The position numbers and the translations under genes were made by a program. From positions 1 through 49,589 of the forward strand of contig JAJDUG010000010.1 of the NCBI GenBank assembly GCA_022826755.1: a stretch of 49,589 bases of DNA, given 5' to 3'. This DNA comes from Acidobacteriota bacterium (GTDB lineage: Bacteria > Acidobacteriota > Terriglobia > Versatilivoradales > Versatilivoraceae). The notes under the pieces are model-generated. The model was not told the origin of the DNA. It did not search any database and saw only the letters and a program-made list of their open reading frames with translations. Shown in pieces: positions 1 through 49,589 of this stretch (the first letter of the stretch is position 1; every line of letters starts with the position of its first letter).

Positions 1-1090
1 GTTGGTGCTGGACGGGGCCGGGTTTGTGCGCCGCTCGAAGGTCTTTGGGGGGCGGGTGGATGAACACCGGACGCTGGCCGAGATGCTGGAGGCGCTGGAG
101 GCGCCCCGGGGAGCGCTGGTGGTGATGGATCGGGGGGTGGCAACCGAGGATCGGATCCAGTGGCTGAGGCAGGAAGGCTACCGCTACCTGGTGGCCAGCC
201 GCCAAGGCGCCAGGCAGTTCGACCCCGAGGCGGCCGTGACGGTAGAGACCGCTTCCAAGACCCCCCTACAGCTCCACAAGGAGGTCTCAGACGACGGCGA
301 GGAAGTGCGTCTCTACTGCCGTTCTGAGCAGCGGGCCGAGAAGGAGAAGGGCATCCTGGATCGCTTCAGCCGGCGTTTCGAGCAGGGGCTGACTCGACTC
401 TCCGAGGGGCTGAGGAGGCCGCGGACTCACAAGGGCATCGGGAAGGTCCGGGAGAGGATCGGGCGGCTGAAGGAGCAGAGCCGGGGGATGGCTCAGCACT
501 ACACCATCGAGGTCCTCACCGACGAAAGCGGCCAGAAGGCGACGGGGCTGACCTGGAAGCACCAGCCCCGCCCCGGCTCGATGGCCACCCATCCGGGGGT
601 CTACTGCCTGCGCAGCAACCAGACCGACTGGGACGAGGAGAGTTTGTGGCGCACCTACACCACCCTGACCGACGTGGAAGCGGTGTTCCGCTCACTGAAG
701 TCCGAGTTGGGCCTGCGGCCGATCTACCATCACAAGCCGGTGCGGTCGGAAGGTCACTTGTTCCTGACGGTCATCGCCTATCAACTGGTGCAGGTCATCC
801 GCAAACGGCTCAAGCAGCGGGGCGCGGCCTCCAGTTGGACCACGCTGCGGCGCATCCTGGAAGGACAGCAGCGGGTGACGGTGACCTTCCGGCGTGGAGA
901 TGGGCGGACCTTGCACGTGCGCAAGGCGACACGGGCCGAGCCCGATCAGAAGGCCATCTACGATGCCCTGGGCATCGATCCCGCGCCTGGAGGCGTCCGC
1001 AAGATGATCGTCTGACTCCCCTCAATCTCCGGTTTCAACCCGTTTGTAGTGCCACTTGCGGTTTTTTGTCTTTGTAACGTGTTGATAATA
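1..1090 (+). mobile_element. IS1634-like insertion sequence, right part only
   Basis: The window opens inside a transposase gene, so the left end of the element lies outside. After the transposase stop there are about 100 bases without a gene before the integrase remnant. The right terminal repeat must lie there, but without the left end it cannot be recognised, so the right boundary is approximate. The element sits beside an integrase remnant and a tRNA gene, a typical landing zone for nested mobile DNA. Confidence 0.5.
2..1015 (+). CDS. IS1634-like DDE transposase, 5' end outside the window
   Basis: This is a DDE (RNase H fold) transposase that would cut and join the ends of its own insertion sequence. 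About 337 C-terminal residues are visible, whereas family members usually exceed 450, and the reading frame is open to the window edge. The second catalytic Asp is in VVMDRGVAT (about residue 44 here). The catalytic Glu is in the DVEAVFRSLKSEL block (about residue 228), followed by the LRPIYHHKPVRSEGH and AYQLVQ segment typical of IS4-superfamily/IS1634 enzymes. An insertion of charged residues lies between the Asp and the Glu, as in this family. No frameshift or internal stop is seen, so the copy may be intact. Family assignment is from motif memory, not from a search. Confidence 0.85.
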   Translation: MVLDGAGFVRRSKVFGGRVDEHRTLAEMLEALEAPRGALVVMDRGVATEDRIQWLRQEGYRYLVASRQGARQFDPEAAVTVETASKTPLQLHKEVSDDGEEVRLYCRSEQRAEKEKGILDRFSRRFEQGLTRLSEGLRRPRTHKGIGKVRERIGRLKEQSRGMAQHYTIEVLTDESGQKATGLTWKHQPRPGSMATHPGVYCLRSNQTDWDEESLWRTYTTLTDVEAVFRSLKSELGLRPIYHHKPVRSEGHLFLTVIAYQLVQVIRKRLKQRGAASSWTTLRRILEGQQRVTVTFRRGDGRTLHVRKATRAEPDQKAIYDALGIDPAPGGVRKMIV

Positions 1091-1122
1091 AAAGTGCGAT
1101 CGGAAGCACTGTTAAAGATGAG

Positions 1123-1548
1123 CTACGCGGCTCGGAGCCGGTCCAAGTAATCCGCCCACGCTTGCATCATCTCTCGCCTCTGCGGCAAGTGAGCCGTGCG
1201 GTTGTTGGCCCGCCCGAGAGGATCACGCACCACATGGGCCAGTTGGTGTTCGATGTAGTCGGGACGAAAGCCCAGCACTTCATTCAAGAGGGTCCTTGCC
1301 ATGGCTCGAAATCCATGGCCGCTCATTTCCTCCTTGCCGATGCCCAGGCGACGTAGTGCAGCCAGGATGGCATTCTCGCTCATGGGCCGGTCCTCCCTCG
1401 GCGTGCGACCGCTCGGGAAGACATAGCGCCCATGTCCCGTCAGTGGGTAAAGTTCGCCCAGGATCTTGACTGCCTGGCGGGAAAGGGGTACCGGATGCTG
1501 GGTGTTGGAAACGGTGAAACGCCATTCGGCCGCATCCAGATTGATAAA
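1123..1548 (-). pseudogene. P4-type tyrosine recombinase/integrase remnant, catalytic Tyr replaced by Asn
   Basis: Reading the minus strand from about 1548 gives the C-terminal catalytic domain of a P4-type prophage or island integrase: DAAEWRF, VPLSRQAVKIL, GRYVFPSGR, then ALRRLGIG, HGFRAMARTLLNE, EHQLAH and the ending MMQAWADYLDRLR. The HxxR box and the later His are present. The position that is Tyr in the usual GRAYNRT box (the DNA nucleophile) reads GRANNRT here, so the protein could not cut DNA. The N-terminal arm and core-binding domains are missing: homology stops about 45 bases from the tRNA gene. From an internal ATG at 1383 only 86 residues remain. This is a decayed integrase lying just downstream of the 3' end of tRNA-Val, its likely attachment site. 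Confidence 0.8.
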
Positions 1549-1590
1549 AAGTACTTTAGGAGCACTTACTGAACTTCTTTGGAGGGGCAG

Positions 1591-1667
1591 TGGTGGGCGC
1601 GACCGGGATCGAACCGATGACCTCTACCGTGTCAAGGTAGCGCTCGTACCAACTGAGCTACGCGCCC
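1591..1667 (-). tRNA. tRNA-Val (anticodon GAC), CCA encoded
   Basis: The minus strand folds into a complete cloverleaf: a 7-bp acceptor stem (GGGCGCG/CGCGCCC), a D arm GCTC..GAGC, an anticodon stem CTACC/GGTAG with loop TTGACAC giving anticodon GAC, a 5-base variable loop and a T arm with TTCGATC. The mature body is 74 bases (1594-1667). The next three bases read CCA, so the 3' end is genomically encoded. The integrase remnant begins right after the 3' end, as expected of an integrated element that uses the tRNA 3' half as attB. Confidence 0.95.
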
Positions 1668-1678
1668 GATTGCGGCTA

Positions 1679-1707
1679 ACATAATGGAACCTCGCCGGGG
1701 CTGTCAA
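1679..1707 (-). promoter_or_regulatory. Sigma70-like promoter of tRNA-Val
   Basis: On the minus strand TTGACA (1702-1707) is followed after 17 bases by TTATGT (1679-1684), ending 11 bases before the tRNA 5' end. Position and spacing fit a stable-RNA promoter. Confidence 0.7.
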
Positions 1708-1721
1708 TCAATTCGGTCCGC

Positions 1722-1749
1722 TTGACAAAACCCATCTGCTATAGATAAT
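1722..1749 (+). promoter_or_regulatory. Sigma70-like promoter facing the HNH gene
   Basis: TTGACA (1722-1727), a 16-base spacer, then GATAAT (1744-1749). It is divergent from the tRNA-Val promoter and points to the HNH gene at 1994. The rest of the gap to 1993 holds only a weak 27-codon reading frame (1789-1872) that I do not call a gene. Confidence 0.6.
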
Positions 1750-1993
1750 TCAAACCCATTGACAGGGTCCTGATTGCGGGAACCATTCATGAGATTCTTG
1801 ATCGATCGACGTTTTCTTACGGTGTACCTGACCAACCACAAGGATGTGTGGATATCCGGCGGTGGGAGCTGATCAGCCTATCGGAGAACGTCCGGACCGG
1901 CCGCTTGTGATTCTTCAAGTCGTGTCGGTTTTTTTTTACCTGGAAACGGGAGTGGGGCGGCCCCGAGCCGCGGCCGCCGACAGTAGCTGAAAC

Positions 1994-2521
1994 ATGGAAA
2001 GCACCCTTCTGCTCAACTCTTCCTTCGAGCCGCTCCGGGTCATTAGCTGGCAGAGGGCCATCACCCTGCTGTTTTCCGGCAAGGTGGAGGTGATCGAGGA
2101 GTATTCCCGTGAGATTCGCAGCGTGACCTTCTCGGTCAAGCTGCCGTCGGTACTCCGGCTGCTGCGCTACGTCAAGGTCAAGAAGAGCCGCATGATCAAG
2201 TTCTCCAGGGCGAATATCTATGCGCGGGACAGGCACCGCTGCCAGTACTGCGGCGGCGCCCGTCGCGCGGATGATCTGACCTTCGACCATGTGGTACCGG
2301 TGTCGCGAGGTGGGGGCAAGAGTTGGGACAACATCGTGACAGCCTGCATCGAATGTAATCGGAGAAAAGGCGGAAGGACTCCGGAAGAGGCCGGCATGCG
2401 CCTGATCAAGACGCCGGCGGAACCCGAGTGGGTGCCGAGCCTCAACCTCACCCTCGTTTTCAGGAACGCTCCCGATAGCTGGCGCGACTACCTCTACTGG
2501 AACGTGGAGTTGGAGACCTGA
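1994..2521 (+). CDS. HNH endonuclease family protein
   Basis: This 175-residue protein has an HNH nuclease fold in its second half. A CxxC knuckle (RCQYCGG, about residue 83) precedes the FDHVVPVSRGG motif with the catalytic His (about residue 97). Then come the Asn of the WDNIVTACIECN segment and a second CxxC holding the structural zinc. The N-terminal 70 residues (LLLNSSFEPLRVISWQRAI) form the small domain usual in stand-alone HNH proteins of this size, which are widespread chromosomal genes of unclear role and not necessarily part of a mobile element. The ATG lies about 245 bases downstream of the promoter at 1722. The ribosome site is weak. The biological role is unknown. Confidence 0.85.
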   Translation: MESTLLLNSSFEPLRVISWQRAITLLFSGKVEVIEEYSREIRSVTFSVKLPSVLRLLRYVKVKKSRMIKFSRANIYARDRHRCQYCGGARRADDLTFDHVVPVSRGGGKSWDNIVTACIECNRRKGGRTPEEAGMRLIKTPAEPEWVPSLNLTLVFRNAPDSWRDYLYWNVELET

Positions 2522-2532
2522 CCCCCGGGCCG

Positions 2533-3222
2533 GTGGAAGCCGGAATTCGGGAGCCGCTCGGTTTCCGGCGTGCATGGGCGCGACGCAAACGGGGGCAACA
2601 AGCCCGAATGCAGATGGAACCATTCTGTTCGAGGGTGCGCGGTCCCGGTCCCGTTCCTGCCGGACGCGCACAACCCTGTGGGGCGAGGCTGCGAGCCCTG
2701 GAACGGGGGGACGTCGGCTCCCTGATCCGTTGGGTAAACGATGCCGCCGTGATGCTCTACCTGTCACAGGCGGTCGCTTACCCGGCCTCCGAAGGGGATG
2801 GGTGCCGTTGGCTGGAGGAGTTGTCCCGGAGTCACACCGAGAGGGTCTTTGCCATCGAGACGCTGGAAGGGCGCCTGGTTGGCTCCGTCGGTCTGCACGC
2901 GATCCGCTGGATCGACCGCAAGGCCGAACTGGCCCTGATGATCGGGGAGAGGGATTGCTGGAATCGGGGCTACGGGTCCTGGGCCGTGCGGGAAACGCTG
3001 AGGCGGGGCTTTGAGGAGATGAGTCTCCGGAGAATCTACCTGAGAGTTGCCTCCGATCATGACGCGGCCATCCGCGTCTACCGCAAGTGCGGGTTCCAAT
3101 CCGAAGGCCTGTTGCGCAAGGACCGCTACGTCGGCCGAGGTTACGCGGACACGCTGATGATGTCTGTTCTGAAGGAGGAATTTGCTGCGGGTGAAAATGG
3201 AGCCCGAACCGCTCAGGACTGA
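2533..3222 (+). CDS. GNAT family N-acetyltransferase
   Basis: This is a RimJ/RimL-like acetyltransferase that would move an acetyl group from acetyl-CoA to an amine; the substrate is not predictable. Homologous sequence begins at RLRALERGDVGSLIRWVN and runs through AELALMIGERDCWNRGYGSWAV, where the RGYG part is the acetyl-CoA pyrophosphate loop. It continues into LRRIYLRVASDHDAAIRVYRKCGF, the usual C-terminal GNAT signature. The first ~50 residues after the ATG at 2533 are basic and low-complexity and probably not part of the domain. ATG at 2608 or 2614, or an alternative start nearer 2680, are equally possible because no strong ribosome site is visible. It is convergent with carD; the two 3' ends overlap by 10 bases. 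Confidence 0.8.
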   Translation: MEAGIREPLGFRRAWARRKRGQQARMQMEPFCSRVRGPGPVPAGRAQPCGARLRALERGDVGSLIRWVNDAAVMLYLSQAVAYPASEGDGCRWLEELSRSHTERVFAIETLEGRLVGSVGLHAIRWIDRKAELALMIGERDCWNRGYGSWAVRETLRRGFEEMSLRRIYLRVASDHDAAIRVYRKCGFQSEGLLRKDRYVGRGYADTLMMSVLKEEFAAGENGARTAQD

Positions 3223-3716
3223 ATCAGGGCTCCGTCGATGAGTTGCTGGGCCTGGTCTTCGGAGACGTCGGAAACCGTTGCCAACTCGCTGACGATCAGT
3301 TGCCGGGCACGGTCGAGCATTTTCTTTTCGCGGAAGGAGAGAATGCGGTTGACGCTCAGCAGGGAGAGACTCTTGAGGACGTCGGCCACCTGGAAGATAC
3401 ATCCTGTCCGCATTTTCTCCGAATTCTCCTTGAAGCGGTTCTTCCAGTCGGTAGCGTTGTTGACCTTGGTGTTCTTCAGGTGTTTCAGAACCTTGGTGAC
3501 TTCCGCTTTCTTGATCAGTCGTCTCAAGCCAACGTCGGTGGCGTTGGTTGCGGGGATCATCACCATCATGTTGTTGGCTGCGATCTTGAGATGATAGAAG
3601 GCTTCCAGTTTGCCGGAGATGCTGCGCCGGTCAATTTGCTCGATGACGCCGACGCCGTGGTTGGGGTAAACGACCTTTTCGCCGATGGCGAAGCTGTTTG
3701 TGGTGACCTGGGCCAT
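3213..3716 (-). CDS. carD: CarD/CdnL-type transcriptional regulator
   Basis: This is an RNA polymerase-binding regulator. CarD proteins contact the beta subunit through an N-terminal Tudor-like domain and stabilise open promoter complexes. The N-terminal part shows FAIGEKVVYPNHGVGVIEQI, the CarD/TRCF signature, followed by a helical C-terminal DNA-contacting domain rich in Lys and Leu. The length is 167 residues, normal for the family. I chose the ATG at 3716 because the longer frame from 3785 would run through the promoter found at 3757-3785. No operon partner: the gene is flanked by a convergent GNAT gene and a divergent mmsA. Confidence 0.93.
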   Translation of the reverse strand: MAQVTTNSFAIGEKVVYPNHGVGVIEQIDRRSISGKLEAFYHLKIAANNMMVMIPATNATDVGLRRLIKKAEVTKVLKHLKNTKVNNATDWKNRFKENSEKMRTGCIFQVADVLKSLSLLSVNRILSFREKKMLDRARQLIVSELATVSDVSEDQAQQLIDGALIQS

Positions 3717-3756
3717 AAGTTCCTGGGTTCGGTTCGAAAATTGGGACAGGCGATCA

Positions 3757-3785
3757 AGTATATGGACCCACAGAGTTCGAGTCAA
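3757..3785 (-). promoter_or_regulatory. Sigma70-like promoter of carD
   Basis: Minus strand TTGACT (3780-3785), a 17-base spacer, TATACT (3757-3762). Transcription would start near 3750, about 35 bases before the carD ATG. This fixes the start of carD at 3716. Confidence 0.75.
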
Positions 3786-3876
3786 GCATTAACCCAAGCT
3801 GCCCCCATTTCTCAACTGACCTGGGTCATTCCAATTGGATCTGAACATCGCGCAGTCCGGAAAGGGTGGTGGAGCG

Positions 3877-5355
3877 ATGCCGGAAGCAACTGAAGTATTG
3901 AACTTCTTCAATGGCGCCTGGAGCCCTTCCGTCGGCAAGGAATCCCTGGCGATTGTCAATCCGGCCACGGGGGCGAAACTCGCCGACAATCCCCTGGGCG
4001 ATGCCGGAGACGCCTTCCGGGTGGTAAGTTCCGCCGCCAAGGCCTTTCCCGATTGGAGGCGCACCCCTCCGGGGGAGCGTGTTCAGTACCTGTTCAAGTT
4101 CAAGCAGCTACTGGAGGAGCACTTCGAGGAAATCGCGCGTCTCACCACCCAGGAGCACGGCAAGACCCTTGCCGAGTCTCGCGGGGAACTGAGGCGAGGT
4201 ATCGAAAACGTGGAGGTCGCCTGCGGGATTCCCACGCTGATGCAGGGTTACAACCTGGAAGACGTTGCCCGCGGCATCGATGAGACCATGATTCGCCAGC
4301 CGCTGGGGGTGGTCGCGGCCGTCACGCCTTTCAACTTTCCCTCCATGATCCCCCTGTGGTTCCTGCCTTACGCGCTGGCCTGCGGCAACACCTTCGTGCT
4401 GAAACCCTCCGAGCGCGTGCCCTTGACGATGCGGCGGGTGTTCGAGTTGCTGGAGCAGCTCCACCTCCCGCCAGGGGTCGTGAACCTGCTCAACGGGAAC
4501 CGCGCGGTGGTGGATGCCCTCATCGACCATCCCGAGGTGCGTGCCATCAGCTTTGTGGGATCCACGGCAGTTGCCCGCCGTATCTATCGCAGAGCTGCCG
4601 GCCAGGGCAAGCGGGTGCAGTGTCAGGGAGGCGCCAAGAACCACGTGGTGATCCTGCCGGACGCCGATATGCCCACCACCACTCAGATCGTGAGCGACAG
4701 CGCTTTCGGGTGCGCGGGACAGCGATGTCTGGCCGTCTCCGCGGCAGTCACCGTGGGGGAAGCCCGCGAGCCTTTCACCCGCTCGGTGGCCGAGATGGCC
4801 CGGTCCATCAAGGTGGGCTATGGCCTGGAGGAAGGGGTTCAGATGGGACCGGTGGTGAGTCGGGAGAGCCAGCGGCGTATCGAAGCCGCCATCGGTCGGG
4901 GGGCCTCGGAGGGCGCCGAGGTGCTGCTGGACGGTCGAAATCCCGGCATTCCCAACTATGAACGGGGATTCTTCGTGTCGCCCACCATTCTGGACGGGGT
5001 GCCACCCGGGAGCGAGACATCCCGGACCGAGATCTTCGGGCCGGTGCTCGGTCTTATCCACGTGGACAGCGTCGAAGAGGCCATTGAAGTCGTGGCCGAC
5101 AACCCTTACGGAAACGCCGCCTCCATCTTCACCGGCAGCGGCGCCGCCGCCCGCAAGTTCCGCTACGAGGTGCCGGTGGGGAACGTAGGGGTCAATATCG
5201 GAGTGGCTGCTCCCATGGCCTACTTTCCTTTCAGCGGTTGGAAAGACAGCTTTCTGGGAGTCCTCCACGGCCAGGGTCGTGACGCGGTGGAATTCTATAC
5301 CGAGAAGAAGGTGGTCATTGAGCGCTGGCCCCGGGAGTGGTCACGCAAGTTTTGA
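3877..5355 (+). CDS. mmsA: CoA-acylating methylmalonate-semialdehyde dehydrogenase
   Basis: An aldehyde dehydrogenase of the MmsA/IolA family, which oxidises methylmalonate or malonate semialdehyde with NAD+ and CoA to propionyl-CoA or acetyl-CoA in valine or inositol breakdown. The catalytic Cys is in FGCAGQRC (residue 284). The position that is the general-base Glu in ordinary aldehyde dehydrogenases is GGAKNHVV, with Asn, which is diagnostic of this CoA-dependent subgroup. NAD-binding FVGSTAVAR and the C-terminal [11 protein letters not shown] (the family FFTGWKGSFFG-like box) are present. Length is 492 residues, typical. The ATG at 3877 ([13 protein letters not shown]) is preceded by a GGTGGAG sequence; an in-frame ATG at 3835 is less likely. 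No other valine or inositol genes are adjacent. Confidence 0.92.
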
Positions 5356-5411
5356 GGTTCGATTGCAGGTTGGATTTCTCGAAGGGAAACAACAGGGACA
5401 CTGCGGAATCG

Positions 5412-5487
5412 CGACTGTGGATTGTAGATGGCGGGGAGTCGCTGATTGCGTCCCGAATCCAATCGACAATCGGAAATCGGCAATCAA
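5412..5487. repeat. Degenerate heptamer repeat arms between mmsA and the DnaC-like gene
   Basis: Bases 5460-5487 read as four period-7 units (CAATCGA, CAATCGG, AAATCGG, CAATCAA). About 50 bases earlier, at 5412-5425, are two units in the complementary sense (TGTGGAT, TGTAGAT). The array begins a few bases from the stop codon of the DnaC-like gene (5498-5500) on that gene's strand. It belongs with the other heptamer arrays in this window. Confidence 0.6.
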
Positions 5488-5497
5488 CGATTCATCA

Positions 5498-6247
5498 CTA
5501 AAATTGAGCTTGTTTTATTTCGACTCGAAAGTCGTCTGCCGAAATCCTGATCACTTTGCACATCTCGTAGAGGCGGGAACGCAGGCGATCACCGATGCGT
5601 TCCGCCAGCGTTTCCTCTCCGGCAACAATACTCCCGTCATTGAGCTTCCGACGTTTGGATTCTCCGTCCTTGAAATTCGACGTGATAAGAGTGGTGCGCC
5701 TCTGATTGTAGCGCTGGTTGATGATGTAGGCGAAGGTGTCCCGAACCCAGTCGGTGGGGCGTTCGGCCCCCAGGTCATCCAGAAGCAGGACCTCGCATTG
5801 CAACACGGGTTCGAGAATCTGCCATTCGGTGGTTCTCGCCACGGGGTTGAAGGAGCTTTGGATCTGCTTGAGCAGTTCCCGGAAGTCGTAGAAAACACAC
5901 CAGGTTCCGTAGCGAAGCATCAGAGAGCGGATTATGGACACGGCCAGATGCGTCTTTCCCACGCCACAGGGGCCTAGGATGAGCAACCCACAGTCCACCG
6001 CGGGGTACTCTTTGACGAAGCAAGAGGCCATGGTCTTGGCCTTGCCCAAGGTGGGGTGTTTGCGGCGCGGCAAGAAGTTCTCGAGCAGACACTCCTGGTA
6101 GCGGGGAGGGATTCGGGCCGCCTCGATCAGTTGCTGCACCTTGCTCTGCTCGCGGCAGGAGCAGGGTGCCACGCCCGGCCTGCCGGCCAGGTCCATCCTC
6201 TTCCAACCGCTGCCGTCGCATTCCGGGCATTCGGGCACGGCTTCCAC
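5498..6247 (-). CDS. DnaC/IstB-like AAA+ ATPase with N-terminal Cys cluster
   Basis: This is an AAA+ ATPase of the DnaC/DnaI/IstB group, whose members load replicative helicase or assist transposases. A likely zinc site opens the protein (CPECDGSGW and CSC), followed by Walker A GPCGVGKT (Lys98), Walker B VLLLDDLGAE, sensor TLITSNF and an arginine-bearing GDRLRSRLYEM helix. The GTG at 6247 has an AGGAG eight bases upstream that lies inside the end of hspR, so translation is probably coupled; the frame open further upstream is read-through of hspR in another frame. The result is 249 residues, normal for DnaI-like loaders. It is the last gene of the dnaK-dnaJ-hspR operon, so heat-responsive expression is likely. 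No IS21 istA is nearby, which argues for a chromosomal helicase-loader-like role. Confidence 0.88.
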   Translation of the reverse strand: MEAVPECPECDGSGWKRMDLAGRPGVAPCSCREQSKVQQLIEAARIPPRYQECLLENFLPRRKHPTLGKAKTMASCFVKEYPAVDCGLLILGPCGVGKTHLAVSIIRSLMLRYGTWCVFYDFRELLKQIQSSFNPVARTTEWQILEPVLQCEVLLLDDLGAERPTDWVRDTFAYIINQRYNQRRTTLITSNFKDGESKRRKLNDGSIVAGEETLAERIGDRLRSRLYEMCKVIRISADDFRVEIKQAQF

Positions 6248-6251
6248 TGGG

Positions 6252-6638
6252 CTATCTCCTGTCCAGGCGTATGATTTTGGACGGGGCCGTTCGCACCAGG
6301 GCGTTTTCCGCCTTGGAATCGAAACGCGAGGAGTGCTCGGCCAATTCAGACCCGATGACCCGCATGAACTCCCTGAACTCTTGCTGCATCTTTTCCATTT
6401 TGGCGCGCATGTTGAGAATGATTTCAACGCCTGCCAGGTTGACTCCCATCTCGCGGGTCAGGTTCAGGATCAACTCCAATCTCTGCAGGTCCCGCTCGCT
6501 GTAGAGCCTGGTATTTCCCCTGGAACGCGAGGGCTTCAGCAGGCCATGCTTCTCGTAGAGTCGCAGTGTCTGTGGGTGAATGTCGTAGGCCGCGGCGACG
6601 CTGCTGATAGTATAAACCCTCCTGCGATGTTTCTTCAT
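6252..6638 (-). CDS. hspR: HspR, MerR-family heat-shock repressor
   Basis: A MerR-type winged-helix regulator. In actinobacteria and some other phyla HspR represses the dnaK operon with DnaK as co-repressor. The N-terminal region has VYTISSVAAAYDIHPQTLRLYEKHGLL followed by SRGNTRLYSERDLQRLELI, the canonical HspR DNA-binding motif, and then a long helix with MRAKMEKMQQEF for dimerisation. Start ATG 6638 is chosen because GGAGG lies 9 bases upstream; a TTG at 6665 is less likely. Length is 128 residues. It follows dnaJ by about 45 bases and precedes the ATPase. Its probable target is the dyad at 9886-9907. Confidence 0.92.
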   Translation of the reverse strand: MKKHRRRVYTISSVAAAYDIHPQTLRLYEKHGLLKPSRSRGNTRLYSERDLQRLELILNLTREMGVNLAGVEIILNMRAKMEKMQQEFREFMRVIGSELAEHSSRFDSKAENALVRTAPSKIIRLDRR

Positions 6639-6682
6639 CGAGGTTGGCCTCCACGTCCGGGGCAATGTCGGCCTGGCCGGTT

Positions 6683-7777
6683 TCAGTACTGAGCCAGACC
6701 CGTTCGGGGATCGGCCGGATTGAGTTGGGCCAGCTCCCGCAGGAGTTCCTTGCTGCGCTCATCCGCGATCTTGGGAACCACCACCCTCACTTCCACGAAC
6801 TGGTCTCCGCGCCGCGCCGCTCTCAAGGATGGGGCCCCTTTTCCCCGCAGCCTGAATTTCTGCCCGCCCTGCGTTCCGGGAGGAATCTTCAACAGGGACC
6901 GACCGTCTACGGTAGGGACCTGGATCTTGGCGCCCAATGCCGCTTCGGTAACGGTCACGGGAACTCTGCAATAGATATTGTCTCCCTTCCTTTCGAAGAA
7001 GGGGTGAGGAGTTACCTTGGCCACGACATAGAGGTCTCCTGACGGAGCGCCTCCCAGGCCGGCTTCCCCCTTTCCGGAAAAGCGGATGCGAGAGCCGTTC
7101 TGCACACCGGCAGGAATCCTGACCTCCAGCCTGGAGGGACTGCTGGCGCGTCCTTGCCCATTGCAGGAAGCGCATTGCCGGCTGTTGCGTCCCGTGCCTC
7201 CACACCGATGGCAATTGGTGGTCAGGCGGGCATGTCCTCTCATCTGATCCAATTTGCCGGTCCCGCGACAGAGAGAACAGGTTCCCGCCCGAGCGGCCGA
7301 TTCCTGGCCACTTCCGCGGCAGCTCCGGCATACCTCCATCCGATCATAGGCGATCCGTGTTCGAAGGCCCTTCAAGGCGTCGTCGAAGCTCATCGAGATC
7401 TGGTATTCGAGGTCGCGCCCTTGGGGTCGCACCGGTTCGGGGCCGCCTTGAAACATCCGGGAAAAGAAATCGGAAAAACCCGAGCTTCCGAGGTCGGAAA
7501 AGTCGAATCCGGAAAAATCGAATCCGGCGCCGGCACCCGGGCGCGGCCGAAAATTCTCCGAATAGGCGCCGTAGGCGTCGTAGACTTCCCGCTTCTTGGG
7601 GTCGCTCAGGATTTCGTAGGCCTCCGAAATCTTCTTGAAGCGCTCCTCGGCCGCCCGGTCCCCGGGATTGACGTCGGGATGGTATTTTCGAGCCAGTTTT
7701 CGGTAGGACTTTCTGATGTCTTCAAGTGAGGCTCCCCGGCTCACTCCCAGAGTCTTGTAGAAATCCGGTCGGTTCAT
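6683..7777 (-). CDS. dnaJ: Chaperone DnaJ (type I, four zinc motifs)
   Basis: Co-chaperone that delivers substrates to DnaK and stimulates its ATPase. The J domain has the HPD tripeptide ([12 protein letters not shown], about residue 33). It is followed by a Gly/Phe-rich linker ([15 protein letters not shown]) and a zinc domain with four CxxCxGxG-like repeats ([32 protein letters not shown]). The C-terminal substrate-binding domains include [18 protein letters not shown] and [17 protein letters not shown]. The 364 residues match full DnaJ. It lies downstream of dnaK after 148 bases without grpE, which is the unusual point about this operon. Confidence 0.95.
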
Positions 7778-7925
7778 TGCAGGTCTCGGGGGAGGCGGAA
7801 CCGTCGTCGGCCCTCACCTCGGGTGCAACGGCTGCGGGTGCCTGTCGCCAGCCCTTCCGGGCATGCAAGCAGCGGGCGGGCGAGTCTGGAAAGGGATGGC
7901 CTTCGGCGGGCACCCGCGGCAGGTC

Positions 7926-9836
<1,911 letters not shown>

Positions 9837-9885
9837 GGTCTGAGACCCTCCTCGATGATAATTGTAAAATCAGTAACTTATGGAA

Positions 9886-9907
9886 CTTGCGCGACGATTT
9901 GCGCAAG
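9886..9907. promoter_or_regulatory. Candidate HspR operator (HAIR-like dyad)
   Basis: A perfect inverted repeat, CTTGCGC (9886-9892), 8 bases, GCGCAAG (9901-9907), begins seven bases downstream of the dnaK -10 box and so covers the expected transcription start. The actinobacterial HspR site (HAIR) is CTTGAGT-N7-ACTCAAG. The outer CTTG/CAAG and general spacing agree, while the inner bases and the 8-base spacer differ. No CIRCE element is seen. The HspR link is inferred from the hspR gene in the same operon. Confidence 0.7.
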
Positions 9908-9914
9908 CGGACAG

Positions 9915-9943
9915 AATATAATATCTGAGTGCCTGCCTGTCAA
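9915..9943 (-). promoter_or_regulatory. Sigma70-like promoter of the dnaK operon
   Basis: Minus strand TTGACA (9938-9943), exactly 17 bases, TATATT (9915-9920). The near-consensus boxes with a dyad immediately downstream suggest a strong promoter held by a repressor rather than an alternative heat-shock sigma factor. Confidence 0.8.
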
Positions 9944-10035
9944 ATAACCATTAGTCGCTCCCCATAAAATCGGGTGGCATCCGGATGGTTCTTCCACGGC
10001 GAAACGGCGTAGGGGCCGTTGGAGTTGCTCTCCAG

Positions 10036-10201
10036 TGTCCTGTCTCGAAAACAGGGTTGAGCTGCGAACCGTCCGGCCGGTGGAGGTTCCGGGAGGGGAA
10101 CCGGTCGGCGCCTGCCGGCTGAACCGCAAGGGGGCTCTCCAGCCGAGGCTTTCCCTGTGGAACCTCCATTGGAGATGGTAATCTTATTTCCGAGACAGGA
10201 C
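10036..10201. mobile_element. MITE-like element with 15-bp inverted ends and 5-bp target duplication
   Basis: The ends are inverted copies: GTCCTGTCTCGAAAA at 10037-10051 and TTTCCGAGACAGGAC at 10187-10201 (14 of 15 pair). Both flanks carry TCCAG (10031-10035 and 10202-10206), a 5-base direct duplication. The ~166 bp inside have no reading frame worth calling and contain a further inverted pair (GGAGGTTCC/GGAACCTCC). This is the pattern of a non-autonomous element moved by an absent transposase. It fills most of the gap upstream of the PBP1A gene, ending about 50 bases before its ATG. Confidence 0.7.
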
Positions 10202-10253
10202 TCCAGGGTCTGTCATCTTCCGGTGTTGTCGTGCCTGGAAATTTAAAATTCCG

Positions 10254-12158
10254 ATGCCGACTCCAGTCTCCTTTTACTTCCGTTTCCGGGACCATCGAGT
10301 CTTTGGTCGCCTGATTTTTGCCCTTCTGTTGTTTCTGTCGGTGGCAATCGGCGCACTCGGTGGGTTGCTGATCGTCTACAAGAGCGATCTGCCCCGAGTC
10401 CAGGAACTCCAGGACTACCGTCCCAATGTCATCACTGAACTCTATTCCGACGATGGAAGAACCGTTGGGTCCTTCGCGCTGGAGCGCCGGGTGGTCATCG
10501 GCTACGACGAAATTCCCGCACAGCTTCGCGATGCCCTCATCGCCACCGAAGACAAGAACTTCGAGAGGCATTGGGGAGTGGATGTGGCTGGTGTCGCCCG
10601 GGCCGTGGTCAAAGCGGTCATGGGAGGTGGGAGGATCCGGGGCACCAGCACGATAACTCAGCAACTGAGCCGGCTCTGTTTCCTGACGGCCGAAAAGAGC
10701 TTTAAGCGCAAGTTCCAGGAATTTCTGTTCTCCATTCAGATCGAGCGCTTCTATACCAAGGCGCAGATACTGACGCTCTATTGCAACCAGGTGCCGCTCG
10801 GGCACCGCACCTACGGATTCGAGGCGGCGGCTCAATTCTATTTCAGCAAGAGACTGAAGGATTTGAGTCTGGATCAGATTGCCGTATTGGCCGCGCTTCC
10901 CGCAATCGCCCACCTGGGATCTCCCATGCAGATGGAAGACCGGGTAACAGTCCGCCGCAACTACGTGCTGCGACGCATGGTGGCCGAGGGGAAGATCGAC
11001 CGCGAAAAGGCGGAGGCGGCCAGCCAGGAGCCGCTGGGACTGCGCATCGCTTCCCGGGAAAGCGAGCTGGCCCCCTACTTTGCCGAGGAGGTTCGAAAAT
11101 ACCTGGCGCGGACTTACGGATTCCAGACGGTCAGGGAGAGAGGATTGAGAGCCTATACCACTCTCAATCTGGACATGCAGGCAGCCGCCCTGGAGGCTTT
11201 GACCAGTGGCTTGGAGGCTTATGATCGGAGGCACGGCTGGAGAGGCGATGGCCCAGGGCCCAGGGTGCAGGGCGCACTGGTGGCCATTGACAACGCCAGC
11301 GGAGAGATCAAGGCGATGGTGGGCGGGAATGATTTCGGGCGAAGCAAGTTCAATCGCGCCACCCAGGCCTACCGGCAACCCGGTTCAGCCTTCAAGCCTT
11401 TTGTCTACACGCTCGCGTTGGAAGAGGGAATGACGCCGGAGGACCTGATTGAGGATGCGCCGATCAGTTTTCCCGGTAGCGGTGGAACCTGGAGCCCCCG
11501 AAATTACGATGGCAGGTTTGAAGGCCCGATTACTTTGCGACGGGCATTTGCCCGCTCCCGCAATGTTCCCGCAGTCAGGTTGGCGAACCGATTCGGCATT
11601 GAACAGGTCCTCCGGTCCGCCCGGCGATTCGGCATCTCCGGACCCGGTCTGGCTCCTTATTTGCCGGTGGCGCTCGGCGCCGCCGAGGTGACCCTGCTGG
11701 AAATGACCTCGGCCTACAGCGCCTACGGAAACGACGGGGTTCGGGTGACGCCCCGTTATCTGCGGAAGGTTACCGATTACGAAGGGGCAACCCAGGAGGA
11801 GCAACTGATCGAGGTGAGCGACGTGGTTTCCCGGGACACGGCCAGAACCATGGTGGCCTTGCTGCAGAGCGTGGTCGAGGAGGGAACGGCCCGTCGGGCC
11901 CGTGTCCTCAATCGGGCGGTCGCGGGCAAGACGGGGACAACCAATGATTACACCGATGCCTGGTTCATCGGTCTCACTCCCAGCCTTACCTGTGGCGTCT
12001 GGGTGGGTTTCGATCAGAAGCGATCGCTGGGCCGAGAAGAAACGGGGGGCAGGGTGGCCCTGCCCATCTGGATTGAATTCATTCGCCAGGCGACCCGGCA
12101 AGAGGCCTCCGAAGAGTTTCCGTCTCCAGTCGTTTCCGGAGTAGCCGAAGGGGCTTGA
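10254..12158 (+). CDS. Class A penicillin-binding protein 1A
   Basis: A bifunctional peptidoglycan glycosyltransferase/transpeptidase anchored in the inner membrane by a segment at about residues 19-41. The glycosyltransferase (GT51) domain has the catalytic Glu99 in ATEDKNFERHWG and the STITQQLS motif. The usual Lys-Asn after that motif is replaced (SRLCFL), a variant worth noting. The transpeptidase domain has Ser378-x-x-Lys (PGSAFKPF), Ser435-Arg-Asn (ARSRNVP) and Lys559-Thr-Gly (AGKTGTTND). The length of 634 residues is at the short end for PBP1A, with no long C-terminal extension. Start ATG 10254 has only a weak ribosome site. The upstream region is largely a MITE-like element, so the promoter may lie within it. 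Confidence 0.94.
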   Translation: MPTPVSFYFRFRDHRVFGRLIFALLLFLSVAIGALGGLLIVYKSDLPRVQELQDYRPNVITELYSDDGRTVGSFALERRVVIGYDEIPAQLRDALIATEDKNFERHWGVDVAGVARAVVKAVMGGGRIRGTSTITQQLSRLCFLTAEKSFKRKFQEFLFSIQIERFYTKAQILTLYCNQVPLGHRTYGFEAAAQFYFSKRLKDLSLDQIAVLAALPAIAHLGSPMQMEDRVTVRRNYVLRRMVAEGKIDREKAEAASQEPLGLRIASRESELAPYFAEEVRKYLARTYGFQTVRERGLRAYTTLNLDMQAAALEALTSGLEAYDRRHGWRGDGPGPRVQGALVAIDNASGEIKAMVGGNDFGRSKFNRATQAYRQPGSAFKPFVYTLALEEGMTPEDLIEDAPISFPGSGGTWSPRNYDGRFEGPITLRRAFARSRNVPAVRLANRFGIEQVLRSARRFGISGPGLAPYLPVALGAAEVTLLEMTSAYSAYGNDGVRVTPRYLRKVTDYEGATQEEQLIEVSDVVSRDTARTMVALLQSVVEEGTARRARVLNRAVAGKTGTTNDYTDAWFIGLTPSLTCGVWVGFDQKRSLGREETGGRVALPIWIEFIRQATRQEASEEFPSPVVSGVAEGA

Positions 12159-12172
12159 CCCGCATTGCCTGT

Positions 12173-12357
12173 CTGAAACAACAGAAAAAAAGAGTTATCC
12201 ACGAAGACACACGAAGGGCGACGAAGGGCCACTAAGAAAGACAATGTTCCTGGCCCACTCATAGGGAACGCTCCGTGGGTTCGGGTGAGGGAAAACACGG
12301 AGAATCAGCTTCCCATGCAACAGTGTCTCGTCCTGTTAATCCTGTGTATCCATGTTC
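12173..12357 (+). repeat. Dispersed ~180 bp repeat, copy A
   Basis: Runs from CTGAAACAACAGAAAAAAAG through TTATCCACGAAG, a GGGTTCGGGTGAGGGAA core and GTGTCTCGTCCTGTTAATCC to CCATGTTCA. The reverse complement of 48201-48375 shows the same blocks in the same order with small gaps. No protein is encoded. It occupies most of the gene-free stretch 12159-12536; the remainder holds a decamer array. Confidence 0.8.
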
Positions 12358-12432
12358 AGTAGGTAGATAACCGAATCACCGGGACAGGGTCCTTGTTGCC
12401 GACAGGCCACGAAGAAAAACGGAAAGAGATCC

Positions 12433-12473
12433 ATTCGTATTCGTGTCTATTCGTGTTTATTCGTGGTTCGTCT
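12433..12473 (+). repeat. ATTCGTG decamer array
   Basis: Period-10 units (ATTCGTGTCT, ATTCGTGTTT, ATTCGTGG) end in GGTTCGTC. The same ~20-base core occurs reversed at 22939-22960 and 36772-36793 and direct at 36957-36976. Function unknown. Confidence 0.7.
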
Positions 12474-12536
12474 TTATCAACGCCCCCCTGTTTCTCTCTC
12501 GAATGATCCGCCCGTCGTAGGGGGCGGGGGCTCGGC

Positions 12537-13046
12537 TTACCGGCAGCTCGGTGAATTCGAGTCTCCATCCCTCGGTGCGGTGCTTTCGAACACCTCTCGA
12601 ATGACCTGAGCCGTTCCTTCGGTCATGTCCCACTGTGACAGCTCGGAAATTTCCACGAACCGGACGTCGCTGACATCGCTGGCGGGTTTCGGCGAACCGC
12701 CGACCACCCGGCAGACGTAGTCCACGATCACGTAGTGGTATTCGATCTCGCCCCGCTTATCCCTCAGGAGATGCTCCACCACCTTACCGATTCTCAAAGG
12801 GCGAACCGCCAGACAGGTTTCCTCCCGGGTTTCACGGATGACGGCGGCTTCCAGAGTCTCTCCGAGACGCAAACGCCCCCCGGGGACCGACCATTTTCCC
12901 AGGGACGGGGCTTTTCCCCGCCGCACCAGGAGTATGCGGCTACCTCGATAGATCAACGCGCCTACCGCACAGACAGGAGCCGGCGGATAGCGCCGGGATC
13001 TGGAGTCGTCGCTTCCGGGATTGTTGCCGGACTTGTCGATCCCCAC
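12537..13046 (-). CDS. NUDIX hydrolase
   Basis: Hydrolyses a nucleoside diphosphate linked to another group, or a damaged nucleotide; the substrate cannot be read from sequence. The NUDIX box is complete except for one position: G(RLRLG)E(TLEAAVI)RETREET followed by Cys where Gly is usual. Upstream are VGALIYRGSRILLVRRGKAP and GKWSVPGGR, typical of MutT/ADP-ribose pyrophosphatase-like members. The protein has 169 residues. The GTG start at 13046 has AAGGG about 7 bases upstream. The gene follows the short-chain fatty acid transporter by 18 bases on the same strand, so they probably share a transcript. Confidence 0.88.
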   Translation of the reverse strand: MGIDKSGNNPGSDDSRSRRYPPAPVCAVGALIYRGSRILLVRRGKAPSLGKWSVPGGRLRLGETLEAAVIRETREETCLAVRPLRIGKVVEHLLRDKRGEIEYHYVIVDYVCRVVGGSPKPASDVSDVRFVEISELSQWDMTEGTAQVIREVFESTAPRDGDSNSPSCR

Positions 13047-13064
13047 CGGTCGACCCTTTCTCCC

Positions 13065-14417
13065 CTAGAGAAAGAACCACAAGGCCAGGCTGACCAGGCT
13101 GAAGTAGAAACAAAAGACAACGATCCCGTACCCCAGAATTTCCCGAAATTCCAGTCCGGTGGCGGTAATGAGGGGTAGTGCCCAGAAGGGGTGGAGCAGG
13201 TTGGTGGCCATGTCGCCCCAGGCGTAGGCAAGAACCACCTGGTTGACGGGAACCCCCAGGTTCTCCGCGGCCGCCACCAGGTAGGGAGCCTCTATGGCCC
13301 ACTTGGATCCGCCGGAAGGCACAAAGTAATTCACGATGCCCGAATACCAGTAGACCAGCAGCGGTAATGTCCTGGCTGAGGCAATCGAGACAAAGGCGTT
13401 CCCCAGGATCGCCGATAGCCCGGTGCCCTTGATGATGCCGAACATTCCCGCATAAAAGGGGAACTGCAGAATGATCCCGTGAACGAAGGTGACCGCCTCC
13501 CTTGCCGAGCGACCGACCGAGTCCGGGCTGGGATGGAGCGCGATTCCCAGGAACAGCAGCAGGAAATTGATGCTGTTGAAGGTCACCTGGAGCTGGTTGT
13601 CCAACCATGTCGTCACCACCCAGGCGAGGCCGCAGGCTCCCAGCAGCCCGTTCAACCAGTAACCGCGGTCCAGGACGGATGCCAGGGAGGGCCGTTTCCC
13701 GCCGACCGCCGCGGTGGGCTTTGGGGATTCGTCGCCCCCCAAGCCGGCTCGCTGTGCCAGCGCTTGCTCAGGAGACAGTGGTGTCCAGCGCGCCAATTGC
13801 CAGACCAGAAACGTCAGGCTGATCAGGACAGCCACCGTCAACAGCAGGTTGAATGGGTGAAATATCGTCAATTCGGTGGGGATCAGGCCGATCTCGCCCT
13901 CCAGAAAGTGTCCCGGCGTTGCCACCAGAAGAGGCGCGGAAGCTGAAAGACCGGCGTGCCAGGTGCACCCCAGGCCCAGGTAGGCCACGGCAACGATCAA
14001 TCGCAGGTCGAGCTGAGGGACCCTCCGGGCAAAAAGGCGCGCCAGCACGGCTCCACCCACGATTCCCAGCGCCCAGTTGATCCAGCTCAGGGCCATGGAG
14101 AGCACCGCCAGTCCGGCGATAGCGTTCCTCGGGGTGTGAAAGCGCGACGTCAGCAGGTCCAGCAGGCGCTTGACGAGTGGAGAGGAGGCCAGCAGGTAGC
14201 CGGCCACCAGCATCAGGCACATCTGCATCCCGAACTCGAGCAGGACCCAGAATCCGTCCCCCCAGTACCTGATGCAGTCCACCAACGAGGCCCCGCCCAG
14301 GAGCCAGCCTGCCAGGAAGATGATCAAGGTAAGCCCGGCGGCGATCGAGAATGCGCTGGGCATCCACCGCTGGCTCCATTGGGTGAGCCATAGGGAAACT
14401 TGAAGGACTCTCTGCAT
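13065..14417 (-). CDS. AtoE-family short-chain fatty acid transporter
   Basis: An inner-membrane transporter of about 450 residues with roughly a dozen hydrophobic segments. Recognisable parts are the N-terminal MPSAFSIAAGLTLIIFLAG, SWINWALGIVGGA, LGCTWHAGLSASAPLL and GHFLE, and the C-terminal NYFVPSGGSKWAIEAPY and YAWGDMATNLLHPFWALPL, all characteristic of the AtoE/short-chain fatty acid permease family. Members import butyrate or acetoacetate-like acids. No acetoacetate catabolism genes are beside it. The NUDIX gene follows at 18 bases. Confidence 0.92.
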   Translation of the reverse strand: MQRVLQVSLWLTQWSQRWMPSAFSIAAGLTLIIFLAGWLLGGASLVDCIRYWGDGFWVLLEFGMQMCLMLVAGYLLASSPLVKRLLDLLTSRFHTPRNAIAGLAVLSMALSWINWALGIVGGAVLARLFARRVPQLDLRLIVAVAYLGLGCTWHAGLSASAPLLVATPGHFLEGEIGLIPTELTIFHPFNLLLTVAVLISLTFLVWQLARWTPLSPEQALAQRAGLGGDESPKPTAAVGGKRPSLASVLDRGYWLNGLLGACGLAWVVTTWLDNQLQVTFNSINFLLLFLGIALHPSPDSVGRSAREAVTFVHGIILQFPFYAGMFGIIKGTGLSAILGNAFVSIASARTLPLLVYWYSGIVNYFVPSGGSKWAIEAPYLVAAAENLGVPVNQVVLAYAWGDMATNLLHPFWALPLITATGLEFREILGYGIVVFCFYFSLVSLALWFFL

Positions 14418-14446
14418 GGAATCGCCGAGCTCGTCTGTCCGGTTGA

Positions 14447-15916
14447 TTAAGACAAGTCTGGGTTTTCCCTTCGCGCCAGGGTCGCCAGGAACACTCGGAT
14501 GTCCCCGAGCAGGGACCGACCCTCAATCAACAGCAACAGCAGGATATAGAACACGAGGCCGCCGGCGACCCATCCTGCAAGGGTCAGCCAGGAGGCCTGG
14601 CTGCCGCTCTTGGCCAGCCAGACCGCGGTGGCTGCTGCTCCACTGGCGGCCAGCGGAAAGACGAAACTCCCCCAAAAGTCCACCTTCACCAGGCTGTTCA
14701 GTTGAAGGACCAGCCAGGCCGCAATCGGAATCACGCCGATTGCATAGGCCATGGCCACTCCCGTGAAGCCGAACCAGGAACAGAGCGCCAAGGCCAGGGC
14801 CCAGTCCAGAACGGTCCACCAGGCGAGGATTCGCAGAGAGACCTCGATCTTTCCCAGGCCGTTCAACACGGCAATATAAAGCGTGCTGATGTTGGATCCA
14901 AGCATGCGGATGGAAAAAAAGTAAAAGGCCGGAATGGCCGGAGCCCACTTGGAGGTGAAGACCACCTGCACGAACTCGGGGACCAAGGCCGCGAATATCA
15001 GGATACCCGGGAAGGTGATGAGGTTGACGTACTTGAAAGTAGCCTCGGCCATCCGCCGCACCGCCTGGGGGTCCTGCTGGATGCGTGACACCGAGGGAAA
15101 GGTGACTCGGGAAACCGCCTGGGTAATGGCCTGACTGCTGTAGAAGGTCATGTTCTTGGCCCAATTCAGATAACCTACAGCCTGCGGGCCGAATCGAGGA
15201 CCGGCCAGCAACACCGGGATATAGTCTCGAAACAGGGAGGTGAGCGTCGAGGCCTGAAAGAGGACACCGGACCGCAGAGTCTTTCCCATCCCCGAAAACC
15301 CCAATCGAATTCCAATCGGCCAGGGGGCAGCCTGAAAGGCGACCGCGCTTCGTACCACCGTGCTCGCCACAATTGCGATCACCAGACTCCAGACACCCCA
15401 CCCCCAAAAAGCCAGGGGCAGAGCGACGCCGACGTAGGTGAGCACTCTCAGCACATCCATTTTGGCAAACACGCCGTAGCGCAGGCTCCTGTCCAGACGG
15501 ACACAGGACATGGCGCCCAGACCGCTGATCCAGGGACAGGGCAACAGGGCGAGCAGTATCCAGCGGAGGCTCGCATCCAGGTGGAGCCAGCCCAGCAGTC
15601 GGGGAGCCAGCAGAAACAGCCCCACGACCAGGACGGAAACGACCAGAAGTTGCAAGGAAAAGAAGGTCTGGAATTCTTCCCGGGTGGGCGGCTTGGGCCG
15701 CTGTATCAGGGCAGCCACCAGGCCCACCTCGAGAACCGTGGCCAGGGTCATGGTGAAGAAGCCGGCCATGGCAAAGACACCAAAATCCCGGGGGTCCAGC
15801 AGCCGCGCCAGCCAGACTTCACCCAGAAACAGGATGGGATAGGAGGCCGCCATACGCACAAGCATGAGCGAGGCGCCCCGCATGGTCTTGGCGGACACCG
15901 CGTGAACATCAGCCAT
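14447..15916 (-). CDS. Lipopolysaccharide/polysaccharide flippase (Wzx/MATE-like)
   Basis: An inner-membrane protein of about 489 residues with about 13-14 hydrophobic segments, of the oligosaccharide flippase family that moves lipid-linked sugars across the membrane. Family features are the N-terminal GASLMLVRMAASYPILFLGEVWLARLLDPRDFGVFAM and the mid-protein stretch with VGYLNWAKNMTFYSSQAITQAVSRVTFPSVSRIQ. I chose ATG 15916 (MADVHAVSAKTMRG) because the 63 residues open upstream in the frame lack family resemblance. The gene is divergent from the large glycosyltransferase at 16344, and together with the following sugar genes it suggests surface glycan export. Confidence 0.9.
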   Translation of the reverse strand: MADVHAVSAKTMRGASLMLVRMAASYPILFLGEVWLARLLDPRDFGVFAMAGFFTMTLATVLEVGLVAALIQRPKPPTREEFQTFFSLQLLVVSVLVVGLFLLAPRLLGWLHLDASLRWILLALLPCPWISGLGAMSCVRLDRSLRYGVFAKMDVLRVLTYVGVALPLAFWGWGVWSLVIAIVASTVVRSAVAFQAAPWPIGIRLGFSGMGKTLRSGVLFQASTLTSLFRDYIPVLLAGPRFGPQAVGYLNWAKNMTFYSSQAITQAVSRVTFPSVSRIQQDPQAVRRMAEATFKYVNLITFPGILIFAALVPEFVQVVFTSKWAPAIPAFYFFSIRMLGSNISTLYIAVLNGLGKIEVSLRILAWWTVLDWALALALCSWFGFTGVAMAYAIGVIPIAAWLVLQLNSLVKVDFWGSFVFPLAASGAAATAVWLAKSGSQASWLTLAGWVAGGLVFYILLLLLIEGRSLLGDIRVFLATLARRENPDLS

Positions 15917-16160
15917 GGAATTCCGGGATCTGGGAGTCGAGGCTGCTTGGCTGCCTGAGGGTCGGTCAGTTGCCCAGGGGACCGAGTATATCCAAGTTGT
16001 TGCCCGTTTCTGTTGCCCATTTCTAGAGTACTGTATAATTCCGCAAGATTGGTGCCGAGAGAGGAGTAGGAGCCGCAAATCCTCGCCCAAGCCCTGGTTA
16101 GCCACCGCCCGTGCCCGACAACGGGACGGATCATAAAGAGTTGAGCAGGGGCGCTTCAGG

Positions 16161-16315
16161 TAAATGGTAAATGGTAAGTGGTCAGTGGTCAGACTTGAGA
16201 GCAGGCAAGTGCCTGATGACCTGTTTGCACTTGTCGATGGACTGCGCCGAGACGGAAAAGGTGCTTTACGTTTCGATCCAATAACTATCCACTAATCACT
16301 AGCCACTCTTCACTG
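16161..16315. repeat. Repeat module flanked by inverted heptamer arms
   Basis: The left arm 16161-16195 reads in sevens (TAAATGG, TAAATGG, TAAGTGG, TCAGTGG, TCAGACT). The right arm 16284-16311 reads ACTATCC, ACTAATC, ACTAGCC, ACTCTTC, the complementary type. Between them, 16199-16279 is a module (GCAGGCAAGTGCCTGATGAC ... CGCCGAGA ... TCGATCC) also seen at 37075-37150 and, in part, at 48158-48190. It lies in the gene-free stretch 15917-16343 between the divergent flippase and glycosyltransferase genes. Confidence 0.75.
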
Positions 16316-16343
16316 TTGTCGCAGTCAAGGTCGGTGGCGGTCC

Positions 16344-19300
16344 ATGGAGACACCCTGCAAGGTGGTTTACTTCTGCGACGCCGTCTTCCTGGGTGGCGCT
16401 GAAGCCTACCTCAAACTGCTGGTCCCGGAAATACCCCAAGAAGAGTACCGGCCTCGGGTGGCGCTCTCTCCGCTCCCCCAGATGGCTCCGCTGGCGCGGT
16501 TTTTTGATGACCGCGGCATCTGCGTCGACGAAGTAGACAGTGCCAACCGGTCCCCGTTCAAGGTCTTCCTGGAATCCTATCGCTATTTCCGGCGGCAGCG
16601 GCCCACCATCGTACACTTCAACCTGAACAATACCTTCAGTTGCTTCGTACCGATTCTGGCGGCCTATTTCAGCCGGGTGCCCAGACGATTGGCGACAGAG
16701 CACCTGGATCTCCAGTTGGCCATCGGGAAACGGGCCGGCGTGCGCACCAAGAAGTTTGTCAAGCGGGTCATGACCTTCTGCCTCGACTACACCATCCCGG
16801 TGTCTCAGGCCAACAAGCAGCTGCTGGTTCAGGACTACCGGGTGAATCCCTATCGGTTGAAGCTGATCCTCAACGGGATCGATGTGGATCGCTTTGCCTT
16901 TTCCGAATCGGGCAGACGCGCCGTTCGCCAGAGCCTTGGAATCGGTCCGGAACAGACGCTGGTCGGCACGGTGGCGCGCTTCAACTTTCAGAAGGGCCAT
17001 CAGTACACGGTGGATGCCATCCCGGCCGTATTGAAGTCCTGCCCTCAAACCCGGTTTCTGTTCGTCGGGGAAGGACCGACACAGGCCAGGATGGCCGATC
17101 GAGTACGCCGGTTGGGGTTGGAGCCGTACGTCACCTTTGCGGGAGCTCGGGAGGACATCCCCGAGATTCTTTCGGCTCTGGACATCTTCCTGCTCACTTC
17201 ACTCTACGAGGGGCTCCCTCTTTCCATTCTCGAGGCCATGGCGGTCGGCCTGCCGGTGGTCGCGACCTCGGTCAGCGGAACGCCCGAGGCGATAACCGAC
17301 GAGCACACGGGCTTGCTGATCCCTCCGGCGGCCTCGCAAGCGGTCGCTTCGGCCGTGGTCCGGCTGGTTCGGGATCCCGGGTCGCGTCGAAGAATGGGGG
17401 CGAATGGCCGCGAGCTGGTCCATCGGCGGTTCGACAAGTCGCTGATGGTTCGCCAGGTCGAGCATATCTATCAGAACCTGGTCGATCCTCACCGGCGGCT
17501 GGAGACTACCGCTGAAGCGCGGGGTTCGGGTCGCCGCCGGGCATCTCTGATTGTCCTGACCTGGAACAAGCGAGAGATTCTCAAGGAGGCGCTGGACGCG
17601 CTGATCGAAGCTGTCCGGCATGACGGCGGTGACCACGAAATCATTCTGGTGGACAATGGAAGCACCGACGGCACTCAGGATTACGTGCGCACGCACTACC
17701 GGAACATTCGGCTGATCGAGCTGAAAAAGAATTATCGCTTCAGCCGGGCCAACAACATCGGGGTTCGGTGTGCCCGCAACGAGATCGTAGTCCTGCTGAA
17801 CAACGACGTGATTGTCCAACCCGGGTTTCTGGCGCCCCTGCTCCAGGGGTTTGAACAGCCTGACGTCTTTGCGGTCACCTCGCAGATTTTCAACTATGGA
17901 TCGGGCAAGACCCGCCTGGAAACCGGCAAGACCTTTGGGATGATGATGTTCGGCTGCATGCACGTCGGACACACTCCGCCCGCTCCGGTCGACGAGGTGC
18001 GCCGGTACGTCCCCGCCTTCTATGCCCATGGCGGCTCCAGCGCCTACGACAGACAAAAGTTCCTGGAACTGGGCGGTTTCAGCGAAATTTACAATCCTGC
18101 CTATGTGGAAGACGCCGACCTGTCCTACCGGGCCTGGAAGTCCGGTTACCGCGTGCTATTCTGTCCGGCCAGCCGAGTGGTCCACAAGCATCGCAGCACC
18201 AACGCCACCGAGATGGGAAACTCCCGCATCGACTACCTGATCGCCCGGAATCTGTTTGTCCTGTTCTGGAAGAATGTCACTTCGACCGGGTTGTTCTTGA
18301 GCCATCTGCTGAAGTTGCCCTTCCGCTTCCTGCTCGATTTCAGCCGCGGCCGTCTCGGCATCCTGAGGGCTTTCGCCGGTGCTCTGCTCAAGGTTCCGGA
18401 GGTGGTCTGGAACCGCCTGGTCAGCCCGCCGCCGAGACGTCTGTCGGATCAGGAGGCCATCGCCGCCATCCACCATTGGTTCTTTTACCGGCACCGTTTT
18501 CTGTCCAATGGAAGCCGGCCGGCCGGCTCTCGCAAGATCCTGGTGGTCTCAAAGCGGCTCCCCAGGCTGGGCGTGGACGGTTCCTGGATTCTGGTGAACC
18601 TGCTCAAGGGGCTTTCAGCCCGAAACGAGATTACGCTGCTCTCCTTTATCGAAACCAGCCAGGATCAAGCCCATGTCAATCGTTTGAAGGAGTTTTGCAA
18701 GGAGGTTCGAACCATCACCCTCTATCCCTACCACCGGGAGCTCAAGAGCGCCTTTCTAATCTCCAAGCTGTTGGCAGTGGTCAATGCCTGCCTGATGATG
18801 CGCAGGGAGGTGCGCAACGAGTTGAGAACCGGAGATTACGACCTGGTGCAGTGCGAGTATCTGCATACCTTGAACTTCATCCCTGACCTTCGTCACTATC
18901 CCAGCCTGCTCACCCACCACGAAGTTCTCAGCCTGGTCTATGAACGACTCTTCCGGAGGGCCGCAACCTGGACGGAGAAAATTTCGGCCTTCCTCAAGTG
19001 GCGTCTGATGCGGGTGTACGAACGACGCCTTTGCCGCAGAGTCCGGGCGGTGGTCGCCCTTTCGGCCGTCGATCGGGACTATCTGAACCGGAGGCTGAAG
19101 GTGGACCGCCCCTGCCTGGCTCAAAGCGGCGTCGACGTGGACTTTTTCAAGGCCAGGCCGGATGTCGGCGAGCGTCCGGACAGTCTGATTTTCGTGGGTT
19201 TCTTCAAGCATCCACCCAACGTGGAGGCAATGTCCTATTTCTTTCGGGAAATCTGGCCGGGGATTCTGGACGAGGCCCCTGACGCCACCCTTACCGTCGT

Positions 19301-19706
19301 GGGCCGATCGGCCCCCGACCATCTCCTGGCGCACAGCCAAAAGGGTCGGGTCGAGTTTCTGGAGGGAGTGGAGGACCTGCGCCCCCTGCTTTCCAGCCAC
19401 GCGGTCTTTGTCGCGCCCATCGTCAGCGGCGCCGGACTTCGCGGCAAGCTCCTGGAGGCCATGGCCATGGGCAAGGGCGTGGTGGCGACCCGGCTCTGCC
19501 TGGATGGATACGGATTTCACCATGATCGGGAGCTGATGGTTGCCGATTCCTCTGCCGAGTTCCTCCAACACACCCTGGAACTGTTGAGAGACCCCCTCAA
19601 GCGCCGGCGCCTGGGTGACAACGCCCGGGCCCGGGTGGAGGGTGAGTACAGTTCCCCCCGCTTTACCGCCGACTACGAGCGTCTGTACACAGAGCTCTCA
19701 TCATGA
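16344..19706 (+). CDS. Three-domain glycosyltransferase fusion (GT4-GT2-GT4)
   Basis: A 1120-residue cytoplasmic protein with three complete sugar-transfer domains and no stop or frameshift. Residues 1 to ~385 are GT-B, GT4-like, with VYFCDAVFLGGAEAYL, a VGTVARFNFQKGH Rossmann start and the donor site SLYEGLPLSILEAMAVGLPVV. Residues ~398 to ~690 are GT-A, GT2-like, with SLIVLTWNKREIL, LVDNGSTDGT, LLNNDV as the metal motif and YVEDADLSYRAWKSGY as the acceptor/base region. Residues ~728 to 1120 are a second GT4-like domain with KILVVSKRLPRLGVDGSW, FVGFFKHPPNVEAM and VAPIVSGAGLRGKLLEAMAMG. Such a fusion could build several linkages of one repeat unit. It is divergent from the flippase and its stop overlaps the start of the next GT2 gene. 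Confidence 0.93.
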   Translation: METPCKVVYFCDAVFLGGAEAYLKLLVPEIPQEEYRPRVALSPLPQMAPLARFFDDRGICVDEVDSANRSPFKVFLESYRYFRRQRPTIVHFNLNNTFSCFVPILAAYFSRVPRRLATEHLDLQLAIGKRAGVRTKKFVKRVMTFCLDYTIPVSQANKQLLVQDYRVNPYRLKLILNGIDVDRFAFSESGRRAVRQSLGIGPEQTLVGTVARFNFQKGHQYTVDAIPAVLKSCPQTRFLFVGEGPTQARMADRVRRLGLEPYVTFAGAREDIPEILSALDIFLLTSLYEGLPLSILEAMAVGLPVVATSVSGTPEAITDEHTGLLIPPAASQAVASAVVRLVRDPGSRRRMGANGRELVHRRFDKSLMVRQVEHIYQNLVDPHRRLETTAEARGSGRRRASLIVLTWNKREILKEALDALIEAVRHDGGDHEIILVDNGSTDGTQDYVRTHYRNIRLIELKKNYRFSRANNIGVRCARNEIVVLLNNDVIVQPGFLAPLLQGFEQPDVFAVTSQIFNYGSGKTRLETGKTFGMMMFGCMHVGHTPPAPVDEVRRYVPAFYAHGGSSAYDRQKFLELGGFSEIYNPAYVEDADLSYRAWKSGYRVLFCPASRVVHKHRSTNATEMGNSRIDYLIARNLFVLFWKNVTSTGLFLSHLLKLPFRFLLDFSRGRLGILRAFAGALLKVPEVVWNRLVSPPPRRLSDQEAIAAIHHWFFYRHRFLSNGSRPAGSRKILVVSKRLPRLGVDGSWILVNLLKGLSARNEITLLSFIETSQDQAHVNRLKEFCKEVRTITLYPYHRELKSAFLISKLLAVVNACLMMRREVRNELRTGDYDLVQCEYLHTLNFIPDLRHYPSLLTHHEVLSLVYERLFRRAATWTEKISAFLKWRLMRVYERRLCRRVRAVVALSAVDRDYLNRRLKVDRPCLAQSGVDVDFFKARPDVGERPDSLIFVGFFKHPPNVEAMSYFFREIWPGILDEAPDATLTVVGRSAPDHLLAHSQKGRVEFLEGVEDLRPLLSSHAVFVAPIVSGAGLRGKLLEAMAMGKGVVATRLCLDGYGFHHDRELMVADSSAEFLQHTLELLRDPLKRRRLGDNARARVEGEYSSPRFTADYERLYTELSS

Positions 19707-20488
19707 GCCGGCTGTCGGTCGTCATCGTCAATTACCGGTCCGGGCCCGAACTCGCCTGCTGCCTCCGCAGCCTGGTCCGTAATGCGGGGCAACTGGACTA
19801 CGAAGTCTTCGTCATCAACAATGATCGCCCTGAAGACCTTGCACCCGCCTCCGGCCTTGAATCGGCTCGGATCCACCTGATTCAAAACCGGTCCAACCGC
19901 GGATTTGCCGCCGCCGCCAACCAGGGGTATCGACAGGCGCGGGGGCCCTTTCTGTTGCTTTTGAATCCGGATGTGCGGGTTGGGGCCGGAGCGCTGGAGA
20001 TCCTGGCGGATACCCTGGAGCAGCACCCTGATGCGGGTGTGGTGTTGCCGAGACTCAAAAGCCCGGACGGCAGCCTTCAGTACTCCTGCCGGCGTTTCTA
20101 CACTCTCGCCACCCTGCTGCTGCGGCGCGCCCCTTTTCAGCGTCTGTGGTCGAACCATCCCAGGCTTCGGCGCCATTTGATGACGGACTGGGACCACCGG
20201 AGCTTGTCTGAAGTGGATTGGGGGCTGGGAGCCGCCATGTTGGTTCGCAGGGCGGCCACGGAATCGAATGCTCTAATGGATGAGCGTTTTTTTCTCTACT
20301 TCGAGGATGTGGACCTGTGCAAGGGCATGTGGGACCGCGGCTGGAAGGTCCTCTACAATCCCGCGGCCTGCATGGTGCACAGCCATCGCAGGGACAGCGC
20401 CAAGGGCTGGAGATTGGGCGCCAAGCGGCATCACCTGTTCAGCCTGCTCAAGTTCCTGTGGAAGCACCGGCTGCAATTGGGGAGGTGA
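19703..20488 (+). CDS. GT2 family glycosyltransferase (rhamnosyltransferase-like)
   Basis: A 261-residue GT-A enzyme with RLSVVIVNYRSGPELACCLRSL, FVINNDRPED, NRGFAAAANQGYRQARG and LLLNPDVRVG as the metal-binding DxD equivalent. DERFFLYFEDVDLCKGMWDRGW is the acceptor/base region typical of WcaE/rhamnosyl-type enzymes. The ATG at 19703 overlaps the upstream stop (ATGA), so it is translationally coupled to the three-domain enzyme and probably adds the next sugar of the same glycan. No membrane segment is evident. Confidence 0.92.
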   Translation: MSRLSVVIVNYRSGPELACCLRSLVRNAGQLDYEVFVINNDRPEDLAPASGLESARIHLIQNRSNRGFAAAANQGYRQARGPFLLLLNPDVRVGAGALEILADTLEQHPDAGVVLPRLKSPDGSLQYSCRRFYTLATLLLRRAPFQRLWSNHPRLRRHLMTDWDHRSLSEVDWGLGAAMLVRRAATESNALMDERFFLYFEDVDLCKGMWDRGWKVLYNPAACMVHSHRRDSAKGWRLGAKRHHLFSLLKFLWKHRLQLGR

Positions 20489-20695
20489 TCCGAAACGGGT
20501 GGGGACCCATGAACCGTGGTCCCATCCGCGGCCCGTCTCCGGGGTGAACTGTTTTTCGTGATGGTTTCGGCCGCCCGGCGAGAAATGCCGGCCATGCAAG
20601 GTGTAGAATGGCATTTGACCCCCGCCGGGCGCCAGGGCAGTAGGAGATGTCACTTCCCGGCGGGCAATCAAATGCTCCTCCGGACCAATCTTCCG

Positions 20696-21703
20696 ATGAA
20701 ACTCACCGGACAGTCCTCGATCCTGAAAATCAGAGACATTGGGGTGACACCGGCCACCTTCCTCTCCCCCATGGCCGGCTTGACCGACAGCGTTTTTCGT
20801 CGCCTCATCAAGCGCTTGGGCGGTTGTGGCCTGGTCATGACCGAGTTTACCAGCGCCGAGGGGCTGACCCGGCACTCGGTGAAGAGCAGGAGGATGCTGT
20901 TCTACCACGAGGAGGAGCGCCCGGTGACCGCCCAGCTTTTCGGGTCGGATCCCGGCCGCCTGGCCGAAGCCACCCGGATGGTGGAGGACCTGGGCTTCGA
21001 CGCCATCGATCTGAACCTGGGCTGCCCGGCCAAGAAGGTGGTGAAGGCTTGCGGGGGGTCGGCCCTGCTGCGGGAGCCCAAGCTGTTGGAGACAATCCTC
21101 AAGGAGATTCGAAGGGCGGCCCGGATTCCATTCACCATCAAGATCCGCTCCGGTTGGAGCGAGGCGCAGATCGTGGCTCTGGAGGTCGGTCGAATGGCCC
21201 AGGACCTGGGGGTCGAAGCCATCACCCTGCATCCTCGAACCCGAGTCCAGGGGTTTTCCGGAAAGGCCGACTGGAGCATCATCGGCCGCCTGAAGGCCCA
21301 CCTCGAGATTCCCGTCATCGGCAACGGGGATATCGTTTCCGCGGCCGATGCCATGCGGATGCGGAAAGAGACGGGATGCGACGGGGTCATGGTTGGCCGG
21401 GGAGCCTTGACCAACCCCTGGATTTTCCGCCAGATCGGCGAAACCGAACGGGGGATTCCGGTGACCCTCCCGGACGTCGGCGACAAGTACGATCTGATCA
21501 AGCGTTACTTTTCGCTGCTGTTCGAAGAGGAAACCCCGGGAGCCATTGGGAAGATGAAGCAGTTCGCCTCCTGGTTCACACACGCCATTCCCCGCGGAGC
21601 CGCCCTTCGCAAGGCCATCTATGAATCCCGGAGCGAGCGGGAAGTCATGGACCGGATCGAGGAATTCTTCCAGAGGGCCCTGTTGGCGGCGCACCAGGTT
21701 TAA
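20696..21703 (+). CDS. dus: tRNA-dihydrouridine synthase (DusB-like)
   Basis: A flavoenzyme that reduces uridine to dihydrouridine in tRNA. The N-terminal TIM barrel opens ATFLSPMAGLTDSVFRRL and carries the catalytic Cys in DLNLGCPAKKVVKACGGSALL. Tetrapyrrole/FMN-contact segments are TIKIRSGW, ITLHPRTRVQGFSGKADW, IGNGDI and GVMVGRGALTNPW; a small helical domain follows. The AxxxxGGSALL form is of the DusB type. The ATG at 20696 (MKLTGQSSILKI) gives 335 residues, the normal size. An in-frame ATG at 20672 is possible, and ribosome sites are weak at both. It precedes lysJ by 33 bases and may be co-transcribed with it. Confidence 0.92.
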   Translation: MKLTGQSSILKIRDIGVTPATFLSPMAGLTDSVFRRLIKRLGGCGLVMTEFTSAEGLTRHSVKSRRMLFYHEEERPVTAQLFGSDPGRLAEATRMVEDLGFDAIDLNLGCPAKKVVKACGGSALLREPKLLETILKEIRRAARIPFTIKIRSGWSEAQIVALEVGRMAQDLGVEAITLHPRTRVQGFSGKADWSIIGRLKAHLEIPVIGNGDIVSAADAMRMRKETGCDGVMVGRGALTNPWIFRQIGETERGIPVTLPDVGDKYDLIKRYFSLLFEEETPGAIGKMKQFASWFTHAIPRGAALRKAIYESRSEREVMDRIEEFFQRALLAAHQV

Positions 21704-21736
21704 TGAAACCTCTCGATTTCGAGGAGGCCCACCGAA

Positions 21737-22912
21737 GTGACCGATTTCGGCAGAGATGCCGTTAAACACCTGGAAGAACAACTGGGGGCGGGCACCTACT
21801 ACAAGCGCAACCTGGAACTGGTTCGGGGGCAGGGAGCCCGCCTGTGGGACGCAGAGGGCAAAGAGTTCATCGATTGCGTGGGCGGCCAGGGGGCGGCCAA
21901 TCTGGGCCACGCCAATCCCTATGTGAACCAGGCCATTCGGGAACAGTCCGAGAAACTGCTGGTCTGCGGCGAGCTCTTTTATCACCCGGAGAGAGCCCGG
22001 ATCCTGGAAAACCTGGATCGGCTCACTCCAAGCAGCATCCAGCGGTTCTTCTTGTGCAACTCCGGCTCGGAGGCTGTGGAGGTGGCCTTGAAGTTTGCCC
22101 GGCTGGCGACCGGACGCCACGAGATCGTAGCTGCCATGCGCGGGTTTCACGGCAAGACCTTCGGGGCTCTGAGCGCCACCTGGAGCAGGGACTATCGGCT
22201 TCCATTCGAGCCCCTGGTTCCGGGGTTCACCCACGTTCCCTTCAACCATCGGCAACGAGCCTGCGAAGCCATCGGCCAACGTACGGCGGCGTTCCTGGTG
22301 GAGGTCGTCCAGGGGGAGGGAGGTGTCAGGCCCGGCACTCTGGATTTCCTGCTGGATGCGCAGGACCGCTGTAACGAAACCGGCGCCCTGTTGATTGTCG
22401 ACGAAGTGCAGACAGGATTCGGCCGAACCGGCCGCATGTTCGCCTCGGAGCACTTCGATCTGTTCCCCGATCTCTTCTGCATGGCCAAGTCCATGGGTGG
22501 GGGACTTCCCATTGGGGCCACCGGAATGAGTCAGGAGGTGGCCACCGGACTCTTCAAGCTGGCCCACAGCTCCACTTTCGGAGGGAATCCACTGGCCTGC
22601 GCCGCCGCCAACGCGGCCATTCGCTACTTGGAGGACTTCGAGCTGCCCCAGCGGGCGCACAAGCTCGGAACGCAATTCATGCAGCGACTGAGGGCCATCG
22701 GTTCCCCTCGAATTCGCGAGGTGAGAGGGCTGGGGTTGATGGTTGGAGTTGAGCTCAAGGAAAAGAGCGGGCCCTACATCCGCAAGCTCATGGAACGAGG
22801 AGTGCTGGCGTTGGCCGCCGGCCCGACGGTGATTCGCTTTCTGCCCCCCCTGGTCATCGAAGAGCAGGACCTGGATCGAGTCGTCGACCTGACGGCAGAC
22901 GTCTTGAAGTAA
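21737..22912 (+). CDS. lysJ: LysJ-like [LysW]-aminoadipate semialdehyde / acetylornithine-type transaminase
   Basis: A class III PLP aminotransferase of 391 residues. The [18 protein letters not shown] and [14 protein letters not shown] segments, the cofactor Asp in [13 protein letters not shown], the Schiff-base Lys in [14 protein letters not shown] and [13 protein letters not shown] are all present. ArgD, LysJ and related enzymes look alike. I favour LysJ, acting on a LysW-bound intermediate, because the next gene is a LysK-like carrier hydrolase rather than argJ or argE. The GTG start at 21737 has GAGGAGG nine bases upstream. The carrier LysW and the LysX, LysY and LysZ enzymes are not in the window. 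Confidence 0.85.
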
Positions 22913-22920
22913 TCGTCAGG

Positions 22921-22989
22921 TTATCCACGAAGGGGAACGACGAACCACGAATGAACACGAATCGTCACTCTCCACTAGCCACTAAGAAG
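22921..22989 (-). repeat. Repeat fragment forming the leader of lysK
   Basis: The stretch between lysJ and lysK combines TTATCCACGAAG (shared with the repeat at 12173), the reversed GACGAACCACGAAT decamer core, and three period-7 units CACTCTC, CACTAGC, CACTAAG ending just before the lysK ATG. The short frame from 22951 that runs into lysK is a translation of this repeat. Confidence 0.65.
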
Positions 22990-24039
22990 ATGGCCGATTC
23001 CGAACTGCAGTTGTTGCAGCAGATGTTGAGCATCCCCAGCCCCTCCGGTCAAGAGACCCGCCTGGCCCGCTTTCTGGTCGACACCATGACGTCGATGGGG
23101 TTTCGCTCCTATCTGGATGGGGTGAGCAACGCCATTGGAATCGCGGGGGACGGGTCCAGGACCATCGTGCTGCTGGGACACATCGACACCGTAGCCGGAG
23201 ACCTTCCCGTCAAGGTCGAAGGCGGCCGACTCTATGGCAGGGGCTCGGTGGACGCCAAGGGCCCCATGGCATGCTTCATCGCCTCAACCAGGCGCGTGAT
23301 GCGGGAGCTCGACGGACAGGGCAAGAGGATCGTGATTGTCGGTGCCGTGGAGGAAGAGGCGGCCACTTCTCGCGGGGCCCGGCAAGCCCTTTCCGACCTC
23401 GATCCGCCCGATTTCTGCGTGATCGGGGAACCCAGCGGCTGGGAGGCGGTGACCCTGGGATACAAGGGCCGACTGCTGGTGGACTATCGACTGCAGGTTC
23501 CGCTCAGTCACACGGCCGGTCAGGAGCGATCGGCCTGCGAGCAGGCGGTTGACTACTGGTCCGAGGTTGGGCGCTGGTGTGACCGGTTTAACGCGGGGAA
23601 GTCGCTTTTCGGCAGTCTGCAGGCCTCCTTGCGCTCCTTCAACTCCAGCAGCGACGGCATCCATGAGACCGTCGACCTGCGACTGGGATTCCGCATCCCG
23701 GTGGGCTTCTCCCTGCAATCGCTGGAAGATTTCCTGTCGGGGACGGCCAGACCGGCCCAAGTCTCGTTTTCGGGACGGGAGGCGGCGGTGAGGCGGGACA
23801 AGTCGAACCCACTGGTCAGGTCGTTCCTCAGATCGATCCGCGATTTTGAGGGTCGGCCGAAGTTCAAGCTCAAGACGGGGACCGCCGACATGAACGTGGT
23901 GGCGCCGTCGTGGAAGTGCCCCATGGTGGCCTATGGTCCCGGCGATTCCAGCCTGGACCATACGCCCCGGGAGCACGTCGAGATTGCCGAGTACAGACGC
24001 TCGATCGACGTGCTAGAATCCGTTTTGCGCCTTCTGTAG
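22990..24039 (+). CDS. lysK: LysK-like [LysW]-lysine/ornithine hydrolase (M20 peptidase)
   Basis: A two-metal M20 amidohydrolase that would release lysine or ornithine from the LysW carrier protein. Metal ligands are recognisable: His and Asp in LLGHIDTV, the bridging Asp in GRGSVDAKGPMA, the Glu-Glu of VGAVEEEAATSRGAR, Glu in VIGEPSGWEAVTLGYKG and a C-terminal His in SSLDHTPREHVEI. The short dimerisation insert and the SVDAKGP form favour LysK over ArgE or DapE. Start ATG 22990 (MADSELQLLQQM) is chosen because upstream codons are repeat sequence; this gives 349 residues. It lies downstream of lysJ on the same strand. Confidence 0.85.
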   Translation: MADSELQLLQQMLSIPSPSGQETRLARFLVDTMTSMGFRSYLDGVSNAIGIAGDGSRTIVLLGHIDTVAGDLPVKVEGGRLYGRGSVDAKGPMACFIASTRRVMRELDGQGKRIVIVGAVEEEAATSRGARQALSDLDPPDFCVIGEPSGWEAVTLGYKGRLLVDYRLQVPLSHTAGQERSACEQAVDYWSEVGRWCDRFNAGKSLFGSLQASLRSFNSSSDGIHETVDLRLGFRIPVGFSLQSLEDFLSGTARPAQVSFSGREAAVRRDKSNPLVRSFLRSIRDFEGRPKFKLKTGTADMNVVAPSWKCPMVAYGPGDSSLDHTPREHVEIAEYRRSIDVLESVLRLL

Positions 24040-24078
24040 CCGCACCGAAGAGCAGCATCCCTTCCGCGAGGGTGGCCG

Positions 24079-24951
24079 GTGACCGATCCAGTCCTGGGAA
24101 CAGCCGTGGTCTTGACCAGCCCCGAGGTGACCGCCAAGGAGCGGCGGCTCGGCCGGATTCTGAGTGAACTGGAGTCGGTGGTGGTGGGCTTCAGCGGAGG
24201 GGTGGACAGCGCCTATCTGGCCTACATGGCCAACCGGGTTCTGGGTGACAAAGCGCTTTGCGTGACCGCCATCAGTCCTTCCTATCCCGCTTTTCAGAGG
24301 AAGGAGACGGCCGAATTCGTCTCTCGCTTTCAGCTCCGCCACCTGGAGATCCTCACCGACGAAGTGGAGGATTCCCGTTACCGGGAGAACTCGCCGGATC
24401 GCTGTTATTTCTGCAAGAGCGAGCTGTTTTCCAAGCTGCAGTCCTTGGCCCGACAGAGGGGCTTCCGGGCGGTGGCCGACGGGTCCAACCGGGACGACCG
24501 AAGCGATTTCCGGCCGGGGCGGCGCGCTGCCCGGGAATATCTGGTTTGCAGTCCCCTCTCGGATGCCGAAATGAACAAGGTCGAAATTCGGGAGCTCTCC
24601 AGGCGGGCGGGCCTGCCTACCTGGAACAAACCCGCCTTGCCCTGTCTCTCCTCCCGTTTTCCCTACGGCACTTCCATTACCCCGGAGAAGCTGTCGATGG
24701 TGGAGCGCGGAGAGGAGATCCTGCGGCACTTCGGGTTCAGAATTTTTCGGGTGCGGTACCACGATGCCCTGGTCCGACTGGAGTTCTCCCCGGAGGAATT
24801 GCCCAGGGCTCTCGACATGGGAATGGCCGCCCTGTTGACCAAGGAATTCAAGGCTTTGGGATTCAAGTTCATCACTCTCGATCTCGAGGGTTACCGCTCG
24901 GGCGCGCTCAATGAGGTTCTGCCCCTGCATCCGTCACAACGACCGTCCTGA
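24079..24951 (+). CDS. larE: LarE-like ATP-dependent sulfur transferase, three-Cys type
   Basis: A PP-loop (N-type ATP pyrophosphatase) enzyme of the LarE family. LarE inserts sulfur into the pyridinium dithiocarboxylate precursor of the nickel-pincer cofactor of lactate racemase and relatives. The PP-loop is SGGVDS (residues 39-44). Cys109 and Cys112 in RCYFCKSEL, with Cys189 in ALPCLSSRFPYGTSIT, give the three-Cys arrangement reported for LarE forms that hold an iron-sulfur cluster instead of sacrificing one Cys. No larA, larB or larC gene is nearby, so the cofactor and its user are encoded elsewhere, or this protein has another role. The GTG start at 24079 is preceded only by GAGGGTGG. 290 residues. 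Confidence 0.85.
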   Translation: MTDPVLGTAVVLTSPEVTAKERRLGRILSELESVVVGFSGGVDSAYLAYMANRVLGDKALCVTAISPSYPAFQRKETAEFVSRFQLRHLEILTDEVEDSRYRENSPDRCYFCKSELFSKLQSLARQRGFRAVADGSNRDDRSDFRPGRRAAREYLVCSPLSDAEMNKVEIRELSRRAGLPTWNKPALPCLSSRFPYGTSITPEKLSMVERGEEILRHFGFRIFRVRYHDALVRLEFSPEELPRALDMGMAALLTKEFKALGFKFITLDLEGYRSGALNEVLPLHPSQRPS

Positions 24952-24998
24952 CCAGGGATCGGGGCGGCTCCCCTCGGTGACGGCATAGCGGCAAAGCG

Positions 24999-26273
24999 AT
25001 GAAAGTTCTCGTCATTGGATCGGGTGGACGGGAGCACGCGCTCGCCTGGAAGATCGGTCGTTCATCCCTTGTCGACAAGGTCTTCTGTGCGCCTGGAAAC
25101 GGTGGAACGGCTTCCATCGCCGAGAATGTGCCCCTGGCGGTGGACGACCTGCCGGGGTTGACCCGATTTGTCCTCGATCGCTCCATCGACCTTACCGTTG
25201 TCGGCCCGGAACTGCCCCTGGTCCTGGGGATCGTGGATCGTTTCCAGTCGCTCGGACTCCCTATCATCGGACCCACCGCCGCTGCAGCCCGCCTCGAGGG
25301 GAGCAAGATTTTCGCCAAGGATTTCATGAAGCGACACCAGGTGCCTACCGCGGCTTGCGTGGTCTGCAATTCCCTCGAGGAGGCCATGGGCTCTATCCGC
25401 AGGGGCGATCTCGACTATCCGCTGGTCGTCAAGGCTGACGGGCTGGCGGCAGGGAAGGGCGTGGTCATCGCCGAGGATCGGCCGCAGGCGGAGTCGACGG
25501 TGGAGCAGATGATGCGCCGGCGTGTTTTCGGCGAGGCCGGCGAAAGAGTCTTGCTGGAGGAGTGCCTGAGGGGCCGGGAGGCCTCTTTTCTGGTTTTTTC
25601 CGATGGGGAGCATTTCCTGCCCATGGTTCCTTCCCAGGATCACAAGAGGGTTTTCGACCGGGATCGAGGGCCGAACACCGGTGGCATGGGGGCCTATTCG
25701 GCCGATGGAATCCTGTCGTCAGAGGAACAGGGGGAGGTCGTTCGAGCCATTGTCAGGCCGACCATCCGGGGTATGGCGGCCGAGGGAAGCCCCTTCCGGG
25801 GCGTACTCTATGTCGGCCTGATGCTGACGCCCGACGGCATCAAGGTTCTGGAGTACAATGTCCGTTTGGGCGATCCCGAGGCCCAGCCGGTCCTGTTTCG
25901 CCTGGAGAGCGACCTGGTGGAGGTGCTGCAGGCCATCCACGGACAGACCCTGGATTCGGTGCGGTTGCGGTGGGATGCCGGCTGCAGTGTCTGCGTGGTG
26001 ATGGCCTCGGGCGGTTACCCCGGAAAATATCCGGCCGGCAGGCCGATTCAGGGGATTGACGACGCCGAGGCGGTGGGGCAGGTCACGGTGTTCCACGCCG
26101 GCACCCGGTTGCAGGACGGGCGACTGCTGACCTCGGGAGGACGGGTCCTCGGAGTGACGGCCAAGGACGCGGATCTTCCTTCGGCTGTTGCCCGGGTCTA
26201 TCGTGCACTCGGGAAGGTGCGGTTCGAACCGATGCATTTTCGGACCGATATCGGGCGTCAGGGGCTGAATTAG
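24999..26273 (+). CDS. purD: Phosphoribosylamine-glycine ligase
   Basis: GAR synthetase, the second step of purine synthesis: joins glycine to phosphoribosylamine using ATP. It starts with MKVLVIGSGGREHALAWKI. The ATP-grasp region contains YPLVVKADGLAAGKGVVIA, LEECLRGREASFLVFSDG, HKRVFDRDRGPNTGGMGAYS and VLEYNVRLGDPEAQP, all hallmark PurD motifs. At 424 residues it is complete. It follows larE by 47 bases and precedes purE by 96 bases, so purD and purE form a small purine group. Confidence 0.97.
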   Translation: MKVLVIGSGGREHALAWKIGRSSLVDKVFCAPGNGGTASIAENVPLAVDDLPGLTRFVLDRSIDLTVVGPELPLVLGIVDRFQSLGLPIIGPTAAAARLEGSKIFAKDFMKRHQVPTAACVVCNSLEEAMGSIRRGDLDYPLVVKADGLAAGKGVVIAEDRPQAESTVEQMMRRRVFGEAGERVLLEECLRGREASFLVFSDGEHFLPMVPSQDHKRVFDRDRGPNTGGMGAYSADGILSSEEQGEVVRAIVRPTIRGMAAEGSPFRGVLYVGLMLTPDGIKVLEYNVRLGDPEAQPVLFRLESDLVEVLQAIHGQTLDSVRLRWDAGCSVCVVMASGGYPGKYPAGRPIQGIDDAEAVGQVTVFHAGTRLQDGRLLTSGGRVLGVTAKDADLPSAVARVYRALGKVRFEPMHFRTDIGRQGLN

Positions 26274-26369
26274 CGGGACTGTCAGCGGCCCGCGTTCAGA
26301 CCCCGGACCGTTGCATGGACGTACTGTTGTCGAGAAATTGATCCTGGAACAAACTTGGAGGGTGCCATT

Positions 26370-26873
26370 ATGAAACCGGTCGTCGGCATTATCATGGGGA
26401 GTGACTCGGACCTGAATATCATGGGAGAGGCTGCAAAGCAGCTCAAGGAGTTCGGCGTTCCGTTCGAGATCGACATCTGCTCGGCTCACCGGTCACCGGC
26501 CCGGGCCTCGGAGTATGCCCGAACCGCGGTGGAAAGGGGCCTGAAGTGCATCATCGCCGGTGCGGGAGGAGCGGCCCACCTGGCGGGAGTCACTGCCGCC
26601 GAAACCGTGCTTCCGGTGATCGGTGTCCCGGTCGACAGCAGCCCGCTGTCCGGTTTCGATTCCCTGCTGGCCACGGTACAGATGCCGGGGGGCGTACCGG
26701 TCGGCACCATGGGCGTGGGAAAGTCCGGTGCGGTCAATGCCGCCATCTTTGCCGCTCAGATCCTGGCCACTTCCGATGCCGCGCTGGCGGACCGCCTGGC
26801 CGCGCACAAGCGGGCCTTGGCTGACAAGATCCGGACCAAGTCCGCGCATGTCAAAGCGACCTTCTCGGTCTGA
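26370..26873 (+). CDS. purE: N5-carboxyaminoimidazole ribonucleotide mutase (class I PurE)
   Basis: Moves the carboxyl group of N5-CAIR to carbon 4 in purine synthesis. It opens [15 protein letters not shown]. The catalytic His lies in [15 protein letters not shown], followed by [49 protein letters not shown] and [16 protein letters not shown]. The 167 residues match class I PurE, which needs PurK; purK is not in the window. ATG 26370 is preceded by GGAGGG about 7 bases upstream. Confidence 0.96.
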
Positions 26874-26892
26874 GAAGCGATCGTTTTGACGC

Positions 26893-26921
26893 TTGACAAC
26901 CAGGTGGATTCTGCTTAAGAT
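26893..26921 (+). promoter_or_regulatory. Sigma70-like promoter of glnA
   Basis: TTGACA (26893-26898), 17 bases, TAAGAT (26916-26921). It leaves a leader of about 140 bases before glnA, with a short CTACGC/GCGTAG hairpin near 26970-26990 and no recognised riboswitch. Confidence 0.7.
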
Positions 26922-27068
26922 TCCACTCCGTTCGGGCTCATGCAAAGCCGCATGCAGGTTCATTGGGGCCTACGCAGCGTCGCGTAGTCTTCTGCCGCAG
27001 CACCTCCGCACCCCCCCAGCCGAAATTTCAACCAGCGAAGTTCCATCCTTTTACGCCAAGGAGTAAAA

Positions 27069-28484
27069 ATGAACCCTAGAGAGCTCTTGCAGTCCGCCAG
27101 AGACGAAGGCATCAAGATGATTGACCTGCGCTTCGTGGACCTGCCCGGTTTGTGGCAGCACTTTTCGATCTCAGCCAAAGAGATGGAAGAGGAGATGTTC
27201 GAAGAGGGCGTGGGATTCGACGGTTCCAGCATTCGCGGCTTCCAGGAGATCCAGGAGAGCGACATGATCCTCATCCCGGACGCCTCCACCGCTTTCAAGG
27301 ATCCCTTCACCGCGGTCCCGACCCTCAACATCATCTGCAACGTCAAGGATCCGGTGACGCTGCAGTCCTATACCCGGGATCCGCGTTACATCGCCCAAAA
27401 GGCTGAAAACTACCTGAAATCGACCGGGATCGGCGATACCGCCTTCTTCGGTCCCGAGCCGGAGTTTTTCGTTCTGGACGATGTTCGCTTCGATCAGTCC
27501 TACAACTACGGCTATTACTATTTGGATTCCAAGGAGGGATTCTGGAATTCCGGAAAAGAGGAGGACCCCAACCTGGGCTACAAGCCCCGCTACAAGGAAG
27601 GCTACTTCCCGGTTCCTCCCATGGACAGTCTACAGGACATCCGCAGCGAAATGGTTCTGTTGCTGGAGGAGGTCGGGATCCAGGTGGAAGTCCACCACCA
27701 CGAGGTGGGCACGGCCGGGCAGTGCGAAATCGACATGCGGTTCGACACCCTGACCAGCATGGCCGACAAGTTTCTGAAGTACAAGTACATCATCAAGAAT
27801 GTGGGACGCCGGCATGGGAAAACCGTCACCCTGATGCCTAAGCCCATCTTTCAGGACAACGGGTCGGGCATGCACATCCACACGAGCCTGTGGAAGGCCG
27901 GGAAGAACGTCTTCTACGAGCCCGGCGGCTACGCGGACCTGAGCAAGACGGCCATTTACTACATCGGTGGAATTCTCAAGCACACGCCCGCCCTGCTGGG
28001 TTTCTGCGCGCCTACCACCAATTCCTACCGTCGCCTGGTTCCGGGATATGAGGCGCCCATCAACCTCATCTATTCCCAGCGCAACCGTAGCGCCGCGGTC
28101 AGAATTCCCGCCTATTCCCGAAGCGAGAAGGCCAAGCGGGTGGAGACGCGTTTCCCGGATCCCTCCTGCAACGGTTACCTGGCGTTTGCCGCCCTGTTGA
28201 TGGCAGGCCTGGACGGAGTGCAGAACAAGATCACTCCTCCCGACCCCATCGACAAGGATCTCTACGATCTGGCTCCGGCCGATGCCGCCAATGTGAAGTC
28301 GACTCCCGGCAGCCTCGAGGACGTGCTCGACGCGCTGGAAGACGACCATGACTTCCTCCTCAAGGGAGACGTCTTCACCAAGGATGTGATCGAAACCTGG
28401 ATCGACTACAAGCGAACCCGGGAGGTGGACGCCATGCGGTTGCGGCCCCATCCCCACGAGTTTGCCTTGTACTTCGACATCTGA
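27069..28484 (+). CDS. glnA: Type I glutamine synthetase
   Basis: Condenses ammonia and glutamate with ATP in the cytoplasm; forms dodecamers. Motifs include [65 protein letters not shown], the Glu-flap region [22 protein letters not shown] and [15 protein letters not shown]. The Tyr of [11 protein letters not shown] matches the adenylylation site of the GSI-beta type, so control by a GlnE-like enzyme is possible. At 471 residues it is full length. AAGGAG lies five bases before the ATG, and a promoter is at 26893-26921. A strong hairpin follows the stop. Confidence 0.97.
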
Positions 28485-28498
28485 TTCTCATCGAGAAA

Positions 28499-28532
28499 GC
28501 GGCTTGCCCGGATATGCAGCAGGGCAAGCCGC
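28499..28532 (+). terminator. Strong hairpin after glnA, no T-run
   Basis: Perfect 11-bp stem GCGGCTTGCCC/GGGCAAGCCGC with a 12-base loop, 15 bases after the glnA stop. No T-tract follows (the next bases are C-rich), so it could be a Rho-assisted or 3'-stabilising structure. The rest of the gap to 28802 is GC-rich, contains no gene I can support and has no recognised promoter. Confidence 0.5.
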
Positions 28533-28802
28533 ACTCCCCCCCGGGGTTATGCCCGCGGCCAGGTGCCGCCGCCCCATTCGCGGCCTTCCGCCCGCCGGAC
28601 CTCCGCTCCCTGTCCTCCTCATAGACGACCGCCCGCCAGGAGAAATGCGGATTTATTCAGTGGCTGAAGCCCGCCGGCAGCCGCCGGGCGCCTCGAATTC
28701 TCTTGCCTTCCGGACGGATTGGAGAGAACATAGCCACAAGTTGTAGGGGGGGGATTGCTTCGTCCTACTCCTGATAGAGGTGTAACTCGAGAACCTGCAT
28801 CC

Positions 28803-30197
28803 ATGAGTCGAGTGTTCATCGTTGCGCTGACCACGGCGCTGCTTGGGTTCTCCGCCACCGATCTGGCGGCGCTGAAGATCATCGACTATCAGAAGAAGCT
28901 GAATCCCCGCTTCGCCAAGCGCGCGCGCAAGAGTACCCGTTTCATCATCATTCACTCCACCGAAGGCAGTCTGCCCAGTTCCCTGAGGACCCTTTCCCGC
29001 GGCAAGGTCCGTCGCCGGCGATACATCAGCCGGGGGGGACACTCCCACTACCTCATCGCCAAGAACGGTACCGTGTATCGGATCCTGGATCCCAAGTACC
29101 GGGCCAACCACGCCGGCGTGAGCATGTGGAACGGACTGACCCGACTCAGCGACCATTCCCTCGGCATTGAGTTGGAGGGGTACCACAACGTGCCCTTTAC
29201 CGATCGGCAGTACCGGTCTCTGAAGGAGTTGCTGAGAATCCTGCAAAAGCGCTTTCGGGTGAAGGATCGGGATGTCCTGGAACACTACCGGATCGCTTAT
29301 TCCAGGCCGAACCGGTTCCACAGGAAGAAGCTCCGAGGCCGCAAGAAGGATCCGGGCGCCGACAACTTTGACCGCAGGCGGGCCGGATTGACCGATGAGT
29401 ACCCTCACGACCCGGACGTGGTCGCCGGAAGGGTCGGGCCCGATCCGGATGGGATCCAAGTGGCTCGGAAATCCCGGGCGAAGGCGTCGCCGCCGGCCCG
29501 GAAGGACGACAAGCGGGAGGCCAACGGCAGCTTGGCGGCAGCGGTCCGGAATCCGAAGAAAAGGGTGGGAAACGGCAGCCCGGCTACAACGGCCCCGAAC
29601 AGCCGGAAACGGCAGGAGAAGGGTCGTTTGGTATCGCCGGCGGCCAAGCCCTCGCGAAAAAACACCATCACCGCCCGTCGGACGGCCTGGAAGATTGCCG
29701 GCCGCCAGTACAAGGCCGCTACCACGCTCTATCGTTTCCCGGACGGCCGCTCGCTGCGCGGCCACGAAATCCGGGACTGGTCCGACATTCCTTCCGGCAC
29801 CGTGGTCGAGTTGGGAGTAGAGGAAGACAAGGTGGTCAGCCCAGGTCGGGCGGAAGTCCTGCTTCCGGTTGTCGGCGAGGATATGTCTCCCTGGGAAATC
29901 GCCAACGTCCTCCACGATTCCTCATTCACCTTCTACCTCTATCCCAGCGGCAAGATCCTGGCCGGTCACCGGATCGAGAGATTCGCGGATGTGCCTCCGG
30001 GAACGAGAGTGCTCATCGCCTACCGCCGGGTTCCCACGCCGCGCACCAGCGACCCCTTGGGAGAAGACCTGGACGATGACTTCCTGAGCCATCAGACCCT
30101 GTATCTCCTGCCGGGCGGTGTGTTGCAGTCAGGGGAGCAGATAGAGAACTTCGCCCGGCTTCCCCGGGGAGCCATCGTTTTTGCCAAGGTCGAGTAA
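28803..30197 (+). CDS. N-acetylmuramoyl-L-alanine amidase (Amidase_2) with three C-terminal repeats
   Basis: A secreted zinc amidase that would cleave the sugar-peptide bond of peptidoglycan. An N-terminal signal peptide (residues ~1-23, VFIVALTTALLGFSA) is followed by the Amidase_2 domain. Zn ligand His lies in FIIIHSTEGS, substrate-site residues in HSHYLIAKNGTVYRI and LGIELEGYHN, a second His in LEHYRIAYSRPNR and the third ligand in KKDPGADNF. After a basic low-complexity linker (residues ~215-300) come three copies of a ~30-residue unit, beginning near residues 308, 376 and 432. Each has the pattern hhY-hPxG-xL-GxxIxxxxxhPxGxxV. I do not recognise this repeat. The ATG at 28803 is chosen from the signal peptide. 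464 residues. Confidence 0.85.
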   Translation: MSRVFIVALTTALLGFSATDLAALKIIDYQKKLNPRFAKRARKSTRFIIIHSTEGSLPSSLRTLSRGKVRRRRYISRGGHSHYLIAKNGTVYRILDPKYRANHAGVSMWNGLTRLSDHSLGIELEGYHNVPFTDRQYRSLKELLRILQKRFRVKDRDVLEHYRIAYSRPNRFHRKKLRGRKKDPGADNFDRRRAGLTDEYPHDPDVVAGRVGPDPDGIQVARKSRAKASPPARKDDKREANGSLAAAVRNPKKRVGNGSPATTAPNSRKRQEKGRLVSPAAKPSRKNTITARRTAWKIAGRQYKAATTLYRFPDGRSLRGHEIRDWSDIPSGTVVELGVEEDKVVSPGRAEVLLPVVGEDMSPWEIANVLHDSSFTFYLYPSGKILAGHRIERFADVPPGTRVLIAYRRVPTPRTSDPLGEDLDDDFLSHQTLYLLPGGVLQSGEQIENFARLPRGAIVFAKVE

Positions 30198-30223
30198 GTC
30201 TCCAGGACGGCGCCCGCGGCTAA

Positions 30224-30350
30224 GCCCGCATTTCTCACCAGGACGCACCTGCATTGTTAGAGAATGCGTATTTTCAAACCGTATGAGTCCTTTTTGGGAA
30301 TGGCAAGAAAAACAGACGGTGCTGGGCATGCCCTGGTGAGAAATGCGGGC
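30224..30350. mobile_element. MITE-like element with 19-bp perfect inverted ends and TAA duplication
   Basis: The ends are exact inverted copies of GCCCGCATTTCTCACCAGG (30224-30242 and 30332-30350), and TAA flanks both sides (30221-30223, 30351-30353). The 127 bases encode nothing. A copy of its first 113 bases is at 49443-49555. It lies between two convergent genes, and its right end falls exactly in the stop codon of the GT2 gene on the minus strand. Confidence 0.8.
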
Positions 30351-31114
30351 TAAGCGCCCGCTTTCCGGTCGATTCGATCCGATACGGCGAACTTGACAAT
30401 CGCCAGCAGGGCCTTGAGGCCATCCTTCCAATTGATCTTTTTTCCCTCCTGGTAGCTCCTGCCCGAATAGCCAATGGGGACTTCCAGCAGGCGGGCTCCT
30501 CGTTTGGCCAACTTGATGGTGAGCTCGGGTTCGATGCGGAAATCGTTGCTCTCCAGCGGGATGCTCTTGAGTAGGTCGGTGCGGACCATCTTGTAACAGG
30601 TTTCCATGTCGGAGAGGTTCAAACGGCTGACCAGGTTGGAGAGCGCAGTGAGGAACCGGTTGACCATCCTATGGGGCGAAAGGCCCCTGGGCTGCGGCGC
30701 CGCCCGGTGGAATCTGGAACCGAAGACGGCATCCGCCTCGCCCTTCAGGAATAGCGGAATCATGCCAAGAAGCTCTTGAGGATGGTATTCGAGGTCGGCA
30801 TCCTGGCAGACGGTGAGGTCGGTGTCCGTGAGGGTCAACCCTGTTCTCAGGGCCTTGCCCTTGCCGTAGTTCCTTGGGTGGCGCACGAACTGCCAGATAA
30901 ACTTTTCTCCCCAATCCTCCCTTTCCAGGGATTGTCGAAACCGATGGAGGACGGTCGGGGTCCGATCGCGGGAACCGTCGTCCACCACGATCACCCGGAT
31001 GGAACTCAACAGCGGGCTGTCTCCCAGGACTCGCAAGCGGGAGAGACTGGCGTGAACCAGAGATTGTTCATTGTAAACGGGGACAATGACCGAGAGTGTG
31101 GTGGTCGGAGTCAT
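30350..31114 (-). CDS. GT2 family glycosyltransferase, dolichyl-phosphate-mannose-synthase-like
   Basis: A 254-residue GT-A enzyme with TLSVIVPVYNEQSLV, IRVIVVDDGSRDRT, PRNYGKGKALRTGLTLT, LTVCQDADLEYHPQEL (the DxD metal site) and GSRFHR. Also present are the C-terminal SDMETCYKMVRTDLL and EPELTIKLAKRGARLLEVPIGYSGRSYQEGKKINWKDG, characteristic of the DPM1/undecaprenyl-phosphate sugar synthase group. It lacks the C-terminal membrane helices of the ArnC type. Such enzymes load a lipid-linked sugar used by GT-C enzymes, and a GT-C-like protein is encoded at 32311. The stop codon TAG coincides with the edge of the MITE-like element. Confidence 0.93.
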   Translation of the reverse strand: MTPTTTLSVIVPVYNEQSLVHASLSRLRVLGDSPLLSSIRVIVVDDGSRDRTPTVLHRFRQSLEREDWGEKFIWQFVRHPRNYGKGKALRTGLTLTDTDLTVCQDADLEYHPQELLGMIPLFLKGEADAVFGSRFHRAAPQPRGLSPHRMVNRFLTALSNLVSRLNLSDMETCYKMVRTDLLKSIPLESNDFRIEPELTIKLAKRGARLLEVPIGYSGRSYQEGKKINWKDGLKALLAIVKFAVSDRIDRKAGA

Positions 31115-31283
31115 GGCGAGGGGCGCATTTTAGAACGTCGCCGGAATCGAGGCAACGCGTACGGGCGGTAGCGGGCCTCAATTGCGGCAACCGGCGATTT
31201 CTGATTGAATGTTTGGCACTCGAGCCATCTGCGGCAGCGGCCCCGAGCGGGGCCACTGGTCCGGCCTCGGTGGGAAGGAACGC

Positions 31284-32273
31284 GTGGTCGTGGAACGCAC
31301 CATTCTGGTTACGGGTGGAGCCGGCTATGTCGGTAGCCATGTTTGCAAGTCGCTGGCAGCAGAGGGATTCCTTCCGGTAGCCGTGGACTGTCTTTCGCGT
31401 GGACATGAATCGGCCGTCAAGTGGGGTCCGCTCGAAAGGGTCGATCTGACGGACGGGGCTCGATTGAGAGGAGTGATCGAGCAGTATCGTCCCGACGGAG
31501 TCATGCATCTTGCAGACCTGTGTGACGTCGCCGAGTCGGTAACGGATCCGGCCAGCTACTACCACAACAACCTGGTGGGAAGCCTGAACCTCCTGAAGGG
31601 TATGCTGGATCGGGGGGTAGGGTCCATCGTCTTTTCCAGCAGTTGCGCCATTTATGGAGTGCCCGGGACGCTTCCGATTTCGGAGACTCAGGCCAAGGTC
31701 CCGATCAATCCCTACGGGGTAGGCAAGTTGGTAGTGGAGCACATGCTGCGGGACTTCAGCATGGCCTATGGCATTGGCTACGTCTGTCTGAGGTACTTCA
31801 ACGCCGCCGGGGCCGACCCGGATGGAGAGATCGGCGAAAGACATCGACCCGAAACTCACGTCATTCCCCTGGCCATAGAATCGGCCCTTGGAGAGAGAAG
31901 CCATTTCGAGATTTTCGGGACCGATTATGAAACCCCTGACGGCACGGCGGTTCGGGACTTTGTCCACGTTTCCGATCTGGCCTCGGCCCATGTGCTGGCT
32001 CTGCGCCATTTGTCGGAGGGCGGCCGGAGTGCGGCCCTGAACCTGGGGACGGGTCAAGGACACTCGGTGAAGCAGATCGTCGGGACCGTTGAACGGCTTT
32101 CAGGCAGGGAGGTGCCCGTCAAGGAGGGCTCGCGGCGGACCGGTGACGCTACGACCCTGGTGGCCGATGCCTCCCAGGCCTTCAAGGTTCTGGGCTGGAC
32201 CCCGAAATACACCACCCTGGACGACATCGTTGCGACCGCGCTGAACTGGCACCGCAAACCCCTTTTCGGCTGA
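31284..32273 (+). CDS. galE: UDP-glucose 4-epimerase (GalE-like)
   Basis: An extended SDR epimerase interconverting UDP-glucose and UDP-galactose. The NAD-binding GGAGYVGSH follows the start, with the catalytic Ser/Tyr-x-x-x-Lys in FSSSCAIYG and INPYGVGKLVVE. RYFNAAGADPDGEIGERHRPETHVIPLAI and GTAVRDFVHVSDLASAH are strong GalE markers. One spot differs from textbook GalE: HLADLCDVAESV where HFAxLKAVGES is usual, so the hexose specificity could differ. GTG 31284 or GTG 31290 is chosen after an AAGGA; the open frame upstream to 31209 is not homologous. It is divergent from the GT2 gene and 37 bases before the GT-C protein, suggesting a sugar-donor role for surface glycan. Confidence 0.92.
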   Translation: MVVERTILVTGGAGYVGSHVCKSLAAEGFLPVAVDCLSRGHESAVKWGPLERVDLTDGARLRGVIEQYRPDGVMHLADLCDVAESVTDPASYYHNNLVGSLNLLKGMLDRGVGSIVFSSSCAIYGVPGTLPISETQAKVPINPYGVGKLVVEHMLRDFSMAYGIGYVCLRYFNAAGADPDGEIGERHRPETHVIPLAIESALGERSHFEIFGTDYETPDGTAVRDFVHVSDLASAHVLALRHLSEGGRSAALNLGTGQGHSVKQIVGTVERLSGREVPVKEGSRRTGDATTLVADASQAFKVLGWTPKYTTLDDIVATALNWHRKPLFG

Positions 32274-32310
32274 CCGATTCCGGGCACTCGAGAGCCGTAT
32301 CAGGAACCAC

Positions 32311-35300
32311 ATGGAATTTGTTCCCGGTTGGAAAGACTACTCGCTTCTGCTTCAATTCGCCGCCCTGTTCGGCGCCAGCGGCTGGTTGACCTACAGACTT
32401 GCGGTTGGGCGGCTCCGGGAACCTGCCTTGTCGGGCGCCCCCTCCGGAGCCCGCTTGGACCTGTTCAAGTGCCTGATCGGTCCCGCCTTGCTCAGCACCC
32501 TCTGCGGATTGATCGTGACCTCCTGTTTCCTCATGCTGAGCGCGCAACTGGGCGTGGCGCGCATTCGCTATCTGTTTGTGCTGTTGGCGGTCTACAGCCT
32601 GCTCTGCCTGGCCTGGCTGTTGAAATCGGGGGGCCTGCAATGGCGCCTGCCGGCCTGGAGACGGCTGAGACCCGGGTGGCGGGACTTGTGGCTGGCGGGC
32701 ATCCTGCTTCTGGGTCTGTTCACCTTCGGAAGGACCGCCGAATACATCGCCAGCCAGAGAGATCCCGGGGAGCATGCCAACATCGCGGTGCGTTTGGCCC
32801 AGGAGCAGAGCCTGCGCTTCAGCGATCCGGACTTCCGAAATTTTGATGAGGACCGGCAGAAACTGTTCCTGCCGGTCCTTCTTGAAAATGCGCTTTACCT
32901 GGAAGCCGTGCCCGGGTTTTCGCTGCTGGATGCGGAGACCGGGGAAATGTTGCCGCAGTATCTGCACCTGTTTCCGCTGTGGCTTTCCCTGGCATTCAAA
33001 CTCTGGAGGTTCGACGGACTGTTCGGTTTCAATGTCCTCCTGGGCCTGCTGAGTCTCTTGCTGGTGGTTGCATTGAGCATTGAGATTTTTCGGTCCAGGA
33101 CCGTCGGCTTGGTGGCTTCCAGCCTGCTCTGCCTGAACCTGGGCCAGATATGGTTGGTGCGAAGTCCGTTCAGCGAGACCTTGGCCCAGGTTCTGCTGCT
33201 GGCCGGAGTCTGGATGCTGACCCTGGCCCTCTCCCGACGCACGGGTGGCCTGGGCTTCCTGTCGGGGTTGGTGTTCGGACTGAGCCTGATGGTGCGCATC
33301 GACTCCGTGCTGGCTATCGTGGCGGTGGCGGCGTTCCTGATCCTGGTCCGGTCGGGGCTGGCCGGAAGGGTCGGCTTGGCGGTTCGTCCGGTCGCAGCGG
33401 GTTTGAGCATCGGTGTCGCTTATTCCCTGGCCCACATCGCCCTTTTTGCCTATCCCTACGCGCTGTCTATTTTGCACAACCAGGGTGTGCTCTCCTTTCT
33501 CGACCGCCAATGGCGTTGGCTGTTGGCGCTTGCACTGTTGGCAGCGGTGGCGGCCTGGTCCTCCAGGCGATTGATGGGAGCCTGGCAGGATGGACGGCTT
33601 CCCCTCGCCACCTCGTGGGGAGATCCCGCGAGCCGGCGCCGCATTGTCTTTGCGAGCCTCTCGGGTTTGTTGATGATTGCCTTCGCCTGGGGATATTTTT
33701 TCCGCCCCATGATGGACGCGGGCGCCAATCTGCTGCCGCTGCCGCCCCCTCACCAGGGATTCGTGCGCTACTACGACGAGTTGAACCTGGTTCGGCTGGG
33801 ATGGTATCTCTCTCCGCTGGGGCTGTGCCTGGCCCTTCTCGGCGCTATCCTGGCACTGCGGCAGGTCGTGTTGAAAGGGCAGGTTCGCCCCTTGCCCCTC
33901 TTGCTCCTGCTGGCCGCTTTCCTGCTGTTCTACGGCTACAAGTCTCGCGCCTTTCCCGACAACTACTGGGTCATCCGCCGCTACGCCGAGGTCGCCATTC
34001 CGGCGATGCTCATCCTGGCGGGCCTGGCGATGCAGCGTTTGTATCGAATGGCTTCCGTCCACCCGAGGCTGGGGGCGCGGTCGGCTCCTCGTCGATTCCT
34101 CTTGCAGGCTTGCGGGGTGGGGGTATTGACAGTCATGGCCGCCGCCCAGACCGTAGCGGCCTGGCCCTTTTTCCGCCAGGCGGAGCTGGGTGGATCCTGG
34201 GCGCAAATGGCAGCGCTGGCCAGTCGAACAAAGGAAGCGGATGTGATCCTGTTCGAACACGGCCGCGCTCAGGAGTTCTTCATGGGACCGTTGAGGAACA
34301 TGTTCGGACAGACCGTGCTTCCTCTTGCCCACGCCAAGCCCGATCCTGCCTCGTTTGAACGGGTAGTGGGGGAGTTTCTGGCCGATAAAGGGAGAGTGTT
34401 TCTCATTTCCTGCGAGGAGTGGACATCCCTGGACAGTTCCAAGTACCGATTCGAACCCAGAGAACGGTTTCATTTTGTCACCCACCTGGTTGAACGGACC
34501 TTTGAACGTCTGCCCGAGAAAATGCAGGCAGTGCATTACAGTCTTCAGATCTACGAGGTCAAACCTCGGCCACAAGGAGGGCCGAAGGCATACCAGGCGC
34601 TCATCTCGCACTCCAATTTCGGCTATGCGTCGGAAGGATTCCACCAGGCGGAGTTCGGGGCGGGCGGCAATGCGTACCGGTGGAGCCAGGGGGATGCTTC
34701 GCTGGAATTGTCGGAAATCGACGGGTCCTACCCTGCAGTTCTGATCGCGCGACTGGCTCGCCCGGACATGGGGTCCGCGACGGAATCTCCGGTGCGCATC
34801 CGGTTGAACGGTCAGGATCTGGGAGAGGTGCGGCTTTCCCCCGGATTCAAGGATTACAAGCTTCCGATCGGGAGGTCCCAACTGGCTCGAGGGGAGAGGA
34901 ACCGGGTTGAAATTCTGTCGGATTCTTTCAACCCATCGGCCCTTCGGGGTTGGGAGGATACGCGTGACCTGGGGTTCATGCTGGATTGCATCAAGCTTCA
35001 ATCCCTGGTGCCAATGGGTGGAACCCGCGCCTATCAGGTGGATTTTGGAACCGAGTGCGATGGGACACAACGGATTGATTTCCATCCGACCGAAGCCGAC
35101 GGGTATTCCTGGGCGGGAATTGACCCGAGCCTGGTTTGGCCGTTTCCGCTGGACCCCGGCCGGAAGTATCGACTCGTGATCCGGACGGTCAAATCGAATC
35201 CGGATCCCGCATTCCGACAATTTCTCACGGTTTGGGTCAATGGCGTGAAATTGGACACCCGGGAGCTGATCGGGGTCGGGACCCAGTTCCGGAATTACGC

Positions 35301-35451
35301 ATTCCCCATTTCACCCCGAGCCCTCGACAGGCAAGCGCCGACGATCCACATTCGGGTGCGTCCTGTCTGGAATCCCAGCTTGGCCAGGGCGTCCCTGGAC
35401 TACAGAAACCTGGGGAGTGCCGTTCAATGGATCAGGATTGAAGAGTTGTGA
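32311..35451 (+). CDS. Large GT-C-like membrane glycosyltransferase with two C-terminal beta domains
   Basis: A 1046-residue protein whose first ~620 residues hold about 14 hydrophobic segments. An acidic loop after the third or fourth (RDPGEHANIAVRLA, about residue 150) resembles the Asp-containing first loop of GT39/PMT-like enzymes that use lipid-linked sugars. An extracytoplasmic linker (~620-750) follows. Two similar ~140-residue soluble regions then occur, from ~760 and ~903. Each begins with an Fxx..FG-type strand, has a Trp-Ser/Trp-Ala motif and a V.I.LNG or V.VNG.xL strand, and ends with an LGxxhxxIxL-like strand, suggesting tandem jelly-roll carbohydrate modules. The GT-C reading is by architecture only. 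It lies 37 bases after galE and upstream of a methyltransferase. Confidence 0.75.
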   Translation: MEFVPGWKDYSLLLQFAALFGASGWLTYRLAVGRLREPALSGAPSGARLDLFKCLIGPALLSTLCGLIVTSCFLMLSAQLGVARIRYLFVLLAVYSLLCLAWLLKSGGLQWRLPAWRRLRPGWRDLWLAGILLLGLFTFGRTAEYIASQRDPGEHANIAVRLAQEQSLRFSDPDFRNFDEDRQKLFLPVLLENALYLEAVPGFSLLDAETGEMLPQYLHLFPLWLSLAFKLWRFDGLFGFNVLLGLLSLLLVVALSIEIFRSRTVGLVASSLLCLNLGQIWLVRSPFSETLAQVLLLAGVWMLTLALSRRTGGLGFLSGLVFGLSLMVRIDSVLAIVAVAAFLILVRSGLAGRVGLAVRPVAAGLSIGVAYSLAHIALFAYPYALSILHNQGVLSFLDRQWRWLLALALLAAVAAWSSRRLMGAWQDGRLPLATSWGDPASRRRIVFASLSGLLMIAFAWGYFFRPMMDAGANLLPLPPPHQGFVRYYDELNLVRLGWYLSPLGLCLALLGAILALRQVVLKGQVRPLPLLLLLAAFLLFYGYKSRAFPDNYWVIRRYAEVAIPAMLILAGLAMQRLYRMASVHPRLGARSAPRRFLLQACGVGVLTVMAAAQTVAAWPFFRQAELGGSWAQMAALASRTKEADVILFEHGRAQEFFMGPLRNMFGQTVLPLAHAKPDPASFERVVGEFLADKGRVFLISCEEWTSLDSSKYRFEPRERFHFVTHLVERTFERLPEKMQAVHYSLQIYEVKPRPQGGPKAYQALISHSNFGYASEGFHQAEFGAGGNAYRWSQGDASLELSEIDGSYPAVLIARLARPDMGSATESPVRIRLNGQDLGEVRLSPGFKDYKLPIGRSQLARGERNRVEILSDSFNPSALRGWEDTRDLGFMLDCIKLQSLVPMGGTRAYQVDFGTECDGTQRIDFHPTEADGYSWAGIDPSLVWPFPLDPGRKYRLVIRTVKSNPDPAFRQFLTVWVNGVKLDTRELIGVGTQFRNYAFPISPRALDRQAPTIHIRVRPVWNPSLARASLDYRNLGSAVQWIRIEEL

Positions 35452-35503
35452 TCCTGACGACAACGACGTCGGTTCCAGCGCTATAGGGATTGATGGAGTG
35501 GTG

Positions 35504-36574
35504 ATGGAATTTACCGGTGAGAGAATCATCCCGGGAAGCGTCAATGACGACCTCCTGAACGAGCACCTCTGCCGCTACAGGTTCGCCCAGCTCCTGGTGG
35601 AGGACAAGGTGGTCCTGGACGTCGGCTCCGGAGTCGGCTATGGGTCACGAATCCTGGCGGAGAAGGCGGTTTCCGTTCTTGCCCTGGACATCGCGGAAGA
35701 AGCGGTACGCTACGCCGGCCAGCGGTATGCCGGGGAGAATATCGAGCAGGTGGTGGGCGACTGTCATGAACTGCCGCTGGCCAGCGACAGCTTGGATGTG
35801 GTGGTCAGTTTTGAGTTGATCGAGCATCTGCAAGACCAAAGATCCCATTTGCTCGAGGTGAGCCGGGTGCTCAAACCGGATGGATTGACGGTCATTTCCA
35901 CGCCGAATCGAATCTTCTACAGCCAGGAGAGCAACCAGGCCAATCCATTCCACACTCACGAGTTCGACTTCCGGGAGTTCCTCGATTTCCTGAAGTCCGT
36001 GTTCAGCTCCGTGCAGATCTATTTTCAGAATCACATTGCAGGCCTGATCGTTGGGAATCCGAGCCTTGACCGGGAGGTAACGACCTGCCTGGAGGAGGAA
36101 TCCGGCGACCTGGAAGTGACCTCCAACTATTTCGTGGCCGTTTGCACCCATGGCCGGGAATATCAGCCTGCGGCGGGAAACTTCTGCCTGCTGCCGGGGA
36201 CCGGCAACCTGTTGAGAGAACGCCAGCAGAATATTCAGCGCTTGGAAAAGGAGGTCGCCAGGCTCGACAGCGCTCTGACGCGGCTCCAGGGGGAGTACGA
36301 GGAACGTTCCGGCTGGGCGCTGCAGTTGAACCGGCGGGTCAAGGCGAGGGACCAATCCCTGATGGACCTGCGTGCGGAATTCGAGGAGCGCAGCCGATGG
36401 GCGGAAGAGTTGTCCCGACAATTGGAAGAGAAAGACCAGGCAATAGCGAAACTTCAGTCTGAATTCGAGGATCGCACCGAGTGGGCTTTGCAGTTGGACG
36501 CCGAGCTGGAGGCGGTCCGGCAGTCAAAGCTCTACAAGCTGGCCATGTTGCTGGGATTGAAGTTTGAAGGGTGA
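35504..36574 (+). CDS. Class I SAM-dependent methyltransferase with repeated coiled-coil tail
   Basis: The N-terminal half is a Methyltransf_11-type domain: VVLDVGSGVGYGSRILAEK binds SAM, followed by LALDIAEEAV, VVGDCHELPLASDSLDVVVSFELIEHL and LLEVSRVLKPDGLTVISTPN. Residues ~240-345 form a coiled coil with three ~32-residue units of the pattern LQxEFEERSxWAxxL. The tail ends LGLKFEG, whose last codons are part of the heptamer array that starts at 36559, so the C-terminus was shaped by the repeat. ATG 35504 (MEFTGERIIPG) is the family-typical start. Similar methyltransferase-coiled-coil proteins occur in polysaccharide clusters, where they may cap or measure chains. The substrate is unknown. 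Confidence 0.88.
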   Translation: MEFTGERIIPGSVNDDLLNEHLCRYRFAQLLVEDKVVLDVGSGVGYGSRILAEKAVSVLALDIAEEAVRYAGQRYAGENIEQVVGDCHELPLASDSLDVVVSFELIEHLQDQRSHLLEVSRVLKPDGLTVISTPNRIFYSQESNQANPFHTHEFDFREFLDFLKSVFSSVQIYFQNHIAGLIVGNPSLDREVTTCLEEESGDLEVTSNYFVAVCTHGREYQPAAGNFCLLPGTGNLLRERQQNIQRLEKEVARLDSALTRLQGEYEERSGWALQLNRRVKARDQSLMDLRAEFEERSRWAEELSRQLEEKDQAIAKLQSEFEDRTEWALQLDAELEAVRQSKLYKLAMLLGLKFEG

Positions 36575-36670
36575 AGTTTGAAGTGTGAAGTTTGAAGTGT
36601 GAAGTTTGAAGTTTGAAGTGGGAAGTGGGAAGTTTGAAGTGGGAAGTGGGAAGTTTGAAGTGGGAAGTGG
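36559..36670 (+). repeat. Sixteen-unit heptamer array GAAGTTT/GAAGTGG
   Basis: Exactly sixteen period-7 units (112 bases), mostly GAAGTTT, GAAGTGT and GAAGTGG, begin inside the last codons of the methyltransferase gene and include its TGA stop. The mirror array on the other strand is at 37157-37190. Confidence 0.9.
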
Positions 36671-36767
36671 TCGGCAACGCCTCCGCCCCAGGCCACGGGA
36701 GGCGTCAGACAAGCGGGCCCCAGCGCTGCGGTGCGTACCATTTTCCTGAAATCGGCCGATCTTCAAC

Positions 36768-36980
36768 AAAAGACGAACCACGAATGGACACGAATAGACA
36801 CAAATGCTGATGAACCAACTCATGGACAAGCGCCGCCCAAATGCTTCTGCAGCCTTGTACCTTGGTATGGCTTCGTATCCTTTCCAATTTACCCCTCGAT
36901 ACTGGCTGTAAGCCCCCCAATCAACACCTCATCAATCAGTGTATTGGTGCTCATTGGTGTCCATTCGTGGTTCGTCTTTT
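36768..36980. repeat. 24-bp perfect inverted repeat enclosing ~165 bp
   Basis: The left arm 36768-36791 (starts AAAAGACGAACCACGAATGG) and right arm 36957-36980 (ends CATTCGTGGTTCGTCTTTT) are exact reverse complements over 24 bases. The arms belong to the decamer repeat also at 12433 and 22939. The enclosed sequence encodes nothing I can support. The pair sits inside the outer heptamer arrays. Confidence 0.8.
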
Positions 36981-37074
36981 TCCTTTTGGGACAACTCTTA
37001 TCGGTTCTTCGCGGATGTCGTTGCCGGATATCCCCCCGACTGGTTGGAGACAAGCGGAGGGTTTTTGGAACGGG

Positions 37075-37150
37075 TAAGTGGCTGATGACCTGGTTGAGCC
37101 TTTCTGAATGACTACGCCGAGATCGACAAGGTGATTAACCTGTCGATCCC
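37075..37150 (+). repeat. Dispersed module, copy 2
   Basis: Shares AAGTG.CTGATGACCTG, CGCCGAGA, AAGGTG and TCGATCC in the same order with 16199-16279. Here it is followed at once by a heptamer array, as in the first copy. Confidence 0.65.
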
Positions 37151-37156
37151 ACATCT

Positions 37157-37190
37157 CTTCAAACTTCAAACTTCAAACTTCAAACTTCAA
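37157..37190 (-). repeat. Heptamer array at the aldehyde dehydrogenase stop codon
   Basis: Nearly five units of CTTCAAA on the plus strand, that is TTTGAAG on the minus strand. The TGA stop of the microcompartment aldehyde dehydrogenase (37187-37189) is the first TGA of the array, which has the same unit and orientation relative to its gene as the array at 36559. Confidence 0.85.
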
Positions 37191-38956
37191 TCAAGGTAGA
37201 CAAGAACGGCTTTCTGGTTGCCTAGATCGCGCGCGGCCGGGGTGATGATGGACTTCCCGTTGACGTGAATCTTGCGGTCTTCCTTCACTGCCTGCCGGAT
37301 GTCATCCTCACAAACGAAGCTCGCCGGTTCCGGCGGATCCGGAGTTGGCTCGGGGGTGGCAGGCTGAGCCGGCGGTGCTGCAGGTTCGGCCGGGGTTTGG
37401 AATGCGAGCCGGCGGTTCGCCATCAGGCGATCCACCAGGGCCGAGACCTCTCCTCGATCGATGGGGGCTGCTTTCGGTTGCGGAACGCTAACGGCCCGGG
37501 ATGAGTCCTCCCCGAGATCGTGAGTGCGGCTGTATGCCACCCGCTTGATGTTGATCAGGTGAAGCGGGGAAATATTGTCGGAAGTGATGTTGCCGCCAAG
37601 GGTTCCACATCCCAGAGTCATGCTCGGAAAGAGTCGGGTGGTGTAGCCCACGGCTCCCAGGGCCGCCTGGGTATTGACGACGATTCGAAAGACGGGCTTC
37701 CGCAGGCCGAATTGACGAATAATCTCGTCGTTTTTGGAATGGATGGCCAGGGTGTGTCCCAACCCTCCGTAGTTGAGTAGCTCGATGCAGCGATCGCAAG
37801 CCGCCTCCCAGTCTTTTTCCACGTAGAAAGCCAAAATCGGGGAGAGCTTTTCTATGGACAGGGGGTAGTCCCGACCAACGCCCGAGAGCGGGGCTACCAG
37901 GACCCGCGTACCCTCCGGAATCCTGATCCCGGCCAGGGCGGCGATGGTTGCTGCCGGCTTGCCGACGATCTTGGGGTTCGCCGTCCGCCTGGGAGTGACG
38001 ACCACGTGGGCCAACGACTGGATTTCCTGTTCGTTCAGGAAATGGCCGCCGTTGTGCTTGATCTCTTCAATCACACGATCCTTGATGGCGGCATCGGTGA
38101 CAACGGCCTGCTCCGAGGAACAGAGCGTGCCGTTGTCAAAGCACTTGCCGGCAAAGATGTCCTGAATGGCCTGAGGGATGTCAGCCGAGGATTCCACGTA
38201 GGCGGGGACGTTGCCCGGACCCACCCCGAAGGCAGGCTTTCCCACACTGTAGGCGGCCTTGACAAGACCATGCCCTCCGGTAGCCAGGATCAGGGCGGTC
38301 TTGCGATGGCTCATCAGCTCCCGTGTTCCTTCGATGGTGGATTGGGACAGACAACCGATTGAACCCTCGGGCGCGCCGGCTGCGACCGCGGCCTCCGACA
38401 GGATTCTGCTGGTCTCTCGGATGCAGCCCGCGGCCGAGGGGTGGGGGCTGAAAACGATGGTGTTGCGGCCCTTGAGCGCAATCAGGGCCTTGTTGATGGT
38501 GGTGGAGGTCGGGTTGGTGGAGGGAATGATCGCGGCGATGACTCCGACCGGCGAGGCGATCTCCAGGATTCCTTTTTCTCTGTCCTCTCCGATGATGCCG
38601 ACCGTCCTGAGGTCTTTGATGGCCTCGTGGACAAACTCGGAGCCGAATTTGTTTTTGAGGATCTTGTCGGCGACGTTGCCGAAACCGGTTTCCTCCACGG
38701 CCATGCGGGCAAGCTTCTCCGCGGCCCCCAGTCCGGCCTCGGCCATGTGTCGAACCACGGAATCGACCTGGTCCTGGGAGAATTGAGCGAGCCGGGCCTG
38801 AGCCTGGAATGCCTTGTCAAGGAGTGACCGCGCCTGCTGAATGGACTCGAGATCTCTATCCATGGCCTGTGGAAGGTCCGGAGTAGGTTGGAGAGGTTGG
38901 TCGGAAGAGATTCCGCCGGACAACGTCGGCGCCCGAGGCTGCAGGGCCGCCGTCAT
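37187..38956 (-). CDS. CoA-acylating aldehyde dehydrogenase of a bacterial microcompartment, with C-terminal extension
   Basis: An EutE/PduP-like enzyme that converts an aldehyde plus CoA and NAD+ to an acyl-CoA inside a protein shell. The catalytic domain (about residues 35-480) has IASPVGVIAAIIPSTNPTSTTINKALIALK, VGPGNVPAYVE, Cys279 in FDNGTLCSSEQ and LGHTLAIHSKND. Residues ~485-589 are extra compared with the ~465-residue family. They comprise an amphipathic segment RGEVSALVDRLMANRRLA resembling an encapsulation peptide, a Pro/Ala linker and a terminal ~44-residue block with VCEDDIRQAV and IITPAARDL. The TPAAR core resembles short segments in EutQ/EutT-like microcompartment proteins (from memory). 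It lies 25 bases downstream of the shell gene in one operon. Which aldehyde it uses cannot be read. Confidence 0.93.
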   Translation of the reverse strand: MTAALQPRAPTLSGGISSDQPLQPTPDLPQAMDRDLESIQQARSLLDKAFQAQARLAQFSQDQVDSVVRHMAEAGLGAAEKLARMAVEETGFGNVADKILKNKFGSEFVHEAIKDLRTVGIIGEDREKGILEIASPVGVIAAIIPSTNPTSTTINKALIALKGRNTIVFSPHPSAAGCIRETSRILSEAAVAAGAPEGSIGCLSQSTIEGTRELMSHRKTALILATGGHGLVKAAYSVGKPAFGVGPGNVPAYVESSADIPQAIQDIFAGKCFDNGTLCSSEQAVVTDAAIKDRVIEEIKHNGGHFLNEQEIQSLAHVVVTPRRTANPKIVGKPAATIAALAGIRIPEGTRVLVAPLSGVGRDYPLSIEKLSPILAFYVEKDWEAACDRCIELLNYGGLGHTLAIHSKNDEIIRQFGLRKPVFRIVVNTQAALGAVGYTTRLFPSMTLGCGTLGGNITSDNISPLHLINIKRVAYSRTHDLGEDSSRAVSVPQPKAAPIDRGEVSALVDRLMANRRLAFQTPAEPAAPPAQPATPEPTPDPPEPASFVCEDDIRQAVKEDRKIHVNGKSIITPAARDLGNQKAVLVYLD

Positions 38957-38981
38957 CCGCGTGCCAGGTTGGGAGAACGGC

Positions 38982-39263
38982 TTAGCGGGTGTCGCCGGGG
39001 ATGTTCTTTTCAGCTTCAGCGTGGGGGCTGGGAATGACGTGGACAGCTACCAGCTCGCCGACTCGCCGCGCCGCGGATGCACCCGCATCGGTTGCGGCCT
39101 TGACGGCCCCGACATCCCCCCGCACGCATACCGTCACGAAGCCGGCTCCAATGTACTCTTTACCCACCAGAGTGACGTTGGCTGCTTTCACCATGGCGTC
39201 CGCCGCCTCGACGGCGCCAACAAACCCCTTGGTTTCAATCATTCCTAGCGCGTCGCCTGGCAC
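38982..39263 (-). CDS. Bacterial microcompartment shell hexamer protein (BMC-H, EutM/PduA-like)
   Basis: A single BMC domain of 93 residues: [30 protein letters not shown], then [25 protein letters not shown] and [12 protein letters not shown]. Six copies would form a hexagonal shell tile, with the IGAGF loop lining the central pore; canonical EutM/PduA pores read KIGSG or similar, so the pore chemistry may differ. The GTG start at 39263 has GGGAG eight bases upstream. It is the first gene of a two-gene operon with the aldehyde dehydrogenase. No pentamer (EutN/CcmL), trimer or signature enzyme gene is within the window, although the neighbours on both sides are visible. Confidence 0.95.
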
Positions 39264-39296
39264 AACCTCAGCTCCCGTGTCAGATTGGTGAAGGTG

Positions 39297-39325
39297 AACC
39301 TATCATTTAAGGTTTGTCGGGTCAA
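39297..39325 (-). promoter_or_regulatory. Sigma70-like promoter of the microcompartment operon
   Basis: Minus strand TTGACC (39320-39325), 17 bases, TAGGTT (39297-39302), about 33 bases before the GTG. This supports transcription starting at the shell gene, so the locus would contain just two genes. Confidence 0.6.
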
Positions 39326-39403
39326 CCGGCGGCAACCGTGGAAGCCGCAAGGCGAGGGATGGTAGCCGGGAGGATGCCGTTTCCGCGACGAAATCGGAAG
39401 GGG

Positions 39404-40297
39404 CTAAGGCAGGTAACCTTCCTTGGCTCGTACGCGGAAGTCCTTGTGCCGAGGGACGCGCACCGAGATCTTGCGCCACCCTCCGTTGCTGGAGCCGATC
39501 TCGGCGGGAGGATAGTAACCGAGCAGATAGAGGTGTTGAAGATCCTGGACGATTTCGCTGAAGACCCGGCCGATTTCTTCGGGACGTCGGATCCTGACGG
39601 CGACGCCTCCGGTGGCATCCGAAATCTCCGTCAGGCGATCGATCAGGAGCTGGCTCTGGAGCGCCCGTCCCTGGAAAACGGTATAGATGGGAATCCCGAC
39701 CCGCTTGATGGTCCTGACCGAGTCCTCCATCGAGAGGACGCTGCTGGTATCTTCGCCGTCGGTGAAGAGCAGGATGGCCTTCTTGCCGGTCACCCGGGCC
39801 AGATGCGGGGCCAGTTGGGCCAGAGAATCGAAGAGAGCGGTGCTCCCGGAGGCCCGCATGCGGAACAGGGCTCGAAGGGCCGCGCGCCGGTCCTTGGTAA
39901 ACGGCACCAGGACCTGGAGCCGATTGTTGAAGGCGAAGAGACCGAAGCGATCCTGGGGCTTGATCTCCGTCAACAGATCGGCCACCGCATTCTTGACGTG
40001 CGGCAGCGGCTTCAGCATGCTTCCGGTGGTGTCCACCAGCAACGCGATCGTGAGGGCCGAGGTTTGGGACTCAAAGGCCTGGATGGACTGGATTTGGCCG
40101 TCTTCTTCGATTTCGAAGTCGGCCGGCGCCAATCCCGGAACGTAGCGGCCTCTCTGGTCGAAGACGGCGGTGTAGACCTCGACCATTCGAACGTCGATCC
40201 GGAGCGTCCTTACCGTGGGTATGTCGTCTGCGGAGGCAGTGAGGCACAGCCCGCAGACAAGAAAGGACGTCAGCAGCAGTCGCGATAAAGCGTTCAT
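39404..40297 (-). CDS. Secreted VWFA-related Acidobacterial domain protein
   Basis: A 297-residue exported protein with signal peptide LLLTSFLVCGLCLTASA (cleavage near residue 23). A short beta region follows (VRMVEVYTAVFDQRGRYVPGLAPADFEIEEDG) and then a von Willebrand A domain. The metal site is LLVDTTGSM (about residue 87, DxTxS), followed by FNNRLQVLVPFT, GSTALFDSLAQL and LLFTDGEDTSS. The combination of an N-terminal 'GL...DFE..EDG' stretch with this VWA is the TIGR-type domain largely restricted to Acidobacteriota and is the best phylum marker here. The function is unknown; binding or complex assembly outside the membrane is likely. ATG 40297 is chosen for the signal peptide. Confidence 0.9.
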   Translation of the reverse strand: MNALSRLLLTSFLVCGLCLTASADDIPTVRTLRIDVRMVEVYTAVFDQRGRYVPGLAPADFEIEEDGQIQSIQAFESQTSALTIALLVDTTGSMLKPLPHVKNAVADLLTEIKPQDRFGLFAFNNRLQVLVPFTKDRRAALRALFRMRASGSTALFDSLAQLAPHLARVTGKKAILLFTDGEDTSSVLSMEDSVRTIKRVGIPIYTVFQGRALQSQLLIDRLTEISDATGGVAVRIRRPEEIGRVFSEIVQDLQHLYLLGYYPPAEIGSSNGGWRKISVRVPRHKDFRVRAKEGYLP

Positions 40298-40456
40298 GGG
40301 TCTGCCCGGGACTCCTGTCAATGTGTTCACGCGGTCGAAGAGCCTCGGTCTCAGAGAGCCGCAGGGGACTGGTTCAAGTGTTCGAGGGCTTGATTTTTCA
40401 AGACTGAGCGATTTTAAACCCGGAGCCGGTGCGATTTCAAATCCTTCCTCGAATTC

Positions 40457-40485
40457 TTGACAGGTTACGGGCTCGGGCGTAGTAT
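40457..40485 (+). promoter_or_regulatory. Sigma70-like promoter of the rodZ-like gene
   Basis: TTGACA (40457-40462), 17 bases, TAGTAT (40480-40485), about 33 bases before the GTG start. Confidence 0.7.
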
Positions 40486-40517
40486 TGATGGCCCCTTTCT
40501 CTGGTGGGAGATCCATC

Positions 40518-41441
40518 GTGTCTCTGGGCGCAGATCTGAAACGCGAGCGGGAAGTCAGAGGGATTACCCTGGAAGAAATAGCCAGGGAAACCAAGATCCG
40601 GACCAGTCTGCTCGGTTACATAGAAGCCGACCGCTTCGATCGATTGCCCGCCGGCGTTTTTCGACAGTCCTTTGTTCGCAGCTATGCCCGCTACCTGGGT
40701 ATCGACGAGGACAAATCGGTCCGGGAATGCCTGCTGGCGCAAGACGGGCTGAAATCCGCGAGGCAGAGTTCCCGTGTGGCTCAGACAACCCGGCCATCCT
40801 TGGGCGCCAGGTTGAAGACCCGGGCTGCAGGGGCAAAATCGGCCGCCATCCTTCCCTCCGTGGTGGCTCTTCTTGGGGCCCTGACGATATTTTACTTCGT
40901 CGAAGTACGCGCCCGAACAGACCAGGATTCGTCGAACGTTCCCAAGAATGCCGGAGCAGCCCAGCTTTTGCAGGATAAAGCCTCGACGCCCGGAAGCGAC
41001 TCCAACGATCATCGGCAGCTTGTCGGTGTGAGTGGATCGGGTGGTCAGGCCGGCTTGAGTGTCTTGGGAGAGCTGGCTCCCAAACGTTCCACTGAAGCGT
41101 CTTCGGGAGCCAAGCCCGCCTTGGTGGCGGAGCCGACATTACACATCAAGGCTCGGGAACAGGCCTGGGTACGGGTAAGCACCGGGGAAATCACCTTGTT
41201 CAGCGGCATGTTGCGGGCCGACGAGACCAGGAGCTTCTCCCTCCAGCGGCCCCTGAACGTGAAGCTCGGCAATCCCCTGGGGACTCAGCTCTCGGTGAAC
41301 GACCAGGTCTTCGGCCAGCTCGGCGAGCCAGGGAAGACCAAGACCATCCTCGTTTCGCCAGATAACTATCAGAGCTTTCTGGCCGTCCCGGACCCGGTCG
41401 GCCCATCCCCCGGCCCATCGCAGGTGAGCACCCTCAATTAG
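40518..41441 (+). CDS. RodZ-like HTH membrane protein
   Basis: An N-terminal Cro-like helix-turn-helix (LGADLKREREVRGITLEEIARETKIRTSLLGYIEADRFDRLPAGVFRQ segment, residues 3-50) is followed by RSYARYLGID and one membrane segment at about residues 107-129. A low-complexity linker precedes a C-terminal beta domain (about 200-290) with WVRVSTGEITLFSGMLRADETRSFSL and KLGNPLGTQLSVND, the DUF4115-type region. This order matches RodZ, which links MreB to the cell wall machinery. The GTG at 40518 has GGGAG seven bases upstream and a good promoter behind it. No mre genes are near. Confidence 0.85.
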   Translation: MSLGADLKREREVRGITLEEIARETKIRTSLLGYIEADRFDRLPAGVFRQSFVRSYARYLGIDEDKSVRECLLAQDGLKSARQSSRVAQTTRPSLGARLKTRAAGAKSAAILPSVVALLGALTIFYFVEVRARTDQDSSNVPKNAGAAQLLQDKASTPGSDSNDHRQLVGVSGSGGQAGLSVLGELAPKRSTEASSGAKPALVAEPTLHIKAREQAWVRVSTGEITLFSGMLRADETRSFSLQRPLNVKLGNPLGTQLSVNDQVFGQLGEPGKTKTILVSPDNYQSFLAVPDPVGPSPGPSQVSTLN

Positions 41442-41483
41442 CTTCCGGCTCGAACAAGAGGGCCCCCGATCTCACTCCTGCCG

Positions 41484-42326
41484 TCAGTCTTCGCCCCGGT
41501 CAATGCGTTGCCGGTAGGCCTCGTGGATTTCTCGGGTCCATGGTCCGACTTCACCGGTTCCGACAGCTTGGCCGTCCACGTGGGTAATCGCGGTGATCTC
41601 GTCTGAGGTTCCGGCGAGAAAGGCTTCACCGGCCGAGCGGAACTCGGCCAGAGAAAGCCATCGCTTCTGAAAGAGGAGCTTCAGATCGAGCGCAATCTCC
41701 TCGACGTATTCGCGAGTGATGCTTGGCAGTATGGCAGACGTCTGAGGGGGAGCGACGATGGTTCGGCCGAGAATCGCCAGGGCGGCCGAGGAGCTGCCCT
41801 CGGTGACATTTCCCTTGGTGTCCACCAGCAGCGCTTCGTAGGCACCCAGCTTCTGCGCCTGCTGCTTGGCCAGCACGTTGGGCAGCAGGTTGAGGGATTT
41901 AATGTCGCACCGGCGCCAGCGCAGGTCCGGAACCGACTGAACCTTGATGCCCGCCATGATTCCCCGGTCGGCGAATGGGCGCACGCTCATGAAAAAAGAG
42001 GGCTCCAAGGCGTCGCTCCAGGAATGACTTCTGGGGCCGGCGCCCCGGGTCAAGTGGAAATAGACGGTCGCGTTCGGGATCTGGCTGGCTCGGTAGGTCT
42101 CCTCGATCCAACCCCGGATCTGGTCCAGGTTGGCAGGCCGGAGGCCGATCTCCCTCAAGCTGCGCTGAAATCTCCTCCAGTGTCGGTGCAATCCCCAGAG
42201 CCGACCCTGATAGGCGCGCACGACCTCGTAGACCCCGTCTCCAAACAGGCAGCCTCGGTCCTCCGCCGGGATTACGGCATCCTCGAGGGCACAGATGGTA
42301 CCGTTGACGTTGGCCAGTTCGCGCAT
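41484..42326 (-). CDS. Class IV PLP aminotransferase, D-amino-acid-transaminase-like
   Basis: Fold-type IV transaminase of 280 residues. It has the GDGVYEVVRAYQGRLWGLHRH opening, the Schiff-base Lys in CDIKSLNLLPNVLAKQ, Glu in GNVTEGSSSA and TREYVEEIA. The LTRGAGPRSH segment with Arg and His matches the D-alanine transaminase carboxylate-trap rather than the branched-chain enzyme. It would make D-glutamate or D-alanine for peptidoglycan, but closely related enzymes (4-amino-4-deoxychorismate lyase, branched-chain) cannot be excluded. It lies downstream of the SDR gene on the same strand with a 115-base gap. Confidence 0.85.
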   Translation of the reverse strand: MRELANVNGTICALEDAVIPAEDRGCLFGDGVYEVVRAYQGRLWGLHRHWRRFQRSLREIGLRPANLDQIRGWIEETYRASQIPNATVYFHLTRGAGPRSHSWSDALEPSFFMSVRPFADRGIMAGIKVQSVPDLRWRRCDIKSLNLLPNVLAKQQAQKLGAYEALLVDTKGNVTEGSSSAALAILGRTIVAPPQTSAILPSITREYVEEIALDLKLLFQKRWLSLAEFRSAGEAFLAGTSDEITAITHVDGQAVGTGEVGPWTREIHEAYRQRIDRGED

Positions 42327-42441
42327 CGGGATTGGCGATTCAGTGAGAAAAGAAGTTTCGGATACTCACCCGCAGAGTGCCGGGATGAGAGTGTCGGCCC
42401 CGCAAGGCAGCCGATCTGGGGAAGTCACGCAACAGTCGCCG

Positions 42442-43194
42442 TCACAGCATTCTGCCACCGTCCACGACCACGATTTGCCCCGTGACAAAGCTCCAATCGG
42501 TTGCCATGGAAAGCGTGACCTCGGCGACATCCTCGGCCGTTCCCATGCGGTTGAGAGCCGAGGCCTTCCTGAAGTTCTCCCGCATCTCCGGAGCTCTCGC
42601 GATTCCGTCCAGCCAGCGGGTCTCGGTGAGAGCCGGAGCCACCGCGTTCACCAGGATGTCGGGGCCCAGGGCTCGAGCCAATGACTTGGTCAGACTGATG
42701 ACTCCGGCCTTGGACGCGCAATAGGCGATGCAGCTGCCCTGTCCGGTGATTCCGGCCACCGAGGCGATGTTGACGATGCGTCCGCCGCCTTGTGCCTGCA
42801 TGAGGGGAGCCACGGCGCGACAGCAGAAGTAGGTGCCCTTCAGGTTGACGGCGAAGAGGCTGTCCCAGATGTCCTCGGTCAGCTTCTCAAGGTCCGCAAA
42901 GTTGATGAATCGGGTGAAGCCGGCGTTGTTGATCAGAATATCGACCGCGCCCAATTCCCCCTGGACTCGTTCCATCATCTGCCTGACCTGGGAATCGGAT
43001 GAGACGTCGGTGCGAACCAGCAGGCTGCGCCCTCCCGATTCTTGAACCCGGGAAGCCGTTTCGGAAGCCTCCGCCTCGGACTTGGAATAGTTGACGGCAA
43101 CGGCTGCGCCCTCCCGGGCGAACAGCAGAGAAATGGCTCTGCCGATCCCGGTGCCGCCTCCGGTGACCAGTGCTACCTTGCCGGCCAGTTTCAT
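42442..43194 (-). CDS. Short-chain dehydrogenase/reductase, FabG-like
   Basis: Rossmann-fold oxidoreductase of 250 residues. The nucleotide-binding TGGGTGIGRAI is at residues ~12-22, followed by NNAGFTRF and the catalytic Ser of VNIASVAGITG with YCASKAGVISLTKSLA. VNAVAPALTETRW and the C-terminal TGQIVVVDGGRML complete it. Basic residues after the second strand (NYSKSEAEA) fit NADPH use. The length and motifs match 3-oxoacyl-ACP reductase-type SDRs, but the substrate is not predictable and no other fatty acid genes are adjacent. ATG 43194 has AGAGGA eight bases upstream; the longer frame to 43218 lacks a ribosome site. Confidence 0.88.
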   Translation of the reverse strand: MKLAGKVALVTGGGTGIGRAISLLFAREGAAVAVNYSKSEAEASETASRVQESGGRSLLVRTDVSSDSQVRQMMERVQGELGAVDILINNAGFTRFINFADLEKLTEDIWDSLFAVNLKGTYFCCRAVAPLMQAQGGGRIVNIASVAGITGQGSCIAYCASKAGVISLTKSLARALGPDILVNAVAPALTETRWLDGIARAPEMRENFRKASALNRMGTAEDVAEVTLSMATDWSFVTGQIVVVDGGRML

Positions 43195-43239
43195 GGATGG
43201 TTTCCTCTCTTGGCCCACTGGGATGAAATGGGAGCCCCT

Positions 43240-43270
43240 AATATAACCTCACAGCCTGGAGATTGTTCAA
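43240..43270 (-). promoter_or_regulatory. Possible promoter of the SDR gene
   Basis: Minus strand TTGAAC (43265-43270) and a good -10, TATATT (43240-43245), but with a 19-base spacer, longer than ideal. Confidence 0.35.
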
Positions 43271-43285
43271 TTATTGTGGGGAGAA

Positions 43286-44605
43286 TCAGATGGAGTAGTC
43301 GACACGTTCCGGAAGGGGCGCGGGTTTGACAGGTTCCTCCAGCATGCCCGCTCCCACGGTGGCCTGGGTGGATTCGTCAATGAGCACGAAACCACCCAGG
43401 CTCCGGTTGCGGTGATAGCGGTCGTATAGCAGGGGAGTGGCCGTCTTCAGGGCGATTCGTCCGATCTCGTTGAGTTTCAGCACATGAGCCGAGTCCTCTT
43501 CCAGGCGGTTGATGTCCAGCCGATAGTGCAAGTGGTGGACCATGGCCTTGGTGCTGTGAGTGGTGTGTTTCAGCAAGTACTTCTTTCCGAGCTGCAGGGG
43601 GGTCCCGTCCATCCAGCAGCACATGGCCTCCAGGTCCTTGCCCACGTGGGGCAGATTGTCGGAAGCCACGATGAGGTCCCCTCGACTGACGTCGATGGTG
43701 TCTTCAAGCAGGATGCAGGCCGACATGGGGGCGTGGGCGACCTCCAGGGACCGGCCCATGAGTTGAATGTCCTGAATCCGGGACTGTCTTCCGGACGGCA
43801 GGACCGTGACCCGGTCGCCAATCCTGAAGGCCCCGCTGGCGACCTGTCCGGCAAAGGCCCTGAAATCGGTGGAGCGGCCGAATTGGGGGCGGATGACCCA
43901 TTGAACGGGGAAGCGGGGGTCCTGCATATTCCAGTCGCTGGCGATGTGAACGCTCTCCAGAAAGGAAAGAAGCGTCTCGCCCAGATACCAGGGCATGTTG
44001 GAGGAGCGATCGACCACGTTGTCTCCCAACAGGGCGCTCATGGGGACGAAGGTGACGTCCCTGATTTTGAGGCGGGTCGAAAATCGGGTGAAGTCCTGCC
44101 GAACGGCTTCAAAGACCTCCTCGGAAAAACCGACCAGGTCCATCTTGTTGACACACAGCACCAGGTGGGGAATGCCCAGCAGGGATGCGATGGCGGCATG
44201 TCTCCGGGTCTGCTCGATGATTCCCTTGCGAGCGTCCACCAGGATCAGGGCCAGGCTGCTGGTGGAGGCGCCGGTGACCATGTTGCGGGTGTACTGAACG
44301 TGACCCGGGGTGTCAGCGACGATGAACCGCCTGCGGGGGGTGGCGAAGTAGCGGTAGGCGACGTCGATGGTGATGCCTTGCTCCCGCTCGGCCCGCAGGC
44401 CGTCAGTGAGATTGGCCAGGTTGACCTCCGACTCACCCCGCATCAGGCTGGCTCGCTTGAGAGCGGCCAATTGATCTTCCAGGATCAATTTGGAATCGTG
44501 GAGCAACCGCCCGATCAGGGTGCTTTTCCCATCGTCGACGCTGCCACAGGTGGTAAATCGCAGTAACTGAACAGCGGCCTGCGGATCGTTCGTTTGGGCA
44601 GTCAC
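43286..44605 (-). CDS. cysN: Sulfate adenylyltransferase subunit 1 (GTPase)
   Basis: The GTP-driven large subunit that powers sulfate activation to APS by CysD. EF-Tu-like G motifs are present: P-loop GSVDDGKSTLIGRLL, DTPGHVQYTRNM, and NKMDLVG, followed by beta-barrel domains (IDVSRGDLIVA, LKLNEIGRIALKTATPLLYD). At 439 residues it lacks the fused CysC kinase domain found in many bacteria, in line with an APS- rather than PAPS-reducing pathway. The GTG start at 44605 directly abuts the cysD stop, so the subunits are translated together. Confidence 0.95.
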   Translation of the reverse strand: MTAQTNDPQAAVQLLRFTTCGSVDDGKSTLIGRLLHDSKLILEDQLAALKRASLMRGESEVNLANLTDGLRAEREQGITIDVAYRYFATPRRRFIVADTPGHVQYTRNMVTGASTSSLALILVDARKGIIEQTRRHAAIASLLGIPHLVLCVNKMDLVGFSEEVFEAVRQDFTRFSTRLKIRDVTFVPMSALLGDNVVDRSSNMPWYLGETLLSFLESVHIASDWNMQDPRFPVQWVIRPQFGRSTDFRAFAGQVASGAFRIGDRVTVLPSGRQSRIQDIQLMGRSLEVAHAPMSACILLEDTIDVSRGDLIVASDNLPHVGKDLEAMCCWMDGTPLQLGKKYLLKHTTHSTKAMVHHLHYRLDINRLEEDSAHVLKLNEIGRIALKTATPLLYDRYHRNRSLGGFVLIDESTQATVGAGMLEEPVKPAPLPERVDYSI

Positions 44606-45511
44606 CTAGAAATACCCCTCCCTTTTGCGGTCTTCCATGGAAGTTTCGGAGACTTGATCATCGGCCCGGGCACCCCGTTCCGTGATCTTGAGGGAGGAAA
44701 CTTCTCCAATGATCTCCTCAACCGTGGAGCAGGACGATTCAATGGCCGCCGTACAGAGGATGTCCCCAACCGTCCTGAAGCGAATCGACCGGGTTTCGAC
44801 CGCCTCTCCGCGTTTGAGCGGGAGCAGGTCGGAGGCGCTCATCCATAGACCGTCCCGCCGGAAGACCTCCCGCCGGTGGCTGAAGTAGATGCTCGGAATC
44901 ACCAGCTTCTCCCTGGCGATGTATTGCCAGACATCCAGTTCGGTCCAGTTGGACAAGGGAAAGACGCGGATGTGTTGACCCGGGTGTATCCTGGTGTTGT
45001 AGACATTCCAGAGTTCAGGCCTCTGGTTGCGCGGGTCCCACTGTCCAAATTCGTCCCGGAACGAAAAGAACCTTTCCTTGGCCCTGGATTTTTCCTCGTC
45101 GCGTCGCGCTCCCCCGAAGGCCGCGTCGAACTTGAACTCTTCCAGAGCATGCAGCAGCGTGGGGATCTGCAGCCAGTTGCGGCTCTTGTCGGTGCCGCCC
45201 GGTTCGGTGACGATGCCGGCGTCGATGGCGTCATCCACGGTGCGGACGATCAACCGCTCCCCAAGCTCCTTGACCCGCCGGTCACGAAACTCGATCACCT
45301 CCGAAAAGTTGTGGCCGGTGTCGATGTGCAGCAGGGGAAAGGGGAAGTGAGCCGGACGAAAGGCTTTCTCAGCCAGCCTCAACAGGCAGATGGAGTCCTT
45401 TCCGCCCGAGAAGAGCAGCACCGGCCGCTCGAATTCCGAGGCCACTTCACGCATCACGTAGATGGCCTCGGCTTCCAGGACGTCCAGGTGGGATAGAAAA
45501 TAGCTGTCCAT
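44606..45511 (-). CDS. cysD: Sulfate adenylyltransferase subunit 2
   Basis: The catalytic PP-loop subunit that adenylates sulfate to APS. The PP-loop is LLFSGGKDSICLLRL (residues ~33-47), followed by LLHIDTGHNFSEVIEFRD, FGGARRDEEKSRAKERFFSFRD, RVFPLSNWTELDVWQYI and FRTVGDILCTAAI. 301 residues, complete, ending in DRKREGYF, the common CysD C-terminus. It is the middle gene of cysH-cysD-cysN, 59 bases after cysH. Confidence 0.96.
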   Translation of the reverse strand: MDSYFLSHLDVLEAEAIYVMREVASEFERPVLLFSGGKDSICLLRLAEKAFRPAHFPFPLLHIDTGHNFSEVIEFRDRRVKELGERLIVRTVDDAIDAGIVTEPGGTDKSRNWLQIPTLLHALEEFKFDAAFGGARRDEEKSRAKERFFSFRDEFGQWDPRNQRPELWNVYNTRIHPGQHIRVFPLSNWTELDVWQYIAREKLVIPSIYFSHRREVFRRDGLWMSASDLLPLKRGEAVETRSIRFRTVGDILCTAAIESSCSTVEEIIGEVSSLKITERGARADDQVSETSMEDRKREGYF

Positions 45512-45570
45512 CGTTTCGGTTCAACTTGACCGGTTCGGCAGGCAGAGGAATGGCGTCTTCAAGACAGTAA

Positions 45571-46311
45571 TCACCGGTTTGCGGCGGGGCTTGGACGGCG
45601 GTGCAGTCCGCATTCCTTGTGCTCGGGGCGCTCCCACCACCAGCGTCCGGCCCGCAGGTCTTCTCCCGGTCCCACGGCCCGCGTGCAGCAGGCGCAGCCG
45701 ATGCTCTGAAAGCCCTGCTCGTGCAGCGAATTGTAGGGAACCTGGTTGGCCTTGATGGTCTCCCAAAGGCGAGACTCCTCCCAATTCCAGAGAGGGTTGA
45801 TCTTGACCAGACCATTGCCGTCATCCCATTCAACGGGATACACATCCCGTCGGGTCACCGATTGCTGTCGCCTGAGTCCGCAGATCCAGGCGTCCATGCC
45901 CTTGAGCGCCCGCCCCAAGGGGTGGATCTTTCTGATGCGGCAACAGAGCTGTCTCAACTCGACGCTCCGGTAGAAGAGGTTGATGCCATGGTCCCTGACC
46001 ATGGTCTCCACCTCTTCGGTTCGGGGGAAAAAGGTCTCGATTCTCAGTCCGTAGTGTCCTTCAGTCCGTTCGACGAGCTGAAGGGTTTCGGGAAAGAGTC
46101 TGCCGGTGTCCAGGGTCACGATCCGGACAGGGAGAGCGTCTCGGGCCAGGAAGTGGGTAATTACCTGGTCTTCCAGACCCAGGGCGGTGGCGAACACCAG
46201 CCGGGACGCAAATTGGCGATGGGCCCATTGCAGGATCCGGCTCGGAGAGGACGAGCGAAGCTCTTGCTGCCAGTGCGCGATGTCGCCAGCGATGGGTGGG
46301 TTGGAAACCAT
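45571..46311 (-). CDS. cysH: Assimilatory APS reductase (CysH, iron-sulfur type)
   Basis: Reduces adenylyl sulfate to sulfite with thioredoxin. PP-loop-like fold with FATALGLEDQVITHFL, VRIVTLDTGRLFPETLQLV and WICGLRRQQSVTR. Two Cys pairs, ELRQLCCRIRKIHPL and SIGCACCTRA, ligate a [4Fe-4S] cluster and mark it as an APS reductase, not the cluster-free PAPS enzyme. The catalytic Cys is in KECGLH near the C-terminus. The absence of cysC in this cluster agrees. Start ATG 46311 is used; GTG 46320 is also in frame. It heads the cysH-cysD-cysN operon, with a promoter at 46351-46379 and a dyad covering the transcription start. Confidence 0.95.
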   Translation of the reverse strand: MVSNPPIAGDIAHWQQELRSSSPSRILQWAHRQFASRLVFATALGLEDQVITHFLARDALPVRIVTLDTGRLFPETLQLVERTEGHYGLRIETFFPRTEEVETMVRDHGINLFYRSVELRQLCCRIRKIHPLGRALKGMDAWICGLRRQQSVTRRDVYPVEWDDGNGLVKINPLWNWEESRLWETIKANQVPYNSLHEQGFQSIGCACCTRAVGPGEDLRAGRWWWERPEHKECGLHRRPSPAANR

Positions 46312-46328
46312 GGATCTCACATAAACAT

Positions 46329-46350
46329 GACTAATTTAATAAATATAGTC
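46329..46350. promoter_or_regulatory. Candidate Rrf2 operator at the cysH promoter
   Basis: GACTA (46329-46333), 12 A/T-rich bases, TAGTC (46346-46350): an inverted repeat directly after the cysH -10 box. The 16 bases from 46325 reappear reversed at 46451-46466 (15 of 16 match) next to the Rrf2-type regulator gene. Both are in an A/T-rich island unlike the rest of the window. Binding by the adjacent regulator is inferred. Confidence 0.65.
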
Positions 46351-46379
46351 AATATAGTGGGTGGATCTTAAAAAGTCAA
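46351..46379 (-). promoter_or_regulatory. Sigma70-like promoter of cysH-cysD-cysN
   Basis: Minus strand TTGACT (46374-46379), 17 bases, TATATT (46351-46356). Transcription would begin within the dyad at 46329-46350. Confidence 0.75.
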
Positions 46380-46440
46380 GTGATTTCTTTAAGTTAGTCT
46401 GTTATTATTGTTGACGGAAGGTGTCATAATCAAGTAGGTA

Positions 46441-46466
46441 CAGTATCTAGATTAATTTAGTCATGT
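46441..46466. promoter_or_regulatory. Second Rrf2-type site, upstream of the regulator gene
   Basis: ATTAATTTAGTCATGT (46451-46466) is the inverted counterpart of 46325-46340. A full 22-base dyad here is imperfect (CAGTA...TAGTC at 46441-46462). Its place about 25 bases before the regulator ATG suggests autoregulation. Confidence 0.5.
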
Positions 46467-46490
46467 ATTAGTGCCTGCACGCGGTCGATC

Positions 46491-46928
46491 ATGAAATTGT
46501 CCACAAGAGGTGAATATGGCCTGTTGGCGATCATCGATCTGGCCCTGCATTCCCTTGAGGCGCCCGTACAGAGCGCCCAGATCGCCGAACGACAGAACAT
46601 TCCCAAACAGTACCTGGATCAGCTCCTGCTGTTCCTGAAGAAGGCCGGCCTGGTCGAGAGCAGCCGGGGACGTCAAGGCGGCTACCAGTTGGCTCGATCC
46701 GCCAGTCACATCAATCTGCTTCAGGTGGTGAGGGCGCTGGAGGGTTCGATCGACAGTAGCGACCTCTTCATGAGGGAAGGGGCGAACCAGGACCCTACCC
46801 GGAAGATTCTCAGAGATCTCTGGGCGGAAATCGACGCACATGCGTCGGCTGCCTTGCGTTCGACTACCGTGGAAGAGGTGTGTGAAAGACGGAAGAAGCT
46901 GGACCCCCAGATCATGTACTACATTTAG
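46491..46928 (+). CDS. Rrf2-family regulator, CymR-like
   Basis: A 145-residue winged-helix regulator: MKLSTRGEYGLLAIIDLALHS, AQIAERQNIPKQYLDQLLLFLKKAGLVESSRGRQGGYQLA, then INLLQVVRALEG. The three clustered Cys that hold the cluster in IscR/NsrR are absent; only one Cys (CERRK, about residue 131) is seen, so it resembles CymR, which controls cysteine synthesis in Firmicutes and works with CysK. It stands between cysH (divergent) and cysK (downstream, same strand), which points to sulfur control. It ends in TAG directly abutting a heptamer array. Confidence 0.92.
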   Translation: MKLSTRGEYGLLAIIDLALHSLEAPVQSAQIAERQNIPKQYLDQLLLFLKKAGLVESSRGRQGGYQLARSASHINLLQVVRALEGSIDSSDLFMREGANQDPTRKILRDLWAEIDAHASAALRSTTVEEVCERRKKLDPQIMYYI

Positions 46929-46977
46929 TGGAGAGTGGAGAGTGGAGAGTGGAGAGTGGAGAGTGGAGAGTGGAGAG
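46929..46977 (+). repeat. Seven perfect TGGAGAG heptamers after the Rrf2 stop codon
   Basis: 49 bases, seven identical units, starting at the first base after the TAG stop. It lies in the leader between the regulator and cysK. Confidence 0.95.
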
Positions 46978-47106
46978 CGAGGCTGTGCCTCAGATCAACA
47001 AGGGTGCAGAGCGATGGGTATCCTCTTTGTGACCAAACTCGATCGATCCGCAGAACTTGACTCAACGGTCAAATTTCTTTCGACTCAAGAGATTTAGGAG
47101 GCCGCC

Positions 47107-48060
47107 ATGGCGAGGATCGCAAACAATGTCCTTGAACTGATGGGCAATACTCCCCTGGTGCGGTTGAATCGTGTGACGGCAGGGGCGGTGGCCACGGTGG
47201 TGGCCAAGCTGGAATCCCACAATCCTGCCGGGAGCGTCAAGGATCGCATCGGGATCAGCATGATCAATGAAGCCGAGAGGATGGGGGCCATCGACAAGGA
47301 CACGGTGATCGTCGAACCGACCAGCGGCAACACCGGAATCGCCTTGGCGTTCGTCTGCGCGGTGAAGGGGTATCGGCTCATTCTATCCATGCCCGATACC
47401 ATGAGCGTGGAACGGCGCACGCTCCTCAAGGCCTTCGGCGCGGAACTGGTCCTGACTCCCGGATTCGAGGGCATGAAGGGCGCCATCAAGGCGGCCGAGA
47501 GGATCGCCGCCGAGACTCCCAATTCCTGGATACCCCAGCAGTTCCGCAACCGTGCCAATCCCAAGATCCATCGCGAGACGACTGCCGAAGAGATTTGGAA
47601 AGATACCGAGGGACGGATCGACATCTTTGTGGGAGGCGTAGGCACCGGCGGCACCATCACCGGAGTGGGGGAAATCCTCAAGTCCAGGAAAGCGGGCTTT
47701 CAAGCCATCGCCGTGGAACCGGAGGATTCCGCTGTAATCTCCGGAGGGAGCCCCGGGTGGCATGAAATCCAGGGCATCGGCGCCGGCTTCATTCCCGACA
47801 TTCTCAACACCGGGGTGATCGACGAGGTGATCCGAGTCACCAACGGGCAGGCCATTCGCATGGCCCGCCGCCTGATCAGGGAGGAGGGGTTGCTGGTGGG
47901 GATCTCCTCCGGAGCCGCGGCTCACGCTGCCGTGGAGGTAGGCAAACGGCCGGAGAACGAAGGGAAGCTGATCGTGACCGTTCTTCCCAGCACCGGCGAA
48001 CGCTATCTAAGCACATCCCTGTTCGAAGACTTGAACGGCGGCCCGCCGACCGGGTTCTGA
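47107..48060 (+). CDS. cysK: Cysteine synthase A (O-acetylserine sulfhydrylase)
   Basis: PLP enzyme that makes cysteine from O-acetylserine and sulfide. It begins [22 protein letters not shown]. The Schiff-base Lys is in [13 protein letters not shown], followed by [50 protein letters not shown] and [12 protein letters not shown], and [11 protein letters not shown]. 317 residues, complete. AGGAGG lies five to six bases before the ATG. It follows the CymR-like gene by 178 bases that contain a heptamer array. Besides catalysis it may serve as a co-regulator if the Rrf2 protein works like CymR. Confidence 0.97.
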
Positions 48061-48157
48061 CCCGCCCTTCCAGGCAAGCCGCGCCCCCGCCCCCCACGAC
48101 GGAATGGATCATACGAGAGAGGAACAGGATTGTTTTACAACAGGTTGTAGTTTCCAG

Positions 48158-48190
48158 GAGCAGGCAAGCGCCTTGTAACGTGGTTGCACT
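48158..48190 (+). repeat. Dispersed module, partial copy 3
   Basis: GAGCAGGCAAGCGCCT and GTGGTTGCACT match the first ~35 bases of the module at 16199. It abuts the inverted copy B of the ~180 bp repeat, so two families are joined here. Confidence 0.6.
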
Positions 48191-48200
48191 CTATTTTTTA

Positions 48201-48375
48201 TGAACATGGATGCACAGGATGCACAGGATTGACAGGACGAGACACTGTGCACGGGAAGCGGACTGGCTGCGTGTTCCCTCACCCGAACGCAAGGGGCGTT
48301 CCCTTTGAGGGGGTCAAGAACATTAGTCTTTCTTCGTGTGCCTTCGTGGAGTCCTCTTTTTTTCTGTTGTTTCAG
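48201..48375 (-). repeat. Dispersed ~180 bp repeat, copy B (inverted)
   Basis: The reverse complement reads CTGAAACAACAGAAAAAAAG, CCACGAAG, a GTTCGGGTGAGGGAA core, GTGTCTCGTCCTGTCAATCC and CCATGTTCA, in the same order as 12173-12357. It fills most of the gene-free stretch 48061-48442. Confidence 0.8.
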
Positions 48376-48442
48376 GTAAGGCACTGCAAAACAGCATCGG
48401 TCTTACGTCTGTGGCGGCAACCGATCCGTTTGACAGGGAGGC

Positions 48443-48796
48443 TCAATCGGTGGACGAGGCGCCGGTAGCGGAAGGTGTATTCGGAGACCGGCGGTTGACC
48501 AGGTTGAGGATTTCCAGGACGAAATTGGCCGCCATCCAGAGGCCGGCCAGCAGGGTGACGGCGATCCTGGCCGGCTGAGCGTCCGGCAAGTGGACCAGGT
48601 AGATCACCATGATCGCCAGGATCAGGGGAATGGAGACCAGATAACCCAAGAAGACCAGCCTGCCGATGAGCCTGGCGGCACTGCCCAGGCGGCCGCTCAT
48701 GTTCTGCCAGTGGCGGCCGGCAAAAAACCGCCCGGTCATGATGCCGACCACGAAACCGGGGATGGAAATGAGGTAATAGGTCTCGAAGTTCAGCAA
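48443..48796 (-). CDS. Small membrane protein of unknown function
   Basis: About 117 residues with three hydrophobic segments (YYLISIPGFVVGIMTGRFF, LIGRLVFLGYLVSIPLILAIMVIYL, IAVTLLAGLWMAANFVLEIL) and a short polar tail. I do not recognise a family. Both candidate starts are TTG. The one at 48796 is preferred because GGGAGGG lies six bases upstream, while the one at 48811 lacks a ribosome site. It follows the next gene (48872-49378) on the same strand. Confidence 0.6.
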   Translation of the reverse strand: MLNFETYYLISIPGFVVGIMTGRFFAGRHWQNMSGRLGSAARLIGRLVFLGYLVSIPLILAIMVIYLVHLPDAQPARIAVTLLAGLWMAANFVLEILNLVNRRSPNTPSATGASSTD

Positions 48797-48871
48797 GGCG
48801 AGCCCTCCCAAAGATCCTCGCAGACCTGATTCAAGGCCGCTTCAGGGTAGATGGCGGCAGACCCTGGAATC

Positions 48872-49378
48872 CTACCGCCGTATGGTTTCGGTTCTGAAGA
48901 AAACGGTGATCCGCCAGGCGTCACCCTCTTTGGTGAGCAGCCACAGCCCTTCCCCCGCCACGCTCTTGATGCCCTGATCGGCGTACCTGTCCGAAGTCTT
49001 GACGTAACCGGAACGAACCACCGCTGACCTGTGGGTGATGGTCACCTCGGGCTGGCCGAGTTGGAGGCGTATGCCCTGGTCGGGCTGGAACACCTGGTGG
49101 TAATGAATGAGCGCCTGAGCCAGGTTGTAGCTCCTGCCGCTGTTTCCATCGATTTCCACGAAAGACTCCTCGCAGTCCCGCATCAGCAGGAACGCATCCC
49201 GGAGCCGGTAAGCCTCGACCTGTCGCTCCAGGATCGATTGAATTGCCTCGGAATCGGCTTGGGTCGACTCCGCCGGGGTTTCGACCGGGGGCGGGGAGAC
49301 CACCATCTCCCGCCCCACAAAAAAGCCGATGACCCCTCCAACCGACAGGACGATCAGGATGTAGAGGTAGGGTTTCAT
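48872..49378 (-). CDS. Membrane-anchored NTF2/SnoaL-like protein
   Basis: 168 residues: one N-terminal membrane segment (residues 4-24, YLYILIVLSVGGVIGFFVG), a Pro/Thr linker, then an alpha+beta domain. That domain has IQSILERQVEAYRLRDAFLLMRDCEESFVEIDG and ends SVAGEGLWLLTKEGDAWRITVFFRTE, the DUF4440/SnoaL-like pattern of a helix followed by a curved sheet closing on a Trp-Arg-Ile strand. Such domains often bind small molecules or act as calcium/calmodulin-kinase association-like folds; no catalytic residues are evident. It probably faces the periplasm. It is upstream of the small membrane protein, possibly in one operon. Confidence 0.75.
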   Translation of the reverse strand: MKPYLYILIVLSVGGVIGFFVGREMVVSPPPVETPAESTQADSEAIQSILERQVEAYRLRDAFLLMRDCEESFVEIDGNSGRSYNLAQALIHYHQVFQPDQGIRLQLGQPEVTITHRSAVVRSGYVKTSDRYADQGIKSVAGEGLWLLTKEGDAWRITVFFRTETIRR

Positions 49379-49442
49379 GATGGGGCCTCAAGTGTGATCC
49401 TTCTGAGGCACTTGTCAAGATTTTTGTGGTTCTGCGCCACGA

Positions 49443-49555
49443 GCCCGCATTTCTCACCAGGACGCACCTGTATTGTTAGAGACTGCGTATTTTCAAACCG
49501 TTATGGGTCCTCTTCAGGGTGGCAAGAAAAACAGACGGTGCTGGGCATGCCCTGG
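49443..49555 (+). repeat. Second copy of the 30224 MITE-like element, right end lost
   Basis: Matches 30224-30336 base for base in length (113) with a handful of differences, the most in the middle. The left end GCCCGCATTTCTCACCAGG is intact. Similarity stops at GGGCATGCCCTGG, so the right inverted end and target duplication are missing. Confidence 0.8.
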
Positions 49556-49589
49556 CTTGTCTTTTTTCCTCCAGCGCGCACAGGCTCCC

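Follow-up and report, generated by a model that had tools for sequence, protein, structure and literature searches.

The 49,589-nucleotide stretch of acidobacterial DNA analysed here (the window) carries, between two convergent genes, a repeat island that almost certainly consists of the decayed remnants of two nested, probably selfish elements and not of one unit. The reading we favour, with a probability of about 0.7, is that a non-autonomous S23-type element entered the gap between the convergent genes and later received a GxxExxY-type element, the mirrored arms recombining with one another and S23 perhaps assisting. Beyond this island, the S23 gene set between mirror-image heptamer arrays is a widespread and previously undescribed architecture; a search of the open-access literature found no paper joining S23 or GxxExxY to heptamer repeats. 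S23/IVP proteins (PF05635) are encoded by the intervening sequences (IVS) of 23S rRNA, for example in Coxiella burnetii, and the origin and mobility of these sequences are unexplained (PMC4990558). Heptamer repeats are known from cyanobacteria (STRR) and from Beggiatoaceae (PMC4679880). A Xanthomonas study describes about 70 inverted (convergent) pairs of GGGAATC repeats per genome, generally not tied to mobile elements (PMC4692102), and a 2018 survey finds heptamers to be the commonest type of short tandem repeat in the intergenic DNA of prokaryotes and sees 'no clear clue' to what they do (PMC6344855). The link between S23 and the arrays makes both unexplained matters, the heptamer repeats and the mobility of S23 IVS, testable, and the arms predict a binding site for S23.

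Architecture of the island

The features of the island, together with a second outer-type copy elsewhere in the window, are as follows.

35417 to 36574, + strand: methyltransferase gene (host), 3' end changed by insertion
36558 to 36670, + strand: left heptamer array (GAAGTTT type) of the outer element, G-rich strand reading inward
36673 to 37052, no strand assigned: inner (B) element, 380 bp, edges taken from locus L049 of relative G006 and from other outer copies
36768 to 36805, + strand: left arm of the B element, first 24 nt exact
36943 to 36980, - strand: right arm of the B element
37067 to 37149, + strand: 3' remnant of an S23/IVP four-helix-bundle gene (the '16199 module'), from a profile; direct match at 37073 to 37149, 77%
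37157 to 37190, - strand: right heptamer array of the outer element
37187 to 38956, - strand: acetaldehyde dehydrogenase (acetylating) gene (host), 3' end changed by insertion
16152 to 16318, + strand: second outer-type copy, comprising an array, an S23 3' remnant (16199 to 16282) and an inverted array

The preliminary description of this DNA had reported heptamer arrays in opposite orientation enclosing both an inverted repeat and one copy of the 16199 module; each of these parts is present, and the coordinates given for them hold. The left array reaches a TRF score of at most 159, and the right array, of opposite orientation, consists of 4.9 copies of CTTCAAA at 100% identity. Between them, the B element sits between the GTGGTC and AGCGGAGGG of the outer element, and its arms contain an exact 24-bp inverted repeat (36768 to 36791 with 36957 to 36980) that extends to 38 nt with 87% complementarity; a hand estimate gives on the order of 1e-9 for such an exact pair arising by chance within about 650 bp. 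It had also been claimed that array sequence forms the ends of both genes, and this too is borne out: the methyltransferase ends in LKFEG with its TGA falling within the left array, and the TGA stop of the aldehyde dehydrogenase is part of an ATTGAAG unit of the right array. From reading the sequences, the proteins of element-free relatives end instead in LKVRA and VYLA.

Other repeats in the window include a perfect AGTGGAG array of 7.3 copies (46927 to 46977), which looks solo, no S23 remnant having been detected adjoining it. Dispersed repeats at 12197 to 12478 and 48157 to 48362 (CACGAAGACACACGAAGG... and ATCCTGTGCATCC units) have one arm in common with the inner element and are probably a third, related family.

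The outer element and S23 genes of the same genome

Within the genome to which the window belongs (4.6 Mb in 81 contigs), the 16199 module has 35 matches and S23 (TIGR02436) four. At L006 and L009, S23 genes are flanked by inverted GAAGTTT-type arrays, the gene at L009 having one internal stop codon; L010 holds a partial S23 gene with degenerate arrays, and at L008 an S23 gene lies between GTGAAGA/GTGGAGA arrays. With a profile extended outward from the 16199 copy, the intact S23 gene (L008/L002) is matched at E = 7.5e-11; a remnant at L012 matches an S23 protein at 4e-6, and all well-preserved copies of the module are preceded by a heptamer array and followed by its inverse. From this profile match and array context, we conclude that the module represents the 3' end of an S23 gene, which makes the outer part of the island a miniature S23 element. 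PF05635 itself is matched at 1e-19 and 4e-39 in the gene-bearing relatives of the element within the same genome, and the island retains the 3' remnant only. By hand count, about 9 of 12 GAAGTTT-type places in this genome hold S23-derived sequence. As the majority of outer copies retain no more than a remnant, the role of S23 is assigned by association.

One outer-type element with arrays (L011, 1160 to 1835; G000:C20) encloses an unrelated open reading frame of about 100 codons, possibly cargo, and the start of its S23 module is duplicated.

The inner element

According to the search and a profile, the inner inverted repeat occurs at a few dozen places in the genome, and the inner element also stands alone, away from outer elements. 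Its arms are the arms found around the genome's only GxxExxY gene (L007) and the orthologues of that gene in G001 and G006; the gene is nuclease-like, of the PDDEXK_3 nuclease superfamily. Inverted arms accompany 16 of the 23 GxxExxY loci in the phylum, and viral contigs gave no confirmed GxxExxY match. The idea that the interior of the B element is a simple deletion derivative of a GxxExxY gene was rejected: the arms and a stretch after the stop codon match, and the interior has no convincing alignment to the gene.

History of the gap and preference for gene ends

In the same-genus relatives G001, G003 and G005, the orthologous gap is empty and the two genes nearly abut. In G006, the closest relative by flank identity (95% at several loci), the gap holds the outer element only, with its module inverted. 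The proposal that the island is a composite non-autonomous element targeting gene ends thus largely holds, in view of the dispersed families, the empty gaps and the proximity of the elements to stop codons. The part that treated it as a single composite does not: the island is indeed absent as a whole from the three relatives with empty gaps, yet it is not one unit, the closest relative having the outer element only and the inner element being found alone elsewhere.

About 21 bp of host sequence, CCTGACTCTTCAGGCCCTTAC, lying between CTACCTTG and CTTCAATCCC, gave way to the outer element, so that this was no simple insertion; neither the focal outer nor the focal inner insertion showed a target-site duplication. 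The same gap in G004 holds a different repeat element (L047, G004:C47, approximately 3245 to 3490) with the 10-bp direct repeat CTTGCCTGAA on either side, a possible target-site duplication.

The island and its relatives are located between protein genes. Where a neighbouring gene has its end facing an element, its stop lies within 60 bp of the element's edge in 37 of 42 cases by hand count. Neighbour orientation, read from open frames and G+C content at third codon positions and not from annotation, was convergent in 9 cases, tandem in 24 and divergent in 5, so that convergent pairs are not clearly preferred. Several draft contigs of relatives (L187, L189, L190, L198 and L200) end near these elements, and copy number is therefore probably undercounted in short-read assemblies.

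These observations bear on a second proposal of the preliminary description, that the island acts as a two-way terminator or insulator. RNA folding, which it had named as a check, far exceeds that of shuffled sequences on both strands (z of -7.85 and -5.15). Strong folding of both strands, combined with the position between convergent genes, is what a bidirectional terminator or insulator under selection would display, and it is also how nested inverted repeats must fold. We judge the chance of such a function to be very remote: in the three relatives the two genes abut, separated by next to no sequence, copies lie mostly between tandem genes, and terminator-like sites number two in the region, against 2.0 expected, with no intrinsic terminator (G+C-rich hairpin plus T tract) matched in the island itself.

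Inversion in place

Orientation of the module was judged relative to the flanking genes, from local alignment scores in the same and the inverted orientation. Against G006, the focal module scored 15 in the same orientation and 99 inverted (shuffles reached at most 22), and the flanks scored 232 and 380 in the same orientation. Inverted scores also prevailed at L091 (185 vs 16 in the same orientation) and at L008 (123 vs 20). The nearly intact S23 gene at L009 scored 596 inverted and 23 in the same orientation against G003, and 561 in the same orientation against G004. Flanks kept their orientation at the three loci tested (focal, L091 and L009). At L091, G000, G003 and the flipped G006 share the same outermost right array units, which makes inversion more likely than re-insertion. 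It is therefore quite likely that the arms recombine in place, and such inversion could arise from ordinary recombination at any inverted repeat. Between two near-identical Trichormus plasmids no flipping was seen, the orientation being the same in both.

In-place inversion at four loci would equally be expected of an outer element that serves as an invertible switch with a regulatory use and is not selfish. We consider this improbable, as the cores are mostly decayed, presence among species is sporadic, and a promoter-like site was not found at the island.

S23 genes with matched heptamer arms in other genomes

For each S23 gene, the best inverted match was sought between the 220 bp before and the 220 bp after the gene; controls joined left and right flanks taken from different loci, and the 95% level of these controls served as the threshold. 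Within the phylum, 22 of 27 S23 genes exceeded it, as did 61 of 72 in named public genomes from many phyla, where about 3.6 would be expected. Eight genomes surveyed copy by copy, in a set that partly overlaps the 72 genes, yielded 25 of 30 loci above threshold. S23 was carried by 38 viral contigs, and 27 of 30 passed the same threshold; a search of phage records for S23 found none. Among the 51 arms regular enough to score, the period was 7 in 43 and 8 in 6, the inward-reading strand contained 39% G and 11% C, and AGG or AGT occurred in 41 of 51 units, compared with 25 in permuted units. One Nostoc genome has 14 S23 matches; the readable copies there differ from one another in their unit, and their left and right arms agree. 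Selection of the arrays for stop codons in all three frames was discarded as an explanation, there being no clear excess of units with this property (30 vs an expectation of 24.8 under permutation of the units).

In Anabaena UHCC 0204, only one of nine places with a TAGGGAA array has S23 and an inverted partner, and eight lack both; S23 elements therefore do not explain all heptamer arrays, and arrays exist or spread without S23. Solo arrays, common in Anabaena, are among the grounds for supposing that the arrays are simple sequences grown by slippage at gene ends, which S23 and GxxExxY genes merely tolerate, with the inverted pairing produced by occasional snap-back copying. Variation of array length and unit between species at a single site points the same way (GAAGTTT vs GAATGAT at L017; GAAGTTT vs GTGGTCA at L012). 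We nonetheless find this explanation unlikely: it is already weakened by the matching of left and right arrays around 61 of 72 S23 genes, orthologous sites either have or lack the entire element, and an S23 remnant is common to the approximately 35 dispersed copies.

Two plasmid loci have S23 with inverted heptamer arms in other gene contexts, between cas6 and cas4 on Anabaena sp. 90 plasmid pANA02 (L358) and between two ribonucleotide reductase genes on Nostoc edaphicum plasmid pNe_5 (L355).

Relation to known systems and proposed movement

The closely comparable 23S rRNA IVS likewise place an S23/IVP gene between inverted, complementary termini able to form one long stem, and are sporadic and apparently selfish; they have for a long time been suspected of mobility. 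From the transcript, IVS are cut out by RNase III. IVS lie within an rRNA helix (23S or 16S), whereas the elements described here lie between protein genes and have arms that are mostly arrays of period 7, many miniature copies and an invertible core. Their arrays resemble known heptanucleotide repeats in period, in having one G-rich strand and in their intergenic location, and the Xanthomonas pairs are also inverted; unlike those described here, which have S23 between the pairs, the repeats are linked to no gene or element in the available text of the two studies (PMC4692102, PMC6344855).

Both layers of the island are MITE-like, with many short non-autonomous copies bearing terminal inverted repeats. 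MITEs and the REPINs mobilised by RAYT are alike in being short, dispersed and non-autonomous, with inverted ends and locations near genes (PMC3116915, PMC10969869); they are unlike in that the present genome is without a RAYT, the genes are S23 and GxxExxY, and the ends are variable arrays. It might accordingly be argued that the two layers are ordinary MITEs, cross-mobilised by a DNA transposase whose gene lies elsewhere in the genome, since they are short, dispersed, provided with terminal inverted repeats and devoid of a transposase of their own, and since the related insertion in G004 has its 10-bp direct repeat. There is little likelihood of this: Y1_Tnp/RAYT, the one transposase family searched, has no match in the genome, and 5 of 14 control genomes do match; the focal insertions have no target-site duplication; the terminal sequence varies from element to element, unlike an end recognised by a transposase; and gene-bearing relatives sharing the ends contain no transposase, the enclosed genes being S23 or GxxExxY instead. 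Mobilisation of RAYT/REP type was set aside for want of Y1_Tnp in the genome.

The S23 protein of L008 matches profiles of Avd/bAvd, the accessory protein of diversity-generating retroelements (DGR), weakly (5e-7 and 9e-7, below curated cut-offs), so that at sequence level S23 may be a distant relative of Avd, if weakly so. In contrast to DGR, the genome yielded a single reverse transcriptase, which appears from a reading of its protein to be of the group II intron type; a dedicated retroelement was rejected on this account, and the group II intron-like enzyme may act in trans on S23 elements.

For the nested S23-type and GxxExxY-type elements, movement is suggested by copy number and empty sites. 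The outer S23-type element would have inserted into the gap between the two convergent genes, and the inner non-autonomous GxxExxY-type element would then have inserted into the outer one. Insertion beside stop codons would be tolerated because the arrays supply a new stop at once, as they do here. The mirrored arrays would pair and recombine, flipping the core, and exchange between arms would hold left and right arms within an element to a common unit, even as the unit drifts from one element to the next. The S23 protein is likely to bind the arms or an arm hairpin, and could help movement via a single-stranded or RNA intermediate, with a nuclease, polymerase or reverse transcriptase presumably supplied by the host. 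Movement assisted by S23 is doubtful; if true, an element moving with only a helical-bundle protein of about 120 residues would be unusual. We offer more tentatively than the history of this island the generalisation that S23 with inverted heptamer arms forms a widespread class of very small mobile elements without a recombinase of their own, with arms homogenised by flipping and with solo or decayed remains making up a good part of prokaryotic heptamers, GxxExxY elements being a parallel class with differently spaced arms. S23 elements may, at the least, explain some of the unexplained 7-base repeats across bacteria.
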